Assembly (NCBI GenBank): GCA_017529425.1
Contig: JAFXNQ010000054.1
Location: 1 to 48,064, forward strand
Length of the DNA: 48,064 bases
Source: Bacteroidales bacterium
GTDB lineage: Bacteria; Bacteroidota; Bacteroidia; Bacteroidales; UBA932
Direction of reading: 5' to 3'
This document shows positions 1 through 48,064 of the stretch, one piece after another. The notes beneath the pieces were generated by a model. The model did no database searches and had not been told where the DNA came from. It saw only the letters and a program-made list of their open reading frames with translations. The number at the start of each line of letters is the position of its first letter. Position 1 is the stretch's first letter. The position numbers were made by a program, and so were the translations under genes.

Positions 1-53
1 GCAGCCCGCAAAAAAGCGGCCTATTTATTTAAATAAAAGATTAATAACTTTTT

Positions 54-437
<384 letters not shown>

Positions 438-471
438 TTCTGTTTAATTTATCTAATCAATTTGTTGAAAA

Positions 472-948
472 ATGAGAAAAACGAAGCCTAGAAAGAGGAT
501 TCTACTTCCTGATCCGAAGTACAACGACGTGCTTGTAACACGTTTTGTCAACAACCTTATGTTGCAGGGGAAGAAGAGTATCGCGTATTCTATTTTTTAC
601 GATGCCATTGATATGGTAGGCGAGAAGATGAAAGATTCTGACAAGGCTCCTATAGAAGTCTGGAAGCAGGCTCTGGAGAACATTACTCCCCAGATCGAGG
701 TCAAGAGCCGCCGCGTAGGTGGTGCAAACTTCCAGGTTCCTACAGAGATCCGGCCTGAACGCAAAATCTCCATCTCGATGAAGAATATGGTACTCTACGC
801 CCGTAAGCGTTCCGGTCACTCAATGGCCGAAAAGTTATGCGCTGAGATAATTGCAGCCTACAACAACGAAGGTGCTGCATTCAAGCGCAAAGAAGATATG
901 CACAAGATGGCAGAGGCCAACAAGGCTTTTGCACATTTCCGTTTCTAA
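472..948 (+). CDS. rpsG: 30S ribosomal protein S7
   Basis: S7 nucleates assembly of the 30S head and lines the E site. The product is 158 residues, the normal length, beginning MRKTKPRKR and containing the conserved [14 protein letters not shown] block and the [37 protein letters not shown] region written here only by its ends (SMAEKL to NKAF). It lies between rpsL and fusA in the classical str-operon order, 19 bp before fusA. Nothing unusual is seen in the sequence. Confidence 0.98.
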
Positions 949-967
949 CAACATCCGTGAGGGGTTG

Positions 968-3073
968 ATGGCAAGAGACCTTACATACACGAGGAACATC
1001 GGTATAATGGCCCATATCGACGCCGGCAAAACCACGACCAGCGAGCGCATCCTGTATTATACAGGCAAGACTCACAAGATCGGGGAGGTGCACGACGGGG
1101 CTGCCACGATGGACTGGATGGTTCAGGAGCAGGAGAGGGGTATCACTATCACCTCTGCCGCTACCACAGCTTTCTGGAACCACGAGGGGGAGAAATATCA
1201 GATCAACCTGATAGACACCCCCGGTCACGTGGATTTTACCGTAGAGGTGGAGCGCTCGCTGCGCGTGCTTGACGGCACAATAGCGACGTTCTGCGCGGTC
1301 GGTCGTGTTCAGCCGCAATCGGAGACGGTATGGCGTCAAGCCGACAAATACCATGTCCCCAAGATTGCGTATGTCAACAAGATGGACCGCACCGGAGCCG
1401 ATTTCCTGGCAGTGGTGGAGGAGATTCACACCAAACTGGGCGCCAATGCAGTGCCCATTTGTCTCCCCATAGGGGCTGAGGACAATTTTGAGGGAATCAT
1501 CGACCTTATCGCAATGAAGGCGATTTATTACGATAACGGCACCGAGCTCGTCAACTACGAGGTCAAGGAGATTCCCGCCGAATTGCTGGACGAGGCCAAA
1601 GAGTGGAGAGGCAAACTGCTGGAGACAGTCGCAGAATTTGATGATGACCTTATGACCAAATTCTTCGACAATCCCGATTCGATTTCACAGGAGGAGATAG
1701 TAACCGCCCTCAGAAAGGCCACCATCAATATGTCGGTTGTTCCGACCTGCTGCGGTTCGTCTTTCAAGAACAAGGGTGTCCAGTTCCTGCTGGATGCGGT
1801 GATCCGTTATCTCCCCAGTCCGCTTGATGTCGGCAGCGTGTTTGGTACAAATCCCAAGACCGGCAATGAGGTAGAGCGCAAGCCCAGCGTAAGCGATCCG
1901 TTCTGCGCCCTTGTGTTCAAGATTGCCACAGATCCTTATGTGGGCCGTCTAGCCTTTATGAGGGCATATTCCGGGCGCCTCGATTCAGGCTCCTATGTCC
2001 TCAATACCCGTACGGACAAGAAAGAACGTGTTGCACGTCTTTACCAGATGCACAGTAACAAGCAGAATCCGATAGACTTTGTGGAGGCAGGTGATATCTG
2101 CGCCGCAGTCGGATTCAAAGAGTTGCGCACTGGTGACACTATTTGCGTCGAAGACAAACCTGTCGTACTGGAGTCGATGGTGTTCCCCGAACCAGTTATC
2201 GGCGTAGCGGTGGAGCCCAAAACACAGGGCGATATCGACAAACTCTCGCTGGCGCTGTCCAAGCTTTCTGAAGAGGATCCCACATTTACCGTAGAATCAG
2301 ACCAGGAGACAGGGCAGACAATCATCAGCGGTATGGGTGAACTTCACCTTGACATCATCATAGACCGTCTGCGCCGCGAATTTGGCGTAGAAATCAACCA
2401 GGGCGCCCCGCAGGTCAACTACAAAGAGGCCATCCGCGGAACTTATCAGGTTCACGAGACCTTCAAGAAGCAGACCGGCGGCCGTGGCAAGTATGCCGAC
2501 ATTGTGGCGGAATTCTCTCCCGCAGACGATGGTGTTACCGGTCTCCAGTTTATCGACGAAGTCAAGGGTGGCAATATCCCTCGCGAGTTTATCCCTGCGG
2601 TGGAAAAGGGCTTGAAATCATCCATGTCCAACGGCGTGCTTGCAGGCTACGAGCTTGTAGCAATGAAAGTCCGCCTGCTGGATGGTGCTTACCACCCCGT
2701 GGATTCCGATGCGCTGTCGTTTGAGATTTGTGCCCATATGGCATACAAGGAGGCTCTCAAGAAGTGCTCTCCGGTGCTGATGGAGCCCATTATGAAACTC
2801 GAAGTGGTTACACCGGAAGAGTATATGGGTGATATCGTGGGTGATCTCAACCGCCGTCGCGGACAGATACAGGATATGGATTCCAAGGGCAACGCCCGCA
2901 TCATCAAGGCCCTCGTGCCGCTGGCAGAACAGTTTGGTTATGTCACCGTGCTCAGGACCCTCTCGAGCGGCCGTGCTACCAGCTCTATGGAGTTCAGTCA
3001 TTACGAACAGGTGCCCACACCTATTGCAAAAGAGGTTGTGGAACGTCAGGGACGCATTTTTATAGGAGAATAA
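968..3073 (+). CDS. fusA: Elongation factor G
   Basis: EF-G is the GTPase that drives translocation on the ribosome and, with RRF, ribosome recycling. The start is ATG 968, giving [20 protein letters not shown] and 701 residues; the frame is open further upstream but that part overlaps rpsG and is not EF-G-like. Visible GTPase motifs are [12 protein letters not shown] (G1, about residues 15-26), RGITI (switch 1), DTPGHVDF (G3) and NKMDRTGAD (G4). The C-terminal domain IV-V sequence ([34 protein letters not shown]) is intact. A GAGGGG stretch lies just before the start. No tuf gene follows; rpsJ is next, as in other Bacteroidota. Confidence 0.98.
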
Positions 3074-3092
3074 ATTCAAAAACAGTTATATA

Positions 3093-3401
3093 ATGAGCCA
3101 GAAAATCAGAATCAAATTGAAATCTTACGACCACGCGTTGGTTGACAAGTCAACCGACCAGCTCGTAAAGACAGTCAAGTCTACTGGTGCAGTTGTCAGT
3201 GGTCCCATTCCGCTGCCTACCGACAAGAAGATTTTCACTGTAAACCGCTCTACTTTCGTTAACAAGAAAGCTCGTGAGCAGTTCGAACTCAGTTCTTTCC
3301 GTCGTCTGGTTGACATTTACTCCTCCAACCCCAAGACTATCGACGCGCTGATGCGCCTCGAACTTCCCAGCGGTGTTGACGTGGAGATCAAGGTCAACTA
3401 A
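3093..3401 (+). CDS. rpsJ: 30S ribosomal protein S10
   Basis: S10 is a small-subunit head protein and also the NusE component of transcription antitermination complexes. The 102-residue product has the family signature from [10 protein letters not shown] through [17 protein letters not shown] to [18 protein letters not shown]. It lies 19 bp after fusA. Unusually for Bacteroidales it is the last ribosomal gene of the cluster: a tRNA and terminators follow instead of rplC-rplD-rplW. The gene itself looks intact and functional. Confidence 0.98.
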
Positions 3402-3448
3402 TCGTACGAAAAGGAGACAGACACACTACTAGTTCCGGATAGTTTGCA

Positions 3449-3456
3449 TATATTTG
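3449..3456 (+). promoter_or_regulatory. Probable -7 box for the tRNA gene
   Basis: TATATTTG matches the Bacteroidota -7 consensus TAnnTTTG and ends 10 bp before the tRNA 5' end, a plausible distance to a start site. No convincing TTTG box lies 19-21 bp upstream, so the assignment rests on one element. It would allow tRNA transcription independent of the str operon, which has no terminator between rpsJ and this point. Confidence 0.45.
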
Positions 3457-3466
3457 CACCGGAAAC

Positions 3467-3540
3467 GGTCCCATAGCTCAGTTGGTTAGAGCATCTGACT
3501 CATAATCAGGGGGTCGCAGGATCATGCCCTGCTGGGACCA
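3467..3540 (+). tRNA. tRNA with CAU anticodon (elongator Met or Ile2)
   Basis: The 74-nt sequence folds as a full cloverleaf: acceptor GGTCCCA/TGGGACC, D stem GCTC/GAGC, anticodon stem TCTGA/TCAGG with loop CTCATAA (anticodon CAT at 3501-3503), five-base variable region and T stem GCAGG/CCTGC. The perfect G1-C72 acceptor argues against initiator tRNA. Elongator Met and lysidine-modified Ile(CAU) cannot be separated by eye. CCA is not encoded. The T loop ATCATGC is odd: position 54 is A and position 58 is T, the reverse of the normal T54-A58 pair. Confidence 0.93.
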
Positions 3541-3550
3541 CAGGAAACAA

Positions 3551-3576
3551 AGACGGCTGCGGCCGTCTTTTTGTTT
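3551..3576 (+). terminator. Rho-independent terminator after the tRNA
   Basis: GACGGC-TGCG-GCCGTC followed by TTTTTGTTTT, starting 11 bp after the tRNA. It would end both the tRNA transcript and any read-through from rpsJ. Confidence 0.85.
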
Positions 3577-3580
3577 TCCA

Positions 3581-3626
3581 GTGGTCCCTTCGGACCACCT
3601 ATGATGCTAGGGGGCTCTGCCCCCTA
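3581..3626. repeat. Two short perfect hairpins in the tRNA 3' flank
   Basis: Positions 3581-3598 form GTGGTCC-CTTC-GGACCAC with a 7-bp stem. Positions 3608-3626 form TAGGGGGC-TCT-GCCCCCTA with an 8-bp stem. Neither has a T tract. The first repeats the GGTCC and GGACCAC sequences found at the two ends of the neighbouring tRNA, and a similar arrangement recurs at 3674-3693 (see findings). No coding sequence is supported in 3541-3768. Confidence 0.5.
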
Positions 3627-3650
3627 AGACCCCTGCGCAGCAGAACTGCG

Positions 3651-3674
3651 AGCCGCATCTCTGCGGCTTTTTTT
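3651..3674 (+). terminator. Second terminator-like hairpin
   Basis: AGCCGCA-TCTC-TGCGGCT followed by seven T residues. It is a strong intrinsic-terminator shape on the plus strand with no plus-strand gene between it and the tRNA, so it is a back-up terminator or a relic. Confidence 0.7.
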
Positions 3675-3702
3675 GTGGTCCAGATGGGACCCATATTCTT
3701 AC

Positions 3703-3732
3703 AAAAGAGGCTGCCGATCGGCAGCCTCTTTT
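3703..3732. terminator. Bidirectional terminator between tRNA and FISUMP operon
   Basis: A perfect 30-bp palindrome: AAAAGAGGCTGCC, centre GATC, GGCAGCCTCTTTT. The A and T tracts on the two sides make it a terminator in both directions. It sits 37 bp beyond the stop codon of the minus-strand FISUMP lipoprotein operon and after the plus-strand tRNA. Confidence 0.85.
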
Positions 3733-3768
3733 CGCGTGGCCTTGTGGGTCTGTCGAGGCCTGCGATTG

Positions 3769-5274
3769 TTAATTCATTACAGGGCGTACAGACTGACCGA
3801 AGAAGCGGCAGTAACTGGTGTGGAAGATGCTGTAACCATCGACGTACATGCACCAAGCGTAATCAGAGCTTCCAGGATAGAGGGAAGATGACCAGTAATC
3901 ACCTACTACATTGTCATCTTCGCGTTCTGTTTCGAACCAGCTGCCCGGAGCGGGAAGGAATATGCTGTTGCCGTTGGTGTTACTGGTAACCAGCCGCCCG
4001 TTTACTCCGTTCAGTGTGGTCCATGTCCACGTACACTCATTCAACAGTTCCGCCCATTCCTCATCAGTGGGCATTCTCCAGTTGCCGCCCCAGTTGGCAG
4101 TGGCAGCGTCATCCTCGGGGTCGAGGACGGCCTTGCCGTCGACATTGCCGAAAGAAGAATTTGTGCAATACTTGGTCTGCGTATCGTAGGAGCCTTCGCA
4201 CCACTTGTACGTTCCCCATGTGTATCCAGAAGACTTACCATCCTTCCAGGTCAGCGGGTCCAGGCAGCTGTAATACGGCTCGGTTTCTCCCCATGCAAAG
4301 TAATCACCATACTCCTCAGGGGCGGATGCACCTACGTTGCATGTTGCCCACTTCACTCCGGATGTCAACCCCAGATCAACGTATTCGTGGGAGGGTGTTG
4401 AATCAACTGTTACAGCCGGCATCTTGAGTATGTTGGAGCGGGTGATGGTCTGACTCTTAGTGGTCTTTATCTCCATCTCTCTGCCCTGACTGTCGGTGAC
4501 TGTTACAGTGAAACCGCCATTCATTGTCCTTGGAGGCAAGGCGATGACGAAAGCGGTAGCTGTTTCTGCGTCCAGCTGCACGCCATCTCCACAATCCAGG
4601 GTCACTGTAGTTGCAGTTGCATCTGTAAGTTCTATGGTGGGGTCTGCAGTGCTGGACACGGTAACAGATGCCGCTCCGCAGAGTTTCTCGCTGTTATTGC
4701 CGGTTACGCTTATTGAGGTTATCGCCGCAGTACCCTTCAATTGCAGCTTCAAGCCGCCGAGGACATTCTTGAACTTGAGGTAGAAGTCACCCGTTGAACC
4801 TGTCATGGCTGCCATAGGGAATGCTCCGCTACCAAAGCTCGCATTTGCGTAATCCTGGGTAGCGGGAAGAGCTATGTCGCTGATGACATAATTGTTTCCG
4901 CTCTTGGCGATACCTGCAGTTGACGCATAGGGATAGAAGGCAACATTGTTGGGAATCTCGCCGCCGGCAACAAAACCCCCTGGGCGCGATACCTGATAAA
5001 AAGATGCATATGTCTTGCCATCTGACTCATCGGTAACCTGGTGGCATTCGTTGACGTAACTTGCGTTAAATATACTCACCTGATCTCCCTGTTTCCAGCG
5101 TATATTTCCGTTATCCAGCGATGTTTTGGTATCTACGGCGGTGGCATCGTCGATTATCGCCTCCATGGTGGCCGTGAAGACTATATCCTCAGAGACAACG
5201 TCTTTTGTTTCTGGCTTCTGGCAGCTGCTAATAGCAAGGAATGCCAGCAGGGCTAATACTAAACTTTTTTTCAT
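3769..5274 (-). CDS. FISUMP-domain lipoprotein, single-domain paralogue
   Basis: Predicted surface or outer-membrane lipoprotein of unknown ligand. I start it at ATG 5274 (MKKSLVLALLAFLAISSC, lipobox Cys18); an in-frame ATG 33 bp upstream would spoil the signal peptide. The product is 501 residues. Residues about 30-290 resemble the fimbrillin/Mfa-like fold (TKTSLDNGNIRWKQGDQVSIF, VAFYPYAS, IALPP, ending ITRSNILKMPAV). Residues about 297-500 form one Fibrobacter succinogenes major paralogous (FISUMP) domain, from HEYVDLGLTSGVKWATCNVG through GGNWRMPTDEEWAELL to GQSVRPV. It is the last gene of a three-paralogue operon and lacks the Ig-like spacers of the other two. Domain assignment is from motif recognition; function is unknown. 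Confidence 0.9.
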   Translation of the reverse strand: MKKSLVLALLAFLAISSCQKPETKDVVSEDIVFTATMEAIIDDATAVDTKTSLDNGNIRWKQGDQVSIFNASYVNECHQVTDESDGKTYASFYQVSRPGGFVAGGEIPNNVAFYPYASTAGIAKSGNNYVISDIALPATQDYANASFGSGAFPMAAMTGSTGDFYLKFKNVLGGLKLQLKGTAAITSISVTGNNSEKLCGAASVTVSSTADPTIELTDATATTVTLDCGDGVQLDAETATAFVIALPPRTMNGGFTVTVTDSQGREMEIKTTKSQTITRSNILKMPAVTVDSTPSHEYVDLGLTSGVKWATCNVGASAPEEYGDYFAWGETEPYYSCLDPLTWKDGKSSGYTWGTYKWCEGSYDTQTKYCTNSSFGNVDGKAVLDPEDDAATANWGGNWRMPTDEEWAELLNECTWTWTTLNGVNGRLVTSNTNGNSIFLPAPGSWFETEREDDNVVGDYWSSSLYPGSSDYAWCMYVDGYSIFHTSYCRFFGQSVRPVMN

Positions 5275-5296
5275 AGTAGACACTAATAATCCTGTT

Positions 5297-5419
5297 CTAC
5301 CATTCACCGTTAGTCTCAGTTACTTTCTCGGTTTCGCTGCCGCAGATTACACTCTGGGTGCCTATAGAAAGCACTTCGCATATGGGAGCGTTGTAAATAC
5401 TGTTCATTAATTTTTTCAT
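5297..5419 (-). CDS. Short peptide, 40 residues, between FISUMP genes
   Basis: An unbroken frame from ATG 5419 to TAG 5297 encodes 40 residues beginning MKKLMNSIYNAPICEVLSIG and ending TETNGEW. It lies 28 bp after the two-FISUMP gene and 22 bp before the single-FISUMP gene, all on the minus strand, so it is probably part of the operon. The pattern MKK..Y.AP.CEVLSI resembles short uncharacterised peptides often found beside FISUMP or fimbrillin genes in Bacteroidales (from memory, not checked). It has Cys14 and Cys26, an acidic tail, and no signal peptide or membrane segment. Function unknown; possibly a leader, a small secreted peptide or a regulator. Confidence 0.65.
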   Translation of the reverse strand: MKKLMNSIYNAPICEVLSIGTQSVICGSETEKVTETNGEW

Positions 5420-5447
5420 AATGCGTATCATTTATATTAATATTAAA

Positions 5448-7892
5448 TTACATGACAGGACGGACGGAACGGCCGTTGCTACGGACTCCACGGGAGAAGT
5501 AGAGGTATTCCGTACTGGAAATATAATCGAAATACATATATTGTGCGTAAATCGGGACGTCCGGATAGACAGAAGAAGACATATAGAAACCGCCTGTGCC
5601 GGAATCTTTTAATTCTGTTTTGTACCATGTTCCGGCAGCAGGCAGGAATATGCTGTTGCTGTTGGTCTTGCTTTTGACAAGACGTCCGCTTACTCCGTTC
5701 TGGGTGGTTCTTGTCCAGGTGCAGTTGTCCAGCAATTCTTTCCACTCTGCCGCGGTGGGCGTACGCCATGAACCACCCCAGGCATAACGCGCGGCATCAT
5801 CTGCCATCTCTAAGACTGTTTTGTTGTCGGTCTTATTGTACTTGGTCATAACAGGGTCATACGAGTTGGCATCTGTACACCATCTGTATGAGGTCCAATA
5901 ATACCCGCTAGACTTACCGCTTTTCCAGGTCAACGGACTCTGGCTGCTGTAATATGTGTCTGTTTCTCCGTATGCATAGTAATCGCCAAATCCTTCCGGC
6001 GTGGTTGCGCCAAGATTGCATGTCGCCCACTTCAAACCTGATGGCAGGCCCAAATCAACATAAGCGTGAGTGGAAGGAGTTACCGTCACTGTGCAGACAG
6101 CAGTCTTGCCACCATTCACCATAGTTGCGGTAATCGTTGCCGTGCCGGCAGCCATGCCCCTCACCGTGCCGTTGTTATCAACGGTAGCGATGCCGGTGTT
6201 GCTGGAGGTCCATACAGCGGCCTTGTTCGTGGGGTTGGTAGGGGATGTTAAAACTGTGAGCGTTTCTGTATTGCCGGCTTCTATTGTCAGGCTCGTCTTG
6301 TTTAGTTTCATGCTGACAACAGGAATGATGGCCTCGTCATAAACGGGACGGATAGACCGCCCATAGTAGCGCCAGCCCCTGCTGACGCTGCTGGCTGAGC
6401 TAGAACTGAAGCCCACGCGCATCGAATATTTCGGGTCGTCCGTATGGAGAGAAGCGGACCAATAGTTGCCCCAATCGCCTGTATCGGTGCTTGTTGTATT
6501 ATTGCTGACCCAGCATCCGGCGGCGGGAAGGAATATGCTTTTACCATTAGAACTGCTAACCAAACATCCGTTCACTCCGTTCTGGGTAGTCCATGTCCAT
6601 GTGCAGTTAGCTATCAACTCTGCCCATTCGGCATCTGTCGGAGTACGCCATTTGCCGCCGTCAAGGCTCTGTGCCGCATCGTCCGCGTAATTGTAGTCGC
6701 TGAACACTGTTTTATTATCCACGTCGCCATTTGCAGTCTTGTTGTTGTACCTGGTCAATGTGGTGTTGGTGCCCTGGCACCACTGATATGATGCCCAATT
6801 GTAACCGGTCTTGCCTGCCACCCATGTAAACGGGTTCCTGCTGCTGTAATAAGGTGCCAGCTCTGCCCATGCGTAATAATCTCCGTACTCCTCAGGTGAA
6901 CTTACAAAACCATCCTTACCCAAGTTGCGGGTCGCCCATTTCAGGCCGGAAGGGAGCCCCAGATCCACGTAGTTATAAGTGGGTTCAGGGTCGGGCGTGG
7001 GCAGTGTGCCGACATAATTCACAGCCGGCATCTTGAGCAGGTTAGAGCGGGTGATTGTCTGACTCTTCGTGGTCTTTATCTCCATAGAAGCCCCATCGGT
7101 ATCGGTCACTATCGCCTTGAATCCGCCGGACATTGTCATTGGCGGAAGGGCAATGATGAAGGCAGTCTCCGTGTTTGCGTTGAGCTGCACGCCTGAGCCG
7201 CAACTCAAGGTTACTGTCGTGGCAGATGCCTCGGACAGGCTGACAGAGGGCTTGGCGGCATTTGAGGCGGTCACTTCTGCAGCGCCGCAGAGTATCTCGC
7301 CGTTGTTACTGGTTACGATTATGGAGGCGATGGTTGCCGTACCCTTCAGTTGGAGTTTCAAGCCACCAAGAATGTTTTTGAATTTGAGATTATGATCACT
7401 TTTGGAACTTGTAACCGCAGCCATGGGGAACGCTCCGTTGCCAAAACTCTCACTTGCATAATCCTGACTTGCCGGAAGCGATATTGAGCTGATAACATAA
7501 GCGCCCGATTTCTTGGCGATTTCTGCTGTTGATGCATACGGATAGAGCGCAACGTTGTTGTCTATCTCTCCACCACCAACAAACCCGGGACTTTCTACTC
7601 TGTTTAAAGCAGCTGCCGTCTTGCCGTCGGAATCATCGGTAACCTGATAATGCTCGTTAATGGTGCTTCCCACAAAGATGCTCACCTGGTCGCCCTGCTT
7701 CCAGAGAACGTTGCCATCATCATCCAGAGAAGTCTTTGTATCTACAGAGTTATCATCTTCCAACGACTCCATCGCTGCGCTGAATACGATGGCTGTCTGT
7801 TTGTCGGATGAGGTAACTAATTCCGGTTCAACTTTCTGGCAACCGATTATGGCTATCGCTGCCAAAAGGCTTGTTACCAAAAATCTTTTCAT
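5448..7892 (-). CDS. FISUMP-domain lipoprotein, two-domain paralogue
   Basis: Predicted surface lipoprotein of 814 residues with lipobox Cys18 (MKRFLVTSLLAAIAIIGC). Domain order: fimbrillin-like region about 30-292; FISUMP domain about 307-517 (YVDLGLPSGLKWATRNLG to YYGRSIRPV); BIG2-type bacterial Ig-like domain about 523-606 (SMKLNKTSLTIEAGNTETLT, IATVDNNGTV, GTATITAT); second FISUMP domain about 609-814. The first FISUMP domain has a short insert (KDGFVS) after the RNLG motif. It lies 32 bp downstream of the three-domain paralogue and is presumably co-transcribed. The tandem FISUMP-BIG2 modules suggest a repeat-built adhesin or ligand-binding surface protein. Ligand unknown. Confidence 0.92.
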   Translation of the reverse strand: MKRFLVTSLLAAIAIIGCQKVEPELVTSSDKQTAIVFSAAMESLEDDNSVDTKTSLDDDGNVLWKQGDQVSIFVGSTINEHYQVTDDSDGKTAAALNRVESPGFVGGGEIDNNVALYPYASTAEIAKKSGAYVISSISLPASQDYASESFGNGAFPMAAVTSSKSDHNLKFKNILGGLKLQLKGTATIASIIVTSNNGEILCGAAEVTASNAAKPSVSLSEASATTVTLSCGSGVQLNANTETAFIIALPPMTMSGGFKAIVTDTDGASMEIKTTKSQTITRSNLLKMPAVNYVGTLPTPDPEPTYNYVDLGLPSGLKWATRNLGKDGFVSSPEEYGDYYAWAELAPYYSSRNPFTWVAGKTGYNWASYQWCQGTNTTLTRYNNKTANGDVDNKTVFSDYNYADDAAQSLDGGKWRTPTDAEWAELIANCTWTWTTQNGVNGCLVSSSNGKSIFLPAAGCWVSNNTTSTDTGDWGNYWSASLHTDDPKYSMRVGFSSSSASSVSRGWRYYGRSIRPVYDEAIIPVVSMKLNKTSLTIEAGNTETLTVLTSPTNPTNKAAVWTSSNTGIATVDNNGTVRGMAAGTATITATMVNGGKTAVCTVTVTPSTHAYVDLGLPSGLKWATCNLGATTPEGFGDYYAYGETDTYYSSQSPLTWKSGKSSGYYWTSYRWCTDANSYDPVMTKYNKTDNKTVLEMADDAARYAWGGSWRTPTAAEWKELLDNCTWTRTTQNGVSGRLVKSKTNSNSIFLPAAGTWYKTELKDSGTGGFYMSSSVYPDVPIYAQYMYFDYISSTEYLYFSRGVRSNGRSVRPVM

Positions 7893-7924
7893 GATAGAAA
7901 TTAAAGCCAGGTTTGTTTTTTATA

Positions 7925-10900
7925 TTACTTAAACACTGGACGGACTGGGTACCCGTAATAGCGGTCCATGTGTTCATCTTCGCTTATGTCTGAATCAGTG
8001 AAGGTAATCATAAACGCGTCGTACGGGTATTCCGTATTCAGGGAAGCAGTCCAGTAGAGCCCATACCCCCAATTGTCATTGTAGTAGTTGCTAAAACTCC
8101 GGGAACCTGCTGCGGGCAGGAATATGCTGTTGCCGTTGGGGCCGGTGAATGTTGTTCCGGAAACACCGTTCTGGGTTGTCCATTTCCAGGTACACTTTGT
8201 AATCAACTCTCTCCACTCAGCGTATGTCGGTGTGCGCCACAGTCCTCCAAAATTCTGTCTTGCAGCATCGTCCACGTAGCCGTAATCACCGAATGTGGTT
8301 TTGTTGTCAACATTACCATATAGACTCAAGGTATTATACCTAGTCAACTGGTTTAGGGAATCACCGCCACTGCCCCATTTGTATGAGTCTGTATTGTAGC
8401 CAGTCTTGCCGGAACGCCAATTGGTGCAAGGGCTGTCCTGAGAGTGGCCTGCAGTGTAATACGGCTCAATTTCGCCCCACGCGTAATAATCGCCATACCC
8501 CTCGGGAGCAGTCGCGCCCAAGTTGCATGTAGACCACTTCAGTCCGGAAGGAAGACCCAGGTCAACGTAAGCGTGGCCGTTTGAGCCGTCATCTCCGGAA
8601 GAAATTACAGTCACCGTGCATACGGCCGTCTTGCCGCCAGTTTGTGCGGTTGCTACAATTATGGTCGTGCCTGCGGCTACTGCCGTTATCTTGCCGTTGG
8701 CATTGACAGTGGCGATGCCAGTGTTGCCGGAGGCCCAGGTGACTGTCTTGCTGGTGGCGGTAGAAGGAGTCACGGTGGCCGTGAGCGTCTCGTTGTCGCC
8801 GGCATTGAGTGTTAAGCTGGCTTTGTTGAGACTCACGCCGGTGACAGAAGTGATACCTGCATCGCATACGGCACGGATAGCCCGTCCGTAATAGCGATAG
8901 CCTCTGCTGCGGGAGAGTGAGCCTGAATCCCAGCCCGCGCGCATAGCAAAGCGCGAGTCGGGAATATGGAGAGAAGAGGACCAGTAGTTGCCTTGCGTAC
9001 CCGCACCAGAATAGTTTGCACCAGTCCTGGTTCCGTTTGCGGGCAGGAATATGCTGTTGCCGTTAGATCCAGTTACCAAGTATCCGTCAACGCCATTCTG
9101 CGCAGTTTTTGTCAAAGTACAATTGCTTATCAGTTCGGCCCATTCAGCATCTGTAGGCGTACGCCACTTGCCGCCAAAAATCTGCCTTGCAGCATCGTTG
9201 GCATAGTTGAAATTGCCGAATTCGGTCTTGTTGTCAATAGTACCATTAGCACTCATGTGATTATATCTGGTAAGCGTGGTTTCGCTCCCGTTGCACCACG
9301 TGTATGAGGCCCAGTTGTAGCCCGTCCTGCCACTCTTCCAGCTCAGAGGGTTCTGACTGCTGTAATATGTCTCAGATTCTCCCCATGCAAAGTAGTCTCC
9401 GTATTCTTCAGGAGCATCTGCGCCTACGTTGCAGGTGGCCCACTTAACACCGGACGGCAGGCCAAGATCAACATATGCATGACCGTTAGACCCGTCGGCA
9501 GCATGGTTCACAGTTAATGTACAAACAGCAGTTTTGCCGCCCGACTTGGAGGTGGCCACAATTATAGTGGAGCCTTCTGCCACCGCCGTTACAGTACCGT
9601 TGGCATCGACTGTGGCGACGCCAGTATCGCCACTGGCCCAGGCCACGGCCTTGTTGGAGGCATCATAAGGGCTCACAATAGCTGTGAGGGTTTCAGTGTC
9701 GCCTACAGTCATCGACAAATCAGCTTTATTTAGACTAACGCTGGCGACAGCAACGGTGCCTTCGTCGCATACGGCACGGATCGACCGCCCGTAGTAGCGC
9801 CAGCCCCTGCTGACGCTGCCTGACGCACTTGAACTGAAACTCATGCGCATTGCATAACCCGGATTGTCAATATGCAGGGAAGATGCCCAATAGTTGCCCC
9901 AAGTGCCCAAATCAGACAGGTTTACACTGGTTCTGGTCCCGGCTGCGGGGAGGAATATGCTGTTGCCGCTTGGTCCGGTGACAAGTCTTCCGTTTACGCC
10001 GTTCTGGGTGGTCCAAGTCCAGGTGCAGTTGTCTATCAGTTCTTGCCACTCGGCATATGTGGGTGTGCGATAGTTGCTTCCAAGGCGCTGTCTTGCAACA
10101 TCGTTGGCATAATCGTAATCGCCAAACTCGGTCTTGTTGTCTACAGTTCCGTTCGCACTCAGATGGTTATATCTGGTCAGTGTGGTCTGGCTTCCCTGGC
10201 ACCACGTATATGAAGCCCAGTTGTAACCGGTTTTGTTGCCATCCCAGTTACTGCAAGGGCTATCCTGGCTGTGGCCTTCAGAATAATACGGATCAGTATC
10301 TGCCCATGCAAAGTAATCTCCGTATTCTTCAGGAGCAGTCGCGCCTATATTGCAGGTGGTCCACCTAATACCCGACGGCAGACCCAGGTCAACATAGTCG
10401 TATTCATGTGCAGGCATCGTCCCTACATAATTCACTGCCGGCATCTTGAGCAGGCTGGAGCGGGTGATGGTCTGTACTTTAGAGGACATTATCTCCATCG
10501 AGGCACCTTCCGCATCGGTCACTTTTACGGTGAAGCCGCTGAGCATGGTCATTGGAGGCAAGGCGATGACAAAAGAGGTCGCTGTTGCTGTGCTAAGCTG
10601 CACGCCTTCGCCGCAATTCAGCGTCACCGACGTGGCGGCCTCGTCAGAGAAACTTATGGTCGGCAGATTTCCGTTGGCAACCGTCACCACTGCATCTCCA
10701 CAAAGAATTTCACCGTTGTTGCCAGACACTCTCACAGAAACGATGGATGCAGTACCCTTCAGCTGAAGTTTCAAGCCGCCGATAACGTTATTGAACTTGA
10801 GATTATAGTCTGTCTCCGATTTAGTCACTGCCACCATCGGGAACGCCCCGTTGCCAAAGCTTTCCAGAGCATAACTCTGGACTGCAGGAAGGGTAACGCC

Positions 10901-11305
10901 GCTGATAGCGTAAGAGCCCGATTTCTTGGAAATTGCGGCAGTTGATGAATAGGGGTAGAACGCTACATTGTTGTCTATCTCCACGCCGCCAACGAATTCG
11001 GGAGCCTCAACTCTGTTCAGATTGGCGGCAGTCTTACCGTCTGATTCATCGGTAACCTGATAATGCTCGTTTATGCTGCTCCCGACAAAGATGCTCACCT
11101 GGTCTCCCTTTTTCCAGCGCACGTTGCCCTCATTATCCATAGATGTCTTTGTCTGCTCAGGGCTATCATCTTCCAGCGCTTCCATTGTTGCGCTGAATAC
11201 AGCAGCCGGTTTTTTGTTGTCAAAGGCAGTGAAATCCGGTTCCACCTTCTGGCAGCCGCTTATGGCCAATGCTACCAGAAGGCTTGTTACTAAGCTTCTT
11301 TTCAT
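7925..11305 (-). CDS. FISUMP-domain lipoprotein, three-domain paralogue
   Basis: Predicted surface lipoprotein of 1126 residues, lipobox Cys18 (MKRSLVTSLLVALAISGC). Domain order: fimbrillin-like region about 30-296; FISUMP about 305-515; BIG2 about 520-600; FISUMP about 612-815; BIG2 about 822-905; FISUMP about 915-1126. Each FISUMP copy opens with YVDLGLPSG and carries a WRTPT-like block and an IFLPA motif. The N-terminal region closely matches its two downstream paralogues (KGDQVSIFVGSSINEHYQVT). It is the first gene of the operon, with a likely promoter about 100 bp upstream. The size difference from the 814-residue protein corresponds to one extra BIG2-FISUMP module. Confidence 0.92.
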   Translation of the reverse strand: MKRSLVTSLLVALAISGCQKVEPDFTAFDNKKPAAVFSATMEALEDDSPEQTKTSMDNEGNVRWKKGDQVSIFVGSSINEHYQVTDESDGKTAANLNRVEAPEFVGGVEIDNNVAFYPYSSTAAISKKSGSYAISGVTLPAVQSYALESFGNGAFPMVAVTKSETDYNLKFNNVIGGLKLQLKGTASIVSVRVSGNNGEILCGDAVVTVANGNLPTISFSDEAATSVTLNCGEGVQLSTATATSFVIALPPMTMLSGFTVKVTDAEGASMEIMSSKVQTITRSSLLKMPAVNYVGTMPAHEYDYVDLGLPSGIRWTTCNIGATAPEEYGDYFAWADTDPYYSEGHSQDSPCSNWDGNKTGYNWASYTWCQGSQTTLTRYNHLSANGTVDNKTEFGDYDYANDVARQRLGSNYRTPTYAEWQELIDNCTWTWTTQNGVNGRLVTGPSGNSIFLPAAGTRTSVNLSDLGTWGNYWASSLHIDNPGYAMRMSFSSSASGSVSRGWRYYGRSIRAVCDEGTVAVASVSLNKADLSMTVGDTETLTAIVSPYDASNKAVAWASGDTGVATVDANGTVTAVAEGSTIIVATSKSGGKTAVCTLTVNHAADGSNGHAYVDLGLPSGVKWATCNVGADAPEEYGDYFAWGESETYYSSQNPLSWKSGRTGYNWASYTWCNGSETTLTRYNHMSANGTIDNKTEFGNFNYANDAARQIFGGKWRTPTDAEWAELISNCTLTKTAQNGVDGYLVTGSNGNSIFLPANGTRTGANYSGAGTQGNYWSSSLHIPDSRFAMRAGWDSGSLSRSRGYRYYGRAIRAVCDAGITSVTGVSLNKASLTLNAGDNETLTATVTPSTATSKTVTWASGNTGIATVNANGKITAVAAGTTIIVATAQTGGKTAVCTVTVISSGDDGSNGHAYVDLGLPSGLKWSTCNLGATAPEGYGDYYAWGEIEPYYTAGHSQDSPCTNWRSGKTGYNTDSYKWGSGGDSLNQLTRYNTLSLYGNVDNKTTFGDYGYVDDAARQNFGGLWRTPTYAEWRELITKCTWKWTTQNGVSGTTFTGPNGNSIFLPAAGSRSFSNYYNDNWGYGLYWTASLNTEYPYDAFMITFTDSDISEDEHMDRYYGYPVRPVFK

Positions 11306-11405
11306 GATAAAACAGTTATTGCGTTCTACTATTAATAGTCTTTTTTATATGTGAAAACAAGTGCGCTTGAACAGCGTGCCTGCCAGACACTAATGCCAAG
11401 ATACG

Positions 11406-11436
11406 CAAATATATAAATTATCTTTAGTAGTTGCAA
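11406..11436 (-). promoter_or_regulatory. Likely promoter of the FISUMP operon
   Basis: On the minus strand, TTGC (11436-11433) is followed after 19 bp by TATATTTG (11413-11406), close to the Bacteroidota pattern TTTG-N19-TAnnTTTG. The predicted start near 11399 gives a leader of about 95 nt, which contains the palindrome CTATTAATAG at 11329-11338. Confidence 0.65.
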
Positions 11437-11511
11437 CACAGAGGATTCACCATGTGCAATGATATATAAGATATACCAGTGATTCTATCACAAATGGGGT
11501 TATGTTCTGTC

Positions 11512-11589
11512 GGCCTGCTCTGGGACATCTTCATGCGCGATGCCGACGTCCGCTACGGCCTTGAGAAGCTAGAGTTCAACTGGCAATAA
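11512..11589 (+). pseudogene. C-terminal remnant of a glucoamylase-family (GH144-type) gene
   Basis: In one plus-strand frame the DNA reads GLLWDIFMRDADVRYGLEKL then EFNWQ and TAA: 25 residues plus stop. This aligns with the extreme C-terminus of the glucoamylase-family lipoprotein at 22225-23862 (GLLWETFMRDADVRRGLDVL then GFSY and stop), including near-identical DNA over the FMRDADVR codons. Upstream of 11512 the similarity stops and no start or further frame is found. A terminator hairpin follows 37 bp later. I read it as the tail of a deleted gene. It is the only recognisable coding remnant in the 407-bp gap 11306-11712. Confidence 0.75.
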
Positions 11590-11625
11590 AACACCTTGAC
11601 AATCAGGTCTTTACGATAACCCATG

Positions 11626-11657
11626 GTGGCCAGAGGTTACATTTTGGCCACTTTTTT
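11626..11657 (+). terminator. Terminator-like hairpin after the remnant
   Basis: GTGGCCA (11626-11632) and TGGCCAC (11645-11651) form a perfect 7-bp stem with a 12-nt loop, followed directly by six T residues. Its position just after the glucoamylase-family remnant suggests it was that gene's terminator. Confidence 0.6.
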
Positions 11658-11659
11658 CG

Positions 11660-11667
11660 TATATTTG
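11660..11667 (+). promoter_or_regulatory. Probable -7 box for the acyl-ligase operon
   Basis: TATATTTG matches TAnnTTTG and lies 45 bp before ATG 11713. A TTTTG sequence is at 11642-11646 but the 13-bp spacing is short, so the upstream element is uncertain. Confidence 0.5.
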
Positions 11668-11712
11668 TAGAATACAACGACCAATAACCTATAACTTATT
11701 GATACTGTTCTG

Positions 11713-13203
11713 ATGAAAGATTACTTTAAAAGTATGCTCACTGCCGATGAACTCGCGCAGTTGGAGTATCTCCCTACACTTGCAGATTTTGTAACCTGGA
11801 TTGAGAAAAAGTGGCACGACCTTCCCGCTCTTTCTGACACGGTGAACACCGTGAGCTACGGCGAGATGTGCCAGATTGTTGCACGTAAACGCGCGCTGCT
11901 CAATTCGTTGGGGCTGGCCAAAGGCGACACCGTGGCCGTACTGGACGGCACGACCCCGGAGGCTGTGGAGATGTTCCTTGCGATAACTTCTGCAGGATAT
12001 GTGGCCTTGATGCTCCCTTCACAACTCCCGGCTCCGGCAGTCGCAGGCTGCTGCGCAAAATTCCGGGTGAAGGTACTCGCAGCTGGCAAAGATTATAAGG
12101 AGACCGTCGCAGGTGTTCCCTGCAAAGTGATAGACATCGCCGAGTGCGCCCCGGAATGTGCGCCCGTGGCAACTATTGATAAGAACGATGCCGCCGCAAT
12201 ATTCTTCACCGGCGGTACTACTGGCGCTCCCAAGGGTGTGGTATTGCCTCACCGTGCGCTGATGCGCGGCTCGATTAACGGCTGCTACGCTCCGAGTCCC
12301 CGTCTTGGTTGCCATGTATATGCGCATGTGCTGCCTCTGAGCCATGTCTTTGGTTTGATATGTTCCACCCTCACCCCGTTGCAAATCGGCGCCAAGTGGG
12401 TGGCATGCCCCAACATCAAGGACACCATCTCCAAGCTTCCGATGATCCAGCCCACTTGCATGGTCGCCGTGCCGGGCATCTGCGAAATCATGTCGGGCCT
12501 GGCCAAGATGTACAGTCCCAAGTTCCTTGGCGGCAAGCTGAGGTATATCATCTCCGGCGCAGCCAACGTTCCGCCCAAGTTGATTGCAGAGTTTGATACC
12601 TACGGCGTGAGTCTCTTCGAGGGCTACGGCATGACTGAGGGTGCAAACCTCACCTCCGGCAATATAGACGTCAAGGAGCGGCCAACTTCAGTGGGCAAGA
12701 TTTACCCTGAACAGGAGGTCAAGGTTGTGGACGGCGAACTCTGGTACCGGGGTGACAACGTGTTCCTGGGCTACTATGGCGACCCCGAAAAGACTGCCGA
12801 AACTCTTACGGAAGACGGTTGGGTAAAGACCGGAGACCTGGTGCGCTTTGACGAGGATGGCTATATGTACATCGTGGGGCGTATCAAGAACCTTATTATC
12901 CTCTCTAACGGCGAGAACGTGAGCCCGGAGAGCATAGAGGAGCCCTTCTACAAGTGCAACAAGCTGCGTGACTGTCTGATTAAGGAAGAGGAGATGGACG
13001 GCCACAACGTAATAGCCATCGAGATTTATCCCAGAATAGAAGAGTTTGGCAATACCCCCTGGGAAGAGGTGGAGAAATACTTCGGTAACCTTGTTGACGA
13101 GGTTAACGCGACCCTGCCTACGACCCACCGCGTGACCAAGGTCACTGTGCGCAAAGAGGATTTCAAGCGCAGCGGTGCAATGAAAGTTTTACGCAACCAA
13201 TAA
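11713..13203 (+). CDS. AMP-dependent acyl-CoA/acyl-ACP synthetase
   Basis: A member of the adenylate-forming (ANL) enzymes that activate a carboxylic acid with ATP and transfer it to a thiol. The 496-residue protein has the phosphate loop FFTGGTTGAPKG (about 164-175), the A5 motif FEGYGMTEG (about 302-310), the hinge GDLVRFDEDGYMYIVGRIKN (about 374-393) and the C-terminal catalytic lysine in SGAMKVLRN (about Lys491). There is no signal peptide. A dedicated acyl carrier protein starts 10 bp later and a GNAT-fold acyltransferase overlaps that, so the likely acceptor is this ACP rather than CoA. The context resembles the acyl-ACP synthetase of bacterial sphingolipid clusters. The fatty-acid substrate is an inference. 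Confidence 0.9.
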   Translation: MKDYFKSMLTADELAQLEYLPTLADFVTWIEKKWHDLPALSDTVNTVSYGEMCQIVARKRALLNSLGLAKGDTVAVLDGTTPEAVEMFLAITSAGYVALMLPSQLPAPAVAGCCAKFRVKVLAAGKDYKETVAGVPCKVIDIAECAPECAPVATIDKNDAAAIFFTGGTTGAPKGVVLPHRALMRGSINGCYAPSPRLGCHVYAHVLPLSHVFGLICSTLTPLQIGAKWVACPNIKDTISKLPMIQPTCMVAVPGICEIMSGLAKMYSPKFLGGKLRYIISGAANVPPKLIAEFDTYGVSLFEGYGMTEGANLTSGNIDVKERPTSVGKIYPEQEVKVVDGELWYRGDNVFLGYYGDPEKTAETLTEDGWVKTGDLVRFDEDGYMYIVGRIKNLIILSNGENVSPESIEEPFYKCNKLRDCLIKEEEMDGHNVIAIEIYPRIEEFGNTPWEEVEKYFGNLVDEVNATLPTTHRVTKVTVRKEDFKRSGAMKVLRNQ

Positions 13204-13213
13204 GCTTGATACT

Positions 13214-13453
13214 ATGACAAGAAACGAAATTTTTGAGTCTTTGAAAGACATAGTGTGGCAGATCCGCCCCTCGATTGACCTCACAAAGATAAAAGAAGAC
13301 TCACAGTTGGTGCGTGACCTGGGACTGGATTCCCTCACAATCCTGTTGCTGAGCCTTGCCGTAGAGAACAAATACGGGTTCAAGTTTGAGGGTTCACCAC
13401 GCTTTGAAACCGTGAACGAGGTGATTGATTATATTGAGAAAGCATGTCAGTAG
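13214..13453 (+). CDS. Dedicated acyl carrier protein
   Basis: A 79-residue acidic four-helix carrier with the 4'-phosphopantetheine attachment motif GLDSLT, Ser40. It differs from a housekeeping AcpP, which has DSLDTVE around the serine, having DSLTILLLSLAVENKYGF instead. It follows the acyl ligase by 10 bp, and its last 10 bp overlap the start of the acyltransferase gene, which suggests translational coupling. The likely role is to carry an activated acyl chain from the ligase to the acyltransferase. Confidence 0.92.
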   Translation: MTRNEIFESLKDIVWQIRPSIDLTKIKEDSQLVRDLGLDSLTILLLSLAVENKYGFKFEGSPRFETVNEVIDYIEKACQ

Positions 13454-14559
13454 AGATTATCAAAGTTGCGACACATCGCCAGCTCAAGAAATTCATAACA
13501 TATCCGGAAAAACTCTATAAAGATTGCCCCAACTGGGTTCCGGCCCTGCAGGGTGATGAATATGACACCTTCAACCCCTCCAAGAACGGAGCGTATGACT
13601 TCTGCGAAGCCGACTGTTTTCTGGCATATCGCGGCGGGGAGATTGTCGGCCGCGTGGCTGCCATAATCAACCACCAGGCCGATGACCGCGAAGGGGTGGT
13701 CCGCTTTGGCTGGCTCGACTTTATAGAAGACGAGGAGGTGCTCCGCGCATTGATAGACACCGTTCAGGCATGGGGCAGGGAGCGCGGCCGCAGAGAGATA
13801 CGCGGCCCATGGGGCTTTACCGACATGGACAAGGAGGGCCTGCTTACAGAAGGTTTCGAGCATCTGAGTCCGTTCACCTGCCTCTACAACTATCCTTATT
13901 ACGGACCCATGCTGGAGAAACTGGGCTTTGAGAAGCAGGTGGACTGGACACAGCGATACATCACCATCTCCAACCAGTTGCCGCCGATGTTCCGGTACGC
14001 GTCGCTTATAGAGCAGCGGTTTGGGCTTCATGTGGTGACGGGAATGAATATGAATCAGATGTGCCGCCGCTACGGTATGGAGATTTTCCACGCCTACAAC
14101 GAGGCCTTCGCTCCGCTTGAAGGTTTCTCCCCACTGACCGACAAGCAGATAAAGAACTACCTGAGGACATATGTGCCTATACTGGACAAGGACTTCGTGG
14201 CCGTTGTGGTGGATAAGGACGATCGCCCGGCAGGATTCCTGTTCTGCGTGCCTTCCCTGTCAAAGGCGGTCAAGAAATCGGGCGGCCGGCTACTCCCGTT
14301 CGGATTCCTGCACATACTCAAAGCCCTTCGCAAGAACGACGCGCTGGAGGCGCTTCTCATTGGTGTGCTGCCCGAGTTCCAGGCTTGCGGCGTACCGATG
14401 CTGATGTTCAAATATATCCACGAAAACTGCATCCGCCGGGGTATTAAACGCATCATCTTCAACCCTCAGCTCGAAGAGAACTATAAGGTCCAGACGCTGT
14501 TCGAAGAGTATCACCCTACAGCCTTCATGCGCCGCAGGGCCTACAAGAAGAAGTTCTGA
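13444..14559 (+). CDS. GNAT-fold N-acyltransferase, YghO-like; candidate ceramide synthase
   Basis: A 371-residue cytoplasmic protein with no signal peptide. The sequence FITYPEKLYKDCPNWVPAL, GRVAAIINHQADD, RGPWGFTDMDKEGLL and YPYYGPMLEKLGFEKQVDW is what I recognise as the YghO-like group of acyl-CoA N-acyltransferases. The bacterial ceramide synthase of Caulobacter sphingolipid synthesis is an acyltransferase of this general kind, and its cluster also contains a dedicated ACP and an acyl-ACP synthetase. Here the start codon lies inside the ACP gene (10-bp overlap). I therefore propose N-acylation of a sphingoid base or amino lipid. Serine palmitoyltransferase and the ceramide reductase are not in the window, so the role stays an inference. 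Confidence 0.75.
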   Translation: MSVEIIKVATHRQLKKFITYPEKLYKDCPNWVPALQGDEYDTFNPSKNGAYDFCEADCFLAYRGGEIVGRVAAIINHQADDREGVVRFGWLDFIEDEEVLRALIDTVQAWGRERGRREIRGPWGFTDMDKEGLLTEGFEHLSPFTCLYNYPYYGPMLEKLGFEKQVDWTQRYITISNQLPPMFRYASLIEQRFGLHVVTGMNMNQMCRRYGMEIFHAYNEAFAPLEGFSPLTDKQIKNYLRTYVPILDKDFVAVVVDKDDRPAGFLFCVPSLSKAVKKSGGRLLPFGFLHILKALRKNDALEALLIGVLPEFQACGVPMLMFKYIHENCIRRGIKRIIFNPQLEENYKVQTLFEEYHPTAFMRRRAYKKKF

Positions 14560-14569
14560 GTCCGTCTGA

Positions 14570-15103
14570 TTATGCCTGACTCCATTTGTAGCCGAGGTCT
14601 TGGAGGCAGATGGATGCAGCTATTGTATAGAGAGTCTCTATGGTGGCCAGGACAGCCTGGAAGGCAGCTGTGCTGCCGGCCTCAAGCCCGGAGTGCATCA
14701 GATAGCTGTAGGCCTCACCAGAGAGAGAACGCATCCTGGAAGCTAGCGTCTCGGCCTCTTTGCTGCCAAGCGGCATGCCCAGCAGGTGTTCTGTTATGTG
14801 TTCGTCCATATAATCGAACCCCTTTGCGCCGCAGAAGAACTTGTAATCATTTGTGGAATATTGCGCCCAGTCGGTATCCCAGCACCATGCTACTGCCGTG
14901 CCCAGATAGGCCGCCCATGCCAGTATCACCTCTGGATAGCCGTTGAATTCCGGAACGGCATCGGCCAGGAATTCGGGTGCCAGCTCCTGCCATTTATCGT
15001 CCAGATCGGGAGTCTGCAGCAATTCGCCGCAAAGGAGGGCTTTGCTGCGGCAAATCTCCATAAGATGCTGTGCCAGCCCCTTTTTATAATCAGAAGTCTC
15101 CAT
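14570..15103 (-). CDS. Hypothetical protein, 177 residues
   Basis: I do not recognise this family. The protein is predicted cytoplasmic, mostly helical, with no signal peptide or membrane segment. It is rich in aromatic residues in the middle (AVAWCWDTDWAQY, KFFCGAKGFDYMDEHI) and ends KWSQA. It has no metal-binding or catalytic motif I can name. It starts 9 bp after the YidE-type transporter and is probably its operon partner; its stop lies 10 bp from the convergent acyltransferase gene. Confidence 0.8.
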   Translation of the reverse strand: METSDYKKGLAQHLMEICRSKALLCGELLQTPDLDDKWQELAPEFLADAVPEFNGYPEVILAWAAYLGTAVAWCWDTDWAQYSTNDYKFFCGAKGFDYMDEHITEHLLGMPLGSKEAETLASRMRSLSGEAYSYLMHSGLEAGSTAAFQAVLATIETLYTIAASICLQDLGYKWSQA

Positions 15104-15112
15104 GGGGAAGTA

Positions 15113-16771
15113 TTAAAGTGCCGCCAGAATCAGCAACTGTGCCATCAGCACCCTCAAGAACATGGTGAGCGGGTACACAGTGGCGTAGTTCACGGATGTG
15201 TAGTCGGTGCCATACTGGCTCTGCGCAAATGAGAGCGCAGCAGGGTCGGTGGTGCCGCCCGCTACGAGGCCGCAAATCTCGTAAAAATCGAGTTTGAGCA
15301 CCAGTCTCGACAGAAGGATGATGGCAGCCACCGGTACCAGAGTAATAACGGCGCCGTAAAGTATCCACCAGTATCCGCCATTTACTATAGAGCTCACAAA
15401 AGTGCGCCCGGCGTCCAAGCCAACCGCCGCCATAAAGAAGGAGATACCTATCTCGCGGATCATCATATTGGCACTCACGGTAGTGTAGGTGGTTATCTTA
15501 AACTTGGGGCCGAAATAACCCAGGAGGATGGCCACCAGCAGCGGGCCGCCGGCGAGGCCCAGCTTTATAGGCTGGGGAATACCCGGAATTGTGAGGGGAA
15601 TGCTACCAAAAATAACGCCCACGGCAATACCAAAGAATATAGGCACCAGATTGGGATGGGAAAGGGTTTCTGGCTTGTTGCCCACGATTTTGGCTACCAA
15701 CTGAATGTTCTCTTCTGTACCGACCACCTGGATGCTGTCGCCAACCTGAAGTATCAGGCCGGGCCTGCCCACCAGTTCAATACCGGAACGTATCACGCGG
15801 GTAACGGTGACATTATAGTTTTTCCTGAATCCAAGTTGGGAGAGGTGCTTGCCGGTGAGAGAAGGTTTGGTGATGGAGAGGCGGCGAGACACCATATTGG
15901 AATCCATTTTTTGCCAGTCCTGCTGATGCATCGGGACCTCTTTGCCAAAGATTATGCGTACGGTATCGACATCCTTGTGGTCTGTAACTATGAGCAGTCT
16001 GTCACCCTCGTGAAGCACGGTGTCCGGCCCGGGAACAGAGATTTCACCGTCATGCAGAATGCGGGAGGCCACAAAATCGTCGCCCATATTGGCCGCCACC
16101 TGCGAGAGGGTCTTGCCAAACACAGCGGGGTTGCTCACCTCACAATGCATGCGGCGGGCAGTTTCACCGGTATCGTGCGACTCGTCCAGTATAGACTTCT
16201 CCTTTTCAAGGTCTATTTTGAATATCGATTTGAAAAGCAAAAGCATAAAAATCACGCCCAGCACGCCGATGGGATAGGTCACTGCATAGGCAGAGGCCAT
16301 CACAGAACTGTCCACAGGAGCATTTGCGGCTCCGGCAAGGGTCTGCTGGGCCGCACCGAGCCCGGGAGTGTTGGTTACTGCACCCGACATGACACCGGTT
16401 AAGGTAAAGAGATCTAATCCGGTGGTAAAGTGCAGCACTACGGTGACCACCACTGCCAGCAAAACCAGCAGCATCGCCAGCAGGTTAAGCTTGACGCCCC
16501 CTTTCTTGAACGAGGCAAAAAAGCCTGGCCCGACTTGCAAACCTATAGAAAAGACAAACAGGATCAGTCCGAAATCTTTCATGAACGACAGCACCGTAGG
16601 GTCGCTGCGGAGCCCGAAGTGGCTCAATATGATACCCACAAATAGTATCCAGGTGGTACCTATGGATAACCCTCTGATTTTGAATCGCCCCAGATACAAA
16701 CCGCCTCCAATGACAGCGGCGAAAAGCAGTATGGAATGGGCTATGCCCGTGCCGGTAAATATATTCTCCAT
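15113..16771 (-). CDS. YidE/AspT-type transporter with two TrkA-C domains
   Basis: Integral inner-membrane protein of 552 residues, the size of E. coli YidE (553). Two hydrophobic halves (about 10-180 and 385-552) flank a soluble middle with two TrkA-C-like regulatory domains (about 205-290 and 295-375, including ISVPGPDTVLHEGDRLLIV and ILQVGDSIQVVGTEENIQLV). The duplicated membrane halves carry the family glycine-rich stretches (GAVTNTPGLGAAQQTL, LVAGGTTDPAALSFAQSQYG). AspT itself exchanges aspartate for alanine; most YidE-like members have no known substrate. The gene is followed by a hypothetical gene and preceded by glsB. Substrate unknown. Confidence 0.9.
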   Translation of the reverse strand: MENIFTGTGIAHSILLFAAVIGGGLYLGRFKIRGLSIGTTWILFVGIILSHFGLRSDPTVLSFMKDFGLILFVFSIGLQVGPGFFASFKKGGVKLNLLAMLLVLLAVVVTVVLHFTTGLDLFTLTGVMSGAVTNTPGLGAAQQTLAGAANAPVDSSVMASAYAVTYPIGVLGVIFMLLLFKSIFKIDLEKEKSILDESHDTGETARRMHCEVSNPAVFGKTLSQVAANMGDDFVASRILHDGEISVPGPDTVLHEGDRLLIVTDHKDVDTVRIIFGKEVPMHQQDWQKMDSNMVSRRLSITKPSLTGKHLSQLGFRKNYNVTVTRVIRSGIELVGRPGLILQVGDSIQVVGTEENIQLVAKIVGNKPETLSHPNLVPIFFGIAVGVIFGSIPLTIPGIPQPIKLGLAGGPLLVAILLGYFGPKFKITTYTTVSANMMIREIGISFFMAAVGLDAGRTFVSSIVNGGYWWILYGAVITLVPVAAIILLSRLVLKLDFYEICGLVAGGTTDPAALSFAQSQYGTDYTSVNYATVYPLTMFLRVLMAQLLILAAL

Positions 16772-16804
16772 AAACCGATGGATAATCCGGCCGCAAATAT
16801 AGAA

Positions 16805-17857
16805 CTATTTATTTTTCCGCAACTTTAATCTTTCGAAAATAGCGTTTTTCCGCGAATGACGGCGTTCTTTTATCTTCTCCATCGCCTCGTTTGAGAGCTT
16901 TGGGAAACGCCTACGCACCTTGCGCACCCACTGGCCGATAGAGGCGGCTGTGTGGCGGTCGCGCTTCTCCGGATACATCTCGTTGAAGCATACCATAATT
17001 CCGGTCTCCTCCACATCGGAGAATTCATCGTTTATGGCGGTGCCCAGCATCTTCATGGAGGGGGAGCTGTTCATATAGGAGTTCACCAGCGGCGGGATGT
17101 TGGTGCCCAGCTTACGCACCGCCTCCTTGAGGTTGCGGTAGTCATCCTTGAACTCTGTGTCCTTCAGTATCAGGTCCATCATGCGGGCGTTCGCCTCGGG
17201 CATGACAGGCTTGTAAGGACGCACCAGCTCCTCCGGGTCGGGGAAATGCTTCCAGAGAAAGTGGAGTATAAGATCGCGGGAAGGACGGTCGTAAGAGGGG
17301 TACATCGTCATCTTTCCGAAGAAATAGATGATGGAGGGATGCTCGTTTACCACAGCCCCAATCGCATCCCACAGATTATCAAGGGCATAGAGGGCTTTTG
17401 CCCCAGCCTTGGAACTCTGATATTCAGGGGTCACAAAGCTGCGCCCCAGCTCCATGACGTGCGGCAGGTATTCCTTTATGAAGGAGTCGCTGAAATGGAA
17501 CATATGAGCGGTGGCCAGACGGGGCTGTCCGTTGTCATAAAACTTCACGTCCGAGCCAAGGATATAACGGTAACCACCCAGAATTGCCTTTGCTTCAGGG
17601 TCCCACACCACAATCTGCTTGTAGGGGACATCCATCGTATCAAACTCGTCGATATCCACACTCAGGCCGCTGCTGCCTCCCGCCCCGCGGAACGATATCT
17701 CACGCAGGCGGCCCACCTCCCGCATAACGTTTGGCGAATCGTGGGCATCTATGACATATATTACGTTGCCTCCCTTGTTGGTTTCACACAACATCTTGGC
17801 GGGGGTAAGTTCCGCCTCCAGAAGGTCGATGCTTACGGGATCAATAATCTTTTCCAT
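16805..17857 (-). CDS. glsB: GNAT-type N-acyltransferase, glycine lipid synthesis
   Basis: A 350-residue GNAT-fold acyltransferase of the OlsB/GlsB type. It matches the Bacteroides GlsB group, which N-acylates glycine with a 3-hydroxy fatty acid to make lyso-glycine lipid. Visible blocks are VYVIDAH-like start, REISFRGAGGSSGLSVDIDEFD, KQIVVWDPEAKAILGGYRYI and MELGRSFVTPEYQSSKAGAK (about residues 35-180). The C-terminal tail is highly basic (RRHSRKNAIFERLKLRKNK). It starts 2 bp after the stop of glsA, so the two are translationally linked; the pairing with the O-acyltransferase strongly supports the assignment. Family-level assignment is firm; gene name is by context. Confidence 0.85.
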   Translation of the reverse strand: MEKIIDPVSIDLLEAELTPAKMLCETNKGGNVIYVIDAHDSPNVMREVGRLREISFRGAGGSSGLSVDIDEFDTMDVPYKQIVVWDPEAKAILGGYRYILGSDVKFYDNGQPRLATAHMFHFSDSFIKEYLPHVMELGRSFVTPEYQSSKAGAKALYALDNLWDAIGAVVNEHPSIIYFFGKMTMYPSYDRPSRDLILHFLWKHFPDPEELVRPYKPVMPEANARMMDLILKDTEFKDDYRNLKEAVRKLGTNIPPLVNSYMNSSPSMKMLGTAINDEFSDVEETGIMVCFNEMYPEKRDRHTAASIGQWVRKVRRRFPKLSNEAMEKIKERRHSRKNAIFERLKLRKNK

Positions 17858-17859
17858 GA

Positions 17860-18687
17860 CTAAAGGGAATATGCTTGTTCACGAACCCATGCCGCCCATT
17901 CGGTAGGAGTTTTGCTATTATCAAAAGTTTCTGGGGGTATAGGTTTGCCGAATGTAATCTTGAACGTCTTGTGCTGGTTGCGATACAACTCGTCGGGGAG
18001 GAATATCATCGCAAAGTTGAACTTCAGTTTAAGGAACTTGCAGATGTTGGCCACATTGTAAAACCGGTTGCTGTTGCGTCCCTCAAAGTGTACTGGCACT
18101 ATCCAGCGTCCTGTGGCACGGCTCATCTGTATGAAATTCTTTGTCCACGGGAGGTCCTGTATCTTCCCTTTTATCTTGCGGGAGCAGAGACCTGCGGGGA
18201 ACACTACCATATTGTTGTCCGACTGATAGGCCTCCTTGATGAGTGCCGGGAGGTTGCGGGCCTGGCCGCCGGTCTTGTTGATGGGTATGCAGATGGGGGC
18301 GAGCCCCTTCAGAGCCATAAGGAAATCGTTTACCAAAAGACGTACGTTGGGGCCGAATTTCTCGCCCACGACACCGGCAACGGCCACACCGTCCACTCCG
18401 CCCAGCGGGTGGTTGCTGGCAAATGTCATCTTTGCCCCCTCGGGCACCACCACATTCTCCAACCCGTGGATATCCAGGGTCACGTCCAGATACTTCACAC
18501 TCTCCGAGCAAAACTCGGTGCCTTCGTACCCTTTGGTGGCCATCACGTTCAAGAAATCCTGATGAATGAACCTTTTTATCCAGTTGGTAATCCATTTGGG
18601 TATCTTTTTCCCCGGAAACTTAGCGGCCACTACTTTATCTACGTCAAAAGCCCAATCCGGTCTGGGAACAACTGGTTTCTCACTCAT
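17860..18687 (-). CDS. glsA: PlsC-like O-acyltransferase, glycine lipid synthesis
   Basis: A 275-residue acyltransferase of the PlsC/hemolysin-like group. In Bacteroides GlsA adds the second acyl chain to the hydroxyl of lyso-glycine lipid. The catalytic block reads SNHPLGGVDG, so the His and Asp are five residues apart rather than the classical four, as is usual in this subgroup; the acceptor-side motif is VVFPAGLCSRK. Hydrophobic segments suggest peripheral membrane association. It is the first gene of the pair glsA-glsB and has a divergent promoter region shared with the cysteine hydrolase gene. Confidence 0.85.
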   Translation of the reverse strand: MSEKPVVPRPDWAFDVDKVVAAKFPGKKIPKWITNWIKRFIHQDFLNVMATKGYEGTEFCSESVKYLDVTLDIHGLENVVVPEGAKMTFASNHPLGGVDGVAVAGVVGEKFGPNVRLLVNDFLMALKGLAPICIPINKTGGQARNLPALIKEAYQSDNNMVVFPAGLCSRKIKGKIQDLPWTKNFIQMSRATGRWIVPVHFEGRNSNRFYNVANICKFLKLKFNFAMIFLPDELYRNQHKTFKITFGKPIPPETFDNSKTPTEWAAWVREQAYSL

Positions 18688-18710
18688 ACGCCTTTACGTT
18701 TTACAGACGT

Positions 18711-18748
18711 CAAAATTAGATAAAAATACAAAAACGGCTTTATATTTG
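18711..18748. promoter_or_regulatory. Divergent promoter region, glsA and cysteine hydrolase
   Basis: The plus strand has TATATTTG at 18741-18748, 38 bp before ATG 18787. The minus strand has TAATTTTG at 18718-18711, 23 bp before glsA. Both match TAnnTTTG. Upstream TTTG boxes are not clear in either direction. The 99-bp intergenic region holds nothing else recognisable. Confidence 0.5.
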
Positions 18749-18786
18749 CACCAACTTTATGGTGTATAATTTTAACCCGAATTAAA

Positions 18787-19329
18787 ATGAGTAAATATGC
18801 TGTCATCGTCGTTGACCTGGTCAACGATTTTGTATCGGGATCGATTGCCCATCCCAGAATCAAAAGAATTATAGAACCCATCAAGGAGCTTTGTGAGAAG
18901 GCCCGTGCAGCAGGTGTGCCCGTTTTCTATGCCAATGACAGCCACACTCCCGAGGTTGACAAGGAATTCAAGGTTTGGGGTCCCCATGCAGTTGAGGGTA
19001 CCTGGGGCGCAGAGGTTATTGACGAGCTCAAACCCCAGCCCGGTGACGTTATCATCCCCAAGAAGACCTACAGCGGTTTCTTTCAGACTCCCCTGGAGCT
19101 CGACCTTCGCGAGAAAGGCGTTGACACCGTGATCATCACCGGCTGGCAGGCAGACTGCTGCTGTCGTCACACCAGCGCCGATGCGTTCTTCCGCGGCTTC
19201 AACATTATCGTTCCGCGTGAGACCACCGACACTCTGACTCAGGAAGACTGCGACCGTGGCCTTGAGTATATCAAGAACATCTACGGAGGTACGATTTGCA
19301 GTATGAAGGACCTTCCTTTCTGGAAATAA
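18787..19329 (+). CDS. Isochorismatase/nicotinamidase-family cysteine hydrolase
   Basis: A 180-residue cytoplasmic hydrolase of the family that includes nicotinamidase PncA. The catalytic triad is visible: Asp10 in VIVVDLVNDF, a lysine in IIPKKTYSGFF (Lys92 or Lys93), and the nucleophile Cys125 in GWQADCCCRHTSADAFFRG, where three cysteines stand in a row. The typical PncA metal-binding triad is less obvious: a DSH at 51-53 is present. Nicotinamide is a reasonable substrate but other amides are possible. The GT4 gene begins 9 bp downstream. Confidence 0.88.
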   Translation: MSKYAVIVVDLVNDFVSGSIAHPRIKRIIEPIKELCEKARAAGVPVFYANDSHTPEVDKEFKVWGPHAVEGTWGAEVIDELKPQPGDVIIPKKTYSGFFQTPLELDLREKGVDTVIITGWQADCCCRHTSADAFFRGFNIIVPRETTDTLTQEDCDRGLEYIKNIYGGTICSMKDLPFWK

Positions 19330-19338
19330 TACCGCAGC

Positions 19339-20529
19339 ATGAAGGTAGGGCTCTTCATAGACACCTTCTACCCTATGGTGGACGGTGTCATCAAAGTTGT
19401 CGATAATTATGCCCGTCGCCTCGCAAATAAATGCGAGGTGACGGTTTTTTGTCCCGCGGTCAAGGGTTATAATCCGAAGGATGACAAGAAATTCCCATAC
19501 GAGATTGTACGCTGCACTGCGCTTCCGATCCCCGGCCAGGATTATTCTCTGCCGCTGCCGCTAGCCGACCCCGCCTTCAATCTGCCTTTGATAAAGAGCG
19601 ACTTGGATATCGTGCATATCCACTCTCCATTTGCCGTAGGCACAGCAGGCGTATTCTATTCCAAGATTCACCAGATACCGGTGGTCGGCACCCTTCACTC
19701 GCAGTACCGGCAGGATTTTGAAAGGACGTTCAAGCTGGAGCCTACAGTCAAGATGGCATTGAACACCCTGATGATGACCTTCAGCACCTGCGATGAATGC
19801 TGGGCTGTAAATCCTGCCATTCGTGATCTCTACGTGAACGAATACGGCCTCACTGCTCCCTGCAAGGTTATGCTCAACGCCACCGACCACCTCCCCGTGG
19901 CTGACCCGGCTGCTGCAGCGGAGCGAGTGAACAAGCGTTACGGAATAGAGGCTGGCGAGACCGTTTTCCTGTTTGTCGGCCGAATCAACTTCCAGAAGAA
20001 TCTGGATTTCACCGTCCGCGCTCTCAAGATTCTGAAGGACCGCCACATCCAGTTTAAAATGATATTCGTGGGCCAGGGCCTGGATGAAGACCGTCTCGCG
20101 GCGCTGGTGCGCGAGCTGGGGCTCGAAGACCGGATAATTATGGCGGGACTGGTCGGCGGCAGGGAAGACCTGCAGGACCTTTACAGCCGCGCCAAACTGT
20201 TTCTCTTCCCCTCGCTTTACGATGCCAACTCACTTGTTCAGATAGAAGCCGCCTGCCAGGGAACTCCCACAGTGTTCATCAGGGGTGCCCGCACGGCCGC
20301 TACCGTGACCGACGGCGTGAATGCGCTGATATCGGACCCCACAGAAGAGGCGTTTGCAGATGCCATACAAAGCGTACTAGACGACCCGGCGCTCTACGAC
20401 CGCCTTTCAACGGCAGCCCGCAAGCAGCTCTACCTTGATTGGGACACAGTGGTGGACAGAGTTTACGACAAGTATCAGGAACTAATTGCGGCCAAGAAAG
20501 CCGACCTCGAGACCAAAAAGCGGCTATAG
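19339..20529 (+). CDS. GT4-family glycosyltransferase
   Basis: A 396-residue GT-B-fold glycosyltransferase. It opens with MKVGLFIDTFYPMVDGVIKV, the glycine-rich acceptor-domain start typical of diacylglycerol and mannosyl transferases, and has the donor-domain blocks FVGRINFQKNLDFTVRALK and FLFPSLYDANSLVQIEAACQ. In the second block the usual EX7E motif is DX7E, as in other lipid-modifying members. It has no signal peptide or membrane segment and is likely a peripheral cytoplasmic enzyme making a glycolipid. It shares an operon with the cysteine hydrolase and its stop lies 2 bp from a convergent gene. Confidence 0.88.
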   Translation: MKVGLFIDTFYPMVDGVIKVVDNYARRLANKCEVTVFCPAVKGYNPKDDKKFPYEIVRCTALPIPGQDYSLPLPLADPAFNLPLIKSDLDIVHIHSPFAVGTAGVFYSKIHQIPVVGTLHSQYRQDFERTFKLEPTVKMALNTLMMTFSTCDECWAVNPAIRDLYVNEYGLTAPCKVMLNATDHLPVADPAAAAERVNKRYGIEAGETVFLFVGRINFQKNLDFTVRALKILKDRHIQFKMIFVGQGLDEDRLAALVRELGLEDRIIMAGLVGGREDLQDLYSRAKLFLFPSLYDANSLVQIEAACQGTPTVFIRGARTAATVTDGVNALISDPTEEAFADAIQSVLDDPALYDRLSTAARKQLYLDWDTVVDRVYDKYQELIAAKKADLETKKRL

Positions 20530-20531
20530 AC

Positions 20532-22211
20532 CTATTGGGACAATGCATTGCAGATGGCCAGTACACCAGAATCAGCCAGTTGCAACCGCCTTTCAACCGT
20601 TGGATGCAGTCCGTTTGTCTCTATTACTTCTGTCTCATCCGTCCTTAAACTGGACGGTATCTCAGATGTAGGATATGCGTTCTCGCAATCGAACATCTCA
20701 CAAGCGGCCCAATAATAAACATAGCTGCGGAATTCTGCATCCTGACAGATTATGTCAACCTCATTATTATAATCCATCACATTACGCATCACCGTTAACC
20801 AGTTCCACTCAGAAGATGAACCGTAATCTGTTCCAAGCCCTCCTTTCTGACTTGGCGGTTGTAATCCACCTAAAACAATAACGCCATTGGGATAATCCTT
20901 ATGATACTGGCGCAGGAAAGGTTTAATTACAGATTCAACGATTGCCACATTGGTTGTCAAACTGTTCCATCCGTGTTCTATGCACAGGACATCAATCGGA
21001 GCGCTGTTGCAATACTGTTGTGAATAGTATTTAAAATCGACCCTGCCTTCCGATGGGATATAGAACGGATTATCATCACTATTACGTGTGAAGTTATACC
21101 ATGACCAACCGCCTGTAGCTTCTTGATGGATATCTGTCGCAAGTGAACCTGTCAGACGACCGATAAAATTAATACCGGAAAGGCCGTATCCTGATGGATT
21201 TCCGCCAGTTTGGGTTAATTGTCGACTCATCTCTCTGGCTATTGACCCCGTTGAATAAACTGAAGCGCCCATGACCAGAATGTTCTTATCCGAGAAAGAT
21301 GGCGATGGCAGGCACTTTATTGACGTTGTCTTAGAAGTAATGATACTTCCATCGTCATCAACCAGTGAGAAACGGACCTCATAGGACTTACCTGAATCAG
21401 AAGAGCTTGGCGTAAATGACCAAAAGCGAGGATATGGTTTGCCTATTTTCCCTTCTACCATAACCTGATATCTATAAACGTCATATACTGCAAACAATGA
21501 TTTGTAGTATATACGAACCTCTCTTGACTCTATTACCGGGATATATGATCCGAGAGCCATCTTGATGGAACCTGCCTGTGCCTTCTGCAATGCCAGCACA
21601 CTGCCATTTGCCAGTGTGAAATAGACATGAGTATCGTCTTCTGAGACAGATTTGAAGAAGGAATCGCCATCTGCCCCCTTGTCTCCCGTTGCCTGGCCAA
21701 GTTTTGTCCATGATACACCCTCATCCATCGTTACAAACCAATAACCGTCCTCAATCTTGAGCCGTGGCGTAATACCATCTGTTCCGTCGGTACCCGATGC
21801 TTTAACTCTCTGTCCGTTGGAATCAAGGAGCCACTCACTGTTAATAGTCCAATACCATAGGTCATCAACATCCTTTCTGACACCTATTCCAGGGATGTTC
21901 CCGCCTTCGCCGTGATATATTGTAATCGGGTCCCCTTTAACAAAAGATATGGTATAGCCTATTTCTTCTCCATTGTACATAACAGGTGTAACGCTCGTTA
22001 TGTAATTACCATTCTGCATTGCAGTCGCGATAGTCTGGACAGCGTCGATGTTATTGTTCAGGTTTTTGCAAAGAGTCTCAAGGGCAGTTACCCTGTTCTG
22101 GAGATCAGCAATATCATCCTGAAATTGGGACAGATCAGAACACCCGTTTGCAAAAAACAGAGATATGATAATGCATAGGGCAGAGAAATAGGTTTTTATT
22201 TTGCGCATCAT
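20532..22211 (-). CDS. DUF4988-like and SGNH-hydrolase lipoprotein
   Basis: Predicted surface lipoprotein of 559 residues, lipobox Cys24 (SLFFANGC). Residues 27-65 form a coiled coil (FQDDIADLQNRVTALETLCK). About 65-210 resemble DUF4988, with collagen-like GTDGTDGITP. The C-terminal 250 residues look like an SGNH/GDSL esterase: ILVMGASVYSTG with probable nucleophile Ser317, a GHGWN-like EHGWNSL block and the catalytic-histidine motif NGLHPT (His536), where Asn533 replaces the usual Asp. It is the last gene of the PUL, 13 bp after a GH144-type gene. Its DNA is clearly AT-richer than the rest of the locus (hand counts of two lines gave 43 and 45 percent GC), which suggests later acquisition. 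Possible role: removing acyl groups from the glycan. Confidence 0.75.
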   Translation of the reverse strand: MMRKIKTYFSALCIIISLFFANGCSDLSQFQDDIADLQNRVTALETLCKNLNNNIDAVQTIATAMQNGNYITSVTPVMYNGEEIGYTISFVKGDPITIYHGEGGNIPGIGVRKDVDDLWYWTINSEWLLDSNGQRVKASGTDGTDGITPRLKIEDGYWFVTMDEGVSWTKLGQATGDKGADGDSFFKSVSEDDTHVYFTLANGSVLALQKAQAGSIKMALGSYIPVIESREVRIYYKSLFAVYDVYRYQVMVEGKIGKPYPRFWSFTPSSSDSGKSYEVRFSLVDDDGSIITSKTTSIKCLPSPSFSDKNILVMGASVYSTGSIAREMSRQLTQTGGNPSGYGLSGINFIGRLTGSLATDIHQEATGGWSWYNFTRNSDDNPFYIPSEGRVDFKYYSQQYCNSAPIDVLCIEHGWNSLTTNVAIVESVIKPFLRQYHKDYPNGVIVLGGLQPPSQKGGLGTDYGSSSEWNWLTVMRNVMDYNNEVDIICQDAEFRSYVYYWAACEMFDCENAYPTSEIPSSLRTDETEVIETNGLHPTVERRLQLADSGVLAICNALSQ

Positions 22212-22224
22212 GATTTATATACTA

Positions 22225-23862
22225 TTAATAGCTGAAGCCCAGGACATCGAGGCCTCTGCGGACGTCGGCGTCGCGCATGAAGGTTTCCCAAAGCAGTCCG
22301 GTGCGGTAGTTCTCTATCATGCAGACAATAGGGCCCTGGTCGATGGCTATGTAGCTGCGGGCGAACCATTGGTGTTCAAGTGAGAATGCGTCGTAAAAAC
22401 CGTACTCGCCCCAGATGCGTTTGCCCAGTTTGTAATAGAAGTATTCGAGCGCGGCCAGGGATTCCTCGGGGGTGTAAGGCATGCTCGAGAGGGCTGCGGT
22501 GGGGGCGATGGTGCCGGTGTCGTTGGTGGGAGAGGATGCGGTGTATCCGTTCCAGTAATCGCTGGCGGTGATTCCCCAGCAGGCGTCGCTGTAGCCGTAA
22601 TTGCCCTTGGGGTTGGCAACGCAGTAGGCGTGGTTTATCTTGGAATGGGCCACGTTCTGCTCCCAGTAGTTGGCGTAGGAGTCGCTTAGGGTTCTGGGGT
22701 CAAGGCCAAGGAAAGAGTAGTGTGCGAAGAACAGCGGGCCGCCGTAACTCTCTCCCAGCGGCAGGGTGATGCCATAGTACTTTTTGCCGTTCTTTGCTCC
22801 GGAAGCCCAACCTTTGTCGTACACCTCTTTGGATACAGGGTGTGTGGGCGACGCTGCCGCCAGAAGATATGTCATCAGTGGTTCGCACCACCCCTTGATC
22901 TGCATATTCATCTTCCAGTCGTAGTCGGCCGACCAGTGCCAGTAGAGCACACTCTGCCCGCCGCGGGTGAACCAGTCCCATTCGACCCCTTCCCAAATGG
23001 TGGTGACGCCGCTACGGATGGCGGTCTCGGTGGCGTCGGCGCCGTCAAAGTATGAGCGCAGGGTGAGCAGACCCTCTATCAGGAACGCTGTCTCCACAAG
23101 GTCTGCACCGTTGTCGTAGGTGCTGAAGGCGATGGTCGCCCCGCTGGTGCCGTTAAGCCAGTGCGGGAAAGCTCCGTGATATTTCACCGCCTTGTCCTTT
23201 AAGAAGTTGACGATTTTTAATGCGCGTTCTGCACCCGCCTGGCGAGTTATGAATCCGCGAGAAATACCCACAGGGATGGCCATCAGGCCAAAACCGCTGC
23301 CTCCGGTGGTTACCGTCTCGTCGCTGCCGAGCCGCTCTCGCGCCAGCCCGCTTACAGGGTGAGCGTAATCCCAGAAGTAGGCGAAGGTGCGCTCCTGCAC
23401 CTTGGTAAGCAGTTGGTCGGTGGAGATTCTGGGGAAAACATCCGCCGTGTCATCCAGAGCGGTGATGAAAGAGAAGGTGAAACCCTCCATCAGGTTGACA
23501 CTGAAACCCTCGCCGGCGGCAATGCTGAATCTGTATTGGGAGAACTCGCCCAAGGGATTCCTGGGGGTAAGAACCATTACAGACTTATCGTCATCATCCA
23601 GACTTACTTCAAGTTCACCTCCGGAAAATGAGAGACAGGCTGCGACAGACACTTTGTCCAAAGTGATTTCGCGGGAGAAGCTGAGTAAGATTTGCGGCTG
23701 CAGCGAGACGCCGTTCACCGTGCCTGACTCGAGAACAGCCTTACCATCTATAGTGGCGGATACGACAATGGCTTTGGGAAGTGATTCGGGGTCAACATGC
23801 TGGCCGCATGAGGTCACTGCCATAACTATGGTGGCAGCAGCGATATAAAAAAGCCGTTTCAT
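22225..23862 (-). CDS. Glucoamylase-family (GH144-type) lipoprotein with Ig-like N-terminus
   Basis: Lipoprotein of 545 residues, lipobox Cys19 (MAVTSC). An N-terminal Ig-like domain (about 30-135) is followed by an (alpha/alpha)6 glucoamylase-like domain (PF10091 type): LLTKVQERTFAYFWDYAHPVSGLARER, TTGGSGFGLMAI, GPLFFAHYSFLGLDPR and the end IDQGPIVCMIENYRTGLLWE. Characterised members of this family from Bacteroidota are GH144 endo-beta-1,2-glucanases. It is the second such enzyme in the PUL (compare 29308-30585); the extra domain and the position after the LamG lipoprotein suggest a cell-surface endo-acting enzyme. Substrate is inferred from family. Its C-terminus is the closest match to the remnant at 11512. 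Confidence 0.88.
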   Translation of the reverse strand: MKRLFYIAAATIVMAVTSCGQHVDPESLPKAIVVSATIDGKAVLESGTVNGVSLQPQILLSFSREITLDKVSVAACLSFSGGELEVSLDDDDKSVMVLTPRNPLGEFSQYRFSIAAGEGFSVNLMEGFTFSFITALDDTADVFPRISTDQLLTKVQERTFAYFWDYAHPVSGLARERLGSDETVTTGGSGFGLMAIPVGISRGFITRQAGAERALKIVNFLKDKAVKYHGAFPHWLNGTSGATIAFSTYDNGADLVETAFLIEGLLTLRSYFDGADATETAIRSGVTTIWEGVEWDWFTRGGQSVLYWHWSADYDWKMNMQIKGWCEPLMTYLLAAASPTHPVSKEVYDKGWASGAKNGKKYYGITLPLGESYGGPLFFAHYSFLGLDPRTLSDSYANYWEQNVAHSKINHAYCVANPKGNYGYSDACWGITASDYWNGYTASSPTNDTGTIAPTAALSSMPYTPEESLAALEYFYYKLGKRIWGEYGFYDAFSLEHQWFARSYIAIDQGPIVCMIENYRTGLLWETFMRDADVRRGLDVLGFSY

Positions 23863-23865
23863 AGT

Positions 23866-23895
23866 GACGGCAGGGAGATCCCTCCCCCTGCCGTC
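23866..23895 (-). promoter_or_regulatory. Intercistronic hairpin in the PUL
   Basis: GACGGCAGGG (23866-23875) and CCCTGCCGTC (23886-23895) form a perfect 10-bp GC-rich stem with a 10-nt loop, in the 42-bp gap between the LamG and GH144-type genes. No T tract follows on the transcribed strand, so it is more likely an mRNA stability or processing element, or an attenuator, than a plain terminator. Confidence 0.6.
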
Positions 23896-23904
23896 TGAAA
23901 AACA

Positions 23905-24777
23905 TTACATAAGAGCGATTGCAACCTCTTCTTTGCGGAGAGCCTGAATCTCGGTCTCTGACAGAGCCTTGTTGTAGATACGGAGCTCGTCGATGCTGCC
24001 GGAGAAGAAGCTCATCCAGTCTGCAGCACCTGCGTAGGTCTCGATCCAGGAGGCCCAACCACCTACATAGAAAGCATTTGCATCAGAAGGAACGCATTTG
24101 CCCCAAGGCATCATGTCACCGTATTCAGCATCCTTTACCTTGACGCCGTCCACATAGAGTGCCCATGCACCGGTAGATGCAGTGTAGGTATATGCGAACT
24201 GGAACCATGTGTTGTATTTAGCGAAAGCAGCATCCCATGTGTCGAGCCACATATTGGTTTCGCTGTCGTCGGCCTTCTTGAACATTATGCGGCCGTTGAC
24301 CTGCTGCCTCTCGACGCCAGTCTCTTCGTCAACACCCTTGTTGTCGAACATGACAACCAGTGAAGGCCAGTCCTGAGTGGGGAAGAGTTTGCCGTTAACG
24401 GAGAAGAGACCGCCCTTCTGGAAATCTTTGATGTTCTTTACCCAAACGGTTATAGTTACATCTTCAAGCTTGCTGAGGGCGTTGTTGGCAGCGAGTTTGA
24501 ACTTCATGTAAGCCTCATTGTTGTTACCGGCGGTGTTTACATAACCATTGCCGATATAACCTTCTCCAAAGTCGGCGGCGCCGGCCTTTTTCTCAAAAGA
24601 GAAGCCTTCGCCAACCTTTACAGCTTTGTCAGCTGCCTCAAAAGGCATGTAGAGAACCATGTTCTCTGCGCAGGTCTTTACCTCGGGAGTAGTGTCTTTA
24701 GGGTCATCTTTAGGGGTCTTTTCACAAGCTGCGAATGCGAACATTGCAGCGAGTGCAAGTACAAATACTTTTTTCAT
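23905..24777 (-). CDS. LamG-like jelly-roll lipoprotein, probable glycan binder
   Basis: Predicted surface lipoprotein of 290 residues, lipobox Cys18 (FAFAAC), followed by a charged linker (EKTPKDDPKDTTPE). The rest reads as one concanavalin/LamG-type jelly roll (about 38-282): MVLYMPFEAADKA, ITVWVKNIKDFQKGGLFSVNG, FQFAYTYTASTGAWALYVDG and the closing FFSGSIDELRIYNKALSETE. No catalytic residues are apparent. It occupies the SusE-like place directly after SusD, 35 bp downstream, so the likely job is binding the glycan at the cell surface. Confidence 0.85.
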   Translation of the reverse strand: MKKVFVLALAAMFAFAACEKTPKDDPKDTTPEVKTCAENMVLYMPFEAADKAVKVGEGFSFEKKAGAADFGEGYIGNGYVNTAGNNNEAYMKFKLAANNALSKLEDVTITVWVKNIKDFQKGGLFSVNGKLFPTQDWPSLVVMFDNKGVDEETGVERQQVNGRIMFKKADDSETNMWLDTWDAAFAKYNTWFQFAYTYTASTGAWALYVDGVKVKDAEYGDMMPWGKCVPSDANAFYVGGWASWIETYAGAADWMSFFSGSIDELRIYNKALSETEIQALRKEEVAIALM

Positions 24778-24812
24778 TGTGTTGTTGATTTGTTAGTTGG
24801 TTGATATTAAGT

Positions 24813-26288
24813 TTAGTAGGTATATCCGGGCGTTGCGGGGAGGAAGGGATTCAGCTGGCGCTGGGCGGACGGAACCGGGAACACTTCGTTCTTGCCTGCG
24901 GTGAAGCCGAGCGGGCCAAGCACTTTGGCGGCTTTGCCCCAGCGCACCAGATCAAAGAAACGGTTCTCTTCAAGCGACAGTTCTGCGCGGCGTTCGTCGT
25001 AGATGTTATCCAAGGTGGCGGTTGTGGCGGCAAGGCCGGCACGTGAGCGCACCTCGTTGAGTGCCATATCGGCAGTGTAGCCGGATGTGGGAGCGATTGT
25101 GGCTCCATTGGCCATAGCTTCGGCAAACATCAGCAGCACATCGGCATATCGTATAATCCTCATATTGTGGTCCAGTCCGTAAGCATTGAAAGAACGGTTG
25201 TTGGTGCGGGTCGGTACATAAACCTTGCCGTTGTAGTAGGGGTTGGTGCAGGATTCTATCACCTCGTCCCCCTCAGGGGTGGTCTCGCCGCGCACGAGCA
25301 GGGTCACTTTTTTGCGGATATCGTCACCCCTGGAGTCAAAGAAGTCGATAAGATTCTGGCTGGGAACCTTGTATCCCCAACCCTGGAACGGCTCTTTGTT
25401 GCCACGGGGGCCCTGGATGAATGCGTAGTAGCAGAGCGGCATGCCGCCGGTGCTCTGGCCCATGTCGGAGCTCTCTATCTCCATCAGCGACTCTGCGCCC
25501 CCTTCGTTCTCTACATTGAACGCATCTTTGAACCGGCTCATGAGCGAATAGCGGCCGCTTGCAATAATCAGGTCTGTCAGTCTGGCAGACTCGTTCCAAT
25601 CCTCGCGATACAGCGCAACCTTTGCCTTGAGCGCCATGGCGGTATACTTGTTATAGCGCCCCTTGTAATCTGAATGAGAGTCGGGTACAACGGCTATGGC
25701 ATCGTCCAGATCTTTATAAATGAAGGCATAGACCTCTTCTGGCTTCTTTGCATTGGCCGTTGCGAGCTCGTCTGCAGTCATGGTGCGGTCAATGATGGGG
25801 ACAGTGCCGAACAGGCGCACCAGGTTGAAATATGCGTAGGCGCGGATTATCCTGGCCTCGCCCCGGCACTCCACCACAGTCTGCTGGCCCGCCTCCGAGG
25901 TGATGGCCTCGGCAAACTTGTCCATGGATTCTATTGCATAGTTTGCGGCAGAAGAGATGTTGTAGAAATAGTTCCACATTGCCTCTACATTGTTGTTATC
26001 TGGGCCGTAGGTGAACTTGTCCAGCTGTGCCACGGTAGGGCCGTCGGCTTCTGTGGAGCCTTTGTCGGCATCGTCGGAAACAATCTCCATCACGCCGACA
26101 TAGTTCTGGGCCCACCCTTCACTGAGGCGCATGCTTGCGTAGGCGGCGCTTACGGGAAGGAACACGTTCTCCGGCTTGGAATAGTCCAGGCCTGCCGAAG
26201 GCATGGAGGCCTCGGTGCGAATATCGAGCAAATCGGAGCAGGATATGGCTGCAAGAGCAGCGAGTATTATGATGATACTTTTTTTCAT
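24813..26288 (-). CDS. SusD/RagB-family glycan-binding lipoprotein
   Basis: SusD-like proteins form the lid of the SusC transporter and bind oligosaccharides at the cell surface. The 491-residue product has lipobox Cys17 (ALAAISC) and the family pattern: the N-terminal TPR region with AEARIIRAYAYFNLVRLFG-like sequence (here GEARIIRAYAYFNLVRLFG), YTAMALKAKVALYREDW and the C-terminal ADVLLMFAEAMANGA, ALNEVRSRAGL, DERRAELSLEENRFFDLVRW. It starts 4 bp after SusC. Ligand specificity cannot be read from sequence. Confidence 0.95.
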   Translation of the reverse strand: MKKSIIIILAALAAISCSDLLDIRTEASMPSAGLDYSKPENVFLPVSAAYASMRLSEGWAQNYVGVMEIVSDDADKGSTEADGPTVAQLDKFTYGPDNNNVEAMWNYFYNISSAANYAIESMDKFAEAITSEAGQQTVVECRGEARIIRAYAYFNLVRLFGTVPIIDRTMTADELATANAKKPEEVYAFIYKDLDDAIAVVPDSHSDYKGRYNKYTAMALKAKVALYREDWNESARLTDLIIASGRYSLMSRFKDAFNVENEGGAESLMEIESSDMGQSTGGMPLCYYAFIQGPRGNKEPFQGWGYKVPSQNLIDFFDSRGDDIRKKVTLLVRGETTPEGDEVIESCTNPYYNGKVYVPTRTNNRSFNAYGLDHNMRIIRYADVLLMFAEAMANGATIAPTSGYTADMALNEVRSRAGLAATTATLDNIYDERRAELSLEENRFFDLVRWGKAAKVLGPLGFTAGKNEVFPVPSAQRQLNPFLPATPGYTY

Positions 26289-26292
26289 GGCC

Positions 26293-29292
26293 CTAGAAAT
26301 TCATGTTTATACCGAAGGAATAGATGGACTGCATGGGATATACCGACGAAGAGTCGATGCCGTTCGCGGTGGGAGAACCGCCGATCTCGGTGGTGAAGCC
26401 GTTATAACCAAACAGGGTCAGGGGGCGCTGTGCAGAGAGATATGCACGGATTGTGCCGCTGCTGAATACCTTGTGGAAGGTGTATCCCACCTGGACGTTC
26501 TGGATGCGGAACATAGAGCCGTCTTCAACAAAGAAACTGTTGCTCTGGGCCATCAGCTGCTCTGTGAGCACGCGCGGGGTGGGATATGTGTCGGAGGGTG
26601 CGTCCTTGCGCCAAGCGTTCTTATAGAAGTCATAGTCGTAGTTGCCCTCGGCAAACACCTGTTTGTTGAGACGCTTGCTGTTGAATATCTTGTTGCCGAT
26701 ATTGGAGTTGCAAACCACAGAGAAGTCCCAGTTCTTATAATTGAATCCAAAGTCAAAACCGAGCATCAGCCAAGGCAGGGGAGAGCCGAGATATGTGCGG
26801 TCGGCCTCCGTAATCTTGCCGTCGGGGGTGCCGTCTTCGTTACCGGCAAAGTCGTGATACTGGAAAAATCCGGCGCCGGTGGAAAGCTGTGTTACGTCGG
26901 CCATCTGGGCGTCATATTCGTTCTTGAAGATGCCGTCTACCTGATAGCCCCAGAAGGCTCCGATGGGGTAGCCCACCTGGGTCATGGTTGCGTAAGCACC
27001 GTTGGTGAGGGCTCCGGGGATATTGTCACGTCCTTCAAGCGCGAGTACGCGGTTGTGGTTGAAGGTGGCGTTCAGGCCAAGGTTGTAGCCAAAGTCGTCG
27101 CCGATATTGTCAGCCCACTTGAGGGCCATCTCGACGCCGGCATTGAGCACTTTTCCGTTATTTGCGAGCAGAGTGGCCACCCCGCCGCCGGTGGCCACGG
27201 GCGCATGGAACACAACGCGGTCGGTGACGCGGTAGTAGAGGTCGATGTCGCCAGAGAGGCGGTTCTTAAGGAATGCGAAATCGGCACCGACGTTGGCTTC
27301 GGTCACGACTTCCCATTTGAGATAATTCTGGTAAACCGTTTGTGCGCCGATGCCGTCCACGAGGGTGTCACCAAACACTGCAGAAGAGTCCACTCCGGAG
27401 TTGCCGGCGATATTGATGTCGTTTGCGGGGACATTGTCGTTACCGAGCATACCCCAGCTGGCGCGCAGTTTGAGAAAGTCGAAGGTCTTGTTGCCCTGCA
27501 TGAATGGCTCGTCGGTCACTACCCAGCCCAAGCCGATTGAGGGGAAGAAGCCCCATTTCTCCTGATACTTGGAACTGCCGTCGGCACGGAATGTAAGGGT
27601 TGCAAGGTAGCGTCCCTTGTAGCTGTAGGTGCCGCGGGTGAAGAACGACAGGCCGTTGTAGCGCGAAGCGCCGTCGGTCGCGGTCTGGTTCTTATATGAA
27701 CCGTTCACCAGGTAGCGGGCCTGGTCGTCATAGTCGGGCACGTTGCTAACCACACCGCGCAGCCAGCCGTTGTACTGCATGCGCAACGACTGCCCGGCCA
27801 TAATAGATAAGTTATGGTCTCCTATCTGGTCGGCGAAAGTCAGGGTGTTGTCAAAAATCTGATAAGTGCCGTATGCGTAAGTCTTGTTCAGAGATGATAC
27901 GGAAGTGCCCTGTGAACCGCCGACAAAGTGCTCTGGAGTGTAGCTCTGCTGGTCGGCAAAGCTGAAGTCGAGGTTGTAGGAGGTTTTGAACTTCAGTTTT
28001 TCTGTGATGGTAGCCTCCGCATATATGTTGAACACACTCTTCAGACCTTTTTCGCGGCTGTTGGTGTAATATGCAGACGCGGCCGGGTTACCGTAGGAGT
28101 TGGGATAACCGTAGCGTTGGGGCGAATCAAAAGCGACTGGATATGCATCGGTGTTGGCGTCGTTGTAAACTCCGTAAACCGGCGGGTTCACAAATGCCTG
28201 GTAATACACCCCGGAGTTGGGGTTGTGCTGGTTGTGACGGGAAACCACGGTGTTGATACCCATCTTTAGCCAGTCAGTCATAGTCTGGTCCAGACGTGCA
28301 CGCAGGTTAAAACGGTTGTAATTGTTGGTGCAGTAGTTCATGATACCGTCCTGGTAAAAATAGCTCAGGCCCACCGAGTAGTTGGTCTTCTCAGTGCCGC
28401 CGGAAAGGTCAAGCGAATGGCTGTGGGTGAGGGCGTTATGTACCAGCTCTTTATACCAGTCGGTGCTGACGCCGTTGTAGTCGGCCACATTCTTCGGAGA
28501 GTCAGGGTATACAAGGTTGTACATCTCAACATACTGCTCTGTGTTAGCAAGTTTCATGATGTTGGTGGGCACCTGCAAGCCGGCATAGCCCTCGTAGCTT
28601 ACGCGGACCTTGCCCAAGTCGCCTTTCCGCGTGGTGACAATGATGACGCCGTTTGCGGCACGCACACCATAGATGGCAGCTGCCGATGCATCCTTGAGCA
28701 CGGTAAGGGACTCGATATCATTGCTGGAAAGGAAGTTGATATTGTCCATGAAGGCTCCGTCAACCACATAGAGAGGATTGGCATAGTCACCGATAGAGCC
28801 TACGCCGCGGATCTTAACGGAAGGACCTGCACCAGGGGCGCCGCTCTGGGTAATCTGTACGCCGCTGACCTTGCCCTGGAGGGCGCTCATCGGGTTGGCG
28901 GCTGTCTGGCGGGAGAGTTCGTCACCCTTGACATTTACGATGGGGGCGGTGAGGTCTTTGGATTTCTGGGTACCGTAGCCCACTACGACCACCTCTTCCA
29001 GAAAGCTTACGTCCTCTTTGAGAAGGATGCTAGAAGGGACACTCTTGGCCGGGAAAGTCTGTGTGGCGTAGCCTATGCAGCTTACCTCCACTATAGATTC
29101 CGGTCCCGAGACTTTCAGGAAAAAGTTGCCGTCAAAGTCGGTAGAGGTACCGTTGGATGTACCGGCCTCCATGACGGTGGCGCCGACAACCGGCCCCAGA
29201 TCGTCCGAGATGACGCCCTTCACCTGATATTGTGCCTGCGCACCTAGCGCAAACGACAACAGGATCAGTGTTGTGAGGATAAATTTTTTCAT
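26293..29292 (-). CDS. SusC/RagA-family TonB-dependent transporter
   Basis: Outer-membrane TonB-dependent importer of oligosaccharides, 999 residues. It has a type I signal peptide (LLSFALGAQAQ), a carboxypeptidase-regulatory-like domain (about 22-95, VKGVISDDLGPVVGATV), the SusC signature VVVGYGTQKSKDLTAPIV (about 108-125), a plug with SVKIRGVGSIGDYANPLYVVDG and a 22-strand barrel ending in MNF. There is no N-terminal signalling (STN) domain, so it is unlikely to drive an anti-sigma factor. It is followed by SusD and preceded by two glycoside hydrolase genes, an order in which enzymes lead the operon. Confidence 0.96.
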   Translation of the reverse strand: MKKFILTTLILLSFALGAQAQYQVKGVISDDLGPVVGATVMEAGTSNGTSTDFDGNFFLKVSGPESIVEVSCIGYATQTFPAKSVPSSILLKEDVSFLEEVVVVGYGTQKSKDLTAPIVNVKGDELSRQTAANPMSALQGKVSGVQITQSGAPGAGPSVKIRGVGSIGDYANPLYVVDGAFMDNINFLSSNDIESLTVLKDASAAAIYGVRAANGVIIVTTRKGDLGKVRVSYEGYAGLQVPTNIMKLANTEQYVEMYNLVYPDSPKNVADYNGVSTDWYKELVHNALTHSHSLDLSGGTEKTNYSVGLSYFYQDGIMNYCTNNYNRFNLRARLDQTMTDWLKMGINTVVSRHNQHNPNSGVYYQAFVNPPVYGVYNDANTDAYPVAFDSPQRYGYPNSYGNPAASAYYTNSREKGLKSVFNIYAEATITEKLKFKTSYNLDFSFADQQSYTPEHFVGGSQGTSVSSLNKTYAYGTYQIFDNTLTFADQIGDHNLSIMAGQSLRMQYNGWLRGVVSNVPDYDDQARYLVNGSYKNQTATDGASRYNGLSFFTRGTYSYKGRYLATLTFRADGSSKYQEKWGFFPSIGLGWVVTDEPFMQGNKTFDFLKLRASWGMLGNDNVPANDINIAGNSGVDSSAVFGDTLVDGIGAQTVYQNYLKWEVVTEANVGADFAFLKNRLSGDIDLYYRVTDRVVFHAPVATGGGVATLLANNGKVLNAGVEMALKWADNIGDDFGYNLGLNATFNHNRVLALEGRDNIPGALTNGAYATMTQVGYPIGAFWGYQVDGIFKNEYDAQMADVTQLSTGAGFFQYHDFAGNEDGTPDGKITEADRTYLGSPLPWLMLGFDFGFNYKNWDFSVVCNSNIGNKIFNSKRLNKQVFAEGNYDYDFYKNAWRKDAPSDTYPTPRVLTEQLMAQSNSFFVEDGSMFRIQNVQVGYTFHKVFSSGTIRAYLSAQRPLTLFGYNGFTTEIGGSPTANGIDSSSVYPMQSIYSFGINMNF

Positions 29293-29307
29293 CAGGTTGA
29301 ACAGGTA

Positions 29308-30585
29308 TTAATTGTTATAGTAAAATCCGAGTTTTTCAAGGCCAGCGGCAATTTCCGGGCAGCTGCCGAAAAGGTTCCAGAGCAAGCCGCTACGGTAGTT
29401 CTCTATCATCACCGCTTCCGGCCCCTGGTCTATTGCAAGATAGTGTCTGAGAACCTGCTGCTCTTCCGGCAGGGTATAGTTTATAGCATCGTAGAAACCG
29501 TAAGGGCCAAAGGTCCGGTTGTCTTTGAGCAGGCGGCGTATTACGGCCATGCTCTCTTCCGGGGTATAGACTATTGAAGATATCGCGGCGGTGGGACTCA
29601 CGGTGCCGTTTTCTTCAGGTGTGCCGGGATAGTGGCCGGCATAGCCCAGCAGGACGTCGTCGCTGGAGGTGAATCCCCAGAAATCTTCTCCCAGCTGTTT
29701 TTCAGGGTGGTCCATGGCGTATGCGCGGTGAATCAGGCACTGGTTGCGGTTGCGCTCAAAATAATCGGTGTAGCCGTCGCTTAGGCCCCGGGGGTCCAGA
29801 CCCAGGAAAGAGTAGTGTGTAAAGAAGAGCGGCCCGCCGTAGGGCATCCCGATGGTGAGCGGAATGCCGTAATATTCATTGCCGTTATAGTAATACGGAC
29901 TGGTCTTGTACGAGGCTTCGTAGCACTCCCGGGTTATGGGGTGGGTTGGAGAAGATGCTGCCAGAATGTAGGTAATCAGCGTCTCGTCAAAGCCGCGGAT
30001 GCGGTGGTTCATCTTGAAGTCGTAGTTCTTGGACCAATGCCAGTATAGGCTGTCGGTGGCCTGGGTGTACCAGTTCCACTCGATGCCGTGCCAGAGGGTG
30101 TCGCAGCGTGATTTGAGCGATTCGCTGCGAGTCCATTGACGGGTAGTGAGTATGCCGGCGGTGAGAAATGCCGTCTCTACGAGATCGCCGCCGTCGTCGT
30201 ATTTGCTGAATGGATATGCCTCGCCGCTGTCACCGTCGTACCAGTGGGCCCAGGCGCCGTGGAAGCGCTCTATGCGCTCCAGGGAAGAGATGATTTTCTC
30301 CAGGCGTCGCTCCCCCTCTTCGCGAGGGTAATAACCCCGCTCGGCGCCAGCAATTATGGCCATCATGCCGAATCCTGTGCCGCCGGAGGTTACTATATTG
30401 CCGTGGACGTCATCGTTGCGCTCGCGGGCCATTCCGGTATTGGGCTCGGCGAATTCTGTAAAATACTTGATGGTGGCCTGCTCGATGCGGTCCAGGATGG
30501 CTTCGTCGGATTCTGGCTGTGCTTTGCAGCCGGAGATGCCGGCATACAGCGCAAACACAGATATAAGAAGGAGTAAGCGCCGCAT
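29308..30585 (-). CDS. Glucoamylase-family (GH144-type) lipoprotein
   Basis: Lipoprotein of 425 residues, lipobox Cys20 (YAGISGC). It is almost entirely one (alpha/alpha)6 glucoamylase-like domain: IEQATIKYFTEFAEPNTGMARER, NIVTSGGTGFGMMAI, GGPLFFTHYSFLGLDPRGL and AIDQGPEAVMIENYRSGLLW. It shares these blocks with the 545-residue paralogue in the same operon but lacks the Ig-like domain and is quite diverged at the C-terminus. In the family, beta-1,2-glucanases of GH144 are known; this copy may be periplasmic or surface exposed and act at a different chain length. It lies 3 bp after GH3 and 15 bp before SusC. Confidence 0.88.
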   Translation of the reverse strand: MRRLLLLISVFALYAGISGCKAQPESDEAILDRIEQATIKYFTEFAEPNTGMARERNDDVHGNIVTSGGTGFGMMAIIAGAERGYYPREEGERRLEKIISSLERIERFHGAWAHWYDGDSGEAYPFSKYDDGGDLVETAFLTAGILTTRQWTRSESLKSRCDTLWHGIEWNWYTQATDSLYWHWSKNYDFKMNHRIRGFDETLITYILAASSPTHPITRECYEASYKTSPYYYNGNEYYGIPLTIGMPYGGPLFFTHYSFLGLDPRGLSDGYTDYFERNRNQCLIHRAYAMDHPEKQLGEDFWGFTSSDDVLLGYAGHYPGTPEENGTVSPTAAISSIVYTPEESMAVIRRLLKDNRTFGPYGFYDAINYTLPEEQQVLRHYLAIDQGPEAVMIENYRSGLLWNLFGSCPEIAAGLEKLGFYYNN

Positions 30586-30588
30586 AAC

Positions 30589-32832
30589 TTATTCGTTATA
30601 TGTAAATGTAACGAACTCTTCACAGTCAGAGGCGGGGCCGATGAACAGCCTGAACTCACCGGCCTCGGGGCCAAAAGTCATATCCTTACGCCAGAAGGAG
30701 AGGAGTTCCGGGGTGATTTTGAACTCCACTTCGCGGCTCTCGCCGGGAGCAAGGGTTACCCGTTCAAAGCCCTTGAGCTGCTTGACGGGACGGGTAATGC
30801 TCCCCACCAGATCCCGGATGTAGAGTTGCACAACCTCAGTGCCCTCGCATTTGCCGGTGTTGGTGACGGTTACTTTGGCTGTGACGGAGCCCTCAGGTCC
30901 GAGCGAACCGGCACTCAACACAGGCTTGCCGTAACTGAATGTTGTGTATGTGAGGCCGTAGCCAAAGGGGTAAAGCGGTTCGTTCTCACAGTCAAGGTAT
31001 CGGCTTTCGTATTTAACACCGGGGTGCACATAGGGACGTCCGGTATTCTTTGCATAATAGTAGATGGGTACCTGGCCCAGTGTGCGGGGGAAGGTTACGC
31101 TCAGGCGGCCGCTGGGGTGTGCATCGCCAAACAGCAACCGGGCCACGGCCTCTCCGCCCATAGTTCCGGGGAACCAGGCCTCAAGTATGGCCTGGGCAAT
31201 GCCGCTCTCTTCGCTCAGGTCCAGAGGACGACCGTTCATCAGTACAATCGTGACAGGTTTGCCGGTGGCAGCTACGGCCTTGAGCAGTTCAGTCTGGATT
31301 TCAGGCAGCCTTATGGATGTGCGGCTGGCCGCCTCTCCACTCCAGTCGCACGATTCGCCCAGCACCATAATCACCGCCTCTGCGCTGCGGGCAGCAGTTA
31401 CGGCCGCGCCAAAGCCTGTTTTGACATCTCCGTCAAGTTCGCAGCCCCTGACGTATATGATTCTGTCAGAATAATCCCTGATGCCGTCCAGTATGCTCTT
31501 GACGCCTTCCACCTTGCCGGCTCCGCGCCAGCTGGCCAGCAGGTCGTCAGCGGAGTCGGCGAGAGGTCCTATTACTGCAATGAGTGCACCCTTTGCCAGC
31601 GGCAGAACGCCGTTGTTCTTGAGCAGTACGCAACTCTCCTCTGCCAGGGTGCGGGCGGTGAGCAGGTTGGCTTCTGTCTTGGTTTCAGCTGCTTCACGCT
31701 CTGCGCTGCAATACCTGAACGGGTCCTGGAACAGCCCCAGGCGGGCCTTCACGGTGAGTACGCGCCGCACAGCTTCTTCCAGGGTCTTGCGGCTGACCTT
31801 GCCCTCTTCTACCGCTTTCTTAAGGTAATCTGAGTAGCCGCCGCTCTGCATGTCCATATCGTTGCCGGCGTTCAGCGCCTGTATGCTGGCATCCTCCAAA
31901 TCGCGGCTGGTGCCGTGGTTTATCATCTCCATCACTCCGGTGTAATCGCTCACCACAAAGCCGTCAAAGCCCCACTCGTTTCTCAATATCTCTGTGAGCA
32001 GGTGGGAGTTGGCCGTGGCCGGGATGCCGTCGTATTCGTTGAACGATGCCATAACCGTCTGCGCTCCTGCATCCACCGCAGCTTTGTAGGGGGGCAGGTA
32101 GAACTCGCGCAGCCAGCGTTCGCTCATATCCACGGTGTTATAGTCACGGCCGGCGTGTGGTGCGCCGTACGCGGCAAAGTGCTTCACGCAGGCGGCGATA
32201 GTAAGGGGGTCTTCAAGGTCAGCCCCCTGATAGCCATATACCATTGCGCGGGACACGGCGCTGCCCAAAAAGGCATCTTCTCCAGCACCTTCGCTGATGC
32301 GACCCCATCTGGGCTCCACGCATATATCGCACATGGGTGAGTAGGTCCAGTGGAGTCCGGCAGCGGCGGCTTCGCGGGCAGCTACACGGGCGCTCTCTTC
32401 AATGAGAGAAGGGTCCCAGCTGGCGCTGATGCCCAGATTTATGGGGAAGATTGTGCGGAAGCCGTGAATAACGTCGTAACCAAAGAGCAGGGGGATCCCA
32501 AGGCGGGTCTCATTTACCGCAATCTCCTGCAGCTTGCGGGTATAATCTGCAGTATAGGCATTGAAGATATTGCCGCATTTTCCGGCCCGGATGTCATCTA
32601 CATAGCCGTCGCGGATACTTGGGCCGGTTACATCCCAGTCGGAGGTGTACAGTACAAGCTGGCCAATCATCTCGTCCAGCGTCATAACTTTCAGCAGGGA
32701 ATCGACTATCGGGTATGTCTTGTTGAAATTGGCGGCCCTTGCGGGGTCGTCGGACGGGCATACGGCAGGTTTTTTGCCGCCGCACGCCGTCAGCAGCAGG
32801 AGAGTCAGGAGGAACAAAAGGATATTTCTCAT
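30589..32832 (-). CDS. GH3-family beta-glucosidase
   Basis: Exo-acting beta-glucosidase of 747 residues with a lipobox at Cys17 (LLTAC). The GH3 N-terminal barrel has KHFAAYGAPHAGRDYN and the nucleophile Asp296 in GFVVSDYTGV; the alpha/beta sandwich follows (LAEESCVLLKNNGVLPL, VMVLGESCDWSGEAA) and a fibronectin-III-like C-terminal domain (VTVTNTGKCEGTEVVQLYIRD). In Bacteroides thetaiotaomicron a GH3 of this general type hydrolyses beta-1,2-glucooligosaccharides, which fits two GH144-type neighbours. Other beta-glucosides are possible. It precedes the two-hydrolase and SusCD genes with gaps of only a few bases. Confidence 0.92.
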   Translation of the reverse strand: MRNILLFLLTLLLLTACGGKKPAVCPSDDPARAANFNKTYPIVDSLLKVMTLDEMIGQLVLYTSDWDVTGPSIRDGYVDDIRAGKCGNIFNAYTADYTRKLQEIAVNETRLGIPLLFGYDVIHGFRTIFPINLGISASWDPSLIEESARVAAREAAAAGLHWTYSPMCDICVEPRWGRISEGAGEDAFLGSAVSRAMVYGYQGADLEDPLTIAACVKHFAAYGAPHAGRDYNTVDMSERWLREFYLPPYKAAVDAGAQTVMASFNEYDGIPATANSHLLTEILRNEWGFDGFVVSDYTGVMEMINHGTSRDLEDASIQALNAGNDMDMQSGGYSDYLKKAVEEGKVSRKTLEEAVRRVLTVKARLGLFQDPFRYCSAEREAAETKTEANLLTARTLAEESCVLLKNNGVLPLAKGALIAVIGPLADSADDLLASWRGAGKVEGVKSILDGIRDYSDRIIYVRGCELDGDVKTGFGAAVTAARSAEAVIMVLGESCDWSGEAASRTSIRLPEIQTELLKAVAATGKPVTIVLMNGRPLDLSEESGIAQAILEAWFPGTMGGEAVARLLFGDAHPSGRLSVTFPRTLGQVPIYYYAKNTGRPYVHPGVKYESRYLDCENEPLYPFGYGLTYTTFSYGKPVLSAGSLGPEGSVTAKVTVTNTGKCEGTEVVQLYIRDLVGSITRPVKQLKGFERVTLAPGESREVEFKITPELLSFWRKDMTFGPEAGEFRLFIGPASDCEEFVTFTYNE

Positions 32833-32833
32833 A

Positions 32834-32893
32834 TACCTATACTTAAATACTTTATAAATATAGGTACAAAAAAGAAATATTCCGAAATATTTC
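32834..32893. promoter_or_regulatory. AT-rich inverted repeats upstream of the GH3 gene
   Basis: The 79-bp gap between the oxidoreductase and GH3 genes holds two perfect inverted repeats: TACCTATA (32834-32841) with TATAGGTA (32859-32866), and GAAATATT (32874-32881) with AATATTTC (32886-32893). The first begins 2 bp before the GH3 start. Either could be an operator or part of an mRNA leader. No clean TAnnTTTG box is seen. Confidence 0.45.
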
Positions 32894-32911
32894 GCGAAGA
32901 AAGAGAAAAAA

Positions 32912-33949
32912 TTATCGGTTTACTTCAACACGGACACCCTTTTCTGAAGATTCAAGGGCGCCGAAAATGGCACGCATAGCGGTGAGGACCTCTCCGCCGC
33001 TAACGGGGGGCTGAACGCCTTTTTCAAGGGCGTCTATGAAGGCGTCCATCACGCCAGATTTGGTCTGGTTGTCGTTGGTCTGGATGCGGTCTATGTCCAG
33101 CGTCTGGACCGTGCCGTCCTTGCCGATAACCTTGAGCGAGCAGGCGGGATCGTCGTAAATTCGGATGATACCTTCTGTGCCGTAAATGATGGTGGAGTTG
33201 TCTTCCTGGCCGTAGAAGGTCCAGCTGGCGGTCATTGTGCCCACTGCGCCGCCCGCCATTTCAAAGATGCATATCGCATTGTCGTCCACGCCGATGGGGC
33301 TGCCGTCGGCATAACACTTGTCTATGGTTGAAATTCGCGCCGTTACGGCAGTGATAGTATCGTCCAGGATAAACTGGATAAGGTCGGTCTTGTGGATGCC
33401 CAAATCGGCCAGTACTCCCATCACGGCAGCCTTCTTGTCAAAGAACCATGTGCCGGGGCCGGGGGTGATGCTCCAGGTTTCCGGCCCTGAGTGGCCAAAG
33501 GTGGTGCGGAAAGATACAACCTTGCCGATTGCCCCCTGCTTTATCAGTTTCCTCGCCTCTGAGTGTGCAAGGGCAAAGCGCTGGTTCTGCCCTATCATCA
33601 GGTATCGGCTGTACTGCCGGGAGGCTTCCACCATCCGTTCGCAATCTTCAATATTGGTGGCCATAGGCTTCTCGCAAAGCACATGCTTGCCCGCCTTGAG
33701 GGCTGCGATAGTGACATCGGCGTGCATATTGTTGGCCACGCATACGCTCACGGCATCAATTGCCGGGTCAGCAAGTAATTCTTCCACCGAGTCATAAACT
33801 TTTCCGCCATATTTGGCCGCCATCTGCTCTGCCCGTTCCCGGGCAAGGTCAAAAAAGCCTATCAGTTTTGCGTTGGGATTGCTGGAATATTCGGGAATAT
33901 GTCTCACTTGAGAAATTTTTCCGCAGCCTATAATGCCGATGCCTTTCAT
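32912..33949 (-). CDS. Gfo/Idh/MocA-family oxidoreductase
   Basis: NAD(P)-dependent sugar or polyol oxidoreductase, 345 residues, cytoplasmic (no signal peptide). The Rossmann motif is GIIGCGKIS (about 4-12), and the family signature CEKPMATNIEDC follows at about 93-104. The substrate-domain block WFFDKKAAVMGVLADLGIHKTDL supplies the catalytic His in GIHKTD. It is the first gene of the minus-strand run leading into the PUL but is separated from GH3 by 79 bp, so co-regulation is likely but not certain. A role in metabolising the released sugar is an inference. Confidence 0.9.
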   Translation of the reverse strand: MKGIGIIGCGKISQVRHIPEYSSNPNAKLIGFFDLARERAEQMAAKYGGKVYDSVEELLADPAIDAVSVCVANNMHADVTIAALKAGKHVLCEKPMATNIEDCERMVEASRQYSRYLMIGQNQRFALAHSEARKLIKQGAIGKVVSFRTTFGHSGPETWSITPGPGTWFFDKKAAVMGVLADLGIHKTDLIQFILDDTITAVTARISTIDKCYADGSPIGVDDNAICIFEMAGGAVGTMTASWTFYGQEDNSTIIYGTEGIIRIYDDPACSLKVIGKDGTVQTLDIDRIQTNDNQTKSGVMDAFIDALEKGVQPPVSGGEVLTAMRAIFGALESSEKGVRVEVNR

Positions 33950-34010
33950 AGAACATGATTTGGTTGGTTGTGACCATAAAATTAATAAAATATTTCCTTA
34001 CCTTAGTGGT

Positions 34011-34799
34011 ATGAAACGAATTCTTTTGATTTTGACGGTGGCGGTGATGACCACCTCTTGCGGTGTCCTCTCTAAAGTGGATACATCCAGAGCGCTTTAT
34101 GGTGTCACAAAAGCGTTGCAGGCTGCCACGATAACAGACGAGCAGGTACAGTCCTATATGCGTCAGTATGTCGCACAACTGGACGCCTCCAACAAGATGT
34201 GTGCAGCCAACAGCACCTATAGCCGCCGGCTGGCGACCCTCACAAAGGGGCTGACCGATGTGGATGGGCTGCCGCTCAATTTCAAGGTTTATCAGACAGA
34301 CCAGGTGAATGCCTTTGCTTGTGCCGATGGCAGCGTAAGGGTCTATAGCGGCCTTATGGATTTACTCACCGATGATGAGGTGCTGGGTGTAATTGGCCAT
34401 GAGATAGGCCATGTGGCGCTAAAGCACTCAAAGAAAGAGGTGCAGAACGCATACCTTACAAGCGCTATGCTTGATGGTCTGGCATCTACAAACACGACAA
34501 TCGCGGCGATAACAGATTCGCAGTTGGGGGCCTTGGGAGAGGCTGCCCTCAATGCAAAGTACTCAAAGAAACAGGAGAACGAAGCCGATGATTATGGCTA
34601 TGAATTCCTGAAATCGCACGGTAAGAACCCCGTGGCGATGATAAAAAGCTTCCAGAAGATGCTGGCGCTCAAAAACGCCTCTTCCACCAGGTCCAGCAAT
34701 GCCGTAACCCAGCTGCTATCTTCACACCCGGAGCTGGAGACACGAATATCCCGTATCACCCAGAAGGCGATTGCAGACGGCTATATTACCGTAAAATAG
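34011..34799 (+). CDS. M48-family zinc metallopeptidase lipoprotein
   Basis: A 262-residue periplasmic lipoprotein peptidase of the LoiP/YcaL type. I start it at ATG 34011 because this gives a clean signal peptide with lipobox Cys17 (MKRILLILTVAVMTTSC); a longer frame to 33933 overlaps the divergent oxidoreductase. The zinc site is HEIGH at 130-134, and the third ligand is probably in the block KKQENEADDYGYEFL. Such enzymes are thought to take part in envelope protein quality control. It stands alone between the PUL and the rubredoxin gene. Confidence 0.92.
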   Translation: MKRILLILTVAVMTTSCGVLSKVDTSRALYGVTKALQAATITDEQVQSYMRQYVAQLDASNKMCAANSTYSRRLATLTKGLTDVDGLPLNFKVYQTDQVNAFACADGSVRVYSGLMDLLTDDEVLGVIGHEIGHVALKHSKKEVQNAYLTSAMLDGLASTNTTIAAITDSQLGALGEAALNAKYSKKQENEADDYGYEFLKSHGKNPVAMIKSFQKMLALKNASSTRSSNAVTQLLSSHPELETRISRITQKAIADGYITVK

Positions 34800-34816
34800 A
34801 TACTGTTTGTCGGAGT

Positions 34817-34978
34817 TTACTCGGCGGGACTGAAATCCTCTTTGCCTACGCCGCACAGGGGGCATACCCAGTCTGCGGGGAGATCTTCGAAAGATGTGCC
34901 GGGGGCGATGCCGTTATCAGGGTCGCCGACTGCGGGGTCGTATTCATACCCGCAAATGTTGCATACGTACTTTTGCAT
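34817..34978 (-). CDS. Rubredoxin
   Basis: A 53-residue iron electron carrier with all four ligands: Cys6 and Cys9 in [12 protein letters not shown], Cys39 and Cys42 in [11 protein letters not shown] start at ATG 34978, which gives MQKYVC; the open frame upstream is not rubredoxin. It lies 16 bp after the flavodiiron gene and is almost certainly its electron donor. Confidence 0.97.
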
Positions 34979-34994
34979 GGGATATCGGTATTGG

Positions 34995-36194
34995 TTATTG
35001 GATTTTCCTGATAAATTCGCGGCCATAGTCTTCGCATGCCGCAAGTGCCGCCTCATCGGGAACCCAGAGGGTGCGGATGCCTTCGTCAACCACAGCGATG
35101 CCCGTCTCGGTGAGCAGTGCGGAGAGCTGTTTGACAGCCTCGCCGCTCCAACCGTACGATCCAAACGCTGCACCAACCTTCTTTTTGAGTTTCATCCCCT
35201 TAACCATCTCCATAAGGCCGGCTATGGCGTATGAATAACCGTTGTTGATGGTGGGGGAGCCCACAATCACGGCGCGGGAGTGGAATATCTCTGTGAGAAT
35301 ATCGTTCTTGTCCTCTTTGGCAGCGTTGAACAGTTTCACGGCAGTGCCGCTCGATGCAGAAGTGATGCCACGGGCAATAGCATCTGCCATCTTTCTGGTG
35401 CTGTTCCACATGGTGTCATAGACAATAGTAACCTGATTCTCGGCATAGGCGTCTGCCCAAAGAAGATATTTTTCTATAATTTTCCCGGGATCCTTGCGCC
35501 AGATTACTCCATGGCTGGGGCAGATGAGCGTCAGCGGCAGATTCATGGCTAAAATCTCCTTTACCTTGCGGGTTACCATAGGGCAGAAGGGGGCCAGGAT
35601 GTTGGCGTAGTATTTCTCCGCCTCTGCCATCATCTCTGCCTCGGGGACCTCGTCGTTGAAGAGGCTCTCACTTGCATAATGCTGCCCAAAGCCGTCGTTG
35701 CTGAACAATATGCCGCCGCAGCCGTCGTAGTAGCTGAACATGGTGTCGGGCCAGTGAAGCATTGGGGCCTCAATAAAAGTGAGGCTCTCGCCGCCGCCAA
35801 GATCCAGTTTGTCGCCTGTTTTAACCTTTACAAAGTTCCAATCCTGATGATAGTGCCCGCGGATAATGGCCTCGCCCTTGGCGGTGCAGTATATCGGAGT
35901 GCCGGGAATGGTTCGCATCAGCTCAACAAGGGCGCCGGAGTGGTCGCTTTCGTTGTGCTGCATAATCACGGCGTCAATCTGAGCAAGGTCAATCTCCTGT
36001 TTGAGCCTTGCCACGAATTCGCGGTCGTAGGGGCCCCACACGGTGTCAATCAAAACCGTTTTGGATGCGCCGCGCAGCAAATAGGCGTTGTAGCTTGACC
36101 CGCGGCGGGTGCTTAGCTCATTGCCGTGGAACATTTTGAGTTCCCAGTCGGTCTTGCCGACCCACGTGATGTTGTCAGTTATTCTCTTTGCCAT
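34995..36194 (-). CDS. Flavodiiron protein (rubredoxin:oxygen oxidoreductase type)
   Basis: A cytoplasmic enzyme that reduces oxygen to water, or nitric oxide to nitrous oxide, in anaerobes. The 399-residue protein has an N-terminal metallo-beta-lactamase-like domain with diiron ligands His80, Glu82, Asp84, His85 (QHNESDHSG), His147, Asp167 and His228 (CPSHGVIW), and a C-terminal flavodoxin domain (about 252-399, [22 protein letters not shown]). It has no fused flavin reductase or rubredoxin domain, consistent with the separate rubredoxin gene just downstream. Its ATG directly follows the stop codon of the BACON lipoprotein. Confidence 0.95.
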
Positions 36195-36800
36195 TTAACC
36201 AGCCTGGTTTAATACAAGGACATCGGAGTCACCGTCAATTGAAAAACTGATGGTGATTTCTCTTGCCGCATTGGTGGGGTTGGCGGGGATATATATGCTC
36301 ACGGTCTCGTTGCCGGTAATATCTGAATCGGGTTGAACGGTCACGCCGGCAGTATTGCATTTTGCCTTCCAGGGGCCGTTGGCAGTGACTATGGCCTTTA
36401 CCATACCGCCCTCTGCGGGAATTGTTCCGGCCTCTGCCGATACAGATACGTGGGGCTTATAGCCCTGGGTGATATAGGCGTATTTACTGCTGTAATTATT
36501 GCTGTTGCTGCGGCAGTATAGCTGCACTTTAATACAGGTAGTTGTCCAATTGTCGGTGGCAGGGACGGTAATGGTCACCATATCATCGCCTGCTCCGTTG
36601 GTTTTGGACACAGTAGCGTTGCAACCCTCTTCCATGACCACTTTCCATGGGAGGTCGGTCATAATCTTGAGATCCACGCTTCCGCCGGTATAGGGGACGC
36701 TGGACAGGCTTGGTGTGATTTGGATTGTGGGAGTAAACGTCTCCGAGCAAGCGCAAATCAGCGGCAGGGCCACAAGCAGTATCAAAAAGGCTTTTTTCAT
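36195..36800 (-). CDS. BACON-domain lipoprotein, two domains
   Basis: Predicted outer-membrane lipoprotein of 201 residues, starting at ATG 36800 with lipobox Cys18 (LPLICAC); an in-frame ATG 45 bp upstream overlaps the promoter region. Two BACON-like beta domains follow, about 25-110 (YTGGSVDLKIMTDLPWKVVME, YAYITQG) and 115-200 (AEGGMVKAIVTANGPWKAKC, ending VLVLNQAG). BACON domains usually bind glycans or mucin. It has no catalytic domain. The gene abuts the flavodiiron gene without a gap, an odd functional pairing. A divergent BACON gene lies 55 bp away. Confidence 0.85.
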   Translation of the reverse strand: MKKAFLILLVALPLICACSETFTPTIQITPSLSSVPYTGGSVDLKIMTDLPWKVVMEEGCNATVSKTNGAGDDMVTITVPATDNWTTTCIKVQLYCRSNSNNYSSKYAYITQGYKPHVSVSAEAGTIPAEGGMVKAIVTANGPWKAKCNTAGVTVQPDSDITGNETVSIYIPANPTNAAREITISFSIDGDSDVLVLNQAG

Positions 36801-36808
36801 ATCTACCG

Positions 36809-36836
36809 CAAATATATTAAATTTTGTGTAACTTTG
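36809..36836. promoter_or_regulatory. Divergent -7 boxes between the BACON genes
   Basis: Minus strand: TATATTTG at 36816-36809, only 8 bp before ATG 36800, which would leave almost no leader. Plus strand: TAACTTTG at 36829-36836, 19 bp before ATG 36856. Neither has a clear TTTG partner at the right spacing. Confidence 0.4.
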
Positions 36837-36855
36837 CTTTGTCAATCAAATCGGG

Positions 36856-37266
36856 ATGAAAAAGTGGTTCTTATCTGCGTGTGAGGCGGTTGTCGCCGCC
36901 GCTGTTCTGGTGGCGAGCCTCTCTACTGCCTCCTGCGAGAAATATATACTTCCGCACCTGGATTGTACCCTTGACACCATTTGGGTACCCTTGGAGGGCG
37001 GTACATATCACGTCACCATCTCCAGTAATGTTTCGTGGAAGTTTGAACTTACAAGCATCCCTGCCTGGGCTTCTGTAGATGTCACTTATGGCCAGAGCGA
37101 CTATGAGGAGGCCGTTTACCCTATCCAGATTGATGTTCAGCCCAATGATGGAGATTCCGGCCGCAACGGTGCAATAAAGTACTCTTCCCAGACGCTCACC
37201 CGCACTCTGGTAATCAGCCAGACAGGCCCCGCAACCGCACAGGATTCCGAAGCAGCCGGGGATTAA
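36856..37266 (+). CDS. BACON-domain lipoprotein, one domain
   Basis: Predicted lipoprotein of 136 residues with an unusually long signal peptide and lipobox Cys27 (SLSTASC). One BACON-like domain spans about 32-125: LDTIWVPLEGGTYHVTISSN, VSWKFELTSIPAWASVD, TRTLVISQTGPA. The tail AQDSEAAGD is acidic. It is divergent from the two-domain BACON gene and ends at a bidirectional terminator. No enzyme partner is evident; ligand unknown. Confidence 0.82.
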   Translation: MKKWFLSACEAVVAAAVLVASLSTASCEKYILPHLDCTLDTIWVPLEGGTYHVTISSNVSWKFELTSIPAWASVDVTYGQSDYEEAVYPIQIDVQPNDGDSGRNGAIKYSSQTLTRTLVISQTGPATAQDSEAAGD

Positions 37267-37301
37267 CTCAGCACGAATAGCGATTGCACTATAATAACGA
37301 A

Positions 37302-37326
37302 TAAACCCCGCGATTCGCGGGGTTTA
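37302..37326. terminator. Bidirectional terminator between convergent genes
   Basis: TAAACCCCGCG (37302-37312) and CGCGGGGTTTA (37316-37326) form a perfect 11-bp stem with a 3-nt loop, 35 bp after the BACON gene and 11 bp after the stop of the LruC gene on the other strand. Confidence 0.8.
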
Positions 37327-37337
37327 TCAGTCAGTTA

Positions 37338-39425
37338 TTACCACTCGCAAACCAGATAACGTTCGTCTACATCGGTGAAGTACCATCCGGCGTTGTTGGC
37401 GCCCATGGAAGTAATCCAGCCTTCGTAGAGGGGATATGCGTCGCTGAAGTGCAGTTTGTTCCAGACGTGTCTGGTCAGTGTAGGGCACTTGAAGCCCCAA
37501 ACCATACCGTTGGTACCTGCGTAAGGGTTGTTGCTGCTGACAAGGTTACCGCTGCTGACTGCCTCAGACAGCTTGCTGTTGAAGGGAGATACAGATTCTT
37601 TATGTATCAGCACGGGGCTGTATCCTTTGAGTCCGATAGGAGTGAAATCGCGATTGATTATGTAGAAGTTCTGGGCAGTGGTGTTGATGACTGCATCAAT
37701 CATGTTCTGTTTAGCCATCTCGCGCTCTTCACTGCCGAGTCCTGCGCGCGACTTCATATTGAAGATAACGGTGTAGGTAATCAGGCCTCCAGCCACATTC
37801 ATGTAGCCGGGGATGCAGTTATAGAATTTCTGCTTGATTATGTTTTTGAAGCCGGGTGACGGTAATTCCATAGTCTCGAGCTCGGGGTCATACTGGCTCT
37901 TGTCCTGAGGTTTGTATCCGTAGGTGAGATTGAATACGGTAATATTGCTGAAATTGCCGTTGCGATAGGTATAAACTGCATTGTCTCCACTACCTGCGCG
38001 CTCTTCGTTGAGGGTGAAAATGTGAGCCATCTCAACAACGGGATTCTTGCTGTCGGAGGTATAGACAGCAGAGTTACGCTGTATCGTAGTTTCTGTAAAT
38101 GCAGGGAGCGTTCCGTGAGGGTTGTTGTAACTGTCAAGGGTGAAGTGCTCCTCAACGCTCTCTACATACTGCTGGTCAAAGTTCTCCATCATCACGCCCA
38201 CGCGTGAAGGTCTGTTGGGGTTGCCGCTGCCCACTGCACGTAGATGCAGGACAACTTTCACCTGCTCGCGGGTGCCGTCGGACTCCAGCATGGAGTCGGG
38301 CATAACCTTGGCTTCAAAGTCGTAGTCAACAACCACGTCGTCAAAGTCGGTGTCATATACGCCGCCCTTTGTAATTTCCGGCCAGCTATCCTCAAACATC
38401 ACTACGCCGCTGGAGTGGTAGAAGGTCTGGTCTTGACTGGAAGAGACATATTTGGCAGGGTCGGGGAGTGTTACATCGGCTGCGTTATGAGGGGCATAAT
38501 CAACGATGATTGTGCCGTATTGGTCAACGGTTACCGAACCACCGTTCCCGGTAGCGACTGTATTCTGGGAGTTGGTGTCTATTACGATTGAATTGGAATC
38601 GTTCTGGCTGGTGAGGTCGCCGTTAGGGACAAAATTGGGATTAGGATAGAGTTTGGTTTCACCGTTTTCCTCGCCGCCGCAACCGCACATGCAGCCCCAG
38701 GGCATAACATAGGGGCTGTTCTCGCATTCACCGCAGGGGCAACTGAGTTTTTCCCCCTTCACTACGTAATTTTCAATTTCATACGCTTCATCCAGGAAGT
38801 AAGCTGCTCCATTGGCGCTTCCGGAATAAGCAAACTTGTATCTCAAAGTATGATTGTGTTCTTTGTCATAGAAAACCACGTCTTTGGGATAAGTGGGAGT
38901 GCCTTGCAGGCCGGATTCTTCTGTATTCTGGTAAGCAAAAGCCCACTTTACCCTCACGTAACGGGTCTTTCCAAACTCACCACTCTCAATTTGATCTACG
39001 GGGAAATCCGTAAGGGTGTATATCTCTGTCTGATTTGCCTCGGCTTTTGTGGAAAGTTGCTGCCCAAGGGCTGCGGTCAAATAATATACATTGACCCTGG
39101 TAGCCTCCGGCGATGAAAGCAGGAGATTGACGGTACCAAAGGGCTCGACATCTTTCCCGCCGACCGGAGTGGCCACCTTAGGTTCTACTGATACAGGGAT
39201 AACAGTAGTGTGACCTTTGTCATTCTTGTACTCCACATACACGGTAGTGGTTGCGGCAGGTACGCTCATCTGGGCATATCCGTAATATCCGGCAACCGCC
39301 TCATCGTTGTCAAACGGGTCATAAACTTTGTCTGATTTTTCTTCAGGCTTGTTGAACTTTGAGCAAGATGCCAGAGTGGCAACTGCTGAAGTGAGAAACA
39401 AAAGGTAAACAAAATGTTTTTTCAT
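37338..39425 (-). CDS. LruC/DUF4842-domain lipoprotein with a cysteine cluster
   Basis: Predicted surface lipoprotein of 695 residues, lipobox Cys21 (ATLASC). The C-terminal part, from about 338, carries the LruC/DUF4842 signature GVVMFEDSWPEITKGG then DTDFDDVVVDYDF (usually WP..GDYDFNDLVVDY). Ahead of it, residues 229-249 contain six cysteines (CPCGEC and CMCGCGG) in an otherwise almost Cys-free protein. The N-terminal region (about 40-215) is beta-rich and unrecognised. The gene has a GAAGGAG Shine-Dalgarno-like sequence and its own likely promoter, 38 bp after the DUF1573 gene. Function unknown; LruC proteins are often surface exposed and near polysaccharide genes. Confidence 0.82.
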   Translation of the reverse strand: MKKHFVYLLFLTSAVATLASCSKFNKPEEKSDKVYDPFDNDEAVAGYYGYAQMSVPAATTTVYVEYKNDKGHTTVIPVSVEPKVATPVGGKDVEPFGTVNLLLSSPEATRVNVYYLTAALGQQLSTKAEANQTEIYTLTDFPVDQIESGEFGKTRYVRVKWAFAYQNTEESGLQGTPTYPKDVVFYDKEHNHTLRYKFAYSGSANGAAYFLDEAYEIENYVVKGEKLSCPCGECENSPYVMPWGCMCGCGGEENGETKLYPNPNFVPNGDLTSQNDSNSIVIDTNSQNTVATGNGGSVTVDQYGTIIVDYAPHNAADVTLPDPAKYVSSSQDQTFYHSSGVVMFEDSWPEITKGGVYDTDFDDVVVDYDFEAKVMPDSMLESDGTREQVKVVLHLRAVGSGNPNRPSRVGVMMENFDQQYVESVEEHFTLDSYNNPHGTLPAFTETTIQRNSAVYTSDSKNPVVEMAHIFTLNEERAGSGDNAVYTYRNGNFSNITVFNLTYGYKPQDKSQYDPELETMELPSPGFKNIIKQKFYNCIPGYMNVAGGLITYTVIFNMKSRAGLGSEEREMAKQNMIDAVINTTAQNFYIINRDFTPIGLKGYSPVLIHKESVSPFNSKLSEAVSSGNLVSSNNPYAGTNGMVWGFKCPTLTRHVWNKLHFSDAYPLYEGWITSMGANNAGWYFTDVDERYLVCEW

Positions 39426-39455
39426 ATTTTAAAACTCCTTCAAACAAATCGGGCG

Positions 39456-39486
39456 CAAACGTATTACTTATCTACGTAATATCCAA
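39456..39486 (-). promoter_or_regulatory. Likely promoter of the LruC gene
   Basis: On the minus strand, TTGG (39486-39483) is followed after 19 bp by TACGTTTG (39463-39456), matching the Bacteroidota pattern apart from the first box. It lies mostly inside the end of the DUF1573 gene and would give a leader of about 25 nt containing the Shine-Dalgarno-like sequence. Confidence 0.5.
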
Positions 39487-39973
39487 GTCCAGTTTCAGCT
39501 CCGATACCGGAAACTAGGTCGCGGAGTTCCCGGGCCGACAGGCTGTTTTCGTACAATTCTTCGTAATCGTGATGGTAACTTGCATCAGGAACGACATTTA
39601 CGTCAAATCGCAGTTGAGCCATGCCGTCGGGTAAAATGTTGCCCCAAAAGCGGACCGAATGCTCAACTTTTCCTACATTTTTTTTGCTGTCGTACCTGAT
39701 GGTGACAAACATGAACTGTCCCGGAGGTATCAATGCTTTACCTTTGAAATCTGTTACTATACAGCCGCATGAGGGTTGGACATCCTGAATCAGCAGGGGC
39801 TTGTCGCCAGTATTTGTAAGCTTGCCGATTATGATGAGCTCCTGGCCGCGGAGAATGGGATAGTAATGACGTACCGGGTCTTTAATCTCGACTGTCGTGT
39901 ATTCCATTTTCTGCTTGCAAGATGTCAGGAGCGCACAAACAGCAAACAATATGAAGAAAATACGTTTTGTCAT
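39464..39973 (-). CDS. DUF1573-domain lipoprotein
   Basis: Predicted lipoprotein of 169 residues, lipobox Cys19 (ALLTSC), followed by one DUF1573 Ig-like domain (about 42-125) with the family motif QPSCGCIVTDF and IPPGQFMFVTIRYD. DUF1573 domains are ASPM/SPD-2/Hydin-like beta sandwiches and are common in Bacteroidota envelope proteins; no enzymatic role is known. The start codon overlaps the stop of the DUF4838 gene (ATGA), so the two are translationally coupled. It is the last of the overlapping genes in the exopolysaccharide-like operon. Confidence 0.88.
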   Translation of the reverse strand: MTKRIFFILFAVCALLTSCKQKMEYTTVEIKDPVRHYYPILRGQELIIIGKLTNTGDKPLLIQDVQPSCGCIVTDFKGKALIPPGQFMFVTIRYDSKKNVGKVEHSVRFWGNILPDGMAQLRFDVNVVPDASYHHDYEELYENSLSARELRDLVSGIGAETGLGYYVDK

Positions 39974-42186
39974 TTTATTATTATTTCATCTATAGCAAGG
40001 TCCCTGACATGTGTCTTGGACTGTGTTAGCCTAAGTTCAAAAGACGATGCATCAGGAATCTGGATGTGTGAATGGTATACAACCCTTTCGCCCTCTTCGT
40101 AGTAATCTAAAGAAGACTCACGACGCAGCGTCTTCACTAGTTTGCCATCAGCCCAAAGAGCGACTTCGGCGGGCGGCGCCATGTTGTGGCGCTCAAAATT
40201 CAGGAAACCAATTATGATTTCGCTGGCCCCGTCAAGACAATCTGCCGGAAGCTCTATACTCAGGTCTTTCTGGGGCATAAGTTCCCATCCCCAGTGATAA
40301 CTCTGGGAGATGCCAATTACGCCGTCGGTCAAGCGTTTCGTGGTTGTAACCCAAAACGCAGAATGTATCGTAAGTTCCCGTCCCAGAAGCAGATCTCCAT
40401 TCCAGGGTTGAGCTTGGAGCCAGGCGGCGCATTCGTTTTCATAGTCGGCAATATAGACGCCGGCTTCATTGATGCGGTCCATATGGTCCATCGATGCATG
40501 TTCATTGGCAGTAAGCACAAACAGACCGTCTTCGTCGGTTATGTTGGACAGGTCTTTTACTGCCCCCAGAAGGTCTTCTTTTACATGCCACTCGCCGTCA
40601 TCACCCTTATACAGATATCCTTTCTCGGGGTCAAGCCCGTTGTAGCGGGCAAGCTCCAGCATAGAGAACGATATGATTTGGCGTGTCTTGTTGTAAATTA
40701 CACTTTCACGGAAAGTCATCTCCTCAAGATTCATGTGGATGAATTTGTCGTAGAACTCCCTGTAAAGATCCTCGTTGAGGTAAGAGTTGATAGCATCCTC
40801 GATACCACCGTACATAGGCAGTGCCTTCCCACGTTCACGGGCCACTTCTTCCAACAACAGGTACATTTGGGAGCAATACTCTCCAATATGTGGCAAGACA
40901 TCCATGTAATAACTTTTTACCATAGTGGGGATGTCCAGGTCCGGATTCATCATAAGTTCTGCCAGGAAAAAAGTATATGCTTCTTGCGTAGTGGAGTAGA
41001 AATAGCCGCTGCCATTCAGGAAAAGACCCTTGACGCCCCGCTTGCGATATTCACGGAAGCGCTCCTGCATAGAATAAAGCACTGGGTAAGGGGTCAGGTA
41101 GTCATCGAAATTACATATGTAATCCCAGACATAAATAGTATTAGTCACTTTTTTCCAGGCTTCAAGGCTGCTGAAGAATTCCTGGGCTTGCGGTGAGTCA
41201 ACACTGCCTACCGCACGCGGGTAATCAATCGCAGAGAGGAATACGCCGACGTTAGACGGGAGTTTGTGGTCGGGAACCTCTTTGGTGGTAAGATAAGCCG
41301 GGATGAAAAAAGTATGCTTTGGGAAGCGGGTTGCGAGCTGTTCTATGAACCGTATTACGGCTGGTGTAGCATTATCCCTGGTGTTGCCGGCCGATTCGCA
41401 CTGGCGGCATTGACATACAACAGCATTGTCGTTAGGGCTGATGGTGAACCGGTTTGGATACTTGGTGCCGTCCCCGTATTGTTCAATGATATATTGGACA
41501 GTAAGGTCGTAGAGTTTATTGGAAGAGAAGCAGAACTGCTCAGGATGTGACAGGCCGCCGCTGCGGGCAAACAGGTCGGGACTCATGTTCTGGAATCCGT
41601 AGCTGTTGTCGCCATTGGAACCCAAAACCCTGGAGAGTTGATGGCCCCACAGGGCCCAGTCTACTTCAAGGTTGTTGAGACCAAGTAACAGAGTCATATC
41701 CATATTCTGGTTGCAGGGCATATATATGTCCCTGTATTCGAAAGGGAAGGTGATGGTTGTATCGCGCAGGGGGAACATATCCGGAGGCAAGTCATCTACC
41801 GTCATGTCACCATAAGTGTTTCCCTCGTGCTTTATGAATTGATAGAGCAGCCATGTCATTGTCCGCTCTGTCCTGGCAGACATCTTACATTTGCCATCCT
41901 CGTACTGTACTGAATAATCTCCGCCAAAATCGTCACCGATATGCAAAGTCACCTCCTTGTCGCAGGCAGAGGCATTGTTGGTCAATAAGCGAGCCTTGGT
42001 GCGACCCTGCATGTGTTGCCTCAGATAATCTGCCACTTTCGTTTCCTTGGCATTATCCGTGTCCTCGGCGTGGATATAGTAGGTAACTTTAGGTTCTTGT
42101 ACACTCTTTTGCCCTCCGCACCCAAACACTGTCAGCAGGGTGAGAAGAATAAGGATCTGGTTAGAAATAGATAACAAACTGGACAT
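39970..42186 (-). CDS. DUF4838-domain lipoprotein, hydrolase-like
   Basis: Predicted lipoprotein of 738 residues, lipobox Cys23 (LTVFGC). The centre matches DUF4838 as I know it: RFTISPNDNAVVCQCRQC at about 246-263, with Cys258, Cys260 and Cys263, in what looks like a barrel of the glycoside-hydrolase kind. The C-terminal part (about 590-738) looks like a beta-sandwich (LPADCLDGASEIIIGFLNF, SFELRLTQSK). No catalytic residues can be assigned with confidence. Its first 26 bp overlap the TPR-barrel gene, and its stop overlaps DUF1573. In this setting it may trim or modify the exported polysaccharide, as PgaB and AlgL do in other systems. That role is an inference. Confidence 0.82.
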   Translation of the reverse strand: MSSLLSISNQILILLTLLTVFGCGGQKSVQEPKVTYYIHAEDTDNAKETKVADYLRQHMQGRTKARLLTNNASACDKEVTLHIGDDFGGDYSVQYEDGKCKMSARTERTMTWLLYQFIKHEGNTYGDMTVDDLPPDMFPLRDTTITFPFEYRDIYMPCNQNMDMTLLLGLNNLEVDWALWGHQLSRVLGSNGDNSYGFQNMSPDLFARSGGLSHPEQFCFSSNKLYDLTVQYIIEQYGDGTKYPNRFTISPNDNAVVCQCRQCESAGNTRDNATPAVIRFIEQLATRFPKHTFFIPAYLTTKEVPDHKLPSNVGVFLSAIDYPRAVGSVDSPQAQEFFSSLEAWKKVTNTIYVWDYICNFDDYLTPYPVLYSMQERFREYRKRGVKGLFLNGSGYFYSTTQEAYTFFLAELMMNPDLDIPTMVKSYYMDVLPHIGEYCSQMYLLLEEVARERGKALPMYGGIEDAINSYLNEDLYREFYDKFIHMNLEEMTFRESVIYNKTRQIISFSMLELARYNGLDPEKGYLYKGDDGEWHVKEDLLGAVKDLSNITDEDGLFVLTANEHASMDHMDRINEAGVYIADYENECAAWLQAQPWNGDLLLGRELTIHSAFWVTTTKRLTDGVIGISQSYHWGWELMPQKDLSIELPADCLDGASEIIIGFLNFERHNMAPPAEVALWADGKLVKTLRRESSLDYYEEGERVVYHSHIQIPDASSFELRLTQSKTHVRDLAIDEIIIK

Positions 42187-44974
42187 TTCCCACTAACATA
42201 TTGTTGTAACTGAGTTCCTCGTTCTTTACGCCGTACAATGTGTGCCAACTGCCAGAGATATTGAGCGACAGGTTGTCGGTGAGCAGCCAGTTGGCTCCGA
42301 GGCCTACGAATGAGTTCAGGTGATTATATGAATAGGCGTTGTAATAAATATTCGAGAAATCCAGCTCAGGTGCCGATCCGGCCCCGGCTTGCGCCTCTAT
42401 GTAAGTGCGACCACCTTCATAGGGGAAGAAGCGGGTCCGCACCAGGCATAGGGCGTAAAGGTAATCCTGATATGTACCGGCTGACAACTTGCCGCTCAGA
42501 TAAAACTTGCCTAAAGATTTAGCCGGGCTGAATGTGGCTCCAATCATGTTGGCGCCATCGGGCATCTTACGATACAATCCGCCGAATTCCAGCTCTAATT
42601 CAGAAGCGCTGGTGTGTTTCATCGCAGCGTTTAGGGACAAAATAGGGAAGAACCTGTATCCAACTGCGACATCACCGTTGAATTCCCAGCTCTTTGACAC
42701 GGGGATGCTTGTAAACGCTTGCCATTGCAGGGCGCGACTGCCGGTTACAGGCTCCCCGTAGCCTTCAGAAAAGGCGTTGCGGCCTGAATAGTTGATGCGG
42801 GTGCCTAACAAGAACCCCTTTGGCGTACGGTGGCTATATCCAACGGTTGCTATGCCATTCAGAGTGGTGCTGGCGGTCAATTGGTAGAAATAGTAGCCGA
42901 ACTCCAGAGTATTGTTGTATGTACGGCTGCGCATAGAACGCATATGGTCCAGATATTCCTTCTGTTCCAAAAGGGACGGAGTATACTTGCTCTGATATAC
43001 ATAAGCAGAGTCCCACTGCTTGTTCTTTTCATATATAAGTCCCCTTGCATACTGGAGCTCTTTGTCAAGAGGCCGTACTGCAAGGGCAGAATCCAGCAGA
43101 GCGGCAGCACCGTCGTAGTCTTTGGCACCGATTAATTTTTCTGCCTGAAGCCGGGATGCCAGTGCGTAGGCGCCGACAAGTGATTCGTCACCCGGGTGTT
43201 CGTCCATAAGGGCCAGCAGCATCTCTCTAGCCTCGTCCTCTTTGCCCTCCTTCTCCAAAAGATGTGCTTTACGGATGCGGAAAGAGATGTCTTCCGGATA
43301 GTTCTCAACACCGGCTTCTATGTACGGGGCGGGGTCTTCTGCCGTCTGACATCCATATCTGAGCGCCCAATAATTGGCCGGGTTCAAACTTAACATGAAG
43401 TTGCACAACTTGGTCGCATAAGGGTTTGCGCCGGTCTCCTTGGCATCCTTTATCATAGGGATGGCGATTTCATCGACCATATACACAATCGACATCTTGG
43501 AGGTTGAGTCGGGAGCGTTCCAATATGCCCGGTAGAGCTCTTCCAAGGCCTCATCGCGGCGGCCCTGTTTTACAAGCAGGGATGCATAATCCCTCGAAAC
43601 CACTGTAGAAGACTCGTTTTTGAGCCTCTCCTTGAGCATCTGCTCTGCCTTGTCAAAATTACCCAATTCCCTGTAACATGTTGCCAGCCTGCGTGTCGCA
43701 GCTGTGACAAATTCGGGTTCAAGGCTGTTTGCGCGGACATATTCGAGAGTCTCTGCAGCCTGGTCGTACAACTCGTCGTTCATGGCTTCGGCTGCATCTT
43801 TGAGGCGGATGCGGGAGGCGGTCAGATTGATGTCATAAGAATCGGGGAACTCTTTTTCTGCACGCATGAGCACGTTCCTGGCATCTTCCGGATGCCCCAT
43901 CCGGGAACGAACTTCGTATTCCATCATACAGAGTCCGGGTGTGTTGCCGCTATGCTTGCGTTTTTCCGCTATGTACTCCAGTGCATCTTCATTGTATCCC
44001 CTTCTGTATGCTTCATTCACCAGGAAATTGAGGGCTTCTGAAGAGCGCTGGGTGGCGTATACCTTAGAATACAGGATATAAGGATCGGACTCCTTCTCGA
44101 ACCTTGCGTTTTCTTCAAGAATTTGTTTGCTCAGTGTCCTGAGTTCCGGTGAAGGATTCTCTGCAATCTGGGCGCGAACAAGCGCAGAAGCCGCCTTGTC
44201 CTGTCCGGATTCCATAAGCAGTCCGGCAGCCTTGCGTGTGAGATCCACATTGCCGGGATTGACATTGAGGGCGGCATTGAGGACATTCAGAGCTTCTTCC
44301 CTGCGGCCGAGCTGTATCAGTACATTTGCATATGCCAATTGGTAATCAGGGTCATTGGGATATATGCGCACCATATCCCGCAGGGCATCTTCTGCAGTAG
44401 TGAGGTCACCGTTCAGTCGTGCCTGGTTATAAGTTGTTTCCAGCACATCAAACCAGTCAGAAGATATCGAAGCATCGTTTGGATATATCTGACGCAGACG
44501 CTTTAGCAGCTCATTTGCCTCCGCAAAATTGCCCTGCTTCTTGTAAAGGTCGATTTTCCTGAGCCACAAACCCTTCCAGTAAGGGTTGATTTCAAGCAAC
44601 TCGTTCACATAACATATAGCGCTGGAATAGTTCCCGGACAGCTCCTCAACGTTAACCAGCAAGTTCTTTGCGTCAATGTGGTTGTAATTGATTTCGCAAC
44701 TCTTGGTCAGGTGGAACCGGGCGCGATCGTAATTCTTCACGTGGTACCAGTACCGGCCGGCCAGATAATGGAGGTTGGGGTCGTTCGGATAACGGTCAAG
44801 GCCTTCGTCCAACAGCTCCTTGCCTTTATCCCAGCGGTGCTGGGCGAACATGGAGGTAACCTGGTCATCATACTGACCGGGGGTAATTGCCTTTTTGAAC
44901 TGCCCGGCAGCCGGAACTGTTTCTGACAATAGCGACAGACATGCAGTGAGCAGGATTAAAAGACGTCGCATCAT
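42161..44974 (-). CDS. TPR protein fused to a YaiO-type outer-membrane beta-barrel
   Basis: A 937-residue envelope protein with a signal peptide (LLTACLSLLSETVPAAGQ). About residues 30-660 are tandem TPR-like helical repeats (GKELLDEGLDRYPNDPNLHY, AEDALRDMVRIYPNDPDY, EEALNVLNAALNVNPGNVDL). About 675-937 are a beta-barrel of the YaiO type (NNTLEFGYYFYQLTASTT, KGFLLGTRINYSGRNAF, NWLLTDNLSLNISGSWHTLY) ending in FVIYF, with the terminal aromatic residue typical of barrel proteins. The architecture is like PgaA and BcsC, the outer-membrane secretins of poly-GlcNAc and cellulose. It shares one base with the GT2 gene (TAATG). Export of the GT2 product is the likely role. Confidence 0.88.
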   Translation of the reverse strand: MMRRLLILLTACLSLLSETVPAAGQFKKAITPGQYDDQVTSMFAQHRWDKGKELLDEGLDRYPNDPNLHYLAGRYWYHVKNYDRARFHLTKSCEINYNHIDAKNLLVNVEELSGNYSSAICYVNELLEINPYWKGLWLRKIDLYKKQGNFAEANELLKRLRQIYPNDASISSDWFDVLETTYNQARLNGDLTTAEDALRDMVRIYPNDPDYQLAYANVLIQLGRREEALNVLNAALNVNPGNVDLTRKAAGLLMESGQDKAASALVRAQIAENPSPELRTLSKQILEENARFEKESDPYILYSKVYATQRSSEALNFLVNEAYRRGYNEDALEYIAEKRKHSGNTPGLCMMEYEVRSRMGHPEDARNVLMRAEKEFPDSYDINLTASRIRLKDAAEAMNDELYDQAAETLEYVRANSLEPEFVTAATRRLATCYRELGNFDKAEQMLKERLKNESSTVVSRDYASLLVKQGRRDEALEELYRAYWNAPDSTSKMSIVYMVDEIAIPMIKDAKETGANPYATKLCNFMLSLNPANYWALRYGCQTAEDPAPYIEAGVENYPEDISFRIRKAHLLEKEGKEDEAREMLLALMDEHPGDESLVGAYALASRLQAEKLIGAKDYDGAAALLDSALAVRPLDKELQYARGLIYEKNKQWDSAYVYQSKYTPSLLEQKEYLDHMRSMRSRTYNNTLEFGYYFYQLTASTTLNGIATVGYSHRTPKGFLLGTRINYSGRNAFSEGYGEPVTGSRALQWQAFTSIPVSKSWEFNGDVAVGYRFFPILSLNAAMKHTSASELELEFGGLYRKMPDGANMIGATFSPAKSLGKFYLSGKLSAGTYQDYLYALCLVRTRFFPYEGGRTYIEAQAGAGSAPELDFSNIYYNAYSYNHLNSFVGLGANWLLTDNLSLNISGSWHTLYGVKNEELSYNNMLVGNVQFVIYF

Positions 44975-46434
44975 TATTTCTTCTCGTTTTCTTGCTTTGT
45001 CTTCTCAGTGTCTTCCTGATTGACGCCACGACGGGTCATCGTACCCCAAATCATCTGGCGTCCTGCAATATGGCGCCAATAGCCGCACAGGGAGAAGAAG
45101 ACACTCAGAGGGTGATATATTATCGGTTCCAGCATCGCCGCAAAGAACAGAAGGAAATAGTCTCTGGTTTTCTTATATGGCGTGCCGGCATACATGTCAA
45201 ATGAGATTACCGTCATGGCCAGGAACAACGCGAATGAATAGATTGCCACGAAGGCTACCCAGATGGTGTTGTAGTTGACGGCGTTAATGAGGAACAGGTA
45301 AATGATGATAAAATATCCGGTTCCCTCTATGACAGGCGCCAATAACTCAAACAACAAGATATATGGGAGCGTTAAACCGCCAAACTGGCGATATGTCGGG
45401 TTCCACAGCATATCGGAGTGAATTGTGAAAAACTGCAGCAGTCCGCGGCCCCAACGGGTACGTTGTCGTGACAGTACCTGCCGGGAAGAAGGACCCTCGG
45501 TCCAGCAGCAAGTCTCCGGAATTTGCGAAACGAGATATTTTTCCCCGCTTTCGCACATGTAGCGCACCATGCGGGCAATCAAATCCATATCCTCGGCAAA
45601 TGAATCGCCGTCATAGCCGCCGGCCTTAATGGCAATCTCGGTGTCAAACATACCGAATCCACCCGACACGTTCTGCATTGCATTCAGCACAGATAGAGCC
45701 GATTTACCCACGAGGAACGACCGGGCGTACTCCAATTCCTGAAATAGAGGCAGAAGGGTGCGGGGTGCACGGGTCTCCACAACCTGGCCGTCCTTGACTT
45801 TACATCCGTTGGACATGCGCATTGTAGCAGACACCGCAATTACCCTTCGCCTGGCTTGCATCACGGGCCAGATGACACGGTACAAGGCATATTTGTCCAG
45901 GATGCAGTCCACGTCGGTACAAACAAAATAATTGTTGGTTACGACATTCACGCCGGCGTTGGAGGCGTCGGCCTTGGTGCCGCCGTTCTCTTTGTCAACA
46001 ACCTTGAGTTTCTTGTATAGCGGGTTGTCGGATTTGGTCAGGTACATGGCCCGGAAAGGCTTGGTCTTGATTTTTTCCACGTAGGCATACGGCACTTTCA
46101 CAAGATCAAACTTTTCGATGAGCAGCTCCAGAGTCCGGTCCGTGGATCCGTCATTTACGATAATCACCTCAAAATCGGGATAGTCCTGGCTGAGAAGGGA
46201 GAGTACATTGGTGATGATTGTCTTCTCTTCGTTATATGCGGGGGCTACGATAGAGATACCGGGAGAATATGGAGAGCGGCGCAGAAGCCGGACCGTATGG
46301 ACCTCATTGTGGTATGTCTTGTGAATGCGATGCTTGTGCCATGCCAGCAATACCATGACAAGGTAGCTGAGTACCAGCGCCCCGGAATAAAAGAGGACGA
46401 AATAGTTGAAAAAGTCTATAATGGCGTCACGCAT
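44974..46434 (-). CDS. GT2-family processive polysaccharide synthase
   Basis: Inner-membrane glycosyltransferase of 486 residues, of the PgaC/hyaluronan-synthase/cellulose-synthase kind. One N-terminal membrane helix (about 12-32) precedes the GT-A domain with NDGSTD (94-99), DVD (174-176), a probable catalytic EDMD (281-284) and QRTRW (324-328), the QxxRW motif that marks processive synthases. Further helices follow at about 345-370, 378-410 and 425-445. There is no PilZ domain. Its start overlaps the HEAT gene by 8 bp and its stop overlaps the TPR-barrel start. Sugar specificity cannot be read from the sequence. Confidence 0.93.
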   Translation of the reverse strand: MRDAIIDFFNYFVLFYSGALVLSYLVMVLLAWHKHRIHKTYHNEVHTVRLLRRSPYSPGISIVAPAYNEEKTIITNVLSLLSQDYPDFEVIIVNDGSTDRTLELLIEKFDLVKVPYAYVEKIKTKPFRAMYLTKSDNPLYKKLKVVDKENGGTKADASNAGVNVVTNNYFVCTDVDCILDKYALYRVIWPVMQARRRVIAVSATMRMSNGCKVKDGQVVETRAPRTLLPLFQELEYARSFLVGKSALSVLNAMQNVSGGFGMFDTEIAIKAGGYDGDSFAEDMDLIARMVRYMCESGEKYLVSQIPETCCWTEGPSSRQVLSRQRTRWGRGLLQFFTIHSDMLWNPTYRQFGGLTLPYILLFELLAPVIEGTGYFIIIYLFLINAVNYNTIWVAFVAIYSFALFLAMTVISFDMYAGTPYKKTRDYFLLFFAAMLEPIIYHPLSVFFSLCGYWRHIAGRQMIWGTMTRRGVNQEDTEKTKQENEKK

Positions 46435-47623
46435 ACTTCCGGCTGTCTATATATTCACATTCGATGTGCGAGAACACAATCTTGTCATACGCGGGAGCTT
46501 CACTCCGCAGCGTATTGTAGCCCTCGCGGCCAATCGTTCCATAGTTGTACAATACGTTCAGAAGCCGCACCTTGGTCACGGTGTCGGTTGCCTTGCGGTA
46601 GTCATCCATAAGGAACCGGACTACCTCCTGCTTACCGGAGTTGATGGACCCCAGTGCCTCCGCAAGGGCTATGCGCTCGTTCGCGCCGGCATACACATAC
46701 CGATCAATGAGGTGCTGCTCAGCAGGGGCATACTTCAACTCTCCAAGCGTGCGTATGATTGCAATGGCAACCTCTTCCTTGCGGCGTTTCTTTAGATACG
46801 ACAACAATTCTTCACAGTCACCGTCATTATGGAAGAGACGAATCTCGTTGATGGCAAACAGTCGGAAACTGTCACTTGCCTCTACCGTAATCATCCACCG
46901 TACAAAGTTGGGGAGAGATAGCCCAAGCGCTTTCCTGTATGTCAGCACCCAATGCAGTTTGGTAGACATCTCTTCAGTAAATTCTGCCGCAGCGTCTTCG
47001 GTGAAAATCTTGAAAGGCATGGAAACACCATAACGTGCTGCATGCAAACGGGATGAAAGCCTTAGCTCGGCATTTTTGGAATACAGATACCGGGAAGCGG
47101 CAGCCTCCTTGAGGTCGCAACTGATGTCTGAGACGTCCTTGAGTGCGTCAAGACGGCGTTTCATCTTCGAAGAACGGAGTTCCATCTCAAAGTATGCCGG
47201 CATCTTGAATGACTGGAGAACAAAACGCCAGTTGTCGGTATTCATCTCATGTCCGGTTCGTGAATCCACAAACAATTCGCGGAATACAGGAACCATAGCC
47301 TCCCAACGGGCCCTCTTGATCCGGACATTCTTGGGTAACGAGAGACGGGAGGAGACCTCAGCAAGAGAGAGCGTTTCCGGCATTATCGCGATAGACTTGA
47401 TCAGGTCGTAATACTTGTTGCGGAAATTGGCAGTACGGACCTCAGCACGATGCTTTTTGCGGGCAACACCGTGGTTCAGGACGAACAACCCGATGGTTAG
47501 TAAAATGAAGAAAGTAAAAAATCCCGCGCAGAAACGTATCACTGGAGGATAGCCTGCCAGCCAATAATAGCCAAGTAGCAAATAGTACTTCCAGAAACTG
47601 TAATAATCGAGATAATACTCCAT
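46427..47623 (-). CDS. Membrane-anchored HEAT-repeat protein
   Basis: A 398-residue protein with an aromatic-rich N-terminus (YYLDYYSFWKYYLLLGYYW), one clear membrane helix (about 29-50) and a cytoplasmic helical part. HEAT-like repeats are clearest at about 255-375 (FAINEIRLFHNDGDCEELLS, EVAIAIIRTLGELKYAPAEQ, RIALAEALGSINSGKQEVVR, KVRLLNVLYNYGTIGREGYN). No enzymatic motif is visible. It is the first gene of the operon, directly behind a consensus promoter, and overlaps the synthase gene. Likely role: scaffold or regulator of the GT2 synthase at the inner membrane. Confidence 0.85.
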   Translation of the reverse strand: MEYYLDYYSFWKYYLLLGYYWLAGYPPVIRFCAGFFTFFILLTIGLFVLNHGVARKKHRAEVRTANFRNKYYDLIKSIAIMPETLSLAEVSSRLSLPKNVRIKRARWEAMVPVFRELFVDSRTGHEMNTDNWRFVLQSFKMPAYFEMELRSSKMKRRLDALKDVSDISCDLKEAAASRYLYSKNAELRLSSRLHAARYGVSMPFKIFTEDAAAEFTEEMSTKLHWVLTYRKALGLSLPNFVRWMITVEASDSFRLFAINEIRLFHNDGDCEELLSYLKKRRKEEVAIAIIRTLGELKYAPAEQHLIDRYVYAGANERIALAEALGSINSGKQEVVRFLMDDYRKATDTVTKVRLLNVLYNYGTIGREGYNTLRSEAPAYDKIVFSHIECEYIDSRKYA

Positions 47624-47657
47624 AGAGACCCCCTCACGAGCTTTCAGAATTGCGCCG

Positions 47658-47688
47658 CAAAAGTAGCAAAAAGTCTCTAATTTACAAA
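47658..47688 (-). promoter_or_regulatory. Consensus promoter of the HEAT-GT2-TPR operon
   Basis: On the minus strand, TTTG (47688-47685) is separated by exactly 19 bp from TACTTTTG (47665-47658), a full match to the Bacteroidota TTTG-N19-TAnnTTTG promoter. The start site would be near 47651, giving a leader of about 28 nt. Apart from this, 47624-47718 shows nothing recognisable. Confidence 0.8.
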
Positions 47689-47720
47689 TAATTATAACTC
47701 AAGCGGGCACTGTCGGCCTC

Positions 47721-47892
47721 CCAGGGGGCTGTGGGGTCGCTTGTGCGAGTCTCTGGGTTACCCCATAAAGCCGAAAAGCAGCCACGAAGGCTGCTTTTCA
47801 ACTTTGAGCGGAAAACGAGACTCGAGCCCACGGCTGCGCCGCGGGCGTCCTCGCGCCTATAATGACCCCCCGGCAGCTAACGCTGCCTGCCC
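47721..47892. repeat. 172-bp tandem repeat, copy 1
   Basis: The unit runs from CCAGGGGGCT to the GC-rich end before the next CCAGGGGGCT. It contains GAAAAGCAGCC-ACGAA-GGCTGCTTTTC (47773-47799, 11-bp stem), an outer pair CGAGTCTC (47746-47753) and GAGACTCG (47817-47824), and further hairpins GCCCACGGC-TGC-GCCGCGGGC and GGCAGC-TAAC-GCTGCC. A 72-codon plus-strand frame crosses the junction of the two copies but cannot be real, because the unit length is not a multiple of three. Confidence 0.85.
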
Positions 47893-48064
47893 CCCAGGGG
47901 GCTTGGGGTCGCTCGTGCGAGTCTCTGGGTTACCCCATAAAGCCGAAAAGCAGCCATGAAGGCTGCTTTTCAACTTTGAGCGGAAAACGAGACTCGAGCC
48001 CACGGCTGCGCCGCGGGCGTCCTCGCGCCTATAATGACCCCCCGGCAGCTAACGCTGCCTGCCC
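47893..48064. repeat. 172-bp tandem repeat, copy 2, at the window edge
   Basis: Nearly identical to copy 1. The differences I see are a few bases at the start (CTGTGGGGTCGCTTG against CTTGGGGTCGCTCG) and a C-to-T change in the main hairpin loop (ACGAA to ATGAA). The hairpin GAAAAGCAGCC/GGCTGCTTTTC is at 47945-47971. The array may continue past the window. Confidence 0.85.

Follow-up and report, generated by a model that had tools for sequence, protein, structure and literature searches.

The window analyzed here, a stretch of 48,064 nucleotides from a gut-type Bacteroidales bacterium, contains five minus-strand genes, from position 47623 down to 39464, that raise the question of what a HEAT protein, a GT2, a TPR-barrel protein, and two proteins with DUF4838 and DUF1573 domains would make together. 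According to the ORF coordinates, successive genes overlap by 8, 1, 26, and 4 bp, in agreement with the end-to-end overlaps reported in the earlier note, and Pfam recognizes the five proteins as HEAT_2 (1.2e-07), Glycos_transf_2 (2e-21), TPR_19 (2.4e-44), DUF4838 (8.3e-38), and DUF1573 (3.5e-14), respectively. The features of the locus are the following:

47658-47688, minus strand, promoter match TTTG-N19-TACTTTTG, 34 bp upstream of the HEAT ATG
46427-47623, minus strand, HEAT protein, 398 aa (ORF, Pfam)
44974-46434, minus strand, GT2 of processive type, 486 aa (ORF, Pfam, NCBIfam, tree)
42161-44974, minus strand, TPR-barrel protein, 937 aa (ORF, Pfam, predicted structure)
39970-42186, minus strand, DUF4838 protein, 738 aa (ORF, Pfam, predicted structure)
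39464-39973, minus strand, DUF1573 protein, 169 aa (ORF, Pfam)
37338-39425, minus strand, LruC/DUF4842 protein, 695 aa (ORF, Pfam, NCBIfam)

We consider it fairly probable that the operon encodes a c-di-GMP-independent, synthase-dependent exopolysaccharide machine in which the HEAT protein is the partner of the synthase and probably its signal input; the product would be a secreted polysaccharide.

The motif TTTG-N19-TANNTTTG, which we take to be a Bacteroidota-type promoter, has its sole match in the window at 47658-47688. This fits the single consensus promoter proposed for the operon, although 0.57 matches are expected in the window by chance and thus only the position of the match, right before the first gene, is telling. 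The LruC/DUF4842 gene, a sixth gene behind the operon that the earlier note did not include, lies on the same strand 38 bp downstream of the DUF1573 gene. Of the 105 fetched loci examined, five (L022, L047, L048, L052, and L061) have a homologue close to the operon, in varying positions and strands, and we regard the gene as a loosely linked accessory that is possibly cotranscribed with the operon. The composition of the operon gives no sign of transfer, since its GC content (0.48-0.51) does not stand out from that of the window (0.48-0.58).

PMC7112194 describes a synthase-dependent system as a synthase, a c-di-GMP regulatory domain or co-polymerase, a periplasmic modifying enzyme, and a TPR domain with an outer-membrane pore, the c-di-GMP-binding part being typical of the Gram-negative machines. 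The operon had been proposed to cover what such a system needs, and this stands for the synthase, a GT2 with QxxRW, DxD, and ED motifs and membrane spans, and for the TPR domain and predicted 14-stranded pore, joined in one protein of 937 aa. It does not stand for the c-di-GMP subunit, because Pfam and NCBIfam find neither a PilZ domain in the GT2, as had been noticed, nor a PgaD/BcsB/Alg44-type match in the operon, while the DUF4838 protein, with a hydrophobic N terminus and a predicted GH20/GH84-like fold, is a candidate for the modifying enzyme. The words HEAT, YaiO, and Bacteroidetes do not occur in the main text of this survey.

The catalytic motifs of the GT2 are D174 and D176 (DxD), E281-D282 (ED), and QRTRW at 324-328 (QxxRW), with membrane spans on the N- and C-terminal sides. 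Residues Q324, R327, W328, D174, D176, E281, and D282 are invariant in 12 aligned GT2s. Its best NCBIfam model is PgaC/IcaA (4.4e-33), with 114.8 bits against a cut-off of 422.3. We have built a tree of 58 GT2s that includes 42 rows from HEAT-bearing loci, five sisters, and ten references (E. coli PgaC, YaiP, and BcsA, plus IcaA and six others). Among the 42 rows, the contig of L039 breaks off upstream of the GT2, and two tandem GT2s are included from each of L091, L098, and L101; L098_3328, a GT2 located away from the operon that grouped among the references, was excluded from them. The 42 rows form one group with a support of 94/90, just under the starred level, that stands apart from PgaC, IcaA, YaiP, and BcsA and includes Pseudomonadota, Deinococcota, Bacillota, and haloarchaea. 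Together with the five sisters, it is split from the ten references at 100/100. The concern that the GT2 might belong to a non-polysaccharide clade is thus answered only in part: the nearest model is PgaC/IcaA and the enzyme falls in its own group in the tree with these ten references. The HEAT profile has no match in the sister loci (L040-L044); the upstream side of L042 is nearly cut by a contig end, and in the four loci with upstream room (L040, L041, L043, and L044), three of which have a TPR gene after the GT2, no HEAT was found by profile, suggesting that HEAT is dispensable for some near relatives.

The HEAT protein has a single membrane span near its N terminus (at about residues 24-53) and, toward the C terminus, HEAT repeats (271-350) that are probably cytoplasmic. 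HEAT_2 is found in 53 of 57 aligned homologues, including the window protein, and the charge around the span fits the HEAT-inside topology in 70 of 88, the other 18 not fitting. In addition, two of the four long HEAT proteins scanned (L030 and L032) have a SPOR domain, followed by one internal membrane span and then by HEAT, an order that places SPOR outside and HEAT inside. With this order and the charge of the span, HEAT would be positioned to touch the synthase as well as a cytoplasmic receiver. The claim that a HEAT membrane protein occupies the place of the usual c-di-GMP or small-subunit partner is in line with the missing PgaD/BcsB/Alg44-type matches and with the constant gene order described below.

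The TPR-barrel protein starts with a hydrophobic segment and continues with a TPR superhelix up to about residue 683 and a predicted 14-stranded barrel (688-936), so that the fusion of a TPR domain to an outer-membrane barrel holds. The barrel aligns with pores of the same size, such as OmpG and CymA, and appears large enough for a pore, which had been named as a weak point, although known synthase-dependent exporters have 16-18 strands according to PMC9601211. The YaiO-type label fared less clearly: no NCBIfam family is matched by the window barrel alone, but with a profile built on this barrel E. coli YaiO was recovered among 751 ORFs (8.6e-09), and the homologues next to HEAT-GT2 in four loci (L023, L024, L104, and L134) match TIGR04390 (YaiO family, TIGR04390/PF19413). 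PgaA and BcsC are absent among the 50 structural matches listed for the barrel, which says nothing on its fold. The Foldseek matches of the whole model are almost all eukaryotic repeat proteins and are uninformative on the barrel.

The DUF4838 protein has a hydrophobic N terminus and a lipobox cysteine, read by eye, and is probably a lipoprotein. Its predicted fold, an N-terminal alpha/beta domain plus a catalytic-type barrel, resembles the GH20/GH84 hexosaminidases, which sustains the suggestion of a lipoprotein with a hydrolase-like fold. The catalytic pair is D-E in GH20 and D-D in GH84. Residues D253, D355, E574, and C258/C260/C263 are invariant, D253 being present in 46 of 46 homologues. 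In a marginal, non-significant alignment with chain 8qk1_A (E 0.094), D253 falls on the D of the DE pair, and the GH20 catalytic glutamate has no counterpart beside D253, where the residue varies; the protein may therefore be inactive or of other specificity. The strict lipobox pattern is found in 23 of 62 DUF4838 homologues, and it would miss the window protein itself. The 169-aa DUF1573 protein has an LLTSC motif, also read by eye, and is a probable lipoprotein as well. An acidic surface-export signal was found in none of the 23 lipobox-bearing DUF4838 homologues and in 2 of 33 DUF1573 homologues, a weak hint at a periplasmic place for these lipoproteins.

Membership in known systems was checked for PGA and cellulose. 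Like the window, the PgaABCD system of E. coli, which makes poly-beta-1,6-GlcNAc, has a GT2 synthase, a TPR domain and barrel in one protein, and a periplasmic enzyme. An unlikely explanation is that the operon is a diverged PGA (PNAG) system, with a PgaC-like synthase, a PgaA-like exporter, and DUF4838 for PgaB. The best NCBIfam model of the GT2, a weak match of the TPR region to PgaA (1.9e-12, NCBIfam), and the hexosaminidase-like fold predicted for DUF4838 would agree with it, but the PgaC score lies far from its cut-off, the GT2 group and its sisters are split from PgaC/IcaA with full support, the barrel is related to YaiO by profile and has 14 predicted strands, the synthase partner is HEAT, and neither PgaD nor a PgaB-type CE4 deacetylase was matched among the operon proteins. 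For these reasons we rejected membership in PGA. BcsABCZ (cellulose) likewise has a GT2 synthase, a TPR-barrel exporter, and a cognate hydrolase; membership was rejected, since the window has no PilZ or BcsB match and its GT2 lies far from BcsA in the tree, with a profile match of just 6.4e-08 (751 ORFs). The yaiS-yaiP-yaiX-yaiO genes of E. coli, of which we know of no characterization, also combine a GT2 (YaiP, found by the GT2 profile at 1.7e-17, 751 ORFs) and a YaiO barrel, but they include no HEAT gene, YaiO (257 aa) has no TPR part of the window's size, and a deacetylase and a broken acyltransferase gene are found where the window has DUF4838. No description of this gene set was found in a full-text literature collection that holds few subscription journals and no bioRxiv preprints, and within these limits the statement that no described system has these parts still applies.

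To follow the gene order, a genome collection was searched with the alignment of 12 GT2s, loci being chosen on GT2 similarity alone, and the best 80 of 571 by GT2 score were retained; they are biased to near relatives and not independent. Neighbors were scored with profiles grown from the window proteins, in small sets of 3875 and 751 ORFs to which the E-values relate. Mechanically called ORFs counted as directly adjacent if they overlapped or were no more than 250 nt apart, a limit raised to 300 nt for receivers at the operon end. HEAT lies directly upstream of GT2 in 75 of the 75 loci with at least 1200 nt upstream, the TPR/barrel gene directly downstream in 75 of the 78 with 1500 nt, and DUF4838 directly next in 63 of the 74 with 4200 nt. 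DUF1573 directly follows DUF4838 in 36 of the 58 loci that have DUF4838 plus 600 nt left. The full five-gene order is present in 36 of these best 80 loci, with gaps of up to 60 nt at the successive junctions in 31, 35, 35, and 34 of the 36, so the genes are indeed kept together in relatives. By record title, the carriers include Bacteroides, Alistipes, Flavobacterium, Polaribacter, Pedobacter, Sphingobacterium, Chitinophaga, and others. The five-gene set represents one variant of a broader HEAT-GT2 system, from which DUF4838 and DUF1573 may be missing. At 15 of the 80 loci, mostly in Chitinophaga and kin, the GT2 gene is present as a tandem pair.

The distribution of the operon is patchy. Of 296 genomes sampled from the phylum, 45 have a GT2 match (1e-90), as do 19 of 149 genomes of the order (1e-30), the window's own genome being counted in both cases. 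At 1e-50 there is no match in any of the 24 other genomes of the genus, 20 of which are less than 90% complete. The 20 other GT2 places in the order comprise 13 with HEAT beside, two at contig ends, and five in the sister group. Plasmid-borne spread was also considered, but 'plasmid 4' of Bacteroides finegoldii was not taken as a sign of mobility, since it carries dapB, lepB, and a tRNA-dihydrouridine synthase gene near the operon and looks chromosomal.

Outside Bacteroidota, such a GT2 is encoded in plasmid records of Mesorhizobium, Erythrobacter, Devosia, Legionella adelaidensis, Deinococcus, Planococcus, Paenibacillus, and three haloarchaea. The ORF just upstream is HEAT_2 above the Pfam cut-off in 10 of the 10 loci examined; the window-derived HEAT profile finds seven of them below 0.01, missing Mesorhizobium, Halosolutus, and Deinococcus. 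The pairs of Mesorhizobium, Deinococcus, Planococcus, and haloarchaea, known only by annotation, thus resemble the window in that HEAT immediately precedes a GT2 belonging to the same group, but they differ in the rest: DUF4838 has no profile match in the non-Bacteroidota loci, and DUF1573 none in these four. Deinococcus and the four Pseudomonadota that were seen have annotated YaiO or TPR genes close to HEAT-GT2, whereas the TPR and barrel profiles match none of the five stretches of the three haloarchaea, Planococcus, and Paenibacillus, even at E 10. This presence in diderms and absence in monoderms and archaea suggests that the HEAT-GT2 pair is the core of the system and the barrel protein its exit through the outer membrane.

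The same pairing argues against another improbable explanation, according to which the GT2 would transfer sugar to a lipid or to a protein of the cell surface, with the TPR-barrel serving in assembly or secretion rather than as a polysaccharide pore. A sulfatase/LTA-synthase-like domain, fused to the GT2 in Flavobacterium (L118) and fused or close by in L121 and L023, would fit lipid-linked glycopolymers, as would the lower number of barrel strands fit a function other than that of a polysaccharide pore, and similarly long GT2 frames occur in eight genomes of the phylum sample. However, this domain might be a modifying enzyme, cellulose too having an annotated phosphoethanolamine transferase, BcsG, and the GT2 has the QxxRW of processive synthases, C-terminal membrane spans, and a partner resembling a glycoside hydrolase. 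That the genes serve to degrade or take up foreign glycans, with the GT2 carried by chance, is very hard to credit, since the hydrolase-like DUF4838 and the chondroitinase-family lyase that is the third gene before HEAT in B. finegoldii, on the opposite strand, are opposed by the absence of SusC/SusD among the operon genes, by the 11 of 74 loci where DUF4838 is not directly next (in 10 of them it is absent from the fetched stretch), and by its missing matches outside Bacteroidota.

A possible source of the signal emerged from the neighbors of the operon. Receivers were defined as ORFs of less than 170 aa in one BLAST cluster, one of them confirmed by Pfam. Among the 65 loci tabulated, 26 of the 32 that lack DUF1573 have a stand-alone receiver gene next to the operon, versus 1 of the 33 that have it (Fisher 2e-11, kinship ignored); in 20 of those 26 the receiver gene lies right before HEAT and in six only at the operon end. 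Mesorhizobium, Devosia, and Erythrobacter also have receiver genes near HEAT-GT2, and Mesorhizobium and Devosia have Hpt genes as well. In the three haloarchaea a receiver gene comes before HEAT-GT2, immediately so in two of them and with one small gene in between in the third.

In the exopolysaccharide machine that we favor, the single-pass HEAT protein would be the constant partner of the GT2, lying against it in the cytoplasm, and in many relatives the pair would be switched via HEAT by the receiver that the operon also encodes. The chain would be guided across the periplasm by the TPR superhelix and leave through the C-terminal 14-stranded barrel, and the DUF4838 lipoprotein could be the glycoside hydrolase cognate to the polymer, corresponding to the PgaB hydrolase domain or to BcsZ. 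The DUF1573 form, which has no receiver, would be controlled by another route. Against this reading count the 14 barrel strands, fewer than in known exporters, the GH20 glutamate missing from DUF4838 in the marginal alignment, the sister loci in which no HEAT was found, the different sugar genes of Legionella adelaidensis, the patchy operon, and the HEAT homologues that misfit the topology. More tentatively, and with somewhat less than even confidence, HEAT-GT2 could be an ancient bacterial and archaeal polysaccharide synthase switched by phosphorylated receivers via HEAT and not by c-di-GMP, to which diderms added a TPR-YaiO exporter and in which a large Bacteroidota branch swapped the receiver for a DUF1573 lipoprotein.

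As for the sugar, a HexNAc-containing polymer is the most likely, though still doubtful, choice, favored by the PgaC/IcaA model nearest to the GT2, by the hexosaminidase-like DUF4838, and by Halosolutus, where a GlmU-like nucleotidyltransferase gene and glmS come after HEAT-GT2. The cluster of Legionella adelaidensis includes a nucleotide-sugar dehydrogenase and epimerases, which points to another sugar there.

If the proposal is correct, a HEAT-partnered, receiver-linked synthase would be a second way to switch polymer synthesis, DUF4838 and YaiO-type barrels would receive what is, as far as we know, their first function, and Bacteroidota would have a candidate matrix polymer. The HEAT helper has not been seen in the well-studied polymer machines, but numerous other bacteria and some archaea have it next to this enzyme. 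The single paper with the word DUF4838 found by full-text searching deals with a different topic. The HEAT gene of B. thetaiotaomicron mentioned in PMC10434189 lies beside DUF4876 and a TonB receptor, a different set. On viral contigs, a relative is encoded by 2 of the 23 pattern matches.

Two of the fetched loci that we compared with the operon of the window encode HEAT proteins carrying a SPOR domain:

L030, 7734-9719: HEAT protein, SPOR domain N-terminal to the membrane span
L032, 8972-10954: HEAT protein, SPOR domain N-terminal to the membrane span

Since the SPOR domain precedes the membrane span, there is a hint that the periplasmic side of these HEAT proteins binds peptidoglycan. The GT2-TPR operons of the sister group in L040-L043 are devoid of HEAT and contain two more conserved genes, one encoding about 1000 aa and the other about 600 aa. 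The gene of about 600 aa in L043 has a weak likeness to polysaccharide deacetylase (0.0065, below the cut-off).

The GT2 is also found in fused form. In the Flavobacterium limi locus (L118, 9001-12783), Pfam identifies a sulfatase/LTA-synthase-like domain fused to GT2, and this ORF additionally matches a TPR profile. Nine long GT2 frames (1135-1273 aa), distributed among eight genomes of the phylum sample (G374, G193, G322, G382, G184, G267, G436, and G174), may represent the same fusion.

The following gene is a recurrent neighbor of the operon:

Window, 37338-39425: LruC/DUF4842 gene

Such a gene is also present in the operon vicinity in L022, L047, L048, L052, and L061, and it is placed variably, i.e., upstream or downstream of the operon and on either strand. 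Close to it, L022 and L052 contain a gene encoding 1025-1026 aa, annotated in L022 as a chondroitinase-family lyase.

Bacteroidota-type operons were found as well on two contigs titled Beijerinckiaceae (L090) and Gastranaerophilales (L069), likely owing to binning errors. Directly upstream of the window operon, a 172-bp unit (2.0 copies, 97% matches; 47716-48064) reaches the contig end; it may be an interspersed repeat at which the assembly broke off.
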